From assembly GCF_029633865.1 (NCBI RefSeq), contig NC_079222.1, positions 32,426,830-32,490,829 of the forward strand: a stretch of 64,000 bases of DNA, given 5' to 3'. Below are positions 1-64,000 of the stretch, one piece after another. Positions within the stretch are counted from its first letter, which is position 1; each line of letters starts with the position of its first letter. The notes beneath the pieces were generated by a model. The model did not search any database, was not told the DNA's origin, and saw only the letters and a program-made list of their open reading frames with translations. The DNA is from Lampris incognitus (Eukaryota; Chordata; Actinopteri; Lampriformes; Lampridae). The position numbers and the translations under genes were made by a program.

Positions 1-690
1 GAGTAGAGCTCCGACAAACGGAAGAAGTCCGGGGACTCCAGGGGTTTATTCAGGATCCTGTCTGCAAATGGAAAAAAGAAAGAAGAAGATTTGATTGATT
101 CCGGGACGACCTCTACTGACACGAGGATCAGTCCGCAGACCCCCCAACAAACCGGTTGCCAACAGGCGCACCTGTGTCGTTAACGTCCGTTTGAATCTGA
201 GGGGGTTTGACGGACGCCGCTGTGGTATACACGTGCCCACCGAAGGAGTGTCCCGCTGCAACCAACCGCGGGTGGCGAAGCCAAAGTCCTAGGACATAAA
301 AGACACCATTATGTTAGCTGATCCATCCTCAGCAGCTGGGAGAAGCCCCCATCTGGCGCTGCAGGTCTAGCTTGCTAGCTAAGGGCTGCACGCATCACAC
401 GCATGTTATGTTCAACAGTGACAGAAAAGGAAGTGAGGAATACAGATTAATAACTTCCTATACCGATACACTTTCCCGAGCAAGGTGCAGAACGTGGTCC
501 CGGTTTAAGACAATTCAAGGATACGCACCTCTCGTCAGCGCCATGGCCGCCATCTTTGATGCTAACGTTTCCTCCCCGGAAGGGTCGCGGCAGGCGGGCG
601 GATGGTAGTTGAAGTCCACGACCTGAGGCAGAACGCGGCCTGCTATGGGATAGATTTCAATATGGACTACAACTACCGAGAGCTAAAACT
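1..690. other. Unassigned, CpG-containing leading segment
   Basis: No coding exon can be supported. Around 535-610 the sequence becomes CpG-rich and contains a YY1-type site (AAGATGGCGGC on the minus strand, near 552) next to an ETS-like CCGGAA core near 580. This is the usual makeup of a TATA-less vertebrate promoter or of a LINE 5' UTR. Short open frames here have no recognisable domain. A gene start facing out of the window, or a decayed retroelement 5' end, are both possible. Confidence 0.3.
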
Positions 691-1310
691 ACACACGCAC
701 ACAAAAAAAACCCCATTTATGCCGAACAACTTTATCGGAACCTGAAGAATGCGGACAATTTTTTTTATACTTTATTGATACTTCAAATGCATTCAAACAG
801 AGCAAAGTAGAGACACACGAGACGCCACAAAAACAATATTGAAGATGAAAAAAAAACCCAATAAAGACACAAAAAGGGAAAAGCAAATTATAAAAAATAA
901 ATAAAAATTACAGAAAAATAAAATAAAATAAATAAAGGCGAGATCATGTTTTATGTAGACAGATTCAGAGAAGTGCAAATGTTGATAGTTTTTAAAGCCT
1001 TGGTGTTTTTTGAAGTAGAGATTGTCCTTATATATTGTTCAACTTCCTTTTTTTTAAGTGCAAAGAGTTCAGGCTTTCTGCTGGAGAATTTACATTTATG
1101 TATATGAAACTTGGCTAAAAATAAAAGCATATTTATAAAAAAAAGAATGCAGACAATGGGGGGCGTTTATAAACGATCTAGACGCAACGTCAACAAACTC
1201 AAATAATAAAAATAGATAAATAAAAAATAATAGAGTCATTACAATAACTGACTTTAACAATACCAGAGCTGACGTCACAAGTTTTCTTAGTGTTTAATGA
1301 AAATTTGAAT
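690..1310. other. AT-rich segment without a gene
   Basis: This is AT-rich sequence with long A/T runs. On the minus strand ATCAATAAAGTATAAAAAAA (about 760-785) looks like a polyadenylation signal followed by an A-rich tail. It could be the 3' end of a retrotransposed sequence or of the LINE to its right. No domain-bearing reading frame is seen. Confidence 0.3.
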
Positions 1311-2760
1311 TAAACCAAAAAAAAGAAGATTGAATTGTTGACCACGCAGCAGCAGGAGAAAGACGTCTCAGAATCTCCAGAACCCCAGGACAGTTTGTTT
1401 TTGTCAAACCCCCGTTTTAATTTTCCCATTTCTATTGTGGTCACCTCCAAAAGCTGCTGTAAATTCTCACCAGAACAAAATATATTCCGAGTCATCAGCA
1501 AATAAAACACATTCCAGTATTTTTTGATATCTTGCATATACCATTTAAGTAGAGAATGAACAGTTGTGGGCCTAAAACCGACCCCTGGGGGACACCACAA
1601 GTAATATCCATGCATGGTGACGTATGTTCACCTATCTTTACACACTGCTGCCTGTTACTTAAATAGCTTCTTGGCCAGTTCAAACCAGCCCTCTGATTAC
1701 CATTCCTTTCCAATTAGTCAATTGATCAATAGTGTCAAAGGCTTTTTTTAAGATCTATAAATATTCCCACAACAAACTTTTTTTTTTGGTCTATGCAATT
1801 AGTTATGTCTTCAGTTAATTCAATGAGCGCCAGAGATGTTGATCTGCTTGGTCGAAACCCGTACTGGCTATCAGTCAGCAGATTGTGCTTCTCAACGAAT
1901 TTGTCTAGTCTAGCAGCAAATGGTTTTCTCACTATTTTGGCGACTTGTGACAATAATGAAATCAGTCTATAGTTTATATAAGGGTATGACTTTTTGTGAT
2001 TTTCATTTTGCTTGGAACTTTACCAGATTGAAAGGTCATGGTATATATGTGGGTTAGTGGTTTTCAATACATTTGATTACTTTCTTAACTATTGTCAACT
2101 ATTATCAATATTCAAGTCAGTAGATTTTCTTTTTCTCCCATGTGTTAACAATGTCCAAGATTTCCTTCTTTTCTACCTCTCTAAGAAAAAGGGAACTTGG
2201 GTTTCTGTCCCCATATTCACCATCATTCTCCTCTGTGATTGTTTGTGTGTCATAGATTTTTTCCTGCCAGTTTCGGGCCAACATTTACAAAGAATCTGTT
2301 GAAGCCATTGGCCACATGTTATTTATAGTCTTATCATTATCTGTAAAGTATTCGAGGGCAGCTTGGGCCTCTATATCTGTTTCTAATAATACCGTGTTGT
2401 TTTTATTGGCCTCTAACTCTTTATTATAGTATTCCTTCTTGCATAGCCTCATAATGTTGGTTAGCTTGTTTTTATATTTCATGTATTTTATTTCTGCTTC
2501 AATGGTTGTGTGCTTTATAAATTCTTTAGAGAGCTAATTTTTCTTATGACAAGTGTTACGTAGTCTCTTTGTGATCCATGGACGATCTTTATATTTCTGT
2601 TTACTGTTGAATTGTGCTACTGGGCAAATTTTGTCATATAAGGATTGAAATATGTTTAGGAATGAGTTGTGTTTAGGTAAGCTTTGTCAGTGTCTTTTTC
2701 TTTGTATACTATATTCCAGTTATGTGTTCGTAATACGTTTTTGAAAGCATTCATGGATTC
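1310..2760 (-). mobile_element. Rex1-type non-LTR retrotransposon (LINE), reverse-transcriptase region, broken
   Basis: Minus-strand frames encode consecutive blocks of a LINE reverse transcriptase. At 2285-2482 is the linker between endonuclease and RT. At 1735-1953 are the finger region (QYGFRPSRST) and motif A (GIFIDLKK). At 1495-1713 is motif B (CGVPQGSVLGP). The catalytic F-A-D-D is present in DNA near 1490-1505 but in a different frame from its neighbours. At 1310-1480 is the helix after motif C (ENLQQLLEV). The blocks are separated by frameshifts and stops, so the copy is dead. The signature fits the CR1/L2/Rex1 group of fish LINEs. The assignment to Rex1 rather than another member is by recollection of that group. 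Confidence 0.75.
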
Positions 2761-2761
2761 C

Positions 2762-3185
2762 GGTCATGACAGCCCCCCCCCCCCCCACACACACACACAC
2801 ACATACACATACATCTAGGGACAATTTAGTGCGTCCTATTCACTTGACCTACAAGTCTTTAAACCAGGGCATCTGGAGGAAACCCACGCAGACACGGGGG
2901 GGACATGCAAACTCCACACAGAGGAAGACCCGGGATTGAATTGAATTTATTGTCATTTCTTAGACGTACGTGCATACACAAAGAAATGAAATGTCATTTC
3001 CCCCAGCCCCAAGCAGTGCAACACAAAAAAGATTTTGGATATGTTTTTTTGTGTTGCACTGCTGGGAGTTGCCCCGGGGTAGTCCAACCTTGGATGACCC
3101 CCAAGGTTGGACTACCCCGGGGCTCGAACACAGGACCTTCTTGCTGTGAGGTGACCACGCTAACCACTGCCCCACCGTGCCGCCC
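2762..3185 (-). mobile_element. tRNA-derived SINE with an internal LINE 3'-end insertion
   Basis: Read on the minus strand, this starts at about 3185 with a tRNA-like head. A box-A-like TGGTTAGCG and a box-B-like GTTCGAGCCC precede the common fish SINE body (TTTGCATGT, TGGGTTTCCTCC), and the element ends in a CA/G run at 2775-2810. The body is interrupted at about 2933-3065 by sequence resembling a LINE 3' end (TTGAATTGAATTTATTGTCA). The same SINE family occurs at 11.7, 35.6, 39.7, 47.6 and 58.1 kb. The strong hairpins at 3012-3122 are reported as a finding. Confidence 0.6.
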
Positions 3186-3990
3186 AACATCAGACCACTC
3201 CTCAGTAATCACCTAATGATCTAGGAGCTTATGATAATTACATTTTACCTGCCCCCCCTCCTAAAAGGAAACAAATAAAGACACGAGTGCTGGATATAAC
3301 TACTAATACTACCACCACTACTACTAATACTATTAATAATGAGTCACTGCCATTTTGAATCCACTTTTTATTACAGTTAAACTTAGATACAGCAAAAGTT
3401 TCTTTAATCTCGAAAGGGTAAAGGGGGAAAAATCATTTTATTTCAATATTTACAAAGACTGGCGATGCACAGCATGTTCAGTACATATTTGTTCCTGATA
3501 AACAAAAATAAATAACTTTTTTTTTTCAAATAGAAAATTCAAGAAAACTATATGACAGACAAAAAATAATATACTAAATGCCAGGTCAAGTAAGACGTTA
3601 TAGTTACTGTGTGAAATCTATGGACTCTGTGACAACATATAGAACAGAGGTCATAAAGCCTAACGTTGTGTTTGTCAAAAAGCGGCTTGTTAATTTAAAT
3701 CATATGTTTTAACTATAAACCAGGTAGTGTTTGGAGCACTGTGTCCAGAACAGAAAGCCTAACTGGAAGATGTAATTTAAGATCTTAACACGTAAGAAAG
3801 GATACAGGTGTGCACCACACATCTGTTGACCACAGACCCTTTTTGAAGTAGTTTTCAAGGTGCTTCATTAACGCCAATGTAGAGTCTGTTATGAGGACAA
3901 GAGAGCAAAGGCGTTCTTGAATGTGCAATGCCGAAAACCAAAAGCATTTAGTGCTACTGCAGAAAATTTACTCAAAGTGTGGAAGCTTAT
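3186..3990 (-). other. Possible terminal exon and 3' UTR of the ppp1r26-like gene
   Basis: No transposon is obvious here. On the minus strand a pyrimidine-rich acceptor ending CATAACAG abuts 3885. Read in the phase left by the splice donor at 8306, it gives ten codons and a TGA at 3857-3855. Downstream sequence contains AATAAA on the minus strand at 3372-3367, a plausible polyadenylation signal, and AT-rich UTR-like sequence. This would be the last exon of the gene whose main exon lies at 8303-11560. It rests on splice signals alone, with no protein homology, so it is tentative. Confidence 0.3.
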
Positions 3991-4044
3991 TCGCTCACTT
4001 CCGGTGCAACGCCACGTTTACATTTCCACATATCTAGTAAACAC

Positions 4045-5460
4045 TTGTCTAGAACGTCTTTATGCATGCTCAATAATCCAGGTAAGGAAATCCCAGAAAG
4101 GTGAATCAGTTGATCTGGACATGTTTACTGACGTACGTTTCATCTAAGTGACCTCTTGTATACACAATAGTTGCATAACGACTGAAACCAACACTCGGTT
4201 TCATATGCAAATTGCTGTGGCCAATCAATAGAGTTACAATGGCCATGTGTACTATTCACAGAGGATTGGGGAATGTTTGCAATCACAGCAGTGTAAGATG
4301 TTGACAGATGTACTCCCCCCCCCCCCCCCGGTTCAGGGATGGTCGTTCCCTCTTCACATAGATGGCCTCTTTGACTCCCTGTCAAACCAGCGTTCCTCCC
4401 TGTCAAGGATGTGCACATCCTCGTCCTTGAATGAGTGGCCACTGCACCTGTAGGGTTAGCCTTCTGAGACTAGAATTGGTGATGGGGGACATTTGATTGC
4501 TGATGTTTACCGTAAACCAACACATACTGATCAGTACTTTAGGTTTGACTCTCATCATCCACTGGAGCACAAACTAGGAGTCATCAGGACGTTGTACCAC
4601 CGAGCTGACAATGTCCCCACCGACACAGCAGCCGGGGAAGGGGAGAAATCCCACATTAAACAGGCCCTGGTTAAGTGTGGTTATCCTAACTGGTTGTTTG
4701 TCCAAACCAGGGAAATGTCCAAACAGTGCACCAGCCAATCCAAGAGAGGAGAAAGACAACAGCTGTCTAAGAGTAAACCAGTGGTGATTCTGTATGTGAC
4801 GGGAGTGTCGTGAACAGTTGAGATGCGTATTTTCCAAACACCGCATCTCAGTTGCTTTCAAAACCCCAAAACACAATGCGCCAGAAACTGGTCCACCCCA
4901 AGGATCGGGTTCCCCGGCACAAACAGAGCAACATAGTGTACGCTGTTAAGTTCCAGGAGGATTGTCATGACTTGTACATTGGGGAAACCAAACACATGCT
5001 GGCCAAGACAATGGCACAACACAGGACAGCGAACACGTTAGGCCAGGACTCTGCAGTCTACACCCATCTACAGGCCAGCGGCCACTCTTTCACGGATGAG
5101 CGCATCCTTGATGGGAAGGAACGCTGGTTTGAATGGGGGCCAAAGAGGCCATCTATGTGAAGAGGGAATGACCACCACTGAACCGGGGTGGGGGGTGTCT
5201 AAGAGTACATCTGTTGCCATCTTACAATGCAGTGATTGCAACCATTCCCAAATTAGTACATATGACCTTTGTAACTCTAGTTAATGATGACGGCGATTTG
5301 CATATGAAACTGGTCGTTGGTTTCAGTCGTTATTCAGCTGTATTGTTTATAAGGGTGGGGATACCTGCAGTCAGTTTAGACTGAAGAAGTCACTTAGATG
5401 AATGATTAAACACACCTGTCAATAAACGTTGTGTCCAGATGAACTGATGCACCTTTCTTT
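4045..5460 (+). mobile_element. Penelope-like element with GIY-YIG endonuclease, inverted arrangement
   Basis: 4493-4813 encodes the C-terminal part of a Penelope-type reverse transcriptase (VYRKPTHTDQYFRFDSHHPL, KLGVIRTLYHRAD). After a frameshift, 4852-5160 encodes the GIY-YIG endonuclease that characterises these elements (NIVYAVKF, then DLYIGETK, with MAQHR and a downstream HSF/ERW region). At 5160-5460 follows the terminal region. At 4086-4450 the same endonuclease and terminal region is found in opposite orientation, which gives an inverted-repeat layout as known for Penelope pLTRs. The RT is 5' truncated and frameshifted, so the copy is not autonomous. Confidence 0.8.
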
Positions 5461-5779
5461 GACTTCTCTACAATGGCTTCAACAACAGTATAATACTAAA
5501 TTCCTTTATACTTGCAACCAATATTGAAACTAATCACTGGAAAGATGGTTGGTGACACTTTGGATAAAAGTGTCTGCTAAATGAAATTGTAACAAAAGGA
5601 CTGCAATGGTCAGAGGCACAACGGCTTTAGAGACAAATTATCCAGAGAATGTCTGACAGTTTTTCAAGTTTGGGGGGGGGGGATAAATTTTACCATCCTA
5701 GGCTCGTAATGACATAATTTCAGCTCAAATACTTGTAAATAAGTCAGAAAGTTGAATCATTTCATTCATTGTTCATCAC
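5461..5779. other. Unassigned spacer
   Basis: This is AT-rich sequence following the Penelope-like element, with a G-run near 5672-5681. I see no gene, RNA or recognisable repeat. Confidence 0.3.
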
Positions 5780-6398
5780 TGGGAATGGTGTGATGTGAGT
5801 GTCTCTTGTGTGCAAGTGCAGTCCGTCCTCCTCCCAGGTCTCCATGGTGATGTTGGTCACCACCTGCACACTACTTGGCATCTCCCTCATCACATTTTCT
5901 TTTTATTCATCTTATAAATCCATATAATTTTGTAATTTTGTTATCGTGTTTCAGTGTTATATCCTTCTTTCACTCAGAGGTGTGACCAATGTGTTTTGTT
6001 TTTTTGTTGTCTACATGGTGATGGTGGTCACCTGGCTCGGGTCCTGGGCTGTTCCGGTGGCATCTGGACACTGCTTGGCGTCCTCCTCCTCATATTCTTC
6101 ATATATTTAATAATTCCATTATAATTCTGTTATCCTCTTTCAATCTTGTATTCTGTAAATTTTGTAAACACAACATCCATTGCATGTCTGTCTGTCTTGG
6201 GAGAGAGATCCCTCCTCTGGTCTACTCCCTGAGGATTCTTCTTATTTTTACCCCTTGTTAAAAGGTCTTTTTAGGGAGTTGTTCCTTATCTGACACGAGG
6301 GTCTAAGGACAGGATGTTGTGTTGCTATAAAGCCCACTGAGGCAAATTTGTAATTTGTGATTTTGGGCTATAGAAATAAAACTGACATGACTTAAGTG
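5780..6398 (+). mobile_element. Non-LTR retrotransposon 3' end
   Basis: The stretch 6190-6398 carries a 3' UTR common in fish LINEs. It has a CTTGGGAGAGAGATCCCTCC block, a GGGAGTTGTTCCTTATC block, then GGGCTATAGAAATAAAACTGACATGACT. The last of these supplies an AATAAA-like signal and the short terminal repeat. Upstream 5780-6180 contains two related copies of a GGTGATG...GGTCACC segment and may be the decayed coding end. The same 3' end recurs at 57.64-57.81 kb. Confidence 0.5.
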
Positions 6399-7025
6399 AC
6401 CTCTTCAGTCTCAACTGACTGCAGGTATCCCCACCATTATAAACAATACAGTGGCATAACGACCCGAACCAACGCCATGTGTACTATTCACAGAGGACTG
6501 GGCAATAGTTGCAATCACAGCCTTGTAAGATGGTGACAGATGTACTCTTACCCCCCCCCCCACACCTCTCAGGTCAGGGATGGTCCTTCCCTCTTAACAT
6601 AGATGGCCTCTTTGATTCCCCGTTCAAACCAGCGTTCCTTCCTAACAGGGATGTGCACATCCTCATCTTTGAAAGATTGGACACTGGTCTGTAGATGGGT
6701 GTAGACTGCAGAGTCCTGGCCTGAGCCCCCATGTCCGTGTTGTGCCATTCTCTTGGCCAGCGTCTGTTTGGTTTCCCCGATCCACATCTGTCGCCATCTT
6801 TCAATTATCTGATTACAACCATTCGCAAATCCTCTGTGAATAGTACAACATTGCCATTGAAAAGTCGTGGCAATTTTCATATGAAACCAATCGTTGGTTT
6901 CAGTTGTTATGCCGCTGTGTTGTTTATAAGGGTGGGGATACCTGCAGTCAGTTTAGACTGAAGAGGTCAGTTAGTTGAGTGACGAAACGTTTCTCTCAAT
7001 AGACACCGTGTCCCGATGAACCGAT
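6395..7025. mobile_element. Penelope-like fragment folded into a palindrome
   Basis: 6395-6560 (minus orientation) and 6785-6995 (plus orientation) are the same Penelope terminal region in inverted copies, sharing the GACTGCAGGTATCCCC block and the ATTTGCATATGAAAC-type block. Between them, minus-strand frames at 6569-6880 encode part of the GIY-YIG endonuclease (GETKQTLAKRMAQHGHGGSG, SFKDEDVHI, ERWFERG). No RT is left. The family is the one at 4045-5460. Confidence 0.7.
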
Positions 7026-7494
7026 TCAACTTCCTGTTATTTTGTCACCTGGATTATTGGGCATGCATGAAGACACGTGTAAATAAGGTTTACCGCCGCT
7101 TTAATTTTCAGTTGCACTTCTTGAGTATATCTGATTGCATGACTCACCACCGAAAGTAAGGTATGACGGCAAGCGATTCCAAGACATCACAAGTAGCCAT
7201 ACCAATAAGCTTTGGCATGCAAGACTGCCTTGACTTTCTTTTCTTAAAAGATATCCCAAGTCCTTTTTGGTAGATTGCGTGGCATTTTTTTTTAAACTAT
7301 ATTTAATAATTTTCAAAGGTTCTGTGGAAAGAAAAAGACAAAAACCGAACTTTGGAAAGAAAGCAAAGTGTATCTGTATGGTCGCAAATCTTTTGTAAGC
7401 TCGTAGTACTAAAAAGAGATTGTATTGCTTAAAGGGTACAATGATATGGTATGCTGGCACAAAAGAAAGGCTGGCGTTTGTGGCGTCGTCACCA
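7026..7494. other. Unassigned spacer between Penelope fragments
   Basis: A minus-strand frame of 119 codons (7101-7460) has no recognisable domain and no conserved composition. I treat it as chance. Nothing else is identified. Confidence 0.3.
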
Positions 7495-7895
7495 CAGAAA
7501 GCTGAATCAGTTCATCTGGACACGTTTCATCACTCATCTAGGTGACCTCTTCAGTCTCAACTGACTGCAGGTATCCCACCCTTATAAACAATACAGTGGC
7601 ATAACGACCCAAACCAACGATCGGTTTTCATATGCAAATTACCGTGACCATTAACTAGAGTTTCAATGGCCATGTGTACTATTTACAGAGGAGTGGGGAA
7701 TGGTTGCAAGCAAAGCTTTTTAAGATGCTGTCAGATGTACTCTTAGTCCACCCCCCCAGTTCAGGGATGGTTGTTCCTTCTTCACATAGATGGCCTGAAG
7801 AGACTGAAGAGGTCACTTGGATGAGGGATGAGACATTTCTCCCAACAAACGTTGTGTCCAGATGAACTGATTCAACGTACTGTGATTTCCTTACC
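7495..7895 (-). mobile_element. Penelope-like terminal fragment, folded
   Basis: The minus-strand terminal region (7505-7795) is followed directly by a short plus-strand piece (7797-7895) of the same family, ending in GTGTCCAGATGAACTGATTC. Only the terminal repeat is present. Both ends carry the GAATCAGTTCATCTGGACAC core or its complement, so this is a near-complete fold-back without coding sequence. Confidence 0.65.
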
Positions 7896-8302
7896 TGGAG
7901 TATTGAGCATGCATAAAGACATAACTAATGCTTAGTAAACATGTTAGCAACCTGTATAATCAAGGCATTACAAAGTGATTGATTTCATTAATAAAATCAT
8001 TAAGATTGAAAATATCGAGATCATAGTCTGCACTGCTTAGATGACCAGACTATCGACTTTATGTCCAATAGTCAAAGCTGGTTACGTTACAAAGCTTCAA
8101 ATGTATAAATATAGAAGATGCTCATTTTTGGATTGTACGATGTGAAAACATTCCCTTGAATCCGACAAATGAATTCGAATTAACACTGTTAACGAGATAT
8201 TTGTTAAGAGGGACCAGTCATGTCGTTAAATCACAAAACTTTGTTTTTGATGCTGTGACCACACAAATCCCACACAACCAAAATGAAAAAGTAAGCCTAT
8301 AC
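7896..8302. other. Intron sequence 3' of the ppp1r26 exon
   Basis: This is AT-rich sequence without a supported exon. If the donor at 8306 is used, it is intron. No conserved reading frame follows the donor on the minus strand here. Confidence 0.35.
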
Positions 8303-11300
8303 TTACAAAGTGGAAAACCCTTTCTTCGTTTCCAGATTCCCTCTTTCATCTGAATCAGAACCTTTCTTGTCTACAACATTCTCTGCTCTTCCCAACTGTA
8401 CATCTGTCCTCATGCTCTCCCCTTCTTCCTCCTTGCTTGTCAAGTTCCCTCTCTTGCTCATCTCCCTGCTTTGGACCTGGATGTGGGTGCTCCTGTTTGA
8501 GGCCAGTTTAACAAATGCACCCTGTTCGCTAGAATTATATGCTGTAACCTCATTCTGCTCTGATCTAGGTTCTGATGACCTGTGGCCTTCAGGTGCAATG
8601 CTCTTTAAGAAGGACGTCCCTTGGTACAGCCTTACTGCAGACAAAGGATTGAAAAAGGTGGGAGCGGGCATAGTACTGACAAGATTCTCTGAAGAGCTGT
8701 GGAAAGATGGAGATGATCTGCTACTCCATGTTACTGCTCCTGGTATAGAGACAGATGTCTGTGGTTTGGTGGTAATGTCCCCCCTTTGACATGGTAAGGC
8801 AGCTGATTCATTCTCACTGTTTCTGAATGAAGTGAAAGGGAATTGAGTTCCACCAAAATATGCACCCCTTGTTTCAGTAGTGGGGGGTCCCAGGCTGTGA
8901 TGCCACTTTGCGTTAAAGTAAGACTGGGCAATGTTGGGACTCAAATGGGGCTGACCTCTCCCCATGTCTGGGGTTAAATTCTGAATCGTGCTGCTCTTAA
9001 TGTTAAACCTTCTTTTCTCTGTTCTAGCTGCCCCAGCACCATCTGCTGGCTCAAAGAGAATGGGGTTGTCAGAGAGGGCTGAGAAGGGTGATGATGCACT
9101 TGTAGTGGCAGGGGAACTGGATGTTTTGGGCAGTGCAGTCTGTGTAGTTGGAAATTCTTCTTTATCGTGAGATGTTTTGTTTTCAGGACTTGGCAGAGCT
9201 GGTTCAGAGAGAGGAGTGAAATTTCTTGGAATTTCAGCCAGCTGATTTTCCAATTTAATACCAGTATCTGGAAATGGGGAACAAGCTTCAACTGCACCTT
9301 TGCTCTGCAGATTTTCCTCTTTTGTTTTTGCTGTAGTAGAAGTCTTAGCTTTTTCAGCCAGGAACTTTCTGATCTCTTGCTCAATGCTGTCATCGCTGTC
9401 TACTGAACTGTTTTCTTCCAGGTTATTGTGTTGCATCTGAAAGTCTCTATCCTCTGCTCCTTTCTGTTTGTCTGTGTCTGCCATCTGGATGATTTGTTCA
9501 CTTTTCTTGTTACTTTTTTTGAACTGTAACATGCTCTGTTTGCTCAATTTAGAGTTTTCTCTAGTTCCATATCTGCTCTTGTGAAGTTTTTTTAAACCGC
9601 CATGCTTGGAAATAGGACTTGTCTTGATTGTTTTTGCCTGCAAAGGTTTTCTTAATTGAAGATCTGCATTCTTGAATCTTGTTTCGAGCTTCATATCTCT
9701 TTCCCTTTTTGTTAACTTCTTCTTTGTCTTAAGCAGGTCTTTTATTGCTGTGTCAAGGTCCTCATCACTGTCCAGGGAGCTGCTTTTGTCCCCACTTCGC
9801 TCCATTTTTTCCAATTCAGCTGATGGTTGTGTTTCTATCCTTTCGGAATATACCAATGAGCTGGATCCTTTTATGTGTTCTTGCAAAGATTTAAAGACCA
9901 TATTTTCATTAATTTTGTGATCAATCACTGGCTCTTTAGAAATATTGCACTTTTCCTCTTTATTTTTTCTTTTCGCTGTCAAAGACAACCTCCCAGCTTT
10001 CTTCTGCAGTACATCTTGTTTTGTCTTCACGTTCTCTGGCTCTTTCATGCTATCTGGTTCCGCAGTGATCGCAGCAGAGTTGGGTGGTTGTTTGTGCATC
10101 TGGGCCTTCTGTTCAAGGAATTTTCTGATTTCTTGCTCAATTCCATCCTCACTATCAACAGAGCTGTCATCACTTCCACCATCCAGGAAGTTAGAAGGAT
10201 GTGATAAGGGTTGAGTGGGATTAATGTCACTAAGGCCAACATTAGTGACAAATGCTGCTGGCATGACAGCTTTCGAAATGTCAAGAATTGCCTCAGCACA
10301 AATTAGCTCTGTGGTTGTATTTACTTTGGGAGTAGCTGGGATGTGTTGCTCCCTCAAAGGTTCTACTTCTGATGAAGGTGCCCCATTTCCTTTACATTTG
10401 GCGGTACCTATGAGTGTACTCTTGGGTTTGGAAAAAGATGAAGGGGGAAGAACAACGCTGACTTTCTTCGCTGTTCTTTTCTTTTTCTTTCTTAGTTTGT
10501 GTTTTTTGAAGTTATCTGTGCTTGTACTCTCACTCGGGTGCAGTGTTGACTGACTTATATGTTTTTGCTTATGAAAGAGCGGTTTGAAAACGCTCTTCCC
10601 TTTTTGCTGCTCAAGCTGGTAGCAGCGAATAGCCTCCTCAATCCCATCATCGCTGCTTGATTCTAACTCCTCTTTGAATCTCTGGGGTTCGCAAGCTTCC
10701 ATACTTCTATTCTGCTTCTCTTTTTTCTCTAACTGGTATCTTTGAATGGCCTCTTCAATGCCATCATCACTACTAGAGTCAGGTGAATCTTCCTGACCCT
10801 CGACTGTGACAGGGTAATTTACTTTAATGCAGTTTGTCTTGGGGAAGTATTGCATTTGCTCTCTTGTTGATATACTGTTTGTCATTGCACCATTGTTTGT
10901 GTTCATTTTATTCACAGGATTCTCATTGAAGGGAGTCTTTTTTTTAATATGCTTTTTCATGGTTAGAATAGGTGCTGTTGGGGTTTCGACTTCATTTTTC
11001 AGAAAATGGTTGCTGGCAGTTAAAACCTTATTAGTGTCGGAATGTTGTTTAGAAATCTCAGGAATGAGTGGGTTTTTCCTGGGAATTTTGGATGGCAGGG
11101 GAACATTGGTGGAAGGCTCTGCCTTGCGTTTGTGATCATTCTTTTCCTTTAGGTATTCCAGTATGGCCTCCTCAATTCCTCGATCTACAGAATCATCACT
11201 GTCAGATCCCTGACTTTCACAGTTAACTGGTAAAGAAATGTCTACACGTTGGTTTTCTGTGGGACCTTTGGTGTTGGACATGGGCCCAACAAAAGGACCC

Positions 11301-11560
11301 ATCCCAACCTTGCAGAACTGGGAGTGAACTTCTTGTCCAGATGGTGCATTTCCCTCAATCTCGTAGTCCATGTTAGATGATAACTGGGAGCTCCTCAGGC
11401 TGTCTATGAGCATCTCCAACTTATCCGAGATAGGTGGGCCACTGCCTGACAACTCAGTATCAGAGTCATTGAAGAGTGGAAGGCTATAGCCTTGAGGTGG
11501 GCCACCAGTTATCCATTCTGAGCCAGTTGCTGCAACTGTAGGTACATTCATCAAGAACAT
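8303..11560 (-). CDS. ppp1r26: Protein phosphatase 1 regulatory subunit 26 (main coding exon)
   Basis: The uninterrupted 1085-codon frame starts MFLMN, as in the vertebrate PPP1R26 (KIAA0649) family, a nuclear/nucleolar PP1-binding protein of about 1200 residues in human. Six serine/aspartate modules, each followed by a short predicted helix, lie at residues about 120-140 (DSDDSVDRGIEEAI), 262-282 and 301-321 (SSSDDGIEEAI), 465-487 (SSVDSEDGIEQEI), 593-616 (SSSLDSDEDLDTAIKDLL) and 718-740 (SSVDSDDSIEQEI). Residues 418-431 (ELICAEAILDISKA) match another family block. Lysine-rich stretches at 352-366 and 612-622 suit nuclear import. The ATG is the first after an acceptor on the minus strand at 11626/11625, and no longer start exists. 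The last codons overlap a consensus donor (TTT|GTAAGT, 8307/8306), so the TAA at 8303 may not be the true stop and the C-terminus may lie in another exon. Function is inferred from the family. Confidence 0.93.
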   Translation of the reverse strand: MFLMNVPTVAATGSEWITGGPPQGYSLPLFNDSDTELSGSGPPISDKLEMLIDSLRSSQLSSNMDYEIEGNAPSGQEVHSQFCKVGMGPFVGPMSNTKGPTENQRVDISLPVNCESQGSDSDDSVDRGIEEAILEYLKEKNDHKRKAEPSTNVPLPSKIPRKNPLIPEISKQHSDTNKVLTASNHFLKNEVETPTAPILTMKKHIKKKTPFNENPVNKMNTNNGAMTNSISTREQMQYFPKTNCIKVNYPVTVEGQEDSPDSSSDDGIEEAIQRYQLEKKEKQNRSMEACEPQRFKEELESSSDDGIEEAIRCYQLEQQKGKSVFKPLFHKQKHISQSTLHPSESTSTDNFKKHKLRKKKKRTAKKVSVVLPPSSFSKPKSTLIGTAKCKGNGAPSSEVEPLREQHIPATPKVNTTTELICAEAILDISKAVMPAAFVTNVGLSDINPTQPLSHPSNFLDGGSDDSSVDSEDGIEQEIRKFLEQKAQMHKQPPNSAAITAEPDSMKEPENVKTKQDVLQKKAGRLSLTAKRKNKEEKCNISKEPVIDHKINENMVFKSLQEHIKGSSSLVYSERIETQPSAELEKMERSGDKSSSLDSDEDLDTAIKDLLKTKKKLTKRERDMKLETRFKNADLQLRKPLQAKTIKTSPISKHGGLKKLHKSRYGTRENSKLSKQSMLQFKKSNKKSEQIIQMADTDKQKGAEDRDFQMQHNNLEENSSVDSDDSIEQEIRKFLAEKAKTSTTAKTKEENLQSKGAVEACSPFPDTGIKLENQLAEIPRNFTPLSEPALPSPENKTSHDKEEFPTTQTALPKTSSSPATTSASSPFSALSDNPILFEPADGAGAARTEKRRFNIKSSTIQNLTPDMGRGQPHLSPNIAQSYFNAKWHHSLGPPTTETRGAYFGGTQFPFTSFRNSENESAALPCQRGDITTKPQTSVSIPGAVTWSSRSSPSFHSSSENLVSTMPAPTFFNPLSAVRLYQGTSFLKSIAPEGHRSSEPRSEQNEVTAYNSSEQGAFVKLASNRSTHIQVQSREMSKRGNLTSKEEEGESMRTDVQLGRAENVVDKKGSDSDERGNLETKKGFSTL

Positions 11561-11640
11561 TCTAGTGAGTTAGGTTCCGGACCATGGGAGCAGTGTTGCC
11601 TCCAGTCACAATCAAATTATTTGATCTGAGAAGACAAAAG
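11561..11640 (-). promoter_or_regulatory. ppp1r26: 5' UTR part of the ppp1r26 exon with splice acceptor
   Basis: On the minus strand TTTTGTCTTCTCAG ends at 11626, and 65 untranslated bases then precede the ATG at 11560. The gene therefore has at least one upstream non-coding exon. It was not located. The CpG island near 34 kb is a distant candidate for the promoter. Confidence 0.6.
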
Positions 11641-11734
11641 AAAATGTTTCAGAATTACTTTAATTACCTATGGCTAGTCAAACATTGCAGTACATACAGT
11701 TACTGGTAATACATAAACATCCATGGATACAATT

Positions 11735-11735
11735 A

Positions 11736-11787
<52 letters not shown>

Positions 11788-12008
11788 CAGGAACAATTTA
11801 GTACAGCTGATTAACCTGACTTAGATGTCTTTGGACTGTGGGAGGAAACCGGAGCACCCAGAGGAAACCCACACAGACACAGGGTGAACATGCAAACTCC
11901 AAACAGAGGACGACCCGGGAGGCTCCCAAGGTTGGACTACCCTAGGGCTCGAACCCAGGACCTTCATGCTGTGAGGCGACTGCGCTAACCATTGTGACAT
12001 CGTGCCGC
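11735..12008 (-). mobile_element. tRNA-derived SINE with (CA)n
   Basis: The minus-strand head at about 12008 carries a box-A-like region and a box-B-like GGTTCGAGCCC. The fish SINE body follows (GAGTTTGCATGTTCACCC, GGGTTTCCTCTGGGTGCTCC) and then a (GT)n tract, seen as (CA)n at 11738-11784. The 3' part after the microsatellite is missing. It belongs to the same family as the copy at 2762-3185. Confidence 0.7.
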
Positions 12009-12289
12009 AAAAATTCAATGCATTGTATAAACACAATGCATTGAAAATAAAACATGTACCATACCCATGTCAGACCACAGAGCCCTGCTAATTTCGTCCA
12101 TAAACAATCACGTCCTAAGTAAGTTGTAAAAGGACTCCACACTTTATAAAAAGGAAAAGGTTCTTCACTTAAATAAAAGCTGAAAGCTTCAAGAGGCATG
12201 AACTCTAGCACAGTACTTATCCACAGTGTGATGTTAGGGGGTTTGTCTGACACCTACCTTAATAAAATGCATCTCTTAGCATAGAATAG
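12009..12289. other. Unassigned intron-like sequence
   Basis: No gene or recognisable repeat is seen between the SINE and the L1-like element. Confidence 0.3.
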
Positions 12290-13930
12290 GAGGATTTTCA
12301 GGAGTTTTAATGAATTTGGAGGAATATTTGGGGAATTATCTATACCAAGAATACATGATGGAGAAATGTTCACCATTTGACCAATTATGTCACTGATTTC
12401 TTTAAGAACATCTTTTCAGAATTTGTAAATATATACACATTCTAGTAAACAGTGAATGTATATGCCTTCTTTAATCTTGCACTTATAATAGAGTTGGGAT
12501 CATTTTACTGTATTTCACTGGGGTAATATGTAGTCCATGATTTTCTTAAATTGTAGTTCTTTTGCTCTATTAGCGGTACAATAGACAAAGATTGAGCCAC
12601 ACATCATCCCACTCTTTATCTGCAAATGCAACACCAAATTCATTCTCTCATTCTGTTTAGAATCGTGTCACTAATTTGGTTTAGTCCCCGCTATTAATGG
12701 ATATTTGCTCTAAAGTAAAGATTGCACCACAGTATTGAGACTGTTTGAGAGTGGATACCACATAATTGCATAACCAAGTACCTAAAATTTTTTTTTAACA
12801 AAATCGGTGGCTGGGATTTTGTGCTTATATTTTAACTGATCAAGTCATGATTGAACCATTTTCTACAATGTCTCCCAGTGTCTTAATGCCTTTATCAGAC
12901 CACACATAGAAAGTTCTGCTCTAGATCAGGGGTTAAATCTGGGTTAGAGTATAGGGGCATCAGGTGGGATGTAGTTTTGTCCAAGCCCTCTATTTTCCTA
13001 GTTAGCCCCCAAACTTTGAGTATTTTGTAACAGAAAGTCACTCTTAACAGCTAAACTGACCCACTTCCTGGAAGTGTACAATACATTTTTCAGAGGTATA
13101 GGGGATACTGGGTCTGATTCAATATTAAGCCATGCGCACTTTGGGTCTTCTTGAAACCAGTCTCAAATATATCTGCAGAGACATGAGAGTTGGTAGAATT
13201 TAATGTTAGGAACAGTTAAATCACAAACCACCCTTCTCCAGCAGAAGCTGTAGGCAGGCCAGTTTTAGTCTCAACCCTTTGTTTCCCCATAGAAAGGCTA
13301 TTACAGCACTATTCAACTCTGATAGTGATTTACGCGATAATAATATAGGGACAATTTGATGTAGACACAGTAAGCATGATAGAACATTTATTTTAAATAG
13401 GTGTACCCTCCCCAGCAATGACATAGGGAGACGGGACCAATGGGTGAGAGCCTACTTAATATGGCGGAATAGAGGAGTAAAATTGGCCTGATACAAATCA
13501 GGTAGAGACGGGGTAATACAGATGCCTAAATAAGTAAACCCTGATGAACACCAGCATAGAGGAGACACATCAGTGGGTACACAAGGATCCTGCTTGGAGA
13601 GAGACATGCCTCAAACTTTGAGTTGTTAATTTTTTAATCAAGAGAATGTAGAGAACATATAAGTTAAATAAATCAGTTAGGTCTGGCAGGATTACATAGG
13701 TAGAGTAATTGCTCATCAGCATACAATGATATTTTGTGCTGCTTCGCCCCTGTTTGAATGCCCCTAATGTTAGGATCTATACGGATGGCCTCTGCAAGTG
13801 GCTGTATTGCTAATGCAGAGTAAAGGTGATAGTGGGCAGCCCTGTGCAGTGCCTCATTCAAGTGGAAAGATGGGAGATTTTTTTGCCATTTGTAATTAGA
13901 GGCTTTTGGGGCAGCATAGAGCACCTTTAT
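12290..13930 (-). mobile_element. L1-like (Tx1/L1 clade) LINE, 5'-truncated, broken
   Basis: The minus-strand frame at 13673-13924 shows L1-clade RT blocks: LYSALAIQPLAEAIR, then IRGIQTGAKQHKISLYADEQ. The catalytic YADD reads YADE here. 13221-13424 carries the downstream block MSLLGRVHLFKINVL...FLWGNKG, typical of L1 C-terminal regions. The remainder to about 12290 is a decayed C-terminus and 3' UTR. Endonuclease and ORF1 are absent, consistent with 5' truncation at about 13930. Confidence 0.7.
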
Positions 13931-13944
13931 CCATTTAAGGAAGC

Positions 13945-14095
13945 AGTATTGTCACAATACAAAAATGTTGACTTTGATACCAATACCTATTCCTGTATCA
14001 CGATACTCAATACGGAAACGAAAGAAATAAACTATTCTAGTACCACAATACTCAATACCGAAACGATAATTTAAACTGAAACAATACTGCTTCGA
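13945..14095. repeat. Short terminally inverted repeat element
   Basis: The stretch begins AAGCAGTATTGTCACAATAC and ends AAACAATACTGCTTCGAT, so its ends are inverted copies (AAGCAGTATTGT / ACAATACTGCTT). Internally it repeats the motif CACAATACTCAATACCG with variations. It looks like a small MITE or a decayed satellite-like unit. Confidence 0.45.
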
Positions 14096-15034
14096 TATTA
14101 GATCCCAAATAGTTCAGAAACAGCAAGTCCAAAGGGGTTGATCACATTTTCGAATTCATAGTTTATTAACAACCTTGTAACATTGAGATTGCTGGAGAAG
14201 TCTCAAACAAACTTGTTTTTTGCTGGATCTACAAGTCAGAAAAATGTCGATTTAGTGTCAAATGGTCAAAACAACTTCAACTTGTAAGGGAAGGTCCGAT
14301 ATTTACCTCACTTTCTATGGTAAAGAAAATAATAGCCACATAAAACCTCCAACTCTCTCATTGGAGTGAATGGAGCCTGTGCTTGCTCTAGTCTCCTAAG
14401 GCGGGGGAAAGAGCACCCACCAATGCCGTGCCTTGTGTAGCTTACATGACAAATTACAGGAAGTGACAAGGACCTGGTTAGCCTCCTTTTGAAATGTCTC
14501 TAGTGTTAGAACAACACAATATTAAACTGGAAAAAAATATATGAATATGAGTATTTCCAAAATGAAAAACCTTTATTCTACCGACAGGCCATTTCCACTT
14601 AAACGTTACTCAAGCAATCCAATCATTTTTTTTTATTATTATTATTTTTTAGCCAGGGGCATTATTTTCACTATGGACAATGTTATGTCCACTAAATTTA
14701 CAGTGAGAGTCTGCCTTTTATACTGACCATTCTGTCTGACACTATAGCGCCATAGTAGTTTAGAGGTGTCATGTAGGTAGTAGCCCTATGCTATTTAGTG
14801 ATTTAACCATTTTAAAAGCACCAAAATGAGACTCCCAAATAACTGTAGATTAATACATTTATCTTTTTGGAGCTCACATTTTCTAATATGCTTGTCATGT
14901 TATTTACAATACAGGGTAGGCATGACATTGGTATACTAACGCTACCTATTGCATAATTTAGCAGCTCATTGCCATCCTATCAGCTGGCTAGCCAGCAAGC
15001 TTATTTGCTAACCTGTCAGTCATGTTTTGTATTC
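14096..15034. other. No gene seen
   Basis: This is anonymous AT-rich sequence. No protein blocks, RNA genes or familiar repeats were recognised. Confidence 0.3.
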
Positions 15035-15284
15035 CTTGAAGAGGTCTTGGTGCCTGCCACTGAGGTGCTTGATGGGGTTTGAAGTGTTTCCTCCCTTGAA
15101 TGACACTGTTTTATGGTACCTTTTGCACACAAGCTTCATTATGCCAGTGGGTTCGCCATTAGCATCAGCTCTGTAGACAAAGTTGTCCCTCAGTAGACTT
15201 CAGCAGTCTGTTTTGTTAACCAGTATAAGGCGTGGAGGTATTATTTCTAAAGATGACACACTGTTGTTGTCAGTAGTAGACATG
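15035..15284 (-). pseudogene. BED-type zinc-finger fragment (ZBED / hAT transposase N-terminus)
   Basis: On the minus strand from an ATG at about 15284 the sequence reads MSTTDNNSVSSLEIIPPRL and so on. A TGA follows near 15200, then FVYRADANGEPTGIMKLVC, and then the second half of a BED finger (NTSNPIKHLSGRHQDLFKEY). The paired histidines (HLSGRH) are intact. The second cysteine of the expected C-x2-C is a tyrosine (CKRY). BED fingers of this type occur in hAT transposases and in ZBED genes derived from them. No transposase body follows, so this is an isolated, decayed N-terminal piece. Confidence 0.55.
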
Positions 15285-15387
15285 TTGAGGCAGAGGCATT
15301 CTTTCTCTCTCTCTTGAAGCTGAGGCTCATGCTGTATCAACAGGGATGAATGCACAGGCGCATGTCCCCTGACCATAGGAATGTAAT

Positions 15388-18363
15388 AAAATCAAATCAA
15401 ATATGTAGATCATAAATCAAATTTCCATACCGGATCAGTCGAGGCCCAATGACTGCCTCCGGTACTGTTGGCCAGCAGGGTGCTAGTGGAAACTATGCTA
15501 CTTTTAAGTGAAGGAGAAGGACAGGGAGAAGGCATGTCCTGAGGCAGTGGGAGAAGAGGAAGGGTAGGAGAGTGGAGATGAGTCAGAACTTTGAATATTG
15601 GCACTATTACTGGTAAAAGGAAAGAAATGGCTGATATGATGGAGAGAAGGAAGGTAGATATATTGTGTGTGTGCAATAGACCAGGTGGAAGGAGATTAAG
15701 ACCAGGAGCATCAGAGGTGGGTTCAAACTCATCTATCATGGTGTGGATGGGAGGAGAAATGGGGTAGGGGTAATTCTGAAAGAACAGTCTGTCAAGAGTG
15801 AGTTGAAGGTGAAGAGAGTGTCGGACAGAGTTACAAGTACGAAAGAGGAAATCGAAGGTGTGATGATGAATGTTATTAGTGCATAAGCCCGACAAGTTGG
15901 GTGTGAGATGGAAGAAAAGAATAATCTTGGACTGAGTTGGATGAAGTTTTGAAGAGTGTACCCAAGGAGGAGTGAGTGGTGATTGGCGCAAACTTCAGTG
16001 GGAATGTTGGTGAAGGGAATGGAGGTGATGGGTAGGTATGGGGTCAAAGAGAGGAACGTGGAAGGACAGCTGGTGGTGGATTTTGCGAAAAGTATGGAAA
16101 TAGCTGTGGTGAAAACACATTTCAAGAAGAGGGAGGAACACAGGGTGATGAGTGGAGGATGGTGCACACAGGTGGACTATATCTTATGCAGGAGGTGCAA
16201 CCTTTAAGAGATTGGAGACTGCAAGATGCAGACAGGGAAAAACATAGCTGGGTGGTCTGTAAAATGACTTTGGATATCAAGAAGAGGAAGAGAGTGAAGA
16301 TAGGGCCAAGAATCAAATGGTGGACGTTAAAGAAGGAAGACTGTTGTGTGCAGCTCACGCTGGAATTAAGACAGGCACTGGGTGGTAGTGAAGAGTTGCC
16401 AGATGGCTGGGCCACTACTGCAGAAATAGTGAGGGAGAAAGCTAGGAAGGTGCTTGGTGTGTCATGTGGACAGAGGAAGGAAGACAAGGAGACTTGGTGG
16501 AGGAATGGGGAAGTACAAGAAAGTATACAGTGGAAGAGGTTGGCGAAGAAGGAGTGGGATAGTTGGAGAGATGAAAAAGTAGACAGGAGTACAATATGTG
16601 GCGTAAGGTGTGAGAGAGGTGGCAAAGGCAAAGGAAAAGGTGTGTTGTAAGAGAGGTTGGACACTAAGGAAGGAGAAAAGGACTTATACCGACTGGCTAG
16701 ACAGAGGGAGCATGCTGGGAAGGATGTGCAGCAGGTTAAGGTGATGAAGGATAGAGATGGAAATGTGCTGACAAGCGAGGGGAGTGTGTTGAGAAGGTGG
16801 AAGGAGTAACTTTGACGGGCTGATGAATGAAGAAAATGACAAGAGAGAGAAGGTGGGATTATGTGGGGATAGTGAATCAGGAAGTGCAGTGGATTAGCAA
16901 GGAGGAAGTGAGGGCAGCTGTGAAGAGGATGAAGAGTAGAAAGCAGTTGGGTCCAGAGGACATACCTGTGGAGGCATGGAGATGTTTAGGAGAGATGGCA
17001 GTAGAGTTTTTCACTAGATTGTTTAACACAATCTTGGAAAGTGAAAGGATGCCTGAGGAGTGGAGAAGACGCATACTGGTACTGATTTTCAAGAATAAGC
17101 ATGATGTGCAGAGCTGTAGTAACTACAGAGGTATAAAGTTGATCAGCCAAAGCATGAAGATATGGGACAGAGTAGTGGAAAATATGTTAAGAGGAGAGGT
17201 GATGATTAGCGAGGAGCAATATGGGTCCATGCTGGGAAATAGCACTAGAGATGTGTTTGCTTTGAGAATGTTGATGGGGAAGTACAGAGAAGGTCAGAAG
17301 GCGTTACATTGTGTCTTTGTGGATTTAGAGAAAGCACATGACAGGGTGCCGCAAGAAGAGGTGTGGTATTATATGAAGAAGTCGAGAGTGGCAGAGAAGC
17401 ATGTAAGTGTGGTGTAGGATATGTATGAGGGCAGTATGACAGTGGTGAGATGTGCGGTAGGCTTGATGGATGGGTTCAAAGTGGAGGTCGGATTACATCA
17501 AGGATTGGCTCTGAGCCCTTTTCTTGTTTGGAATGGTGGAGGACAGGTTGATGGACGAAATCAGGCAGGAGTCTCCGTGGACTATGATGTTTGCAGATGA
17601 CACCGTGATCTATAGCGAGAGTAGGGAGCAGGTTGAGGAGAGCCTGGAGAGGTGGAGGTATGCACTGGAGAGAAGAGGGATGAAAGTCAACAGGAGCAAG
17701 ATGGAATACATATGCATGCATGAATGACATGGAGAACAGCGGAATGGTGAGGATGCAAGGAGTAGAGGTGGTGAAGGTGGATGAGTTTAAATACTTAGGG
17801 TCAACAGTTCAAAGTAACAGGGAGTGCAGATGAGAGGTGAGGAAGAGAGTGCAGGCAGAGTGGAGAATAGTGTCAGGAGTGTTTTGTTTTCACAGAAGGG
17901 TACCAGTGAGAGTGAAAGGGAAAGTTTACAAAATGGTAGTGAGACCAGCTATGTTGTATGGTTTGGAGACAGTGACACTGGCGAAAAGACAGGAGGCGGA
18001 GTTGGAGGTGGCAGAGTTGAAGATGTTAAGATTTTCGTTGGGGATGACAAAGACGGACAGGATTAGGAATGAATATAGTTGAGGGACAGCTCAAGTTGGA
18101 CAGTTTGGAGACAAAGCAAGAGGTGAGATTGAGATGGTTTGGACATGTGCGGCGGAGAGATGCAGAGTATATTGGGAGAAGGACGCTGTAGATGGAGCTG
18201 CCAGGCACGAGGAAAAGAGGAAGGCCAAAGAGGAGGTTTATAGATGTGGTGAGGGAGGACATGCAGGTGGGCATGACAGAGGAAGATGCAGAGGATAGCA
18301 AGAGTCGGAAACAGATGATCCGCTGTGGCGACCCCCAACTGGTGCAACCAAAACAAGAAGAAG
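15388..18363 (+). mobile_element. RTE-clade LINE, nearly full length, broken
   Basis: The 5' UTR begins near 15388 and the apurinic-like endonuclease near 15590 (VRTLNIGTITGKRKEMADMM in frame pieces). Endonuclease residues continue through about 16200 (HRVMSGGWCTQVDYILCRRC), followed by a linker at 16250-16650. The reverse transcriptase starts at 16880: GPEDIPVEAWRCLGEMAVEF, then motif A at about 17320 (HCVFVDLEKAHDRVP), and catalytic motif C MMFADDTVIYS at about 17590. The thumb/C-terminal region is VVRPAMLYGLETVTLAKRQ and GRPKRRFIDVVREDMQ. The 3' end is the short GTGGCGACCCC...AGAAGAAG tail at 18330-18363. Many frameshifts make it inactive. Related fragments lie at 27.5, 32.9, 41.1, 47.4, 55.9 and 58.3 kb. 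The match is to the Rex3/Expander-like RTE group of fish. Confidence 0.85.
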
Positions 18364-20624
18364 TAGAGTGTTGGGAAACATTATTTTTAAAATGTAATTT
18401 GTTACATTACTAAGTTACTGCCATTAAAAGCAGCTTGTTACATTACAGCATTACCTATTGAGCAAAGTCATGCATTAGAGTATTTAAGCGTTACCAAAGA
18501 TAAAAACCCATTTGAGATTCCTTGCACATGTTGGTTATATTGTCCAGAGGGTGTGTAGCCTACTGTACACCTACCTTTGAATGTATTGACTCTACTGTCA
18601 TTGCATAGGCTAGTCTATGGCCCATAATCTAACTCCACAGGCTAATAACAGGAATGACAGACACAACATCCCCCTCACAGCTCTTTATTAATGATTATGT
18701 TTAGTAAACACAAACTGAGGATACACACATTAGTTTCCAAGCAACAATGTTTTGGGCAGCACTGACTGAGGAGCTGCCTAATAATTGTTGCCGCAATCAC
18801 AAAAGAACATCTTTAGTTACCAGGAAACAAACAATTCATTGATTCAAACTGCAAAACAGGACACACACTGCTTTTAAACACGTAAATCTACAAAAAGCAG
18901 CATGCATTATAGCCACAGGACTGGTGCATGCACTTTTGCCACTCGGTGAAAAATAATTATTTCGCCTGTCTCTTTGCAAAGTACCATACCAGCAACAACA
19001 CATAAAGGCCAATATGCCGTACACATAAAGCAAAAACCAACAACACACCAACGCCAGTATACCATACACATAACACAAATAGTGAAGTGCAACACTAGTG
19101 AGCGCAAAGTGTCAACCATATTAATGTATGCATGATGCAATGTGCGGGCATTTTGCTGATCCATATACAAATAATGCACCAAACAGATTGGCATAATAAC
19201 TCCAGCTGATAACCTGGTTCCAAGTTTTTGACAGCAGGGTCATGACAGCGCACAAACACACACACACACAAAATATGCCACTTTTGCTGTTATTTCACTC
19301 AGACTGTCAACAGATAATTTTCCTTGCAGCGAACTAGTTAAAACAAGTTTATCCACCTGAAATGTGATGACGATGTAGAGATTCTGTCGGTCAATCAATC
19401 ATTGTTACAGTTGAAATGATTTCCAACATACTTGAATGTTGGAGCCAGAGAGAAATAGACCCGTTGACACTGCTTTTCTCAGGCTACAAACAAGCTGTAG
19501 CAGCCATTGTGGCTCATGTGCCCTCAGTTCACCAGTAAAAAGTCTGCAGCCTTGTCAACATACCATCCTTCGACAGAAGCTAATGAAGGCAGTCTAAAAT
19601 TCATTAAACAACGTCACCACATTGTTCTACAGTTGTATTGATGGTTTGTCTGAGAGAAACATTGTGCTACATCGACATCACATTTCAATCTTTTTTCCTG
19701 CTGGAGTTGTTTCGAGCTCATATGCGTTTGCCGCTGCATGAGCGGGCGCAACTCGACCAAAAAAATTCCAATGAAGTTGCCAGTTAGTGCTATGTAACCT
19801 AACTCCAGATGGATAAAATAACAATTTATTAAGGGAGAAATGTTATGGACACCAGCTTTAGTTGACTAAATAAGAAACTTGATAGTTTCAGTGAAGCAAT
19901 TGGACTGGTCAACAATTTATTCCACTTGTGTTATGTTTTAGAATTCAGAGCCACATTTGCAATTCATCAGAGATATTTAACAATACTTCCTGCATTCTCC
20001 TGATTTTTAGCTTTGTGACGTATAACGTCATACATTTGACTAATGCATGGATTTGAGGTATTGACTAACTATATAGTCTCTTTCCAGTCTTTGTACTTGG
20101 CTGATTACGGATACTTCTCTTATGATGATAGCACCATGCCTGTTTCATACCATGCGGCATTACAGTCATAGGTGTCATCAGGGGCAGACATTCAGGGTTT
20201 AAGCCTGACTGTTTTGGGAACAGCCCTGAATGATTTTGTCCAGCCCAGATTTATTAAAACAATGTGCTTTCCTTCCCCATTGCTCTCACTTTGAAAATCC
20301 CATTACGTCACCGCTGCTGCCCAGTTTGTGCTGGGCACAGACCACAGAAAAAAAACCATGTTCTACTGTTAGACCTCCTAACTAACATATCTAACATGAC
20401 TATTAGACATGTTAGTGTCTAACAGTCAGCTCGCTGCAGGAGATGCACCTGAGTTGGCGTCAGAGTGCTGCTCTAGCAGCAGAGACTCTGCCTATTTCAG
20501 GTTAGTGAAGGGCAAGGCAGGGGAAAGCAAGGACTGTTAATACAACGTGGAACATAAATGTTGACAAAATTGTGGTGAATAGAAGTTAAGCAGTTAAGTT
20601 AGGTGAAGTTGAGCAATTAGGTAA
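18364..20624. other. No gene seen
   Basis: These 2.2 kb hold no supported exon, RNA gene or familiar repeat. Short open frames lack domains. A (CA)6-type run occurs near 19255-19270. Confidence 0.35.
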
Positions 20625-20638
20625 GATAAGTTTATGAC

Positions 20639-21094
20639 GGGGCATCTGGGTGGCGTGGTGGTCTATTCCGTTGCCTACCAACACGGGGATCGGCGGTTTG
20701 AATCCCCTTGTTACCCCTGGCTTGGTCAGGCATCCCTACAGATACAATTGGCCATGTCTGCGGGTGGGAAGTCAGATGTGGGTATGTGTCCTGCTCGCTG
20801 CACTAGCGCCTCCTCTGGTCGGTCAGGGCGCCTGTTCAGGGGGGAGAGGAAACTGGGGGGAATAGTGTGATCCTCCCACACGCTACGTCCCCCCTGGGGA
20901 AACTCTTCACTATCAGGTGAAAAGAAGCAGCTGGCGACTCCACATGTATGGGAGGAGGCATGTGGTAGTCTGCAGCCCTCCCTGGATCGGCAGAGGGGGT
21001 GGAGCAGCGACCAGGATGGCTTAGAAGAGTGGGGTAATTGGCCAAGTACAATTGGGGAGAAAAGGGGGGGGGGATTTAAAAAAAAAAAGAAGAA
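20639..21094 (+). mobile_element. tRNA-derived SINE, full length with target-site duplication
   Basis: The head has pol III-like boxes (GGCGTGGTGGTCTATTCC, then GTTTGAATCCCC as box B). The long body shared by all copies includes TCTGCGGGTGGGAAG, CTCCACATGTATGGGAGG and AATTGGGGAGAAAAGGGG. GATAAGTTTATGAC at 20625-20638 and GATGAGTTTATGAC at 21095-21108 are a 14-bp duplication with one mismatch, fixing the ends. Same-family copies lie at 21.96, 23.8, 25.19, 25.83, 30.14, 52.45, 55.1 and 56.7 kb. Confidence 0.85.
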
Positions 21095-21194
21095 GATGAG
21101 TTTATGACATCCCTCGTTGTTGCCCCTTACGCTGGTTCTCCAACCTTAGCAACGTTAGCTCGTTACTGCTGCACATAGCTAACATTCAGTCTAT

Positions 21195-21398
21195 GGCAGC
21201 GGTGGCAATCTTATCCACAAAGGGACAGTGTTGGTGAAGGTTTTTGTCCCAGCCAAGGAGTTACACACCTGATCCCACAAATCAACCAGTACAGTCTTTG
21301 CTGAGGGACTTGATTAGGTGACACATGTGTGTAATTGCTTGGTTAGAACAAAAACCTTCACCCCCACTGGCCCTTTGTGGATAAGGTTGCCCTCAATG
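21195..21398. mobile_element. Palindromic MITE
   Basis: The ends are long inverted copies. GGCAATCTTATCCACAAAGG at 21204 is matched by the complement of CCTTTGTGGATAAGGTTGCC at the right end. The similarity continues inward through a GGTGAAGGTTTTTGT block on each arm. There is no coding sequence. The arms are diverged and no clean target duplication is visible. Confidence 0.6.
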
Positions 21399-21959
21399 GC
21401 AAAAAAAACCCAGAGTTATTCATTGTAGTCCGCTTGCATCTTATTAAACACTAAATGTGTAGTAAACTGGATGATGATGATGAGGATATATGTGTGTGTC
21501 CACAGGGAGGAGTTATTTGATTTGGATAAATTATGTTTACTATTGAAATCTTTTACTACCAGGATGGGACCATAGAGAGGAGGACAGGAGAGGACAAACC
21601 GCTTACAAAGACGGGAAAGAGAAAGGAGAGCGGAGATTGGGGAATAATAGACAGCCAACACAGATGTATCAGGGAAGATGGGAGCGGGAGGGAGACAGCA
21701 AAGTGAGCGCACATTTCAACGAACAATCGCTGCTTCACTTGTTTGCACGGAGTCGCTTAAAGATAGGGATTAAATACATGGAGTTTGTGCACGTGTCAAA
21801 TAACAAAGGTACAAATTAACAGTAACACTGCTGGCACTGACCGAGGACCAGTAGCCAACTAGCCTAGCTAATGTGTCCAGTTACTTGTCCACTAATTAGC
21901 TATGATGACAAATTGCAACACTTGTTGACACATCTTACTTTCAGCAACAATATTTCTTT

Positions 21960-22375
21960 TTAAATTTTTTTTGATTCCCCCCCCCTTTCTCCCCAATTGC
22001 CAATTACCCCACTTCTCCAAGTCGCCATCCCGTCTGCCGATGCGGGGAGGGCTGTAGACTACCACATGCCTCCTCCGATACATGTGGAGTCGCCGGCCGC
22101 TGCTTTTCATCTGACAGTGAGGAGTTTCACGTGCGTGGGAGGATCACGCTATTCCCCCCAGTCCACCCCCTTCCCCCCGAAGGGCACTCTGACTGACCAG
22201 AGGAGGCGCTAGTGCAGCGACCAGGACACATACCCACATCCGGCTTCCCATCCGCAGACAGAGCCAATTGTGTCTTTAGGGACGCCCGACCAAGCTGGAG
22301 GTAACACGGGGATTCGAACCGGTGATCCCCATGTTGGCAGGCAATGGAATAGACCACCACGCTACCCGGACTAAC
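21960..22375 (-). mobile_element. tRNA-derived SINE
   Basis: Minus-strand copy of the family at 20639. The head lies at 22375-22300 (TAGCGTGGTGGTCTATTCC, GGTTCGAATCCCC). The body is complete, and the A/G-rich tail reads as TTTTTTTTGATTCCCCCCCC at 21960-21985. Confidence 0.8.
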
Positions 22376-22594
22376 AATGTTGGTGGCATTTGATGAAAAA
22401 CCATCTAGTTAATAACATTATTTGGGGTTTAAGCATGAGCCTAATGCAGTCTTTATATCACAATGTACTGACTTGTTGAGGGAAGTTTAAAGGGAGGCCA
22501 TGTTCTACATGACATAGCCTATGTTTTGTAGTAGGAAAGGTGGGAGACATCACAGCACCAAGAAAGACGAGGAAAGACGAGTTACCCTGCCTGA

Positions 22595-22638
<44 letters not shown>

Positions 22639-22954
22639 GAGGGAGAGAAAGAATGTGACTCAAGTAAATTTGATTATATTGTGTTTCAAGTTTGGATTTA
22701 TGATCACTGTTGGAATAAGCAGTTGGAAGAGGAGGGGAGAGACACCACGCCAGAGAATGCAAGAGGAGAGGAGGTGCAAAATACAGTGAAAACAGGAAAG
22801 CAATAAGGGAGAGATGGAGAAATGAAATAAATGCAGAGAAGGGTCAAGACTTGTATGCTTACAAGTTATTGAACTTCTTTGTTGTGTATCCTTCTGACGT
22901 TATGCAAGCCAAAACATGTATAGGTTATGCCGTCTTCCTTTGAGGCAATCACAG
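22376..22954. repeat. Spacer with (GA)n microsatellite
   Basis: A GA-rich simple repeat occupies about 22601-22650, interrupted by CAGAG and GGGAG units. The rest of the spacer shows no gene. Confidence 0.6.
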
Positions 22955-23400
22955 AGAGTTGAACCAGTTTCTCTGGACACAACATTTTTTGACAGAAACG
23001 TTTCATCACTCATCTATGTGACCTCTTCAGTCTCAACTGACTGCAGGTGTCCCCACCCTCATAAACAATACAGTGACATAACGACCGAAAACGATCAGTT
23101 TCATATGCAACTTGCCGTGGCCTCTTTGACTCCCTGTTCAAACCGGTGTTCCTCCCTATCAAGGATGTGCACATCCTCATCCTTGAAAGAGTGGCCACTG
23201 GTTTGGAGATGGGTGTAGACTGTGGAGTCCTGGCCTGACGTGTTAGCTCTCCTGTGTTGTGCCATCTTCTTGGCCAGCATCTGTTTGGTTTCCCCAATGT
23301 ACAAGTCACGGCAATCCTCCCGGCACTTAACACTGCACACTATATTGCTCACAGTATAGTATATATAATATATAGAGCAATATAGTATATGCTGTTAAGT
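22955..23400 (-). mobile_element. Penelope-like 3' fragment with GIY-YIG domain
   Basis: The minus-strand frame at 23101-23352 encodes the endonuclease: NIVCSVKCREDCRDLYIGET, then KKMAQHRRANTSGQDS and HSFKDEDVHIL. The GIY-YIG tyrosine of the second motif is retained (LYIG). The terminal repeat follows at 22960-23100. At the other edge the copy stops in a TATA-rich palindrome at 23340-23395. Confidence 0.75.
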
Positions 23401-23794
23401 ACCGGTTATAACTGTTAAAAGTGGTACATTTGTGGTTGATAATGTTGACACCACTGAGAACACGGTAGTTAGGCTGGACGCTGGAGGTCTCCTGGATCGA
23501 CACTTTGCCATGGTGGAGAAGCTTGCGTGTACCGATGATCCCAAGAGCTATGCCATCTGGAGCTTGGCTCCTGGTAGGGTCACCCAAGGCAGATAGGTCA
23601 AGGCGGAGGTTCCAGACAAAGTGCGATCCAACAAACACCCCAACGGCTCAACTGGTGGAAGATATCTCCAGGTCACAACGGCAGTGAAGGTGGATGAAGG
23701 CTGCAACAGAGGGTGGTCCCCAATCGTCTTGGTTTTCCATGCCATTGGACTCTAGCCACCCTCTGCCAAGAGGGTGGCCTGGCTGGATACAATT
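23401..23794. other. Probable unidentified dispersed repeat
   Basis: The base composition differs from the surroundings (more GC). It abuts the Penelope fragment and the next SINE. No protein domain was recognised on either strand. It may be a piece of another retroelement. Confidence 0.3.
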
Positions 23795-24190
23795 GGGGAG
23801 CCCATACAGACACAATTTGCCATGTCATGCCATGTCTGCGGGTGGGAAGCCAGATGTGGGTATGTGTCCTGGTCGCTGCAGGCACCCCGACTGACCAGAA
23901 GAGGCGCTAGTTTGGAGGGGAGGCGCTGTTTGGAGAGGAGGGGGAACTGGGGTGGAATAGCGTGATCCTCCCCACGTGCTACGTCCTCCTGGCGAAACTC
24001 CTCACTGTCAGGTGAAAAGAGGCGGGTGGCGACTCCACATGTATCGGAGGAGGCATGTGGTGGTCTGCAGCCCTCCCTGGACCGGCACAGGGGGTGGAGC
24101 AGTGACTGGGACGGCTCAGAGAGTGAGGTTATTGGCCAGGTGCAATTGGGGAGAAAAAAAAGGGGGGGGGGTAAAAAAACGAAAAAAAAA
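23795..24190 (+). mobile_element. tRNA-derived SINE, 5'-truncated
   Basis: The copy lacks the tRNA-like head. It begins near CATACAGACACAATTTGCC and runs through the complete body to an A/G tail (AATTGGGGAGAAAAAAAAGG). Confidence 0.75.
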
Positions 24191-25184
24191 GAAATTACAG
24201 ATGAGGTAAACAGAAAAAAAAAATCACATCCTGCTGACTAGGCGGTCCTTTAATGCGGCCTGGGGCGCGTGCGGTTACACTTCAAATGCGATGTAGAAAT
24301 TGGATCTCAAGACGCACTGACTGCATTCACACGTGTACTTAGAACTGTCCACTTGGAAGACACATGTTAATGCCAGGTGTAAACAGCCTCTGTGATTGAA
24401 GTCCATCTGTTCAAGAGGAATGAGGTGTGTTCAAGACAACAAAAACACAGCTGATTCGGGTTGCTAACATTTAGCTGCAGTGACTCAACAATATTGGTCT
24501 TGGACTGCAATCCAGATATGACTATCTAACAAACTGTTTTGCTGGAACATTTTTCACTGTGTTCCTAAATTTCTTTGTGTGCACCTAAATTCTTTTTCAG
24601 CAGCACATCTACTATTTGGGAAAAGAAGTTACCGCAGAGCTCTGAAAAGGCAATTTACTTGCACAGTAATAATACCGCAAGGTCAGAATCATGGCCAAAT
24701 CCTTTTCCCTATTTTATAGCTCCCCATCATTTGAAAATATGGCCTCTATTAAGTTGAAGGCAAGAGTGGTCGTGAATCAGTGACAGGACAAAGGGAAAGA
24801 GCGAATATGGTGCAACAAGCTGCATTTTCGCCCCAGTGAGGGAAAATAGTCACTCATTCGAGTTGAAGAATGTTCAACTTGAGCAACAGCTTTGTAGTGG
24901 AACATTCTGCATTGTTGCACGTCTCCCTCTCAAAGTCAGTTGGGGACTGAGGGACTGCATTGGAGTTCCCATTAAAGTTGCTATGTGGAGAATTCTTATG
25001 TGACTGTGTCCAGCCTTGAATATCCTATGATCTCACTTAGGTTCATTTTCAGAAAGATGAGAAAAAAGTTTTCATCCTGTGTCCCCGCGATCAAAACCTG
25101 TGACTTGTCAGATTATGCAACCCTGACCTTAAAATGTGCTATTTTGGCCGCCTCCCACATGTAAATCCTAATCTTTTGTTTTTT
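24191..25184. other. No gene seen
   Basis: This is anonymous sequence without supported exons or familiar repeats. Confidence 0.3.
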
Positions 25185-25602
25185 TTGGGAGGATCCCCCC
25201 CCCTTTTACTTGCCAGTTGTATCCGGCCAACTACCCCACTCTTCCGAGCTGTCCCAGTCGCTGCTCCACCCCCTCTGCCGATCCAGGGAGGGCTGCAGAC
25301 TACCACATGCCTCCTCCGATACATGTGGAGATGCCAGCCGCATCTTTTCAGCTGACAGTGAGGAGTTTTGCCAGGGGGACGTAGCGCATGGGAGGATCAC
25401 GCTATTCCCCCCAGCCCCCCCCCCCGAACAAGTGCCTCGATCAACCAGAGGAGGCGCTACAGCAGTGACCAAGACACATACCCACATTCGGCTTCCTACC
25501 CACAGACATGGCCAATTGTGTCTTTAGAGACGCCTGACTAAGCCGAAGGTAACACGGGGATTCGATCCAGCGACCCCTGTGTTGGGAGGCAACGGAATAG
25601 AC
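25185..25602 (-). mobile_element. tRNA-derived SINE
   Basis: Minus-strand copy of the family. The tail is at 25185-25205 (CCCCCCC run), the body follows, and box B is seen in complement at about 25558-25570 (GGATTCGATCC). Its head merges into the GTTACCC fold-back cluster at 25603. Confidence 0.8.
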
Positions 25603-25692
25603 CGCTACGTTACCCGTTACCCATTAACGGGTAATGGGTAATACGTTACCCGTTACGCATTAGGTTGGAAATTAACATTTCCAACCTAATGC
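25603..25692. repeat. Cluster of short palindromes
   Basis: GTTACCCGTTACCC is followed by its near complement GGGTAATGGGTAAT and then by GTTACCCGTTACG. Next comes a perfect 16-bp-arm hairpin at 25657-25672 / 25677-25692 with a 4-base loop. The cluster lies exactly between two oppositely oriented SINEs. Confidence 0.7.
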
Positions 25693-25828
25693 CTAAACTT
25701 AACCTTATCTAACTGCCATATCCTGTCTGAAATAGTGTGTTTTAAAAGCAGGTTCAAAAAATCTGCTGGGGCACAGATTTTGGTGTAACACCTGTTTGTT
25801 ACTTTATGACAGAAGTGTTGTTAGTCAG

Positions 25829-26279
25829 GAGTTCGGGTAGTGTAGTGGTCTATTCCGTCGCCTGCCAACACAGGGATCGCCAGTTCGAATCCCTGTGTTA
25901 CCTCTGGCTTGGTCGGGTATCCCTATGGACAAAATTGTCCATGCCTGCGGGTGGGAAGCCGGATGCGGGTATGTGTCCTGGTCGCTGCACTAGCGCCCCC
26001 TCTGGTTGGTCAGGGCGCCTGTTCGGGGGGAGGGGGGAACTGGTTGGAATAACGTGGTCCTCCCACGTGCTACGTCCCCCTGGTGAAACTCCTCAGTCAG
26101 GTGAAAAGAAGTGGCTGGCGACTCCACATGTATCGGAGGAGGCATGTGGTAGTCTGCAGCCCTCCCCGGATCGGCGGGGGGTGGGGGTGGGGGTGGAGAA
26201 GTGACCAGGACGGCTCAGAAGAGTGGGGTAATTGGCCGGATACAATTGGGGAGAAAAAGGGGGGGAAAAAAGAAAAAAA
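25829..26279 (+). mobile_element. tRNA-derived SINE, full length with target-site duplication
   Basis: Complete copy of the family, including the box-B-like GTTCGAATCCC. It is flanked by AGAAGTGTTGTTAGTCAG (25811-25828) and AGAAGTACTGTTAGTCAG (26280-26297), an 18-bp duplication with two mismatches that fixes both ends. Confidence 0.88.
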
Positions 26280-26297
26280 AGAAGTACTGTTAGTCAG

Positions 26298-27500
26298 TCC
26301 AGTAAGACAACAGATGGGTAACACCAACTTTGTTGACTGCTTGCACTGAAGCTATGAATAGTCATAGCAGAAAGAGGGAGGACAGCAGAAACCTCAACAA
26401 GAAAAATGAAGAAGCAGCCTCTACTAGAGGAGGCTAAAAAAGTAAAGCGGGAGGGTCACAGGGCACAATTGAAAATGAGAGGAAATCTCTGTCGGATGTT
26501 CACTTGTTGGTGAGAGCTCCAAGAGCTGAAGGAGTTCAAAGACTGATGTGGAGCTGGCTTTATTTCACCTAAACATGGAGCAGTTAAGTGAAACACCACT
26601 GAGGGTATCAAATTGTGTTACCAAAGCCTTGTAAAAAAAATTTCTGGACCAGTGTTGGGAGACTGTCCTCCACCAAAAAACAACCCCATAGGTCGTTTGT
26701 ACAAGCAGCTTATTACGACCTATAGTTACGTTTTAAAGTTAAGTGACCTCTAGCGGTCGTGTAAATAATGACAATCTGATGTCTCGGGTGCCTCGTCCTC
26801 ATATGACCTTTGACCTTCGTTACCAAAAATGCGATGAGCCAAGAGATGGGGGTGTGCATAAACTATTTATACCCTTGTAAATTGTTGGTTTCTTCACAAA
26901 TCTTCCCAAGCTTAATTACTTACTTTTACACCTTCACTTTGCATGAACAACAATAAAGTCCCGCTGTCCTCAAATGAGTACTTCATAATTAGCAGCGTTG
27001 CAGGGTAGGAAAATTACCTATGTGGTCGTATGGATTGGAGGACTTGTTGAATGTTGGCCATGTCTGTAATTGTGTGAGGGCATGCATGGTTTATTTAGCC
27101 GAGTCAGCGACCTGTAAAGCTACTTAATTATGTTGCTATCTTAGTTAGCCTAACGTGAGACTAGACTACGAGTCCCAAAGCTTTGCTAACCAAAGTTATC
27201 CCAATGAAAAACTAACGTTAGTAAATCACGCATTACTGTCATTTGCAAGAAATGAATAGTGCTGTAAAGCAGTACGGCACTATTGGTGGGGATTCAAGCA
27301 AGGGACATAGTGAAAACTAAATGCAGAATACACCAATTTTCCTTCCAACTGTCTTCATTTTTCTACAGACGAACCTACATGCGATAACAAAAAATATTCG
27401 AGGATGATGCAATCACATAAAAATTCTATCCAAAGCAGCTTTAAGTTTTATATGTTCACTTTGAGAATATCGGCTTATTGTTTTGCCAACTACAAGAATA
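26298..27500. other. No gene seen
   Basis: This is anonymous sequence. It contains no supported exon. Confidence 0.3.
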
Positions 27501-27930
27501 GACTGATATACTATGTCGCCTCTCTTGCTTTGTCTCCAAACTGTTCAAACCTGAGCTGTCCCTCTAATATACTGTCCTTCTTCGTCACTCCCAAAGAAAA
27601 TCTTAGCATCTTCAACTCTGCCACCTCCAGCTCCACCTCCTGTCTTTTCATCGGTGCCACTGTCTCCAAACCATATAACATAGCTGGTCTCACAACCATC
27701 TTGCTGGTACCCTTCTGTCGAAAATCACTACTGACACTCTTCTCCACCCACTCAACCCTGTCTGCACTCGCTTCTTCGCCTCTCTTCTGCACTCACCGTT
27801 CATTTGAACAGTTGACCCCAAGTATTTAAACTCATCCATCTTCATCACCTCTACTCCTTGCATCCTCACCATTCCGCTGTCCTCCCTCTCATTCACACAT
27901 ATGTATTCCGTCTTGCTCCTACTGACTTTG
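27500..27930 (-). mobile_element. RTE-clade LINE fragment (RT C-terminal region)
   Basis: Minus-strand frames at 27511-27896 encode the C-terminal part of the RTE protein: GVEVMKMDEFKYLGSTVQMN, then VVRPAMLYGLETVAPMKRQE and AELKMLRFSLGVTKKDSI. Two short deletions and frameshifts break it. Both ends are truncated. The family is that of 15388-18363. Confidence 0.8.
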
Positions 27931-28984
27931 TCTTCCCCAAAATATCATCACATTACTGATATTCAAGTATTTGACCAAAAATATTGTGACATTTGATTGT
28001 CAATATTGCCCAACAATAGCACATAGGTTTCATTTTATCATCCATCCATTTCTTTTGAGCGGTCATTGAGCAAATTTACAGTCATCTTTAATCCCTAAAT
28101 TCCCTCCTAGTGGTTGTTTTACTGTGTTAAAGCAGACGACTCCTGCTGGTGATTGCTTTTTCGATGTTTTCCAGGAAGTAGCATGGTAAAAAATGACTTA
28201 TTTTTTAAAATGACCACCAACATTTACCTTTATAGACTATTGTAGCATCGTGTTAGCTTTGGCTTAACTATTGAGAGCTTTTTTTTGTTGTACTGAACAA
28301 GGATTGTGGATTTGCCCCCCATTGCATTGGAAACAGTGGTATCCTCCCAGGATGATATGTTCATTATAAGCACTCGATTCCTTTAAAAAATACAATCCAT
28401 GATGGCAGGTGCCACCCATGGCGATGTGGAGTACTGCAACAATATAAATGCTCTACGGACAACAAGGAACAGGACAAATCTTGCCTTCAGGTCAACATTG
28501 TGAATTTTTTTGAGAAATTGAGACAAGCGAAAGCTTCAAAAGGAACGGAAAGAGATGCAGTACTGGCTGGTTTTCTCCTCGCCAGGTAATAAAGCTAATA
28601 ACTTTTATGACGTCTGACTGAAACAACGGTGAGGTCAAGTTTTTTTTATCCCCCAGATGACCATCTAATTGACATGTGTAGTCTATACTTGTTAATTTCA
28701 TATCATGTATTTTCAATTAAATTGAAAGAGACAGTGACCTACCATCAGCTATTGTACAGTGACACAATACCAAATGCTTCATAAGCTTCACAACGGAATT
28801 TAAAAATAGACTCCATGTTACTTTAGGTTAAAATGACATCAGTTGGCTTTGCCAAAAGTAACAACAGTAGGTCAAGGCCTAAAAACAAAAGTAAGCCTAT
28901 GCAACTTTAGGTTATCAGGTGATTTCAGAGGCAGATTTTTTCATGTTTGGAGCAGACATGTTAATAGTCAGCATCTTCTTCTTT
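27931..28984. other. No gene seen
   Basis: This is AT-rich sequence without a supported gene or repeat. Confidence 0.3.
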
Positions 28985-29245
28985 CAGCTTACTCCGTTTT
29001 TCCAGGTTGCCACAGCGGATTTTACATTTTCGATCGGTACCTTGTGAGGGCACAGCACCCAGCTCTTGACCGATCCGGTACAGAGCCTCGACAAATCCAG
29101 TATGGTCTTGTCAATCCGCATACTGACTGGCAAAATTTTATATCGGATGTCCTTCCTGACACAACCAACCCTATGGACGGGGGCACAGGTAAAGCGCTGG
29201 ATGCCATCCCAGTATTCATGGACTGTAGCGCTTTCTATTCAGCAA
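28985..29245 (-). mobile_element. RTE-associated / SINE-like 3' module
   Basis: A conserved block runs from CTTCTTCTTTCAGC through TTGCCACAGCGGATTTTACA, the CCTTGTGAGGGCACAG block and CCGGATGTCCTTCCTGACACA-like sequence to GGGGGCACAGGTAAAGCGCT. The same module is at 58275-58530, and its complement begins the insertion at 29334. It has no coding potential, and the GTGGCGACC...AAGAAGAAG end is shared with RTE LINEs. It probably mobilises with their machinery. Confidence 0.55.
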
Positions 29246-29333
29246 AGAAAAATTCTTTAGGCATTTTAACGTTAGATTACCTGAATTACCTTGGTTAGTT
29301 ATATACTTCTAATTTCTCATGCATGAAAGACTC

Positions 29334-29456
29334 GGCTCGGTCAAGACCAGGGTTAACAATGACTGCCACTGGTGCTGTGCCCTCACAGGGTACCGATGGA
29401 AATGAAATCTGTGGCGACCCCTGTGAAACAGGAAACAAGCCAAAAGAAGAAGAAGA
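29334..29456 (+). mobile_element. Short retroposed element with perfect 15-bp target duplication
   Basis: A 123-bp insert ends GTGGCGACCCCTGTGAAACA, then a (AAG)n-type tail. It is flanked by perfect copies of ATGCATGAAAGACTC at 29319-29333 and 29457-29471. It is the 3' part of the module found in opposite orientation just upstream at 28985-29245. Confidence 0.85.
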
Positions 29457-29471
29457 ATGCATGAAAGACTC

Positions 29472-30137
29472 AAAATAACCAGTTTAAGCGGACTGTCTGA
29501 TCACGATAACCAGATTATTTAAACAGCGTTGGTATAGGAATGACTCCATCTGGCAAGTTCAGGAGGGTCCACTGTAACTGTATTCAACTCTCGATGGCAA
29601 TCTGGAGCTCCATGTACAGTCTGAAGAAAAGGATGGATGACTGAAAATGAAAGTTTCCTACGTTTAACATGAGCAGCATGGGCATCAGTTTGTTTTTAAA
29701 GTGCTGCAGACAACGACGGGTTCTGGCATCGCTTTAAGGACGGTCAGGCAGTCCACAAATTTGGCAAGGAAACAATAAATCAAACGCAGCGTCGTCTGGG
29801 CGCGAACACACAGGAACCCAGGGAACAACATGTAAGTAGCCGAACTGCTGATTGTGTTGACCTAATGTTAGTCTGTGTGTTTTCTTGCTAAAAATGCAAT
29901 GTGGGCTCAAATTTGAGGCAGTGGACTTGTGCCAGGCAGCTGCTTTCCCGTTATCGGTCACTGCATATCGGCGGCACAAGTTAATCTATTCCCTAATTTA
30001 ATTAAGAAGAAGCGAGGCTTTCACCAGACAGCTGTTCCTCCCCTTTCCCATTAACTTTTACTTGGCTGTTGTAAAATAACAGCAGACCCAGTCTGTCTGC
30101 TTCTATTTTGATGCCTCAAAATCGAAACACTCTGAGG
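29472..30137. other. No gene seen
   Basis: No supported exon or repeat was recognised. Confidence 0.3.
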
Positions 30138-30565
30138 CGTTCGGGTGGCGTAGCCATCTATTCCGTTGCCTACCCACATGGGAATCGCTGGTTTGAATCC
30201 CTGTGTTACCTCCGGCTTGGTCGGGCGTCCCTACACACACAATTGGCCGTGTCTGCGGGTGGGAAGCCGGATGTGGGTATGTGTCCTGGTCGCTGCACTA
30301 GCGTCTCCTCTGGTCAGCCGGGGCGCCTGTTCAGGCAGAGGGGGAACTGGGGGGGGGGGGGTAGTGTGATCCTCTCACGTGCTACGTCCCCCTGGCGAAA
30401 CTCCTCACTGTCAGGTGAAAAGCGGCTGGCGATCCCACATGTATCGGAGGAGGCATGTGGTAGTCTGCAGCCCTTCCTAGATCAGCAGAGGGGGTGGAGC
30501 AGCGACCAGGACAGCTCGGAAGAGTGGGGTAATTGGCCGGGTACAATTGGGGAGGGGAAAAAAAA
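30138..30565 (+). mobile_element. tRNA-derived SINE
   Basis: Complete family copy. The head is GCGTTCGGGTGGCGTAGCC, box B is GTTTGAATCCC, and the body carries a G12 run at 30349-30361 and an A-rich tail. Flanks show only a weak possible duplication. Confidence 0.8.
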
Positions 30566-31924
30566 ACAGAAGAAAAAACATTTGGCACACTTGGAGGTCA
30601 GAAACTGAACATTTCAACTGGGGAATTCCAACCTCTAACTTTGAGCGGAACACATTTTTAGTCTTTCGCAACATGTCTTGTAAATAAAGATGATGTCTGG
30701 TCATGCGTTACACTCTATCAACAAATGAGGAGACCAAAGCCAACAATGCACTGATCCTCCTAAAAAGTACTGTATGTATCAAAGCTCGATGTAGCTCATT
30801 CCTCTGTGCCATAGAGCTCAACTGTTGTCCATACTATCAAAAAAGCCATCAATGAGCCACACTGTTACACTGGCTGACATTACTAGTATAGAAACACACA
30901 CTACTTTATTTAGACTCAGTCCCACACACACCGTCCTGCTGCCACAAGTACTCACTAGACCACCAAGTGTGGAATAAACTGCAGCAGAAAATAGTCCCCA
31001 GCAAACGCAACAGTTTCTCCTGTTTGAGAAGAGTTTGCAAACAACTACAGTGGCCATCTTTTTGTGTTTTGGTCTTTTCGTGAGATTCGACGACAATTAA
31101 AAATAGAGCATTGCCAGCCTCATCGTTTAATCCCTTGTTGTTGCTTTTTCCAACGTTTGTGTTTATGTCTATTCAGGGCTGACCTTAGAACCAATTTGAA
31201 TCGACTTGGGGAGAAGACTGATCACACCTCATGCCCCACTAGCGATCAGATCAACATTTGCAGACACTACACTGGCAATGTCCATAACACACTGAGGAGT
31301 ACCCTTCAGGCGGCGGTGTTTCCATCCAGAGGCCAGAGTGGATGTGTTTTTTGTTACAAACAAACACCTGAAGGTGCAGTAGATGGTGGTGGACCTACTC
31401 TAGAGTACTCCAGGTTGCTGATGAAGGGCATTCATCGGTCCAAGCAAATTTGAAGGACCTGAGGCAGACAAAAGATTGGCCCTTGACACTCATGGTAATT
31501 TCTACATATATTCCCTTCATGTGTTGAAATGTGATGATTCGGAAGTTTTTGAACACTTTAAGGTCTGTTGCAGGTGGGGAAAGCCCAGCATTTAATCCTG
31601 TGTGGACATCCTTGTAAACGAAGGCGTTTCATGATATATACTCAGAAGGTGATTTTGTTCTGGCTAATTGTGATGAAATGTCTTCCACACATCCTCATAC
31701 ATAAGAGTGGCACCTCTACGGGGATTAATACTGGAGTTTCTCACCTGACAACAGAAGTTAAAATACCTATCGTATGAATGGTGACACATTCAGCATTGGA
31801 CATTCTATCATAGTAATTCAATATATTCTGGTTACAGCCTTGGAAAGAAAACTACACACAGATAGCACCGGTGATATCTGTGTGTGTAATTCATGGAGGC
31901 GTGGCACCAAAGTCCTTCTCAGGT
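30566..31924. other. No gene assigned
   Basis: A plus-strand frame at 31064-31453 (129 codons) and short frames on both strands have no recognisable domain. The frame has an ordinary base composition for this locus, so I do not call it a gene. Confidence 0.3.
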
Positions 31925-32590
31925 TGAATCAGTTCATCTGAATACAACGTTTATTGACATTGTATTATTGACACTGTATTCAGATACATATGATCATTCA
32001 ACAAGTGACCTCTGCAGTCTAAACTGACTGCAGGTATCCCCACCCCTTATAAACAATACAGTTGCATAATGACTGAAACCAACGCCCAGTTTAATATGCA
32101 AATATGGGCGTGACCATTAACTAGAGTTTCAATGGCCATGTGTACTATTCACACAGGATTTGGGAATGCTTGCAATCACAGCACTGTAAGATGGCGACAG
32201 ATGTACTCTCTTCCCCTTGGTTCAGGGATGGTCGTTCCCTCTTAACATAGATGGTGTCTTTGACTCCCCGTTCAAACCAGCGTTCCTCCCTATCAAGGAT
32301 GTGCACATCCTCATCCTTGAAAGAGTGGCCATTGGTCTGTAGATGGTGTAGACTGCGGAGTCCTGGCCTGATGTGTTAGCTCTCCTATTGTTGTGCCATT
32401 CTCTTGGCTAGCATCTGTTTAGTTTCCCCACTGTACAAGTCATGGCAATCCTCCTGGCACTTAACAGTGTACACTATATTGTTCAGTTTGTGCCAGGGGA
32501 CCCGATCCTTGGGGTGGACCAACTTCTGGCGCAGCGTGTTTTGGGGTTTGAAAGCAACCGAGATGCGGACGTCAGTCCGTCACAGATTGT
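31925..32590 (-). mobile_element. Penelope-like 3' fragment
   Basis: The minus-strand order is RT/endonuclease linker (32480-32590), GIY-YIG region (32240-32480, including the block equivalent to DLYxGETK near 32430), then the terminal repeat at 31925-32200 with GACTGCAGGTATCCCC. The frame is interrupted. It is the same family as 4045-5460. Confidence 0.72.
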
Positions 32591-32899
32591 GCATGCACCG
32601 GCCATGGGACCTTTGCTGCATGTTTTCCCCACACTTTGTTTAACCCGTTATTCCAGTCTTTCTCTACAGTCCTGACAAACAAGGTCAAAAAAGTGGAAAA
32701 ACATCTTTTAAAAAACTGCTACCTCCCAAGTACTGAACACTAATCAATCACAACAGATATAATAAAAATGTTTTCACAAATGGTAATGTGTTTTGGTGGT
32801 GAAGAAACAAGAAAAAAAAACCATTAGCCTATCAGCTAATGTTTTGCTGGCTAGTTAATTGCCTGTTGGGATGATGACAGGAAGTTACACCTGCAATCG
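32591..32899. other. No gene seen
   Basis: Anonymous sequence between two repeats. Confidence 0.3.
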
Positions 32900-33015
32900 A
32901 CTACTACTACTACTTCCGGTTCCTGTTAGGGGTCGCCACAGCGGATCATCCGTTTCCATCGCTTCCTGTCCTCCACTTCTTCCTCTGTCACACAAGCCAC
33001 CCGCATGTCCTCTCT
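32900..33015 (-). mobile_element. RTE-clade LINE 3' end
   Basis: (CTA)n followed by GGGGTCGCCACAGCGGATCA is the complement of the RTE 3' tail. CGCATGTCCTCTCTCAA then encodes the end of the RTE protein in complement. This is a severely 5'-truncated insertion, the usual LINE pattern. Confidence 0.75.
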
Positions 33016-33329
33016 CAAGTTACACCAGCAATAATAATGAAACATAAATAGAGGCGAAAAAGATTCTATTTAGATCCACGAGAGAAACGCGAAAAAATAG
33101 TCTTCTTTCCATTTATTATTACAGGTTTCCACGTCAACTTCTAAAATTGTACTGATCTCAGGTCAGCTATTCCGAAAAAGCATATTTGTCACTGCGCAGC
33201 TGCAATAACGCATCATACAGATGCGGGTAATTGCGGGTCCGTTGTTTTCAAAACTTTCCGCCATTGTCGCTGCTGACGTACCCACTGTCCCCATACTGCC
33301 CCTACCGTTCATCTTGTGTATTGCATCTT
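33016..33329. other. No gene seen
   Basis: No supported exon or repeat was recognised. Confidence 0.3.
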
Positions 33330-33905
33330 GCAGACGCGTAAATGGACTGCATTTTTAAAGCGCTTTTCTAGTCTACCGACCACTCAAAGTGCTCTACAAG
33401 TGTACGCCTCACTTTCAACCCATTCACACAAACATTCATACACTTAATGACTGAGGCCAGTGGGGTCGTGGTCGTGTGGGGGGGGGGGGGGGGCTACCAG
33501 GAGTCAGAAGGGAAGGGGGGCCCTCGGGAAGCCCGGAATTAAAAGTTTGTTTCGGTTTGCATATTTGTTTTTATTTCTAACTAATTAGTGTTCTAACTAG
33601 TTTTCTCAATCCCTGCAAGATAGTTAAGTTAAGTCAAAACAGATGAATGTACTGTGATTGTAAACAACACACAGCATGCTAGAGCTCAAAAAAAGTGGTG
33701 CGTGAGAGACAAAAGAGGACAGGGGCCCACAGAGGCTGCTTATGTATAAGGGCCCAGAATTTTGTGCTTACACCCCTGACCGAGGTTGTCATGCAAGGGG
33801 ACAATCTGTTCATTGGGAGCGCTTAAGGGTTCAGTGCCTTGCTCAAGGACGCTTCGGCACGCTCTCCGCAGGAGCCGGGGATCGAACCGGCGACCTTTCT
33901 GATAC
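33330..33905 (+). repeat. Dispersed fish repeat, interrupted
   Basis: 33340-33470 (AAATGGACTGCATTTTTAAA, AGCGCTTTTCTAGTCTACCG, CCACTCAAAGTGCT) and 33780-33905 (GCTCAAGGACGCTTCGGCAC, GGGGATCGAACCGGCGACC) are the two halves of one common fish repeat. They are split by about 300 bp, including a G16 run at 33479-33494 and an unrelated AT-rich insert. Confidence 0.55.
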
Positions 33906-33929
33906 GTCCCGAGCCATGCCGTGCGGCGT

Positions 33930-34995
33930 GAAATTTCCGAGGACGTGCTCCGCCAAACGCTCCGGAACGGACGCTAGATAACGCGAGGGCGGCTACCACG
34001 CAAACGCGTAGTTAAAATCAAGCATTCCTCCGTAAAGAAATAAAGGCTTGCAAAACTCCCGACAAATGAACTAAAATGTTCGAGGGTGGATGGACGGTAG
34101 ACCCCCCCACCCCCCCACATAGCGAATCCGCCGCTATACTAACTTTGTTTACGTTGTATGTGCAGACGAAGCTGCGTCTGACAAAACGTACTCGGTGAAC
34201 GTTTCTGCTACACGTCCTCTCCCCCCCCCCCATGTCCTCGCTTAGCAGCGTTTCCTCCATTGGCAAGATCATCGGCTTGACGCGCCAGCCACCGCGGCTG
34301 TCCCCCCGTCCCTCTGGCGGCTCGGACGGCATCGACGCCCGGCGTAGAGCGCTAGGAGACTCCGCAGAGCAACCATGTTTACGGGTAAACGGCCGGCTCG
34401 GTCGCACCGCCAAACTCCCCGACCGGAGATATCGGGGCCGGAGGAGCCCCCAAACTCGCACCAACCGCCGGCGCTTCTCCCACAGTTAACACCCGAGTGT
34501 GTATGTGTGTGTGGGGGGGATAGATATGTGCGAACCGCCGGGGAAATACCCGTCGGTACGGGCGACTTCGGCCCCGCAGACGGGGCCTCCGTGTTCCGGG
34601 CAAGCCCCGGCGTCTTCCCCCCGCTAAGAAAGCCGTTGGTATTGTGCCACGGCGGTTCGCTCCGTTTGTCATCTCGCTATTTTCGGCGAGCGGAAAGTTT
34701 TAACTCACCGAGCATGTCTGTGCGAGGATCCCTCCGGCGAACAAAGGGGAAGGGACACGTCCACGGCGGCTTGAGGCGACGGCTCGGCGCGGTCCGGGTT
34801 CAGCGCGGCATTTCGTCGTCTTATGAACCACGGCTGCGGCGCTGATTAGCGATGCGAGCCCCGGCCGCGGGCCGTCCTTACGCCGGCCGCGGGCCGTCCT
34901 TACGCCCCGCGCTCCGCGGCCGGCCACGTTCACATGTGGCAAGACGTCCCCCTTTGAACGCACTCCGACGTTTAGACGTTTGACACACGCCATGT
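33930..34995. promoter_or_regulatory. CpG island, candidate promoter / first exon
   Basis: This is the most GC- and CpG-rich stretch of the window, with many CGG, GCC and CCGG tracts and a tandem GGCCGCGGGCCGTCCTTACG duplicated at 34862-34902. Frames on both strands are long but overlap each other, as expected from GC bias. The plus frame from 34232 (MSSLSSVSSIGKIIGLTRQ) is a possible first-exon start but matches nothing I recognise. It could serve a gene downstream on the plus strand or be the distant promoter of ppp1r26 on the minus strand. Confidence 0.55.
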
Positions 34996-35604
34996 CAATT
35001 GTTGCATTGTAAAGCTGACAAAAAGGGCCTATTTTGGTAAGACTTTACCAGGGCTTTATGAAGACATTGACATGCCATTTAACTACGGGTTAAAGCATGT
35101 TTAGAGCACAGCGATGATGTTGAAGTACTTGAGTAAAGTGAAGCTAGAATATTTTAATTTAGCCAACCCTGTGGTGCAATAAGATGTCACTCCTGGCTTT
35201 ACATCAAATTACACAATACTGTGTAAGTAGTTGTACACAGCTGTTTGGCAGATTGTTGTATATCACGCAATATTGTGGGAAATTATATCTCAGGAGAAAC
35301 ACGACAAAGAAAACAAGTTATCAAACTACGATTGGTAGTTTATTATAAGGCAGGTCAAACGTACACGTGCACTCGAGCAGCTCCTTTGATAGAACCCCCC
35401 GGCCCCCCAACACACCTTAGCCCCCCCTTCAGGAGATAACGGTTAACTGACATCTCCTCACACACCACAGCCTCCTCCCCTGTAGCTTCAAACTTCAGAC
35501 ACTTTTTATGTTTTTATGTTCCCCTTCAATTGAACATTTCTCCCAAAAAAAAGCCCAACAAAAAAACCCCCCAAACAAACAAAACGAAAACAAAACACGT
35601 GTTT
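34996..35604. other. No gene seen
   Basis: Flank of the CpG island, AT-rich, without a supported exon. A C-rich run lies at 35394-35428. Confidence 0.3.
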
Positions 35605-35875
35605 CCTCCCACAGTCCAAAGACATGTACGTCAGGTGAATCGGCCATACTAAATTGTCCCAAGTATGAATATGTGTGTGTGTGTGTGTGTGTGTGTGTCG
35701 GCCCTGTGTGATAGTCTGGCGGCCTGTCCAGTGTGTCTCCCCGCCTGCCACCCAATGACTGCTGGAATAGGCCCCAGCATCCCTACGACCCAGAGACCCG
35801 GATAAGCTGCTCGGAAAATGGATGGATGGATGGACTCACACACACACACATACACACACACACACACACACGGTT
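35605..35875 (+). mobile_element. tRNA-type SINE, 3' half, with (GT)n and (CA)n
   Basis: Begins GTTTCCTCCCACAGTCCAAA and includes AAATTGTCCCAAGTATG, a (GT)n tract at 35672-35697, GGCCTGTCCAGTGTGTCTCC and CCCAATGACTGCTGG. It ends in (GGAT)n at 35818-35834, followed by (CA)n to 35870. It is the 3' portion of the SINE family at 2762 and 11735. Confidence 0.75.
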
Positions 35876-36774
35876 TTCACTTTAAGTGTGCAAATAGTGT
35901 CTGAGTCCACTAGAAGTCCAACCGTTGAGGAGGGTTGCCCATTTGTCTTTGAGCGCTCTGTGCATCCTGAACCTGAAGGGTTTTCCAGAGCTCTGTCAGC
36001 CTCCTCTGAGCTCTGTCAGCCTCCTCTGAGCTCTGTCAGCCTCCTCTGAGCTCTGTCAGTCCTCCTCTGAGCTCTGACGGTCCTCCGGTGTCTGCTCACA
36101 GACAACAGCGACAGTGTCAGCGTCCCTCACGTCATCTCCTGGATCAATATGGCAATCCCAGACACAGTCTCCTCCAGTGTTTGTTAGCCTGTTCTGGAGC
36201 CACGCTCTTTCTCTTTGCATCTAGCATTCTGATCCATATGTCTCTTTACACATGCTCCATTCACATTCACTAAGTATGTTACAGCAGTGTTTGTACACTG
36301 CTGACCCAAAGGTAGCAAGTAACTTTTCTGGAATGACCACCCTTGAAACACCAGAAAACACAATCATCTTCAATGGTGAGTTCAAACCAGGGTTCGAATT
36401 ATAAACTCAGCTTCGTGGGGGTCTCCAAAAACAAGGCAAAAAAAATGTACGCATGCACTCAATTCATGCCCACACAGCGATGGGACTTCTTTTATTACAT
36501 TGATGACTGGATATTATATAGGCCTATTATATATAAAATATATAACAATATTTTTATTTGACCCAAAACAAAACAAAAAACAGTTGCCATGTTAAAATCA
36601 AGGATAATTAGTTGCTTACTTCGAGAGTCGAGATCACTAACACTCACTCACACACGTAAATGGCAAATGCATGGCACAGCGGCCAGCGACAAGGAAGTCC
36701 AGCGTGTCCATCTGTGGTCCCATTCCCGACGTTAGTAGATGTACTAACATTAGAGCCCAGGCCAACCTATAGGA
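35876..36774. repeat. Spacer with a 21-bp tandem repeat
   Basis: At 35985-36085 the unit GAGCTCTGTCAGCCTCCTCT is repeated about four and a half times, the last copies with substitutions. The rest of the segment has no supported gene. Confidence 0.65.
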
Positions 36775-36955
36775 AGGCATAACGTTAGTTTACATAAACG
36801 TATTGTAGCGAATTCGGGGAACAACGCAACCACAGGAACTGCCGCGGCCGGGAAGCGAACCCGCGTCGCCCACACCGCAGGAGGCGTCGCTAACCGCTCG
36901 ACTAAAGGGTCAGACCCGCGAGTCACCGGCCAGCGTGTCTTCTTATCCATGCACG
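36775..36955 (-). mobile_element. tRNA-derived SINE head (Ser/Leu-like)
   Basis: On the minus strand CCTTTAGTCGAGCGGTTAGC resembles box A, and GCGGGTTCGCTTCCCGGC resembles box B at the expected distance. The remainder leads to GAATTCGCTAC. A second, plus-strand copy of the head is at 38163-38240. The acceptor stems do not pair convincingly, so these are SINE or pseudo-tRNA, not tRNA genes. Confidence 0.55.
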
Positions 36956-38160
36956 TTACAGTATACTAAACACTGCTAACTAAACGGGAAATTCAAAATT
37001 AATCTGAAAGAGTGTTAGCTAGCCATGCTGTAGAAAATGCAAAAAGACTTGATCGAGCCTTACTTCGTTAACGAGTCCTCTTCAGGAATGTTGCTAGCAG
37101 CAGCGGAGCTAGCTAACGCTAACGCTAACGCTAACGTCGCTGACTTTTTCTGAATCAGCAACTTTTTTTTTAGCTTTTGAGCTGTTAAACCCAAATTCCA
37201 GCAGGCTTTCTTTTTGGTGGCCGAGGAGGAGGCATGGTGAAAAATATTGCACATTACCTGATGTGACTAGCTAAGACAATATTAAGACAACATTAATAAC
37301 GCTCCATCTCCGCACCTTGGCGCCCCTGTCAACGTTTCAAGCATACCGAGTTTCCCCAAACCAAGGTTGCTTTAGGCTATCCTACAGCGCCCCACAGCGT
37401 CTCGGTGGGGAAGTGCAGTCAAATGTCCTATTCACAGACGAATAATGGTGCGTAGTTCTTTTCGAAAACATATTTATTTAAAACAAATTGTTTCACTAAC
37501 ATAAAGAATCCCAATAACATTGAAAGATACATTATTTGTGATCAAATAATGTTTTTTTAAAATATTTTGTTAGAGACCCCCACAGATCTAGAGTTTTACA
37601 GCTTTCAAGGGAGCTAATGCCTCCTGGCTCCCACGTATTTCGAACACAGGTTCAAACCTTAGTTTCATATACGTATAGCCAGGTGGTTAATAAAATATAT
37701 CCCCCACCGGATAAGCTACAAAGCAATGGTTGTCTTAGAAAACATGTTAAAACGTTGTTCGAAAACAATCGTAAGTAACGTACCTGTAAAAGAAAGTCCG
37801 CAACTTCCAGTTACAACTTGTGTCCACTAGGTGGCACGGTCTGGAAAATTGTAAGGTAAAGCGAGCCGGGGGTGCGTCCTCGATCTTCTTTCCGTTCTGG
37901 TTGAGCCTGGCAGCGTGCATTACGGGCATCGTGGAAAGTAATCGGTAAGTACGCCGTGGATCATTAACATCTGACTAACATAAGATTTTGGAAATAACAT
38001 TGTCAATGTATGGAGCTATATTTTAAGTCGATGGTTCGTCGATAAGAAGACTTTTCTATGGAAGCTCCGGAGTTCGCGGATTGTAGTAAAAGAGGTGGTT
38101 TCCCAGGCCCGCTAGCTAGTGTAAACTACTAATAATACACGTTAGCTCCTAGCTAACGTG
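36956..38160. other. Unassigned, with a promoter-like patch
   Basis: (GCTAAC)n occurs at 37111-37135. Around 37860-37955 the plus strand shows a moderately CpG-rich patch ending in a consensus donor (AATCGGTAAGTAC). On the minus strand an ATG at 37929 opens a 60-codon frame. Neither matches a known protein. The patch might be a non-coding first exon. Confidence 0.3.
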
Positions 38161-38162
38161 TC

Positions 38163-38240
38163 TGACCCTTTAGCCGAGCGGTTAGTGATGTCGCCTTGTG
38201 GTGCACTACACCTCGTATCGAATCCCGCACCGGGCAAAAT
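38163..38240 (+). repeat. tRNA-like SINE head
   Basis: CCTTTAGCCGAGCGGTTAGT is followed after about 30 bases by TATCGAATCCCGCACCGGGC. This mirrors the element at 36775-36955, which lies in the opposite orientation 1.3 kb away. Confidence 0.5.
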
Positions 38241-38259
38241 ATAACCGGTTATATTAGTT

Positions 38260-39667
38260 AGCCGCATCTGTTAGCATTTTCCCTGCTTACAGTAACGTGG
38301 GAAGTTTTAAAGCAGAGAAACGTCTTATGTTCTATTCCCCCCAGACCTCACGGTGAGACTTAATAGTGTTCTCCTGAAACGGGAGCTCAAAGCGAGGACT
38401 TTTTGACGGGAATAATTTCAACGTGAGTATCGTTTTCCTGATAATTGAATTCTCAGTATTACACTGAGTGGGTTAACATGAGACTAAAAGAATGTGTTTT
38501 GTTGTATTTTTGTTTGTCTTAAATGTACAGTTGTAAGCCCACTACCGTATTTTGTACATTATATTGTGTTTTCCTAGCCTCGGAAATTAACTCGTTCGGA
38601 GGTGCAGCATTGCCCGAAATAAAAGAATAATTCTTTCCTGTGTGGTACCCAATTCCATTGGCCAAACAATTTTGGTACCAGGAGTAGCGTTTATTTAAGC
38701 GCAAATTGGCTAACAGTAAGGCAGCTTAGGTTAGTGGCAGTGGTGAAGATTGGAATCCAGCCCAGTAGCCAGTTTGGTGTGTGAGCAGCGAGACGGCGGA
38801 GTTCCAGTGTGCGCCAATTATTGCTACCAGTGAGAAGCTTTGGCTGTTCCCGTTGCGGTGGCTCCAGCTACAGAGTCCCCAGACCTCCAGAACCAGCAGA
38901 GTCTTCATCTTCCAGTGGTACGTGCCAGCAGTATCCTTGATACTCCCATTGGACTGTATTCATTTGGACTGAGGCAAGTGACACCTAGAACTATGTCCAG
39001 TGACTCTGATGATGGAGGGGTGGTAGTCAATGAGCGTAACCAGGTCTCGGGGGAAGGAGATTGTAATTCAAATATTGTGCTGGAAATACAGAACCAAGTA
39101 GAAGAAATAAGCAGGTGGCGGGATGAGACAATGGCTAATAGAGCTAGTGGTAGTATTACACATTTTTATGTATATATGCCACGTGAGCATCAGATCCAAG
39201 CCTTTAGTGGTGAATATGCTACAGACTGAAGGTCAGTGGATGAATTCACTGAGTAGGTAAAGAGAGTTTTGAGGGCTAGAGAACAGTCTGGGGAGGAACA
39301 GTTAGATTTTATTCCGTCACTGCTGAAAGGTCCTGCCTTAGAGGAGGTGTGACTGTGTTTGGGAGACCGGCCAGGACAGCCCAGTCGTATCGTTTACTTC
39401 TTGAGAAATGCATTTGGAGAAAAATGCAGTGCTACCCAGCTCTTGCAGATTTTCTACAATTGTAAGCAGTTTGATGGTGAGGACCTCTGTGATTACTCCC
39501 ATTCCTTGTCTCAGGTCTTAAGTTCTGTAGGTAAACAGTCAAAGGAACTTCCCTTGACTGGTTAAATGCTAAGAGACCAGTTTGTTGAGGGGTTGAGGGA
39601 TCCAGCACCTAGGTGGGAGCACCGCAAGTTTATAAGGGACAAACCCCAGTCTAGCCTTCTTGAAATA
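38260..39667 (+). mobile_element. Ty3/gypsy LTR retrotransposon, 5' part (LTR remnant and gag), broken
   Basis: The LTR is probably within 38260-38670: an AATAAA-type signal lies at about 38617, and the right edge sits just before the primer-binding site. Gag begins MSSDSDDGG at 38992. Blocks follow: ISRWRDETMANRASG, REHQIQAFSGE, EEQLDFIPSLLKGPALEEV, LRNAFGEKCSATQLLQIFYN, FDGEDLCDYSHSLSQVL, MLRDQFVEGLRDP. At least three stops interrupt it. Gag stops dead at 39661-39667, where a LINE has inserted, and resumes at 50210. Coding capacity is lost. Confidence 0.8.
38673..38689 (+). promoter_or_regulatory. Primer-binding site, tRNA-Leu type
   Basis: TGGTACCAGGAGTAGCG is complementary over its first 13 bases to the 3' end (including CCA) of vertebrate tRNA-Leu(UAA), as I recall that sequence. 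It lies between the putative LTR and gag, where a Ty3/gypsy primer site belongs. Confidence 0.6.
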
Positions 39668-39721
39668 TGTATGAATGAATGAATGAATGAGATTTATTTC
39701 GAACATGTAAACAAGCAGGAT

Positions 39722-40159
39722 TTTAATTATTTTATTAAAAATTATTTTATTTTACTAAATTGTCCCTCGGTATGAATGTGTGTGTGCGTGTGTGTGTGTG
39801 TGTGTGTGTATGTGTGTCGGCCCTATGATGGCCTGGCAGCCCGTCCAGGGTGTCTCCCTGCCTGCCGCCCAATGACTGCTGGGCAGAGTTGTAAAAACCA
39901 GGTCCAGAAAGTAAATGTCCAAACCGTGTATTTGCTCCAACTATGTTACTAAACTAGCTGATTTCATTAGCTAGTTTTCCCTACTTCGTTGTGGAGTGGT
40001 GGTGATTAGAATCTGCTGGTGTAGTGCATGAGTGGAGCAAATACATGGTTTGGACTTTTACTTCCTGGACCTGGTTTTTACAACTCTGCTGCTGGGATAG
40101 GCTCCAGCATCCCCATGACCGTGAGAGCATGATAAGCGGTTTGGATAATGGATGGAATG
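39722..40159 (+). mobile_element. SINE inside the LINE 3' UTR, 17-bp target duplication
   Basis: This is the 3' half of the tRNA-type SINE: AAATTGTCCCTCGGTATGAA, (GT)n at 39778-39808, CCTGCCGCCCAATGACTGCT, and a GGATAATGGATGGA end. ATGTAAACAAGCAGGAT flanks it perfectly at 39705-39721 and 40160-40176. The insert contains the MITE described next. Confidence 0.88.
39884..40088. mobile_element. hAT-type MITE with 8-bp target duplication
   Basis: The 205-bp element starts CAGAGTTGTAAAAACCAGGT and ends with its complement. The inverted arms are about 56 bp with few mismatches. The perfect 8-bp duplication CTGCTGGG lies at 39876-39883 and 40089-40096. CAG-starting ends plus 8-bp duplications are the hAT signature. 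It has no coding capacity. Confidence 0.9.
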
Positions 40160-40394
40160 ATGTAAACAAGCAGGATATAACATACAGATAATCCATTGCC
40201 AATAATCTGAAGTGATCAATAAAGCCACACATCAAACTCAGCGAACAACTCTCCATATACATCAGATTATTTGTTACATGTTCGAAAAGGAGTAGGAGGA
40301 AGTATGCACTTATTTTTTCCTACCCCTTCTCACCTACTTTAAGTTAATACATTACAAAAAAGAAAAGAAAAAATATATATAGCAAAAAATATAC

Positions 40395-40427
<33 letters not shown>

Positions 40428-40440
40428 ACTTTGTTAAAAG

Positions 40441-41092
40441 TCTCTGTTTTGCCTCTATTTTGCCGTTGTCATTTCTCGTCACCGTAGCTTGGTAGATAAC
40501 TCACAGACACATACGTTGGTCTGAGAGGGAACATTCAAAACGAGGTTTAATGCACACATGTAGCTTTAGAAACAACCGTTTAAAGAATGTAACATCTTTA
40601 AGCCGTTATATTTGGTCATTGGCAGACAGAAACATTAATTATTCAACCACCTGGAAAATCCTCTCAAAGAACAAAGCATATTCAACCAGTAGTAAAATGT
40701 GCAATCTATCTCTAACTGAAAAAAATATTTAATCATTTGCAAACCAGAAATGTCCACATTGAATAACAGGAGTGAATTGGCCGGCAGTTGCAGACATAGC
40801 TATAAGCACCTATTTTGTAATTCTAAAAAAAAGAAAAACATGCCAATAGACAAATACCAAGCCCCCCCCCCCATTGGCCCGTTAGCAATCACGTGTTTTT
40901 GAATTTTTGAATGTTGCACCTCTCCCTTCCCCATTAGACGTTGTGCACGTGATGTGCATGACGAGGCAGTAAATGGTATGTCCTTTCCCGAGAAGCTTTA
41001 TTGACAGCTGATGATTGCTTATGGCATGACACAGGCTTGTACTGTCTCATGAAGAATTTACTTGACTCACTGGATATATATATAACTTCACT
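40441..41092. other. Junction sequence, no gene
   Basis: This lies between the Rex1 3' UTR and the truncated 3' edge of the RTE fragment. A C-run is at 40862-40872. The missing RT of the Rex1 LINE and the missing 3' half of the RTE would both belong here, so a deletion or rearrangement is likely. Confidence 0.4.
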
Positions 41093-41985
41093 ACCACCCA
41101 GTGCCTGTCTTAACTCCTCCCTGAACTCCACACAACAGTCTTCCTTCTTCAACTTCCACCATTTGATCTTCGGCTCTGCCTTCACTTGCTTCCTCTTCTT
41201 GGTCTCCAAAGTCATCCAACAGACCAACATCCGATGCTGCCTACCCTGTCCCCGCCTTGCAGTTTCCAAGCCCTTTCAGATCGCGCCTTTTGCATGTTAT
41301 AGTCCACCTGTGTGCACTATCCTCCACTCTTGTACATCACCATGTATTCCTCCCTCTTCTCGAAATATGTATTCACCACAGCTATTTCCATCCTTTTCGC
41401 AAAATCCACCACCATCTGTCCTTCCACATTTCTCTCCTTGACACCATACCTGTCCATCACCTCCTCATCACCTCTTTTCCCTTCACCAACATGCCCATTG
41501 AAGTCCACTCCAATCACCATTCTCTCCTCCTTGGATACACTCTCCACCACTTCATTCAACTCACTCCAGTATTCTTCTTTCTCTTCCATCTCACACCCAA
41601 CTTGCAGGACATATGCGCTGATAACATTCATCAATACGCCTTCATTTCCAGCTTCATACTCATCACTCTGTCTGACACTCTCTTCACCTCCAGTACATTC
41701 TTGACATACTCTTCCTTCACAATTACCCCTACCCCATTTCTCCTCCCATTCGCACCATGATAGAAGAGTTTGAACCCACCTCCGATGCTCCTGGCCTTAC
41801 TCCCCTTCCACCTGGTCTCTTGCACATACAGTAAACCTACCTTTCTTCTTTCCATCATATCAGCCAGCTCTCTCCGTGTGCCAGTCATAGTGCCAACATT
41901 CAAAGTTGGCACTATGACTGCCTCTGGACATGCCTTCCCCCTCTCCTTCTCCTTCACCCAACAGTAGCATAGTTGTCGAGAGGCA
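41093..41985 (-). mobile_element. RTE-clade LINE, 5' half (endonuclease), minus strand
   Basis: Minus-strand blocks: VPTLNVGTMTGTRRELADMM, then RSIGGGFKLFYHGANGRRNG (endonuclease N-terminal region, 41999-41631), then VIGVDFNGHVGEGKRGDEEV, DFAKRMEIAVVNTYF (41634-41317), then the linker EPKIKWWKLKKEDCCVEF to LRQALGG (about 41098). It is cut off there: a 5' piece without its 3' end, the reverse of normal LINE truncation. Its own 5' UTR continues on the far side of the 5.4-kb insertion, at 47405-47530. Confidence 0.8.
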
Positions 41986-42088
41986 CCCAACTGCAACAAG
42001 ATGGCGCATGGATATCCAATCCATACCGGAAGTTGTTCTTCTTCGTCTATATTACAGTCCCGAACTGCTCCGCCATTTTACATCCAAT
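41986..42088 (+). repeat. Left terminal inverted repeat
   Basis: Matches the complement of 47302-47400. Differences include C/T at the sixth base of the ATGGCGC box and a 3-base indel in the TCTATATTACAG block. Confidence 0.8.
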
Positions 42089-42206
42089 CTACACCGGAAG
42101 TCACAGCGGAAGTAGTATTATTCGTGTGTATTATTCGCCGAATAGAAAGAAAGAAGAAGGAAAAAGACGAACACGAAGAATACCCGCACGAGTATGAGAA
42201 AGAACG
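41991..42206 (+). promoter_or_regulatory. TATA-less promoter and first non-coding exon in the inverted repeat
   Basis: The left repeat and the following 30 bases contain a YY1-type site (CAAGATGGCGC at 41996) and ETS-type cores (CCGGAAGT at about 42026 and 42094, GCGGAAGTAG at about 42106). These are the marks of housekeeping vertebrate promoters. The exon ends AGAACG|GTAAGG with the donor at 42207. ETS and YY1 sites also lie in the right repeat in mirror orientation. Confidence 0.55.
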
Positions 42207-42738
42207 GTAAGGGAATTAGTTTTTTAATTATTAGAATTAGAAAACTATATTGTCATTGTACATTGTACAACGTTATCTAAACACGAGGGCATAATTGGTG
42301 CTAACTTAACGTTAGCTGCTCAAGGCCTGCTGTGCTCCCTTTTAGCAATGTCTGTGTAACGTTAAAGAGTGTTATGTCGGTCAGATACTATTACTGCTCT
42401 CGCTTGATGTGTTGTTTAATTTAGATGTGTAATTTGCTGCGGGGTTAGTATGTGTTCATCTGCTTTTTGGTGTGTTGGGGTGTAAAACATCTTTGCACAC
42501 ACTCACTTCTATTAGCTGGTATTAACCGGGTCAGATAAATAACCTATAGCTCCGGGTGTCTGCAAAAATACATTTGTATTATGTTTTATTACTGCATCAG
42601 TGCAGTAAATACACATGCACATGTGGATATATAAAGACTAGTGCCTCCTCCACCACGAGTCCTTTCGATTGTAAAGATATGGATGATGTTCAGTATGTTT
42701 TCCAGATATCAATGTTGATTGACTTCTCCTTTTTACAG

Positions 42739-45700
42739 ATGCACCCCTCTATTTTGTTTGAAGATGCCAGTCTGGGGCACGTAACCCTTGCATCAGCAGA
42801 GTTTGGGTGTCCTCTCTGCCCCAAATTTTTAACCAAAAATGAGAGCGTGATCCAGAGACACCTAAACAACCACACAGAAAATGCAGTGCATTTCCATGGT
42901 ATGTTGATGAGACGTATCTGTTGGAGATCATATACTAATACATGTAATAGTAATGTTTAAGGATATTTGTGTTTTTGCATGTATAAGATTGTCATATTTA
43001 AGCATTGTTAAAATTGAGTTGCACTGTTTGAGGTCTGTTGATAAGATGTTGCACCTGTTGAAATCGTCATAACAGTTTCAATTAAGGAAAAAAAACAATC
43101 GTATAAGTTATTGTTTATAGAATGTAAAGTAATTTTTTGTTTCTCAGTTATGACATTAAGGTTTTTAAGACAAATGTCTCTCCCTTTACAGAAAAAAAAT
43201 CTGCAAATGCAACATGCCTTGCCGTGACAAAGGTCATTTTCATTGTCCTTTTTGTGACACGACTATAATCCGGGAAGACTTTGTATCACCACATGTGAGT
43301 GACTGTTTTAAAAGATGTGTTGTGGTGGTGCCACCTCATCATCAGTCCTCACCACCTCATCATCAGTCCCCACCACCTCATCATCAGTCCTCACCACCTC
43401 ATCATCAGTCCTCACCGTCATCATCTGAAAACTTAATTGCGCAGTTACTGGAACATTCTTATGCACTCGCCCCTTCAGCTACAACCACAGAGGAAGCAGT
43501 CACTCAAGAACTTTCATCTTCCCGTGTGACTTGCCCTCACTGCAACCTTGTACTATACAAAAGGAATTTGACATTACACATTAAAAGAAAACACAGTCAA
43601 CAAACAGATATCTCGGCCAAATCACATCTTAAAAGCACATGTGTTGACCAAAATAATGGTGTTTATGCTGTCTGGAAGACCGCAAAGGGTTTCGGTGTCC
43701 CGGTGCATGTGCAGAGCAAAACGTGGGGCCGGCAACATGTGTCAAAATGCGAGATGGAGGACTGTCGGCAGTATCATTTACTAGCTCAAAGGAGTGGCCT
43801 CTCCCACAGCTTGTGCCAACACATTCGTTCTGTTGATTACTGTGGCCCCACTGGCAGCGAGGAACCACTGCAACACCAGGTTCTGTCTGAAATGGTGCAA
43901 AACAAGTTCTTTGGAGAGTCTAAGATGGAATTATGCAAAAAGAGACAAAAGGAAGCTGAGGAAGTTCATGTCCCATTATGTGTGTTGGTGGAACTTGGTG
44001 GTGTGCAAAATAAAATTTGCCTCTCCATCTATGAGCCATTATTGCACCACTACAGCACTTTGGGCCGAGTCATGGTCAGTTATAATGTAAAAAACAACAC
44101 CTGGCATTGCCCCTGTGCAAAGGCCCGTAGATCTTGTCCCCATAAAAACATAGCAAAGTGGCACCTTTTTCAAACACGCAAAGAACTTTTCATAACTGCA
44201 CCTCAGACCACAACCACACCACCAACATCACCAGTGACAACTCACCCTGTCAGTCAACCCCCAACTTCAGGGATGGCGAGAACTGTGAGATATGTTTACG
44301 AAAACAAAAAATACCCGCCACTCTCCCTGAAGAGGCCACAGCTCGAAAAGCTTACCCTAAGGAGTTGCTGCCATCGGAAAAAACATGCAAGCTGTGTCCA
44401 GGAAATCCTGAATTGGAGGAGGCCAAGCTAATCACCCCAAAAGCCAGAGTAGTTGGCATGGAAGGTGTAATAGAAAGTAAGTTAAATACATCTTGAGATT
44501 TATAACATACAGCTAATTTCATGCCCTAATGTTTGTATCTATGTCCATTACAGACATCTCAACTTACAATAGAAGGTGCACCAAATGCCAAATGGTGTAC
44601 CGATACCAGGAGTGGACAGATGGTCTGAATAATTTCAATGACCACGTCATCCTCACGCTGCAACTTTGTCTGTATTTGAGGCACAATCTCCAGGTGTGTG
44701 TGAAGTAATAGTTAATTCCTCATTAGCTCCTCAGTAACTACTCTAATTTTGTGTACCTTATTGTAAAGTGTTGGCATTATTTCGTGTAGGAAATATAAAT
44801 TTTGTAGGCATTTACTGCAGTACATTTTCTGGTACAATGATAGCAGGGATTGCTCTTACTAATTGTTACTGATACTTTTCTGGGTATTCGTATCATTCCT
44901 GATATTTTCCTGTTATTCTTTTGTATTTAATATAGAATCATGTGTCCGTGTCTCGAGTCATCACCTCTCTTGAGACTTTGTGGAAGATGAAGTTTCCAGC
45001 CACTGACTTAATTTTTCAAGGATACTGCCAATTCGAGGCACTTTGCAACACAGAGTACAAATACTCTTGTGTAAATTGTGGCTTCTACCCTCCTGTGGTG
45101 ATTATGGACCTCCACAGAAAATGAGTTTTCAATCTTGAGAGTATGTCTCCCTTTAGTTTCCATTTATATATTTATCTTGTAAAATATTTAATTGACATAA
45201 CATTTATTCACAATAGTATCATTCATTAAAGGGTAAAATTTACTGTTGTGTTTGGCAATTTCATTTAGTGAACTGGAACAACCACATACTGACTTTCATG
45301 GTGAGCACGACATGCCGGCATTCTGGGAATCGGTTCATCTGCACATGATCAGCCGAGGATTTTGTAAGTGCGAGTCTGTCTAGATTATAAAAATCCAGCA
45401 AGTTTCATCGAAGTTGGTGTGTGCTCCTCAGAATTAACAGTATTTTAATGTCTATGTTTTCCATGAAGTCTCCTCACAGAACCCATTTGTTGTTAAACCA
45501 ACATATGACAACTGGGCACCTTGGATTGGAGGGGAGACTAGGAAAAGCAGTACTGTCCTAAACACAGAGTTTGAAAAGGTGCCACTGCAGAGGTCCTCTG
45601 GTGAACATCAGCTAGGTGATATAACAGAGGACTGCCTCGCTGATGAGCTGCAAAAACAGAAGGTACAGTCACCCATGATCTTGTTTAGTTTGTTCTTATT

Positions 45701-46894
45701 TTTAATTAAATACATTTGCAAATGACAATTTAATGTCATTGTATATGAGATGCATTTATCATTATTCATCTGAAATGCAACATTACAATGTAAGGTATAT
45801 GTTTTTATTTTTATGTACTCTTGCCACAACCAAGGGAAAACACTCACAATGAGTTAAACTTATTTTTAAAGACAAATAAATGAGCTGACAGCCAAAGGAA
45901 TTTCCATTTTTGGATGAATAAAGTAATCAGATCGCCACAGAGTGATACATTTAATTGACTCAAGATATTATGGTGTAGGTATCCACCATTCGAAAGCTGT
46001 GCAAATCCTGCAACGTGGACACAAAGGGGTTCCGTGGGGACCTTATTAACTGGCTGCGGGAGGAGATGAAGACCAGGCAGACCTATGACAAGGTCTTTCA
46101 GTCAATTTGGGGGGCCTCTGGTGAGTGTAGAAATGTAAAATTATTACAATAATTACATAAAATAAAGGTGGAAGTTAGACTAAATATTTTGTATTCTCAG
46201 AGGTGGATGGTCCGTCATTACGTGCCCCCATGGAGTTGTTTACAGTATTAAGTTCAACCTCAGAGCAGAAAGCCCCAGGGATTTTGCAGACCTCCTACTG
46301 TCATAGAAGCATTTACCTAATGTTTGTGTTTACGACTTTGCACTCGGATTGGTGGCCCATGCTAATTTGAGAGTTACAGACAACCCTCCATTCCAGCCGT
46401 TTGAGGGAAGACTTGCTGACCCAACAAATGACAATGTTGAGGCTGCTGCTCATGGCAAACCCAAAGTGCATCTCCCGTGGTTGTTTGAGAAACTTGAACA
46501 TCAAGATTCAAATGGCCATCCTGTTACAGGCTCAAGCAAACACTATGTCCTGTATGACAAATTTCATCAGGCAAATACAAAAGACCCACAGGATGTACCA
46601 AGAAGGATACACATTGTTCCAGAACTTCAGGCAGCTTTCAACAGTCAGGTTGCAGAGCAACTCTTTGCTTGTCTGCGAAAAAATTACTTTTTGAACAACA
46701 TGGGGCCTTCTGCTCACATCTTCCTGATGCGCCACATCCTTGAACACAGAAACAACCTTCAAAATGACAAACTGGTGAAACGTCTGTTAAGAAGAGGTCT
46801 ACTTCTTCAACAGCTGCACAATATTACCCTGTCAGACTTGGGCCAAGTGATACTAGGTTCATGTCAAACTTTTAATCTTACACAGGAACATTAA
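42739..46894 (+). pseudogene. HMGXB3-like / KDZ-transposase-like gene, multi-exon, with frame lesions
   Basis: Exons by splice signals and protein continuity: 42739-42898 (zinc finger, FGCPLCPKFL...HLNNH), 43192-44476, 44554-44693, 44936-45140, 45269-45363, 45469-45662, 45979-46120, 46201-46894. Exon 43192 on holds two more zinc-finger-like units (CPFCDTTI...HVSDC; CPHCNLVLYKRNLTLHIKRK), a tandem HHQSSPP tract (43337-43420) and a CxC4/SWIM-like cluster (WHCPCAKARRSCPHKNIAKW). Later exons add CxxC pairs (RRCTKCQMVYRYQEWTDGLN; YSCVNCGFYPPVVIMDLH). The last exon carries a KDZ-like core with YDFA, FEGRL and FNSQVAEQLFACLRK. Lesions: apparent one-base losses in A-runs at 43192-43199 and about 44306, a TGA at 45122, a shift at the 45140 donor or 45269 acceptor, a frameshift near 46220 and a TAG near 46304. 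Family assignment is from recognisable blocks. I cannot tell transposase from host-derived gene by sequence alone. Confidence 0.75.
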
Positions 46895-47262
46895 TTATTT
46901 GACATGAAATTGTTTGACAATTTCATAATTTTGTTTTGTTTTTGTATTGTGTCTTTCTAAGTATATCCTGCAGTTAAGTGGTAATAACAGTGTAGATAAT
47001 GCAGTGTGTATTATGTGTGTATTTGTATAAGTATGTGTGCATAAATATATATTTATATATATATTATTTGTATTTTAAAAAAGTACTACACTGCACAGCT
47101 GATGTCAGATGATTGTATTTTGCACACTTGAGTTGAAGATGATCAGAAAAATGGATAGCTCCTCTCATCCCTGAAGCACAGTAGAGCATTATTATTTATT
47201 TATTTTGGATAATATATCTTAGCAATTGTTGATTGCTTCAATGTTTGTAAATGCATTCCTCA

Positions 47263-47268
47263 AATAAA
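47263..47268 (+). terminator. Polyadenylation signal of the KDZ-like gene
   Basis: AATAAA in CAAATAAAGAATATAAAAAA, about 370 bases after the last stop and about 35 bases before the right inverted repeat. Transcription would end inside the element. Confidence 0.6.
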
Positions 47269-47301
47269 GAATATAAAAAAGACGGATTGACATTGGATGT
47301 A

Positions 47302-47400
47302 AAATGGCGGAGCAGTTCGGGACTGTAATAAAATAGACGAAGAAGAACAACTTCCGGTATGGATTGGATATCCATGCACCATCTTGTTGCAGTTGAGTGC
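47302..47400 (-). repeat. Right terminal inverted repeat
   Basis: Mirror copy of 41986-42088. It begins ATGTAAAATGGCGGAGCAGT on the plus strand and ends near TGCAGTTGAGTGC. Confidence 0.8.
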
Positions 47401-47404
47401 TCTT

Positions 47405-47560
47405 GGGAGATTTCACCGGCACCTTGCTGGTTAACAGTACCGGTGGCAGTCGTTGGTAGCCCTGGGCCTCGACCGATCCGGTATGGAAATCTCATTTATG
47501 GTCTGCATATTTGATTTGGCAAAGATTTTACACCGGATACCCTTCCTGATATAACCCTCT
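47405..47560 (-). mobile_element. 5' UTR remainder of the split RTE LINE
   Basis: In complement this matches the start of the RTE copy at 15388-15485 block by block (AAATATG.AGA.CATAAAT, ATTTCCATACCGGATC, CCGGTACTGTT..CCAGCA.GGTGC). It then stops at the right inverted repeat. It is the far side of the insertion described at 41986-47400. Confidence 0.7.
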
Positions 47561-47639
47561 CCATTTATCCGGGCTTGGGAGCGGCCCTAAGAATGCACTG
47601 GCTTGTGCATCCTCAATGGCTGTGTTTTTTTTCCTGTTT

Positions 47640-47790
47640 ATATACATCAATTTGGCCCTGTGATGGCCTGAAGGCCTGTCCAGGGTTTCTCTCTGCCTGC
47701 CATCCAATGACTGCTAGGTTAGGCTCCAGCATCCCTGCGACCTTGAGAGCAGGATAAGCGGTTTGGATAATGGATGGATGGATGGATATA
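47640..47790 (+). mobile_element. tRNA-type SINE, 3' end
   Basis: GGCCCTGTGATGGCCTGAAG, CCAATGACTGCTAGGTTAGG and AAGCGGTTTGGATAATGGAT, then (GGAT)n. Only the terminal 150 bp is present. Confidence 0.75.
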
Positions 47791-47836
47791 TATATACGTC
47801 AGTTCATATCCATTCAACTCAAAGTCCACACCCTTC

Positions 47837-50209
47837 TCAGGGCTGAACTAAGTCTGATATGGCTATTGTATTGAATGGTTTTTTGAATTGATTGAAATAT
47901 TCTTTGATCTTTTGGAAATTGGCATATATGCTTCTGCCGTTAACGTGGATAATTGATATTTTATGATCAGACTTAACCTTAGTGTTAAACTGATCCTCTG
48001 TGTAATAACAGTAGTTGTTGATATTATTAAATAAATTATTTTCTGAATCGATATCACTTTCCATATCTTGTGATTTAGATTACATTACAGTCATTTAGCC
48101 GACACTTTTATCCAAAGCGACTTACAATAAGTGCATTTAACGTAGGAAATCAGGAGAACTACTAGTCATCAGAGGTCATAAGTGCATCTTCTCTCTAAAC
48201 AAGCATCTAAGAGCAAAACCAGTGCTAAAGTAAAAGCGAAAGAAAGAGTTTTTTTTTTTAATGAGTGAATACAATAAGTGCTAAGAGCAAGTAACAGGGT
48301 AGTAGTTCTTGGAAGAGGTGAGTTTTCAACCTGAGCCGAAAGATGCTGTCCTGACATCAGTGGGGAGTTCATTCCACCACTGTGGGGCCAGGACAGAAAA
48401 GAGCCGTGACCGGGTCGATCGGCAGCAAGGGCCTCTGAGCGATGGGGGAACCAGGCGTCCAGAGGCAGCAGAGTGAAGTGGTCGGGCGGGAGTGTAGGGC
48501 TTGACCTAGGCCTGGAGATAGGAAGGAGCTGTTCCTTTCACTGCCCTGTAGGCTAGCACCAGAGTCTTAAACTGGATGCGAGCAGCTACTGGAAGCCAGT
48601 GTAGAGACATGAGAAGAGGAGTTGTGTGGGAGAACTTAGGGCGGTTGAACACCAGACGAACTGTAGCTTTCTGAACAAGCTCCAGAGGTCTGATGGCCGA
48701 CGCCGGGGCGCCAGCAAGGAGGGAGTTGCAGTAGTCCAGCTGGGAGATGACCAGATCCTGGATGAGTACCTGTGCCGTCTTGTCGGTGAGGAATGGGTGA
48801 ATCCTGATGTTATAGAGGAGAAATCTGCAGGAGCAAGCAACTGATGCAACGTTTTCAGCAAACGACAGTTGGTCATCCAGGATCACACCCAAACTCCTTG
48901 CAGTCCGAGTTGGCGTCACCATGGTGTTGTCAATGGTGATGGCCAGGTCTCGGTGCGGGCAACCTTTCCCCGGGAGGAACATCAGCTCTGTCTTGTCCAG
49001 ATTGAGCTTCAGGTGGGGTGCTGCTTTATGCTCAATATATTCAAAAGTTTTCAATCCCAGTTTGTCATATTTTGTAGTTTTTGTTGTTTGCTGATTGTGA
49101 TTATCTCCAGATGGAGATGAATGACTTCTTTCAGAACTTGTCATAGCTGATTGCATTTAGTATTTATTTAGTCACTCTCAGATTTTTCATTACCTTGTTG
49201 TGTTGTTCTTTTGTACTCACTGGTATTTATCAAATTCCTCAATGTCTCTGATGACCAGCACTTTGGTTTCTTCTGGTGTTCTGTTTAATTTCATGAAGAT
49301 TTTACAGTTTGTTGACCATGTAGATTGGATTTTCCTCTGCTTTCTCAAGAAGCGTGCCTTTTTGGCAATTCTTGGCATGCTTTTTAGTCAGGTATTCGTT
49401 CAAGTAGGCATCTGATCCCTTCAGCTTTTTTCTCCTTGCCTTAGCAATGCGGTTTTATACTTTCTGTTCGAAAACCTTATTATTATGGCCAGTTTATCAC
49501 TCTTGTATTTCCGAGGGAGAGGGTGACATGCTTCAGTGTCGCTGTTGTCCACTTCAGTTTCCTTAGACTGAAGGAAAAAAGTCACCTTTTGCTCCAAAGA
49601 TTTGGAGTCCTGCTCACTGAATTCCCCCAACCGTTCATTGTCGTCACTGCCTGGGCGTATGACTGGGGTTTAGTCTCCAACCTGGTGACAATGATGTCGT
49701 TCATTTGCATGTACTGCTCGAAATCACTCACCCGGTTCTCCAGGAATACGATTCTCTTATCCTTCTCTGTGTTTTGTGGTCTCAGGGCCTTGACTTCTTC
49801 CACCAGGTCCACAATCGTTTTCGCAACCTCCTCCATCACAAAGTCAAGCAAAGATTTTAAATCTTCCCCGGTTGGGAGATTCTTTTTGTCCTGTGCCGTT
49901 TTTTTTTATTTTTAATTTTTTTTACCACGTCTTTATCTGTTATGGACCCTGAGTCTGCAATATAGTTTTCAGCTGAGTTTTGTTTGTGCCAGCTAGTTAG
50001 CTTAGCCAGTTAGTTAGCTTAGCTAGCCACGGGTGCAGCTGTCGTCTTTTTCAGTCGTAACTCTCCCACTTTTGTCCGCAGTTGCCCAATAGTGGTTTGA
50101 TGTAAACTGATGTCTTTCAGTGTAAAAGTAGTCTTTCTTGATGTAAGGGAAAAAAATCAGGTGTCGGAGCTTGCAAAAGGATCAACTGCTCTCTCCGCCG
50201 TCTTGACTG
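47837..50209 (-). mobile_element. 5' half of the Rex1-type LINE (ORF1 and endonuclease start)
   Basis: On the minus strand from 50209 there is a 5' UTR containing AAGACGGCGGAGAG. An ORF1 follows at 49851-49421 with a coiled-coil stretch (EEVKALRPQNTEKDKRIVFL, ENRVSDFEQYM) and basic SNRKYKTALLRQG. The start of ORF2 is at 49156-49025. It is interrupted by the L2 insertion and then continues at 48064-47837 with the endonuclease opening (HKISIIHVNGRSIYANFQKI, NTIAISD). The 5' edge abuts GAAATA at 50210-50215. The 3' end of the same LINE is at 39668. Confidence 0.75.
48079..49022 (-). mobile_element. L2-type LINE 3' fragment inserted in the Rex1 LINE
   Basis: The minus-strand frame at 49022-48506 encodes the C-terminal RT region: LNLDKTELMFLPGKG, RSLGVILDDQLSFAENV, VISQLDYCNSLLAGAP, LHWLPVAARIQFKTLVLAYR. 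The 3' UTR ends CTTTGGATAAAAGTGTCGGC, AAATGACTGTAATGTAAT, the highly conserved tail of fish L2-type LINEs. It interrupts the Rex1 endonuclease frame, whose halves continue on both sides. Confidence 0.85.
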
Positions 50210-52225
50210 GAAATACGCAATGAGCTATCCTTTGGTCCATGGGAGAAAGTAAGCCTCAGGGGCCCAGGGCTGTGAAGAACAGGCAAGTACAGTCTGAGGT
50301 ACTTAGTGAGCCCCATTGTGCAGCTATTGCAGTAGAGAAGGATCAGCCTGACCCTTTAGTTACTATTCAGAGAGCAGTGGGCCAGCAAGATAAACATAGC
50401 CGAATTAGGAAAAAATGTGTCAGAGCTCACCAGTGCGCTCAAAGAAATGGCAGCGCTCCAGGCCCAGCAGACAGAGAGTCAAGCTGTGGACATAGACTGC
50501 TGCCAAGGTATGAGGATGAGCAACCCATCTGCTTCAAGTGTAGAGGGGTAGGGCACTTGGGTAAGAGATGCCACCAGACAGACACATAGCCGTCAGGACA
50601 AGGGGACGCCAGAGCCCTCTGCTGCTCAGGAAAACTGGCTCCCTCGGTTGCTAGGAGCCAGGCAATTCGAGGGGAGGTTAGTGGCTCAACTAAAGCCCCA
50701 CTTAGCCGAGAAAGAATACTAGAACATGCAATTGGTGAATGCCGAGCAGTAGATATCAAAATAAATGATGTAAAGGCATAATGTCTACTAGATACTGGCA
50801 GCAATGTTAGTGCCATTTCAGAGAGTTTCCTCGGGGAACATTTATCTGGAAATGTCAATGACCTTATTTTTACATTTGAGTGGTTAAAGATAACTGCAGT
50901 TGATCGGTTGAATATACCTTACATAGGTTATCTGGAGCTAGAAGTGGAGGCCATAGGACTTACCATCCCTGAGAGTGGGTTCCTGATTGTTAAAGATTTA
51001 CCCTATTCCCCTTCATTTCCGGGACTATTAGGCATGAACATCATTAAGTGGTGCAGACAGAATTTGACACCAAGTTAGGTGGAAAGCTTGAGTCAGGTTG
51101 GAGGCAGGTATTTCAGCAAATGCGTACAGTCAGCATCGTAGACAAGCCTAGCTTCACCCATGTGTCTGGCAAGTGCGTCGTTCACCTACCAGCCTTTACT
51201 GTAGCTACAATGCTGGCCAAGGGACTCAAGACTGTGAAGGAGGATGGCCCTTTATGGCTGTTTGAGCCTGTTAGTGCTTCATTACCAGGGGGTCTACTTG
51301 TTGTGCCCACCTTAGTGACATCAGAGAATTATATGGTTGTGAATGTGTTTCAGGAGGATGTTTGGTTGCAGCCTAGGACTAGCCTAGAGAGGCTGTCTCC
51401 TATGGAGAGTATTGGCGGGGGTGAGCCCTGTGAAGTGAAGTTCCAGAGAATTTCAGCAGAAATTGAACGGGTTACTGTGGACACTGAGGTGAGCAAGCCA
51501 CCTGTTACACAGTCCCTTCCAGAGAAAGTTAAAATCGGAGGTAGCCCAGAGCAGCAGGCCCTGTTGGGTGAGTTATGTGAGAAGTACTCTCATATATTTG
51601 TAGCTGAGGATGAGGACTTAGGTTACACTGACAACGTGCAGCATGAGATACAACTGACAGACGATGTACCAGTGACCCAGCCTTACAGAAAAATCCCACC
51701 AACACAGTATAGGGAAGTAAGGGAGCATATAACCAAATTGTTGAAAAAGGGAGTCATCTAAGAGAGTGTGAGTGCATATGCCTCACCTATATTACTTGTA
51801 CAGAAGACTGACGGTACTTCGAGGTTGTGTGTTGACTACATGAAGCTTGATGCTAACACAAGATGTGATGCATTTCCTCTGCCCAAAATTGATGAGAGTT
51901 TTGACGCATTGGGAGGTGCTACGTTTTTCTCAACAGGTAGACTTAGCTAGCGACTATCATCAGGTGGCCATGCATGAAAGGCATAGGGAAAAGACTGCCT
52001 TTACCACACCATTCAGTGTATTTGAGTATGTTCATATGCCTTTTGGCATGTGCAATAGGCCTACAACATTTCAGAGACTAATGAAGGCCACCATGAGTGT
52101 GACCTTATTTTTCAAATCCTTTTAGTCTGTTTAAATGATCTCCTCATCTACTCTCGAACATTTGAAGAACATTTAGAGAGGTTGGGGACAGTGTTTAAGC
52201 ATCTAGCTGAGACAGGCCTCAAGGT
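50210..52225 (+). mobile_element. Ty3/gypsy element, 3' gag and pol (NC, protease, RT), broken
   Basis: This continues the gag cut at 39661. The nucleocapsid CCHC knuckle is CFKCRGVGHLGKRC at about 50530-50575. The protease active-site block LLDTGSNVSAIS is at about 50785, just after a TAA. The RT lead is at 51600-51761 (PYRKIPPTQYREVREHITKL), then a TAA at 51760. RT blocks: YASPILLVQKTDGTSRLCVD, LASDYHQVAMHERHREKTAF, YVHMPFGMCNRPTTFQRLM. The catalytic Y-x-D-D box reads C-L-N-D at about 52130, so an essential aspartate is replaced. It stops at 52225 in another repeat. RNase H, integrase and the 3' LTR are missing. Confidence 0.82.
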
Positions 52226-52444
<219 letters not shown>

Positions 52445-52815
52445 CTATTCCATTGCCTACCAACATGGGGATCGGTAGTTCGAATCCCCATGTTACTCTG
52501 TGTCCCTACAGACACAATTGGCCGTGTCTGCGGGTTGGAAGCCGGATGTGGGTATGTGTCCTGGTCGCTGCACTAGTGCTTCCTCTGGTCGGTCAGGGCG
52601 CCTGTTTGGGGGGGAATAAACATGATCCATGTGCTACGTCCCACTGGTGAAACTCCTGAGTCAGGCAAAAAGAAGCGGCTGGCGACTCCACATGTATGGG
52701 AGGAGGCATGTGGTAGTCTGCAGCCCTCCCCGGATCGGCAGAGGGGGGTGAAGCAGCGACCGGCCAATTAAGTGTATGAGTGGGGTAATTGGCCGGATAC
52801 AACTGGGGAGAAAAA
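52445..52815 (+). mobile_element. tRNA-derived SINE
   Basis: Family copy with box B (GTTCGAATCCCC) but lacking the first bases of the head and with internal deletions around 52495 and 52610. The tail is AACTGGGGAGAAAAAAATCC. Confidence 0.78.
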
Positions 52816-53621
52816 AATCCAAAGATTTTTTTTTTAATATGAAGTCACAAGTCATTGTCAATCTACACATCAATGCAGAACTACGGTATGCAAATTAAGA
52901 CAACTATACTCATCAGCATGCAAGGTCATTAATTAATTCCATGATGTACCAAAAAATAAAGGCGTGACCAAATCATGTGCTGATGTGACCATCTGAGAAG
53001 GTAGTCTGGAGCCCAGAACACAGAGAACAGTAAAGGGCAGAGACAGGTAGAGAAAGCAACCGAAGAGAGAATGATGAACAACTTTGTGTCAAAGAGTGAC
53101 TAATGACTAATGATTTTGACCTTGGCCCTTTGACCCCTCCCCCTGTCAAAAGATGATGGATGATCCATCTGTTTGACTGGGGCTTTGATTTTATCAGATC
53201 TTTTAGCGTGTCCATTATATCATAAATCAAATGGCATGCTGTGATTCATATAATCTGCATAACAGGGTGACCCCCTGATAAAACGACCAGGGTAAAGATC
53301 AATTTGGATGGAAGTCAAGGTTGCTTTCCTTCAAATGATGTTCTCAGAGGTGGTCATCTGGATTTTTCACACATATCATCAATCAACTGTCATACTGTTA
53401 TTTATATAACCCTCCTAAAAGGTTGTTCCTGTCAAAGATGTTTCAAAAAACAAGCCTGGCCATGCCCCCCCCCCCGCCCAAGATTCCTCCTCTGGCCCAG
53501 TCCCCGACCAATCAGGTTATCAGATGTCTGAACAGGTTTTTTTGTTTTTTCAGCCAAATTTTAAATTTACCGCCGGAGCATTTTTCCCACATTAAAAGAA
53601 AAAAAGGAAAATCATAATAAA
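52816..53621. other. No gene seen
   Basis: No exon or familiar repeat was supported. CATATAATCTGCATAACAGGG-type and CCTCCTAAAAGG motifs suggest an unidentified repeat. Confidence 0.3.
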
Positions 53622-53631
53622 ATATATGCAG

Positions 53632-54422
53632 AATCAGAATCAGAAACACTTAATTTGTCATTTCATTTCATACAGTTGCGCACATGAAATGAGACGGAAC
53701 ATCAGTACCCCCATCCATCAGCAGTGCAACACAAAGACAAAAACACATATCCAAAACCTACAAGAACATCTATATGCGAACTAACACATATATCTAAAGC
53801 AAACAGAAGAAATCACTGTCCAGGAGAACGAATGCCAGCCGGGATGACTGTTGGAACTTCTGGTCTGCATGGGCTACCAGTTAGCTTAGCCCGCCCCGAT
53901 TCCGCGTCCTGTCAGATCGCCCTCGATGTTTCCTCTTTGGGCGCAGCTCCGGTCAAGGCCGTTGGCCTTGGGCCCAAAGGATGCAGCAGACCAAGCTCCC
54001 TCAGTTAATCCAATGCTAGCTCTCCCAGCCAGACACCTTTGACATACCTCCCCGCACTCCACACGACGACACTAAAAACACAGTCAAGGCTAGGTGAGGC
54101 TGCTGCCAGACCGCCCTCAATGTTATCAGAACTGCTGGTCTGCATGGGCTAGCAGTTAGCTTAGCCTGCCCTGCTTCGGCGTCCTCTCAGACTGACCTCA
54201 GTGTTACCTCTTTGGACAAAGCTCCAGGCAGGGTGTGGTCCCTGGGCCCACAGGACGCAGCAGACCAAGCTCTCCCAGCCGATCCAGCACCAGCTCTCCC
54301 AGCCATCAAACAAAGACAAACTTAGATGCAGACGAGGAGAAAGACACTGCATTGATGGTACCGGGTGAGGCCGCCGCAAACGTGAATTCACGCCGCCATC
54401 TTCCCACACCAGAAGCGGAACT
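53632..54422 (-). mobile_element. 791-bp non-autonomous retroelement with duplicated 5' monomer
   Basis: The element is bounded by a perfect 10-bp duplication ATATATGCAG (53622-53631, 54423-54432). Read on the minus strand it opens AGTTCCGCTTCTGGTGTGGG and then AAGATGGCGGCG, a YY1-type site at its very start. Two related segments of about 150 bp follow, spaced 275 bp apart (about 54130-54290 and 53855-54000), sharing TGGTCTGCATGGGCT, AGCAGACCAAGCTC and CAGTTAGCTTAGCC. It ends in a LINE-like 3' UTR and a (GATTCT)n tail. It has no coding frame. Confidence 0.75.
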
Positions 54423-54432
54423 ATATATGCAG

Positions 54433-55089
54433 TGAACTTTTGTTTGTTAATCTTATCAGTGGTATCATGGTAAGGCACTAACCTATTAACATCCAGTATT
54501 ATTTTCAGCCTAACTTCCATTGCAGGGATGGGGGCAGGATACATTTTATACTAAACCCCCACTTATTTGGTTAGTGACTTTGAACTAATAAGGGTTCTGT
54601 TTTTCAGATTCTTCACTTCTGGGTGCCAGTCTTTTAAAAACGCTGTAATCAGTACAAAGAAGACATCAAAGGTGAAATCTGGTTTATTCAGATTTGATAA
54701 AAATGATACTGAAACTAAATTCTTTCCAGAACTACCCTGCTTCGAATAATGTTCTTTTTAAAATAACATACAAGGCCCTAAACATGTGTTCAGCACTGGT
54801 GGGCCAAATATATTGGGAGGTCTGGGGGTCCTCCCCCCACATAAATTTCAAGGTTCTCAATTCATTTCCTGCTACTTAAAGATGTTTTGTAAAACAATTA
54901 TCAAATACATCTTTATGTAACCTGTGTGTATAACCTTCCCCTTATGGTAGGGAATCTATGCTGCTAATCCTGGCTTTAGTAGCCACAGTATCTAAATCTG
55001 AAGTTCTCTAAAATTACGTAGATCCAAGATCTTACAGTTCAGTCAAATCACAGGTGTACTCAGTTTCCAGGTTCTGTAAATCCACTAGG
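54433..55089. other. No gene seen
   Basis: 54560-54880 includes short plus frames with no identifiable domain. Confidence 0.3.
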
Positions 55090-55225
55090 TTCGACAAGGA
55101 GACACGGCCAGTTGTGTCTATAGGGATGCCCGACCAAGCCGGAGGTAACACGGGGCTTCGAACTTGCTATCCCCGTGTCGATAGGCAAAGAAATAGACCG
55201 TTATGCCACCCAGATGCCTTAATTG
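55090..55225 (-). mobile_element. tRNA-derived SINE, head only
   Basis: Minus-strand head of the SINE family, from AGGCATCTGGGTGGCATAAC at 55222 through box B (AAGTTCGAAGCCCC) to GTGTCTCC near 55100. The body is absent. Confidence 0.7.
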
Positions 55226-55815
55226 ATGTTTTTTATACTTATACACAAATTCTCTCTCTCAATTATAAATACTGTATTGTAGTTATATTTAATATTATCA
55301 CTGCGTTATTATATTTATGATGTTTTAGGTAAAATATATGCTATATACTAAGACAAACATTTGACTAATTGACGCCAGATGTGAACTGTATGTAACTGTT
55401 CCAACTTACATACAAATTCAACATAAGAACAGACTCAAAAACGGTTCTCACTCCTAACCTGGAGCCTTCCTGTATATCATTATCATAGCTCACATGGCAT
55501 TAAAGATAACATCTGTTGCTTCCAGCAGAGTATCACAGGTGTGGTGAACCTCAGTGTCAAAAAATTGTGCATGGTGATGGTTGCCAATGACCCACTGATG
55601 GGTGGATCACACTTATCATTCAGTATTTTGCAGCCAGTGACTTGTGCAGGTAAGAAAACAACACCTCTATTTTCTGGATACTCCTTGTGGCTTGGGCCCA
55701 AGTGTCATTTTCCTGACATGCCTGGCAATTTAATGGTAATCCATCGATGTGCACAGGACAAAACACAACATTGTATAACCCTCACCAGATTTCTACTCAA
55801 CTTCACTTTCCAACT
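55226..55815. other. No gene seen
   Basis: Short frames in this stretch have no recognisable domain. A (CTA)n tract begins at 55817. Confidence 0.3.
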
Positions 55816-56165
55816 ACTGCTACTACTACTACTACTACTACTTTTGGCTGCTCCCGTTAGGGGCCGCCACAGTGGATCATCCGTTTCCATCGCTTCCTGT
55901 CCTCAGCATCTTCCTCTGTCACAGCAGCCACCTGCATGTCCTCCCTCACCCCACCCATAAACCTCCTTTTTGGCCTTCCTTCCTTCCTTCCATATTCAGC
56001 ATCCTTCTCCCAATATACCCAGCGTCTCTCCTCCACACATGTCCAAACCATCTCAATCTTGTCTCTCTTGCTTTGTCTCCAAACCATCCAACCTGAGCTA
56101 TCCTTCTAATATACTCGTTCCTAATCCTGTCCTTCTTCATCACTCCCAATGAGAATCTACTTTCC
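55816..56165 (-). mobile_element. RTE-clade LINE 3' end
   Basis: Complement of the RTE 3' tail (GGGGCCGCCACAGTGGATCA at 55858). The C-terminal coding region follows: RFSLGVMKKDRIRNEYIRRI, then GDKARETRLRWFGHVWRRDA and GRPKRRFMGGVREDMQV on the minus strand. It is heavily 5' truncated. Confidence 0.82.
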
Positions 56166-56704
56166 ATCTGATACTGAGGTGGTGAAAATAACACCGAGCA
56201 ATGAAGGATGACATTTCTAAAGCACTTCTGAAGTACTTTGACACAGTACTGTACAGCGAAGCGACTGCATCACATGATTCAGAAAATAGGTCACTGAAGT
56301 GGTGTCATAAAGAGTTTATTTTTTGGCACAGTCTTCATTCTTGTTGTGTGACAGTTAGTTGATACGTTGTCAGGTTCACTTTAACACATCATCATTCATG
56401 TAACACAAGAGGATTCCAGATCACAAAGCCAAGCCCAGCCACCCCAGTTCGAGTTGGGAGGTCAGTTGCTGACTTGTTTCCAAGTAGCACTGTGGTCCAC
56501 AACCATCGTAAGGCCCTCTCTGTAACCTCTTGTGTCTCTGCAGCCCATCTGAATAGGCACACACAGCACACCACCGCGGCCGGTGCCATTCCTCTTCCAG
56601 CGCTTCATAGTTTGAATGTACGCAGCATTGCTATGGTATTTGAAAAAGGTAGTCATACCTTTTATCTTTCTACACATTTGCTTGAGGTAAAAAGAAGCTG
56701 TTTT
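56166..56704. other. No gene seen
   Basis: Frames on both strands lack recognisable domains. Confidence 0.3.
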
Positions 56705-57015
56705 CTTTTTTTTGGGGGGGGGGTTTCCCCCTTTTTCTCCCCAATTGTACTTGGCCAATTACCCTATTTTCCAGGGGAGGGGGAACTGGGGGGAATAACG
56801 TGATCTTCCCATGCGCTATGTCCCCTTGGCGAAACTCCTCACTGTCAGGTGAAAAGAAGCGGCTGGTGAGTCCACATGTATCGGAGGAGGCATGTGGTAG
56901 TCTGCAGCCCTCCTTGGATCGGCAGAAGGGGTGGCACAGCGACCGGGGTCGCTCGGAAGAGTGGGGTAATTAGCCGAGTACAATTGGGGAGAAAAAGGGG
57001 AGAAACCCCCCCCCC
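56705..57015 (+). mobile_element. tRNA-derived SINE 3' part, folded
   Basis: A short minus-oriented tail (56712-56765, TTTCTCCCCAATTGTACTTG in complement) is joined to a plus-oriented body (56770-57000) ending AATTGGGGAGAAAAAGGGGA. The two tails face each other, giving an inverted repeat with arms of about 40 bp. Confidence 0.7.
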
Positions 57016-57639
57016 CCCAAAAGAATTAGGTCTGAGCCTACATGGTATTTGCTTAACCTGCTCAGTTAACAGGATGCCCAAAACTTAAAAAAATACGTAA
57101 AATTGGGATTTTCATCCTCAGTCTATGCAACTTAATGGGTTTCTAGAAATGTGTATAAAAATAAATTCAAATAATACTTTGGTAAAACATTGGCTTCTTT
57201 CAGTAAATGTAGGCCAAATTAATTAAAATATCCCAGTATTTTACTGAACTCTGAACATTTTGTTTAAGAGTTTTTGTCCCACTTGACCCCTCATACCTTT
57301 AAAATTCCAAAGAGACGTTATCAAGGAACAACGCATTGGATAATATAGATTATTTATTATTTATTATTTGGTTTAGTCAGTCAATGAAACCAGGCTTTCT
57401 CCAGCTATGGTGAAATAGTGTAACATGCTGTTTTGTAATTCTAAAAATGCCAAATAATCTATGAAATAATTTCAAAACGTAACTTTCACATACAAAAATA
57501 CTGCCATTGGATGATATGTATTACCAAAATAGCCCTGTCTACCAAGGACAAATAGCAAAAAAGAAAGAAAAAGGTATATTGTGTTTTTACATATATCTAG
57601 CAGAAATACTCGGTCTCAAACAAGTTTTTTTTTCGTTCC
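57016..57639. other. No gene seen
   Basis: AT-rich sequence. No exon is supported. Confidence 0.3.
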
Positions 57640-57810
57640 TGATAAGTTTTTTTTGTGCAGTTTTTCCTCATTCGAGTCGGGCTCACAGACAGAGGGCGAT
57701 GTGTGTCATATACTGTCATATATTGCTGTATATTGTACTGATTGTAAAGCCCTTCGGACTATCTTGGGAATTTAGGCTATACAAATAAAAATAAACTTGG
57801 CTTAATATAT
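57640..57810 (+). mobile_element. Non-LTR retrotransposon 3' end
   Basis: GTGCAGTTTTTCCTCATTCG, CAGAGGGCGATGTGTG and TTTAGGCTATACAAATAAAA form the 3' UTR of the family also present at 5780-6398, here severely truncated. Confidence 0.6.
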
Positions 57811-58074
57811 ACTGCTACCTTTATTAACAGATGAATTTTAGTTTTATGATTTCAAAAATGTACCACAAGGTGGCGGTGTATACCTGTGAGAATTCATTTG
57901 TTCATTGTTTGTGTGTTACATCGCTTTAATAGCATAGCGTTTCAGTATATACGTTTTGTTTTGGGACATTTTCCCCTTTTCATCCAAGAGAATCAGATGT
58001 ATACAACATTAGTGCAGAAGTGTTCAGTACAAAATGCAGAATTTTAAAATACAGTAAAATGCATAACTAAGCCC

Positions 58075-58205
58075 TGTGATGGACTGATGGCCTGTCCAGG
58101 GTGTCTCCCCACCTGCCGCCCAACGACTGCTGGGGTAGGCTCCAGCAATCCTCGTGACCCTGACAGCAGGACAAGTGGTTTGGATGATGGATGGATGGAT
58201 GAATG
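58075..58205 (+). mobile_element. tRNA-type SINE, 3' end
   Basis: CCCTGTGATGGACTGATGGC, ACCTGCCGCCCAACGACTGC, then AGTGGTTTGGATGATGGATG and (GGAT)n. Confidence 0.75.
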
Positions 58206-58274
58206 CACTAACTTATAACTAACTAGTGACTCACTAATTAATTTTCAGTCATTCCACCACTTGGCAAAGTGACT

Positions 58275-58530
58275 ATATCTTCTTCTTCTTTCGGCTTGTT
58301 CCCTCTTTTTCAGGGGTTGCCACAGCGGGTTTTATAGTTTCCGTCAGTACCCTGTGGGGGCACGGCACCAATGGCGGCCGTTGTTAACCCGGGCCATGAC
58401 AGATCCAGAATCCACATACTCACCTAGCAAATTCTTCGTCGGATGCCTTTCCTGACACAACTACTAACCCTGTGGACGGGGGCACAGGTAAAGCGCTGGA
58501 TACCATCCCAGTACTCATAGACTTGCACCC
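58275..58530 (-). mobile_element. RTE-associated 3' module
   Basis: Same module as 28985-29245: (TTC)n, GGTTGCCACAGCGGGTTTTA, CCTGTGGGGGCACGGCACCA, CGGATGCCTTTCCTGACACA, GGGGGCACAGGTAAAGCGCT. Confidence 0.6.
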
Positions 58531-59890
58531 ATGCCTGTCGCCTAATATGACTATATATTATATACTGTATCCCTTGCCTCATATATATCCAGACATGGTA
58601 TTTTTTTGTAAGAAGAGGAACATTACACTCTCCTCGTCTACACGCATGCTTCATTTCCAACAAGTCATGTGATGTGTTGACATTCTGTTGCATTTAATGT
58701 ATGAAAATTCATTGTAATATAAATTATTGTATTGTCTGAAGTTTACACAAAAAATACCATAGTGACTATTCATTAGGCTCAAAGTTAGTAAGTACAAAAT
58801 TTAACATTGCTATTGAAACCTGGTTTTTATGAGATGTCTGTAAATTGTCTTGGTGTGATTATCCTCGCATTTACCATCTCTTTTATTCTACTCCCATTTT
58901 ACTGCTGCCCATGCTACCTGCCAGTTAAGGCTAACATAAATAACATCAGTTTTTGTAAAGATAGATTTTAATCTCTATTTTATGCCTCTATTATTGTTTT
59001 CATTTAAGAGTCCACCAAATTTTCCAGTGCGACAGATGTGCTTTCACAGCACTCTGAGAGTCCCACCGGCAGAATAAACCAGTGCTTTTCTCCCCCTCCT
59101 TCCTGTCAGAGATGCTATATAGGAGTTAGTGATGCTGCATAATTTTCCATTTTCTTCCAAAGTAATTTATCACTGCATCAGGCTAACCTAACCCCCCCCC
59201 CCAAAAAAAACAAAACACAATGATGGCAAATCCTGAGTAGCCCATCACAAGCTATGCTTTTATCATTTCTGCACCCAGGGGAGATTCTGTCTTTCATAGA
59301 ATTGTTGGTGCTGTCATTATAGGGGTTGCTTTCAGTTTCCAAAAAAAAATTCAGGGTTAATCAAGGTTCTGTGGTCCAGGAACGAAGTGTGAAATTTGAT
59401 TTCTAGCCGTGGAACTGAAGTCTGAAATTTAACAATATTGCTGGGCCGTAGCCCAACAACTGAGGGAAGGAATATGACTATTTGCACGAAGAGTGAATTG
59501 CACAATCAAGATGCCACTGGATAATGAAGATTTTGCTTCCTGAACACTTTTGGGTGTATGTTTCGGAATTTGGGCTGCTGATCACGAAAATAACCTTAAA
59601 CATTTCCTATCACATAGAAAAAAAATTAGAAATAACAAATAGAAAAAACGCATATTACCCACAGAGCAAGGTATTTTGGCCAGTCCAAGCATGCCTGGGC
59701 ATGGACTCAGTGTAGGTGGTATGCAGATGTTGTCTTAGGCATGCCGTGGCGTGCTTAGTCAGGTTAGATGCTGGCAGACAGGCTATAGAAGCTGCTCACG
59801 TTTACAGATGCTGTTTGGACGCATGTTGATGCACATGTTCTTCAGGCAATAGCTTAGTGAGTATACTTAACAATAGGATTCGTTGTCTTC
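58531..59890. other. No gene seen
   Basis: These 1.36 kb hold no supported exon or familiar repeat. Confidence 0.3.
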
Positions 59891-60222
59891 AGGAAGCTTT
59901 AATAGACCCTTTTGCAGTTGGTAAACTGATCACGTGATTTTGCTGCCAAAATGCACGCGCATACTATGCGTGACGTAGGTCATAAAAGGGTCTATTGAGC
60001 GGTCTTTTCCCCGACGGAATGCGGTAGAAATTAATACCTTTAGTTTTGCGAGACCAGTTCTGGCAACCCCACAACACAGCAAGATGACATTTTAAAAATG
60101 TAAATATCAATCGATCAAAGATCCACTTGCACTCTGCATTGACTGGAGATGGAGAAGTTGCCTCTTTTGCTGCCAAAATGCGCGCGCATACTATGTGTGA
60201 CGTAGGTCATAAAAGGGTCTAT
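59891..60222 (-). pseudogene. THAP-domain fragment between 58-bp direct repeats
   Basis: On the minus strand an ATG near 60090 gives MSSCCVVG and, after a one-base shift, GCQNWSRKTKGINFYRIPSG then KRPLN. This is the start of a THAP zinc finger (C-x2-4-C pair and the F-x-R-I-P block). The fragment sits between two 58-bp direct repeats (59938-59995 and 60165-60222, two mismatches). The first repeat is also part of a unit with 13-bp inverted ends (AATAGACCCTTTT at 59891, complement ending 59996). The rest of any THAP protein or P-element-like transposase is absent. Confidence 0.55.
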
Positions 60223-60279
60223 ACGGCAGGAATGTCTCGTCAATGTTGCAACAGCTGCGATACATTCTGTTGCATCTGG

Positions 60280-60722
60280 AAGTGGTGTTGGTGGGCCAGT
60301 AGGGGGCAGTCTTCCCTCTGGTCCTAAGAAAGCAACAAATCTCAAATCCCAATGCCCCAGTGCAGTGATGGGGACACTGTGCTGTAGGAGACGCCGTCCT
60401 TCGGATGAGACATTAAACCAAGGTCCTGACTCTCTGTGGTCATTAAAGATCCCATGGCACTTATCGCAAAGAGTAGGGGGTACCCTGGTGTCCTGGTAAA
60501 ATTCCCAGCCCGGCTCACTCTCCATCTGGCCATCTAATCACCCCCCCGTGCAATTGACTCAGTGATTCCTCCGTCTGCACCTCAAGCTGATGTGTGGTGG
60601 AGTGTTTTGGTGCAAAATGGCTGAGGTGAGTTTCCCCCCTTCAATGTGAAGCACTTTGGATGTCTAGATAAAGTGCTATATAAGTGTAATCCATTATTAT
60701 TATTATTATTATTAAAAAAGCG
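60280..60722 (+). mobile_element. 5S-type SINE, 3' part
   Basis: Matches 62990-63450 closely: GGGCCAGTAGGGGGCAGTCT, GTCCTTCGGATGAGAC, CATTAAAGATCCCATGGCAC, GTCTAGATAAAGTGCTATAT. It ends in (ATT)n at 60700-60715. The 5S-like head is missing. Confidence 0.75.
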
Positions 60723-61001
60723 CAAAATATTTGTTTATGCTGAATTATATGTACATAATACCATGATTAAAAACTGCTTAAATATTTCACCATCACTCTC
60801 CTGTTGACAGGTACTAAAGCAGATAATCCATTGTAGGCATTATCTCCAACAAGAGGATCTATCTTAATTCAGCGACAGGATGTCGTATTTTGATGAATGG
60901 AAATATCATGGGAAAAACTCCAAGCGCATTATGCACATGTGATTTTCAGGAAAAGATCTCATCAAGTCAGTATTCCCTGAGGAGAGAAGGTGTTATTTGA
61001 A

Positions 61002-61036
<35 letters not shown>

Positions 61037-61954
61037 GACTCTCTGTCATTGTTTCTCTCTGTCTCTCTCTGTCTCTCTCTCTCTGGTTCTCTTTCCTTTT
61101 TCTCACCCTGTTAGGCAGAAAAGCAGAGTCTCAAGGACATTTGGGTGCAACTAACCTGCTGTGAGCGAAATTAAATGTACCTTCTCCAGCAATCAATACC
61201 CCGCTGTGTGGTGATGATAGGGGGTGTATAAGGTGAAGAGAAGAGTTTTTACCTGACATGACATTGTCCTGGGAGCTCAGAGGGTCACCGCACTCTCTGG
61301 AAACTTTAAAATAAAATGCTCTGGACCTACTTAATAAACCCGTCTGACCAACAAGAATGTCAACCACAACAGAAGGATTTGTTTTTTGTAGTCTAATAAA
61401 TTAATTCATAGTCGTCAGGTACCAAAGGACATCCTTGTCTACTAAAATATGAAACTTCTCGAATAGATATTTTTGTCATTAATCAAGAAAATAATGGAAA
61501 CTGAAACAGCAGTTTATCTTCATATATTCGTTGTTGTCATAATAATTATTAATTTTAATCAGAAGCAAAAGTCAAGGCCCACTAGCTGTATTTTGACAGG
61601 CCTGCATTTTATCATGGGCTACCATTTCATTCTAGCTCGTCTCATCACAGCCATAATTAGTAGGATTACTTGTCTGAATTACCACAAAGGTTGCCCTTAC
61701 ACCCTCTGAAACACATTCATTCATATAGCGTTAAGCCAACACCTTCTGGAAACTGGCAAGTAACGTTTCAAAATGTTGGAAAAATAATTTTAATACTGAG
61801 GGCAGGCCAAGTCAAAACAGGTGGGTCATCCCATGAAAAGAAAGGCCAGTATGCATCCTGTACCATGTGGAACATTGTGTGAGAAATTCACTAGTTTTTT
61901 GAATGGGAAGTGGAAAGGCTTTACTATAGCCATGACATTTTTTCATCCAAAGAG
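60723..61954. repeat. Spacer with (CTGT)n / (CTCT)n simple repeat
   Basis: (CTGT)n and CT-rich sequence lie at 61003-61090. No exon is supported elsewhere in this stretch. Confidence 0.45.
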
Positions 61955-62280
61955 ATGAAATAGAGATAGGGTGAGGAGCTCAGACATCCGGAGGGAGTTT
62001 GGAGTAGAGCCGCTGCTCCTTTGCATCGAAAGGAGCCAGTTTGAGGTGGTTCGGGCATCTGATTAGGATGCCTCCTGGGCGCCTTCCTTTGGAAGTTTTT
62101 TGGGCACGTCCAACTGGGAGGAGACCCCGAGGTAGACCCAGAACTTGCTGGAGGGGCTACATGTCCAATATGGCCCGGGAATGCCTTTGGATCCCCCAGG
62201 AGGAGATGGAGTGCCCTGCTTAGCTTGCTGCCACCGCGACCCCGGAGAAGCGGCTGATGATGAGATGAGATGAGATTAGC
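61955..62280 (+). mobile_element. Non-LTR retrotransposon C-terminal/3' end
   Basis: The plus frame at 62041-62223 reads RWFGHLIRMPPGRLPLEVFW then RPTGRRPRGRPRTCWRGYMS, the conserved C-terminal end of a widespread fish LINE. It ends GACCCCGGAGAAGCGGCTGA with a (TGAGA)n tail. The upstream coding part is truncated and broken. Confidence 0.65.
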
Positions 62281-62879
62281 TGTTTCATCCACAAGCTTTT
62301 TATTCATCATAGCAAGACCTGGTTCCACGAGGGGTCACGAGGGAGCGTCAAATAGAATTTTTGACCCCTCTGTTTAAATCAGTCCCCCTCCACACACATA
62401 TGTGCGTGTGTTCACACGCACACAAACGCACGCACACGCACGCACTCACACATACACACAACTTCATTGAAATGAAATATCAGGCAACACAAACCTGCCT
62501 TACCAGATAATGTATTGTGAATTAACTTTATGGCCTCATTTCATTTAGAGAATCAAGTTTACACCCCCTTTACACCAAGATGTCCACCTGTGTCGCATGC
62601 ATGTCAAACATTGACGTAATAGGGTTGTACCGTGTCCAGCGACCCCGGGAGGATGATCACCCAGGTCAATGAATTAACAGGCTGATTATCACAGACAGCA
62701 TGCGCTAATGTGACTGACTACTACTATTACAGCCAGTAATATCTTACCCTCTCTAACATCTCTTTATACCCATCTCTGTCAAATGACTGCTTGGGGTTGA
62801 TAATATTGCCGCATTTGAGATACGCTGAGGCCAGGTTTATACTACACACAGGACCACAGAGTTTAGTCCGCTCCTATTT
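62281..62879. other. Spacer with (CACACG)n
   Basis: A CA/CG-rich simple repeat lies at about 62405-62460. No gene is supported. Confidence 0.35.
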
Positions 62880-63452
62880 GCCGGCAGCCATACCAACATG
62901 TACCCTGGCTTTGCCAAATGGCGGAAACTAAGCAGGTGTGGGCTTGGCGAGTACTTGGATGGGAGACCTAAAACTGAGTTGCTGCTGGAAGTGGTGCTGG
63001 AGGGCCAGTAGGGGGCAGTCTTCCCTCTAGTCCTAAAAAAAAAATAATCAAATCCCAATGCCCCATTGCAGTGACGGGGACACTGCACTGTGCTGTAGGA
63101 GATGCCGTCCTTCGGATGAGACGTTAAACCAAGGTCCTGACTCACTGTAGTCATTAAAGATCCCACGGCACTTATCACAAGGAGTAGGGGGTCCCCCGGT
63201 GTTCTGGCAAAATTCCCAACCTTGCTCTCTCCATCTGGCCACCTAATCATCCCCCCATGTAAGTGGCTCATGAATCCTCCCTCTCCACCTCAAGCTGATG
63301 TGCGGTGAGCGTTCTGGTGCAAAATGGCTGCCGTGCCTCACCCAGGTGGGTGCTACACATTGGTGGTGGTTGAAGTGAGTTACACCCTGCAATGCGAAGC
63401 GCTTTGGGTGTCTAGATAAGCGCTATATAAATGTACTGCATTATTATTACCA
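62880..63452 (+). mobile_element. 5S rRNA-derived SINE (SINE3-like), full length
   Basis: The head 62883-62970 resembles 5S rRNA, including the internal promoter region (GCAGCCATACC, GAAACTAAGCAGG, TGGCGAGTACTTGGATGGGA, GACC). The body with GGGCCAGTAGGGGGCAGTCT follows, and the element ends GTCTAGATAAGCGCTATATAAA and (ATT)n. The 5S-like part is diverged and fused to the body, so it is a retroposon and not a 5S gene. Confidence 0.8.
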
Positions 63453-64000
63453 TTTGGAACTCATGTTATATAAGATTAGTATGTTTACATCAGCCTCGGT
63501 GTAAAGAGTGTGCAGAGATTCAAGGTTTCTAGAGCTAGAGATAGCGACAGAGACAGATAGAGATAAAGCTAGCTAGAGACAGAGACAGAGAGAGATCGCG
63601 ATAGAGACAGAGATAGAGATAGATAGAGATAGACATATAGCCACTACAGAACTGAACGAGACCCCAGCTGGTTGCCTTTATAAGAGGGAGGTAAAGCCCA
63701 CATTGCCAAAGAAATACCACAACTGAAAAGTGAGATGTAATTGTACCAGTGGAAACCAGATTTCCATATTCACTGCTCACGGAAAACCTTGTATCTCTTC
63801 GTGTCCAGTCTATTTTCTCCGTGCACGGCACACAACTTCCACCCAAGTACACTGGGGAAATGTACTGTATAAACATAAATGCATCTAATCTTAGAACCAT
63901 ATTGGCTAAGGCTTTGTGCTATATGGTCTAGCAACCTATACTCGTATTTTCTCGTGGCTGTTGGCTGTACCCTTTTGAGAACACTGATAAATTAAAAGCA
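63453..64000. repeat. Spacer with (AGAGAT)n-type simple repeat
   Basis: An interrupted AGAGAT/AGACAG purine-rich tract lies at 63535-63640. The remainder to the window end shows no supported gene. Confidence 0.5.

Follow-up and report, generated by a model that had tools for sequence, protein, structure and literature searches.

The window, a 64,000-nucleotide stretch of the Lampris incognitus genome, carries at 41978-47405 an element of 5,428 bp, whose outer ends we set by comparison with other copies (Table 1). Imperfect inverted repeats of about 110 bp lie at its two ends, with an outer pair of arms (41983-42054 and 47329-47400; 72 nt, 96%) and an inner pair (42032-42088 and 47292-47348; 57 nt, 89%). 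When the two ends are aligned, the right one is longer by one base. A previous sequence-only reading of this DNA had described inverted repeats of about 100 bp at both ends, and these are real and long, their outer limits now standing at 41978 and 47405. Between the repeats we predict a gene whose non-coding leader precedes eight coding exons, with exon borders that we fitted to the sequence alone. All seven introns separating coding exons begin with GT and end with AG. The spliced gene of eight coding exons proposed in that reading had been correctly parsed, and the AATAAA that it placed just inside the right repeat is there. Splice phases agree at five of the seven junctions, the mismatches falling between coding exons 1 and 2 and between coding exons 4 and 5.

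Table 1. Coordinates of the features in and around the element, and of the other subfamily copies in the genome.
Feature	Position	Strand	Remarks
RTE LINE part left of insertion	41631..41969	-	minus strand; taken by us to be the endonuclease start
Left flank TAGTTGTC	41970..41977	.	possible decayed copy of RTE target
Left terminal inverted repeat	41978..42088	+	outer end starts GAGAGGC
Non-coding leader exon	41978..42206	+	ends at donor gtaag; 5' bound nominal
Coding exon 1	42739..42898	+	MHPS..., C2H2-like finger, E 0.019 (below cut-off)
Coding exon 2	43192..44476	+	zinc-finger-like motifs, 21-bp tandem repeat, SWIM-like CxC..CxH, CxC4 start
Coding exon 3	44554..44693	+	CxC4 centre
Coding exon 4	44936..45140	+	end of CxC4 match; ...VVIMDLHRK
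Coding exon 5	45269..45363	+	
Coding exon 6	45469..45662	+	SAP-like segment begins
Coding exon 7	45979..46120	+	SAP-like segment, E 0.0025 and E 0.0019, both below cut-off
Coding exon 8	46203..46894	+	conserved core: C.HG, YDFA, H/D cluster, QvAEQLF
AATAAA polyadenylation signal	47263..47268	+	23 bases before inner end of right repeat
Right terminal inverted repeat	47292..47405	-	outer end finishes CTCTTG
Right flank GGAGATTTC	47406..47414	.	possible decayed second target copy
Same kind of RTE LINE, continued right of insertion	47415..47600	-	
C3 copy (7.4 kb)	C3:112.26-112.27 Mb		7,373 bp between ends; lacks window 44731-46958, has extra inserts
C12 copy	C12:39.98 Mb		both ends absent
C24 copy	C24:12.77 Mb		5' part only
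C2 derivative	C2:92.95 Mb		152 bp; TIR-only
Second C3 copy	C3:5.45 Mb		one end, rearranged

The gene matches the Pfam CxC4 family (PF18717; E 9.8e-11), its 42.1 bits exceeding the cut-off of 26.9. This match supports two of the splice junctions because it crosses both of them, though it extends only about a dozen residues past the second. Of the zinc fingers and CxC4/SWIM-like cluster named in the earlier reading, CxC4 is above the Pfam cut-off, the SWIM-like motif of coding exon 2 is a call made by eye, and the C2H2-like finger of coding exon 1 stays below its cut-off. The tandem repeat of coding exon 2 (43331-43414) encodes PPHHQSS, and the 7.4-kb copy on C3 is 63 bp, i.e. three units, shorter. 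Within the core of coding exon 8, the D of YDFA is conserved in 17 of 21 letters and the E of QxAEQLF in 18 of 19 (22 aligned members, including the window and the C12 copy). By eye, the D of MDLH in coding exon 4 is a candidate for the first catalytic Asp; similar VVMDLHKK and VVMIDLHKR are found at loci L027 and L049. No Pfam family matched the core, even at E values as high as 1, and the fold in its single-sequence structure model (mean pLDDT 38.1) was unusable. Searching PDB sequences with the core alignment returned three matches, all to ribosomal eL6 (E 0.57-0.68), which we took as chance.

At least six loci of this subfamily are present in the genome, the window (on C15) included, and three of them keep both ends: the window, the 7.4-kb copy on C3 and the 152-bp derivative on C2. 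Exact 8-bp target-site duplications flank two of these three, GATTTCTT at the C3 copy and AAGATTTC at the C2 derivative, the window copy being the third. Because the terminal bases had been set with the flanks in view, we tested 81 offsets at the C3 and C2 copies: 8 bp was the longest match in both, at an identical offset. Matches of 8 bp or more occurred in 4 of 3000 random position pairs of the window. Moreover, the interior of the window copy recurs in the C3 and C24 copies, where it adjoins the same ends. Window 41978-47405 is thus very probably a cut-and-paste DNA transposon of the TIR type, now dead, and the exact duplications at the same termini in the C3 and C2 copies speak for such a transposon and not for a host gene. 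The mobile, spliced, TIR-bounded unit suggested from the sequence alone is now backed by additional copies whose ends agree with it, and by duplications at two loci. A single copy or variable ends had been proposed as signs of a host gene; in this genome we found several copies, and their ends agree.

We nevertheless weighed the possibility of a host gene, or pseudogene, lying beside unrelated inverted repeats. Eight spliced coding exons and a polyadenylation signal would fit it, as would the location of some related copies, in segmental duplications or in a cluster on C14. Comparison with the C3 copy can be read in both directions. Coding exon 1 is 98.8% identical (158/160) vs 95.2% (277/291) for the intron between coding exons 1 and 2, as a host gene would have it; coding exon 2 stands at 97.0% (1180/1217 aligned bases, 76 gap columns), and its changes show no coding bias. 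Over 43193-44270 (360 codons, gapped codons unscored) they number 12, 9 and 10 at the first, second and third codon positions; 21 of the changed codons are replacing and 10 silent. This looks like the pattern expected of unselected decay, although the counts are low and coding exon 1 has been better preserved. A host gene would also leave unexplained why the same repeats flank other loci with exact 8-bp duplications, and why the same interior lies next to the same ends in the C3 and C24 copies. Shared termini, duplications and unbiased changes in coding exon 2 led us to rule out this highly improbable explanation.

The transposon sits inside another repeat. The sequence-only reading had taken its flanks for the halves of one RTE LINE, and the element does split such a LINE: the junction is uninterrupted, with no insert, in 11 of 11 other RTE copies (the copies extracted, which were the best among 40 listed out of 2248 first-look candidates). 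Our empty-site evidence consists of these 11 paralogous copies of this genome, all of which read GTAGCATAGTTTCCACCGGCACC or near it. The flanks of the window copy itself, compared at 81 offsets, show no target-site duplication as long as 5 bp. It is possible that one existed and has since decayed, since both flanks resemble the TAGTTTCC part of the RTE target. Some alignments of the window flanks gave a larger overlap, which we discarded as inflated by a chance GGCACCC. The motif GATTT is present in both exact duplications and in the right flank of the window, and its recurrence at three sites may be a hint of target preference.

The window copy is dead and can no longer make the full protein, because it carries two in-frame stops (TGA at 45122-45124 in coding exon 4 and TAG at 46304-46306 in coding exon 8), a break of the frame within coding exon 2, at about 44257 to 44287, and mismatched splice phases at two of the seven junctions. 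This broken state had been missed in the earlier reading. All six subfamily loci found are broken or partial, and hence no competent copy was seen. Along with the missing duplication at the window copy and a core that has neither a Pfam match nor a usable fold, this weighs against the transposon reading.

A wider family surrounds this subfamily. The core exon gave 35 matches in the genome, merged into 30 places, among them the window and the C12 copy; protein identity at the remaining 28 is mostly 40-56%, with one short extra match at 30%. Many of these copies could be sorted into branches by DNA comparison, and we left unused the branch order of a tree of 22 core pieces, in which deep nodes were weak. 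Searching with 183 residues of coding exon 2 gave 113 matches, including a branch about 71% identical at the DNA level. Its copy on C16, the only one of the branch with the 5' end read, shows by local alignment a similar sub-terminal 30 bp (a score reached by 0 of 500 block shuffles). The outer end of the C16 copy also resembles that of the window copy by eye, and its counterpart of coding exon 1 has the same start, encoding MHPSI...CSLCPKF. Ends of the C16 type have at least 42 matches (40 of 141 first-look candidates scored). Facing pairs of them were seen at C18:44984034-44984331, spanning 298 bp, and at C3:64664778-64665015, spanning 238 bp, which suggests small TIR-only derivatives of a second branch.

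Other copies appear to have multiplied differently. Among core-exon copies on C18/C30, L049 and L050 are 99.2% identical over 4.7 kb, and L050 and L051 99.8% over 9.9 kb; with surrounding stretches this similar, the three were probably multiplied by segmental duplication, not transposition. A scan of 35 loci for a TIR motif (L052 belonging to the subfamily of the window) found none, most loci having too little flank and the motif being insensitive enough to miss also the known left end of the C3 copy. The inverted repeats of L044 and L047, considered as element ends, were rejected as what is by eye a common dispersed repeat. On C14 (47.52-47.69 Mb), a stretch of about 170 kb holds about nine copies of a related zinc-cluster exon, and several of them have long open frames; at one locus of this cluster, L072, a CxC4 exon is followed by long frames on the opposite strand, reverse-transcriptase-like by eye.

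The spliced gene product would be the transposase of the element. Its zinc-finger-like, SWIM-like and CxC4 clusters may bind the repeat ends of about 110 bp, or chromatin, while a DDE-type core, with the D of MDLH, the D of YDFA and the E of QxAEQLF as candidate residues, would cut both strands. The transposase would then insert the element at target sites with an 8-bp stagger, and would also have mobilised the 152-bp derivative in trans. The most likely mechanism is thus a DDE-type cut-and-paste transposase recognising the long ends through its zinc clusters. Its ends, duplications and dispersal are observed, whereas we infer the role of the gene product, the catalytic residues and the movement of small derivatives in trans.

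The unit had been labelled KDZ-type from its sequence. What holds of this label is the CxC4 cluster, whereas the core has no PF18758 match and its comparisons with KDZ copies were mostly negative. In our view the element represents a lineage of transposons that combines CxC4 with SWIM-like and SAP-like modules and is probably related to the KDZ group. We lean somewhat toward its being a true member of the Kyakuja-Dileera-Zisupton (KDZ) superfamily whose core has diverged beyond what the Pfam model recognises. Besides the KDZ-associated CxC4 cluster, this is favoured by a weak CxC5 match (E 0.0055) overlapping that of CxC4, by a C.HG...D arrangement that by eye resembles KDZ copies of the same genome, and by the length of the duplications: PMC12730594 gives 8 bp for Zisupton, as here, and 7 bp for Kyakuja. 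Yet PF18758 found no match in the core pieces, in 8 members of alignment A1 or in a 484-residue joined translation, although it does recognise KDZ copies of this genome (59 bits; 61 bits, E 1.7e-16). An hhalign comparison with a KDZ profile scored 15.4 (3 of 30 column shuffles scored higher), with profiles so shallow that the result is weak either way. Pairwise, one of eight pairs with KDZ copies stands out (2/1000 shuffles), and the scores of the other seven were reached by 89 to 867 of 1000. PF18758 has 33 KDZ matches elsewhere in the genome. A cluster of true KDZ matches at C5:62.04-62.40 Mb, many with open frames, is distinct from the family described here.

Set against known systems, the element shares with Zisupton/KDZ transposons of fish and fungi its nature as a DNA transposon, the 8-bp duplication, the cysteine clusters and the presence in fish (PMC12730594 and PMC12062965), but differs in a core that PF18758 does not match. 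Platyfish Zisupton is described with CxC7 in PMC12062965, vs CxC4 in the window gene. About 8-bp duplications are also given for the hAT and P superfamilies in PMC3706591. No hAT or P domain, however, appeared in Pfam scans of the window-gene pieces. The presence of TIRs is a further likeness, hAT and P elements having them too.

This transposon may plausibly be kin to HMGXB3, a gene of vertebrates. Iyer et al. are said to have described HMGXB3 in 2014 as KDZ-derived, with KDZ-associated cysteine clusters including CxC4. The likeness would lie in this cluster, scanned here in the window gene only; the window element differs in being multi-copy and TIR-bounded and in showing no HMG box in the scanned pieces of its gene. 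That the element is an HMGXB3-type transposon, whose lineage gave origin to the host gene, is a tentative proposal that we hold with some reserve. The missing HMG box counts against it, and so do the PDGFR-like loci (C1:25.27, C3:80.37 and C11:60.9 Mb), the neighbourhood in which synteny would place HMGXB3: 0 of 113 coding-exon-2 matches and 0 of 35 core matches fall there. We find it rather unlikely that the element belongs to a separate lineage that stands beside KDZ and is the source of HMGXB3, a lineage with an eight-exon gene, 8-bp duplications and its own core surrounded by CxC4, SWIM-like and SAP-like modules, which in this fish diversified into several branches with TIR-only derivatives. 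In the titles and starts of abstracts of the open-access papers listed, no description of a CxC4/HMGXB3-type transposon was apparent.

Because of its introns, automatic annotation could take this family for host genes. Even with no link to HMGXB3, the element provides defined termini for a spliced, zinc-cluster-rich family of fish transposons. If its lineage were the source of HMGXB3, the domestication of a vertebrate gene would become readable from relatives that died recently and whose ends and target duplications are defined.
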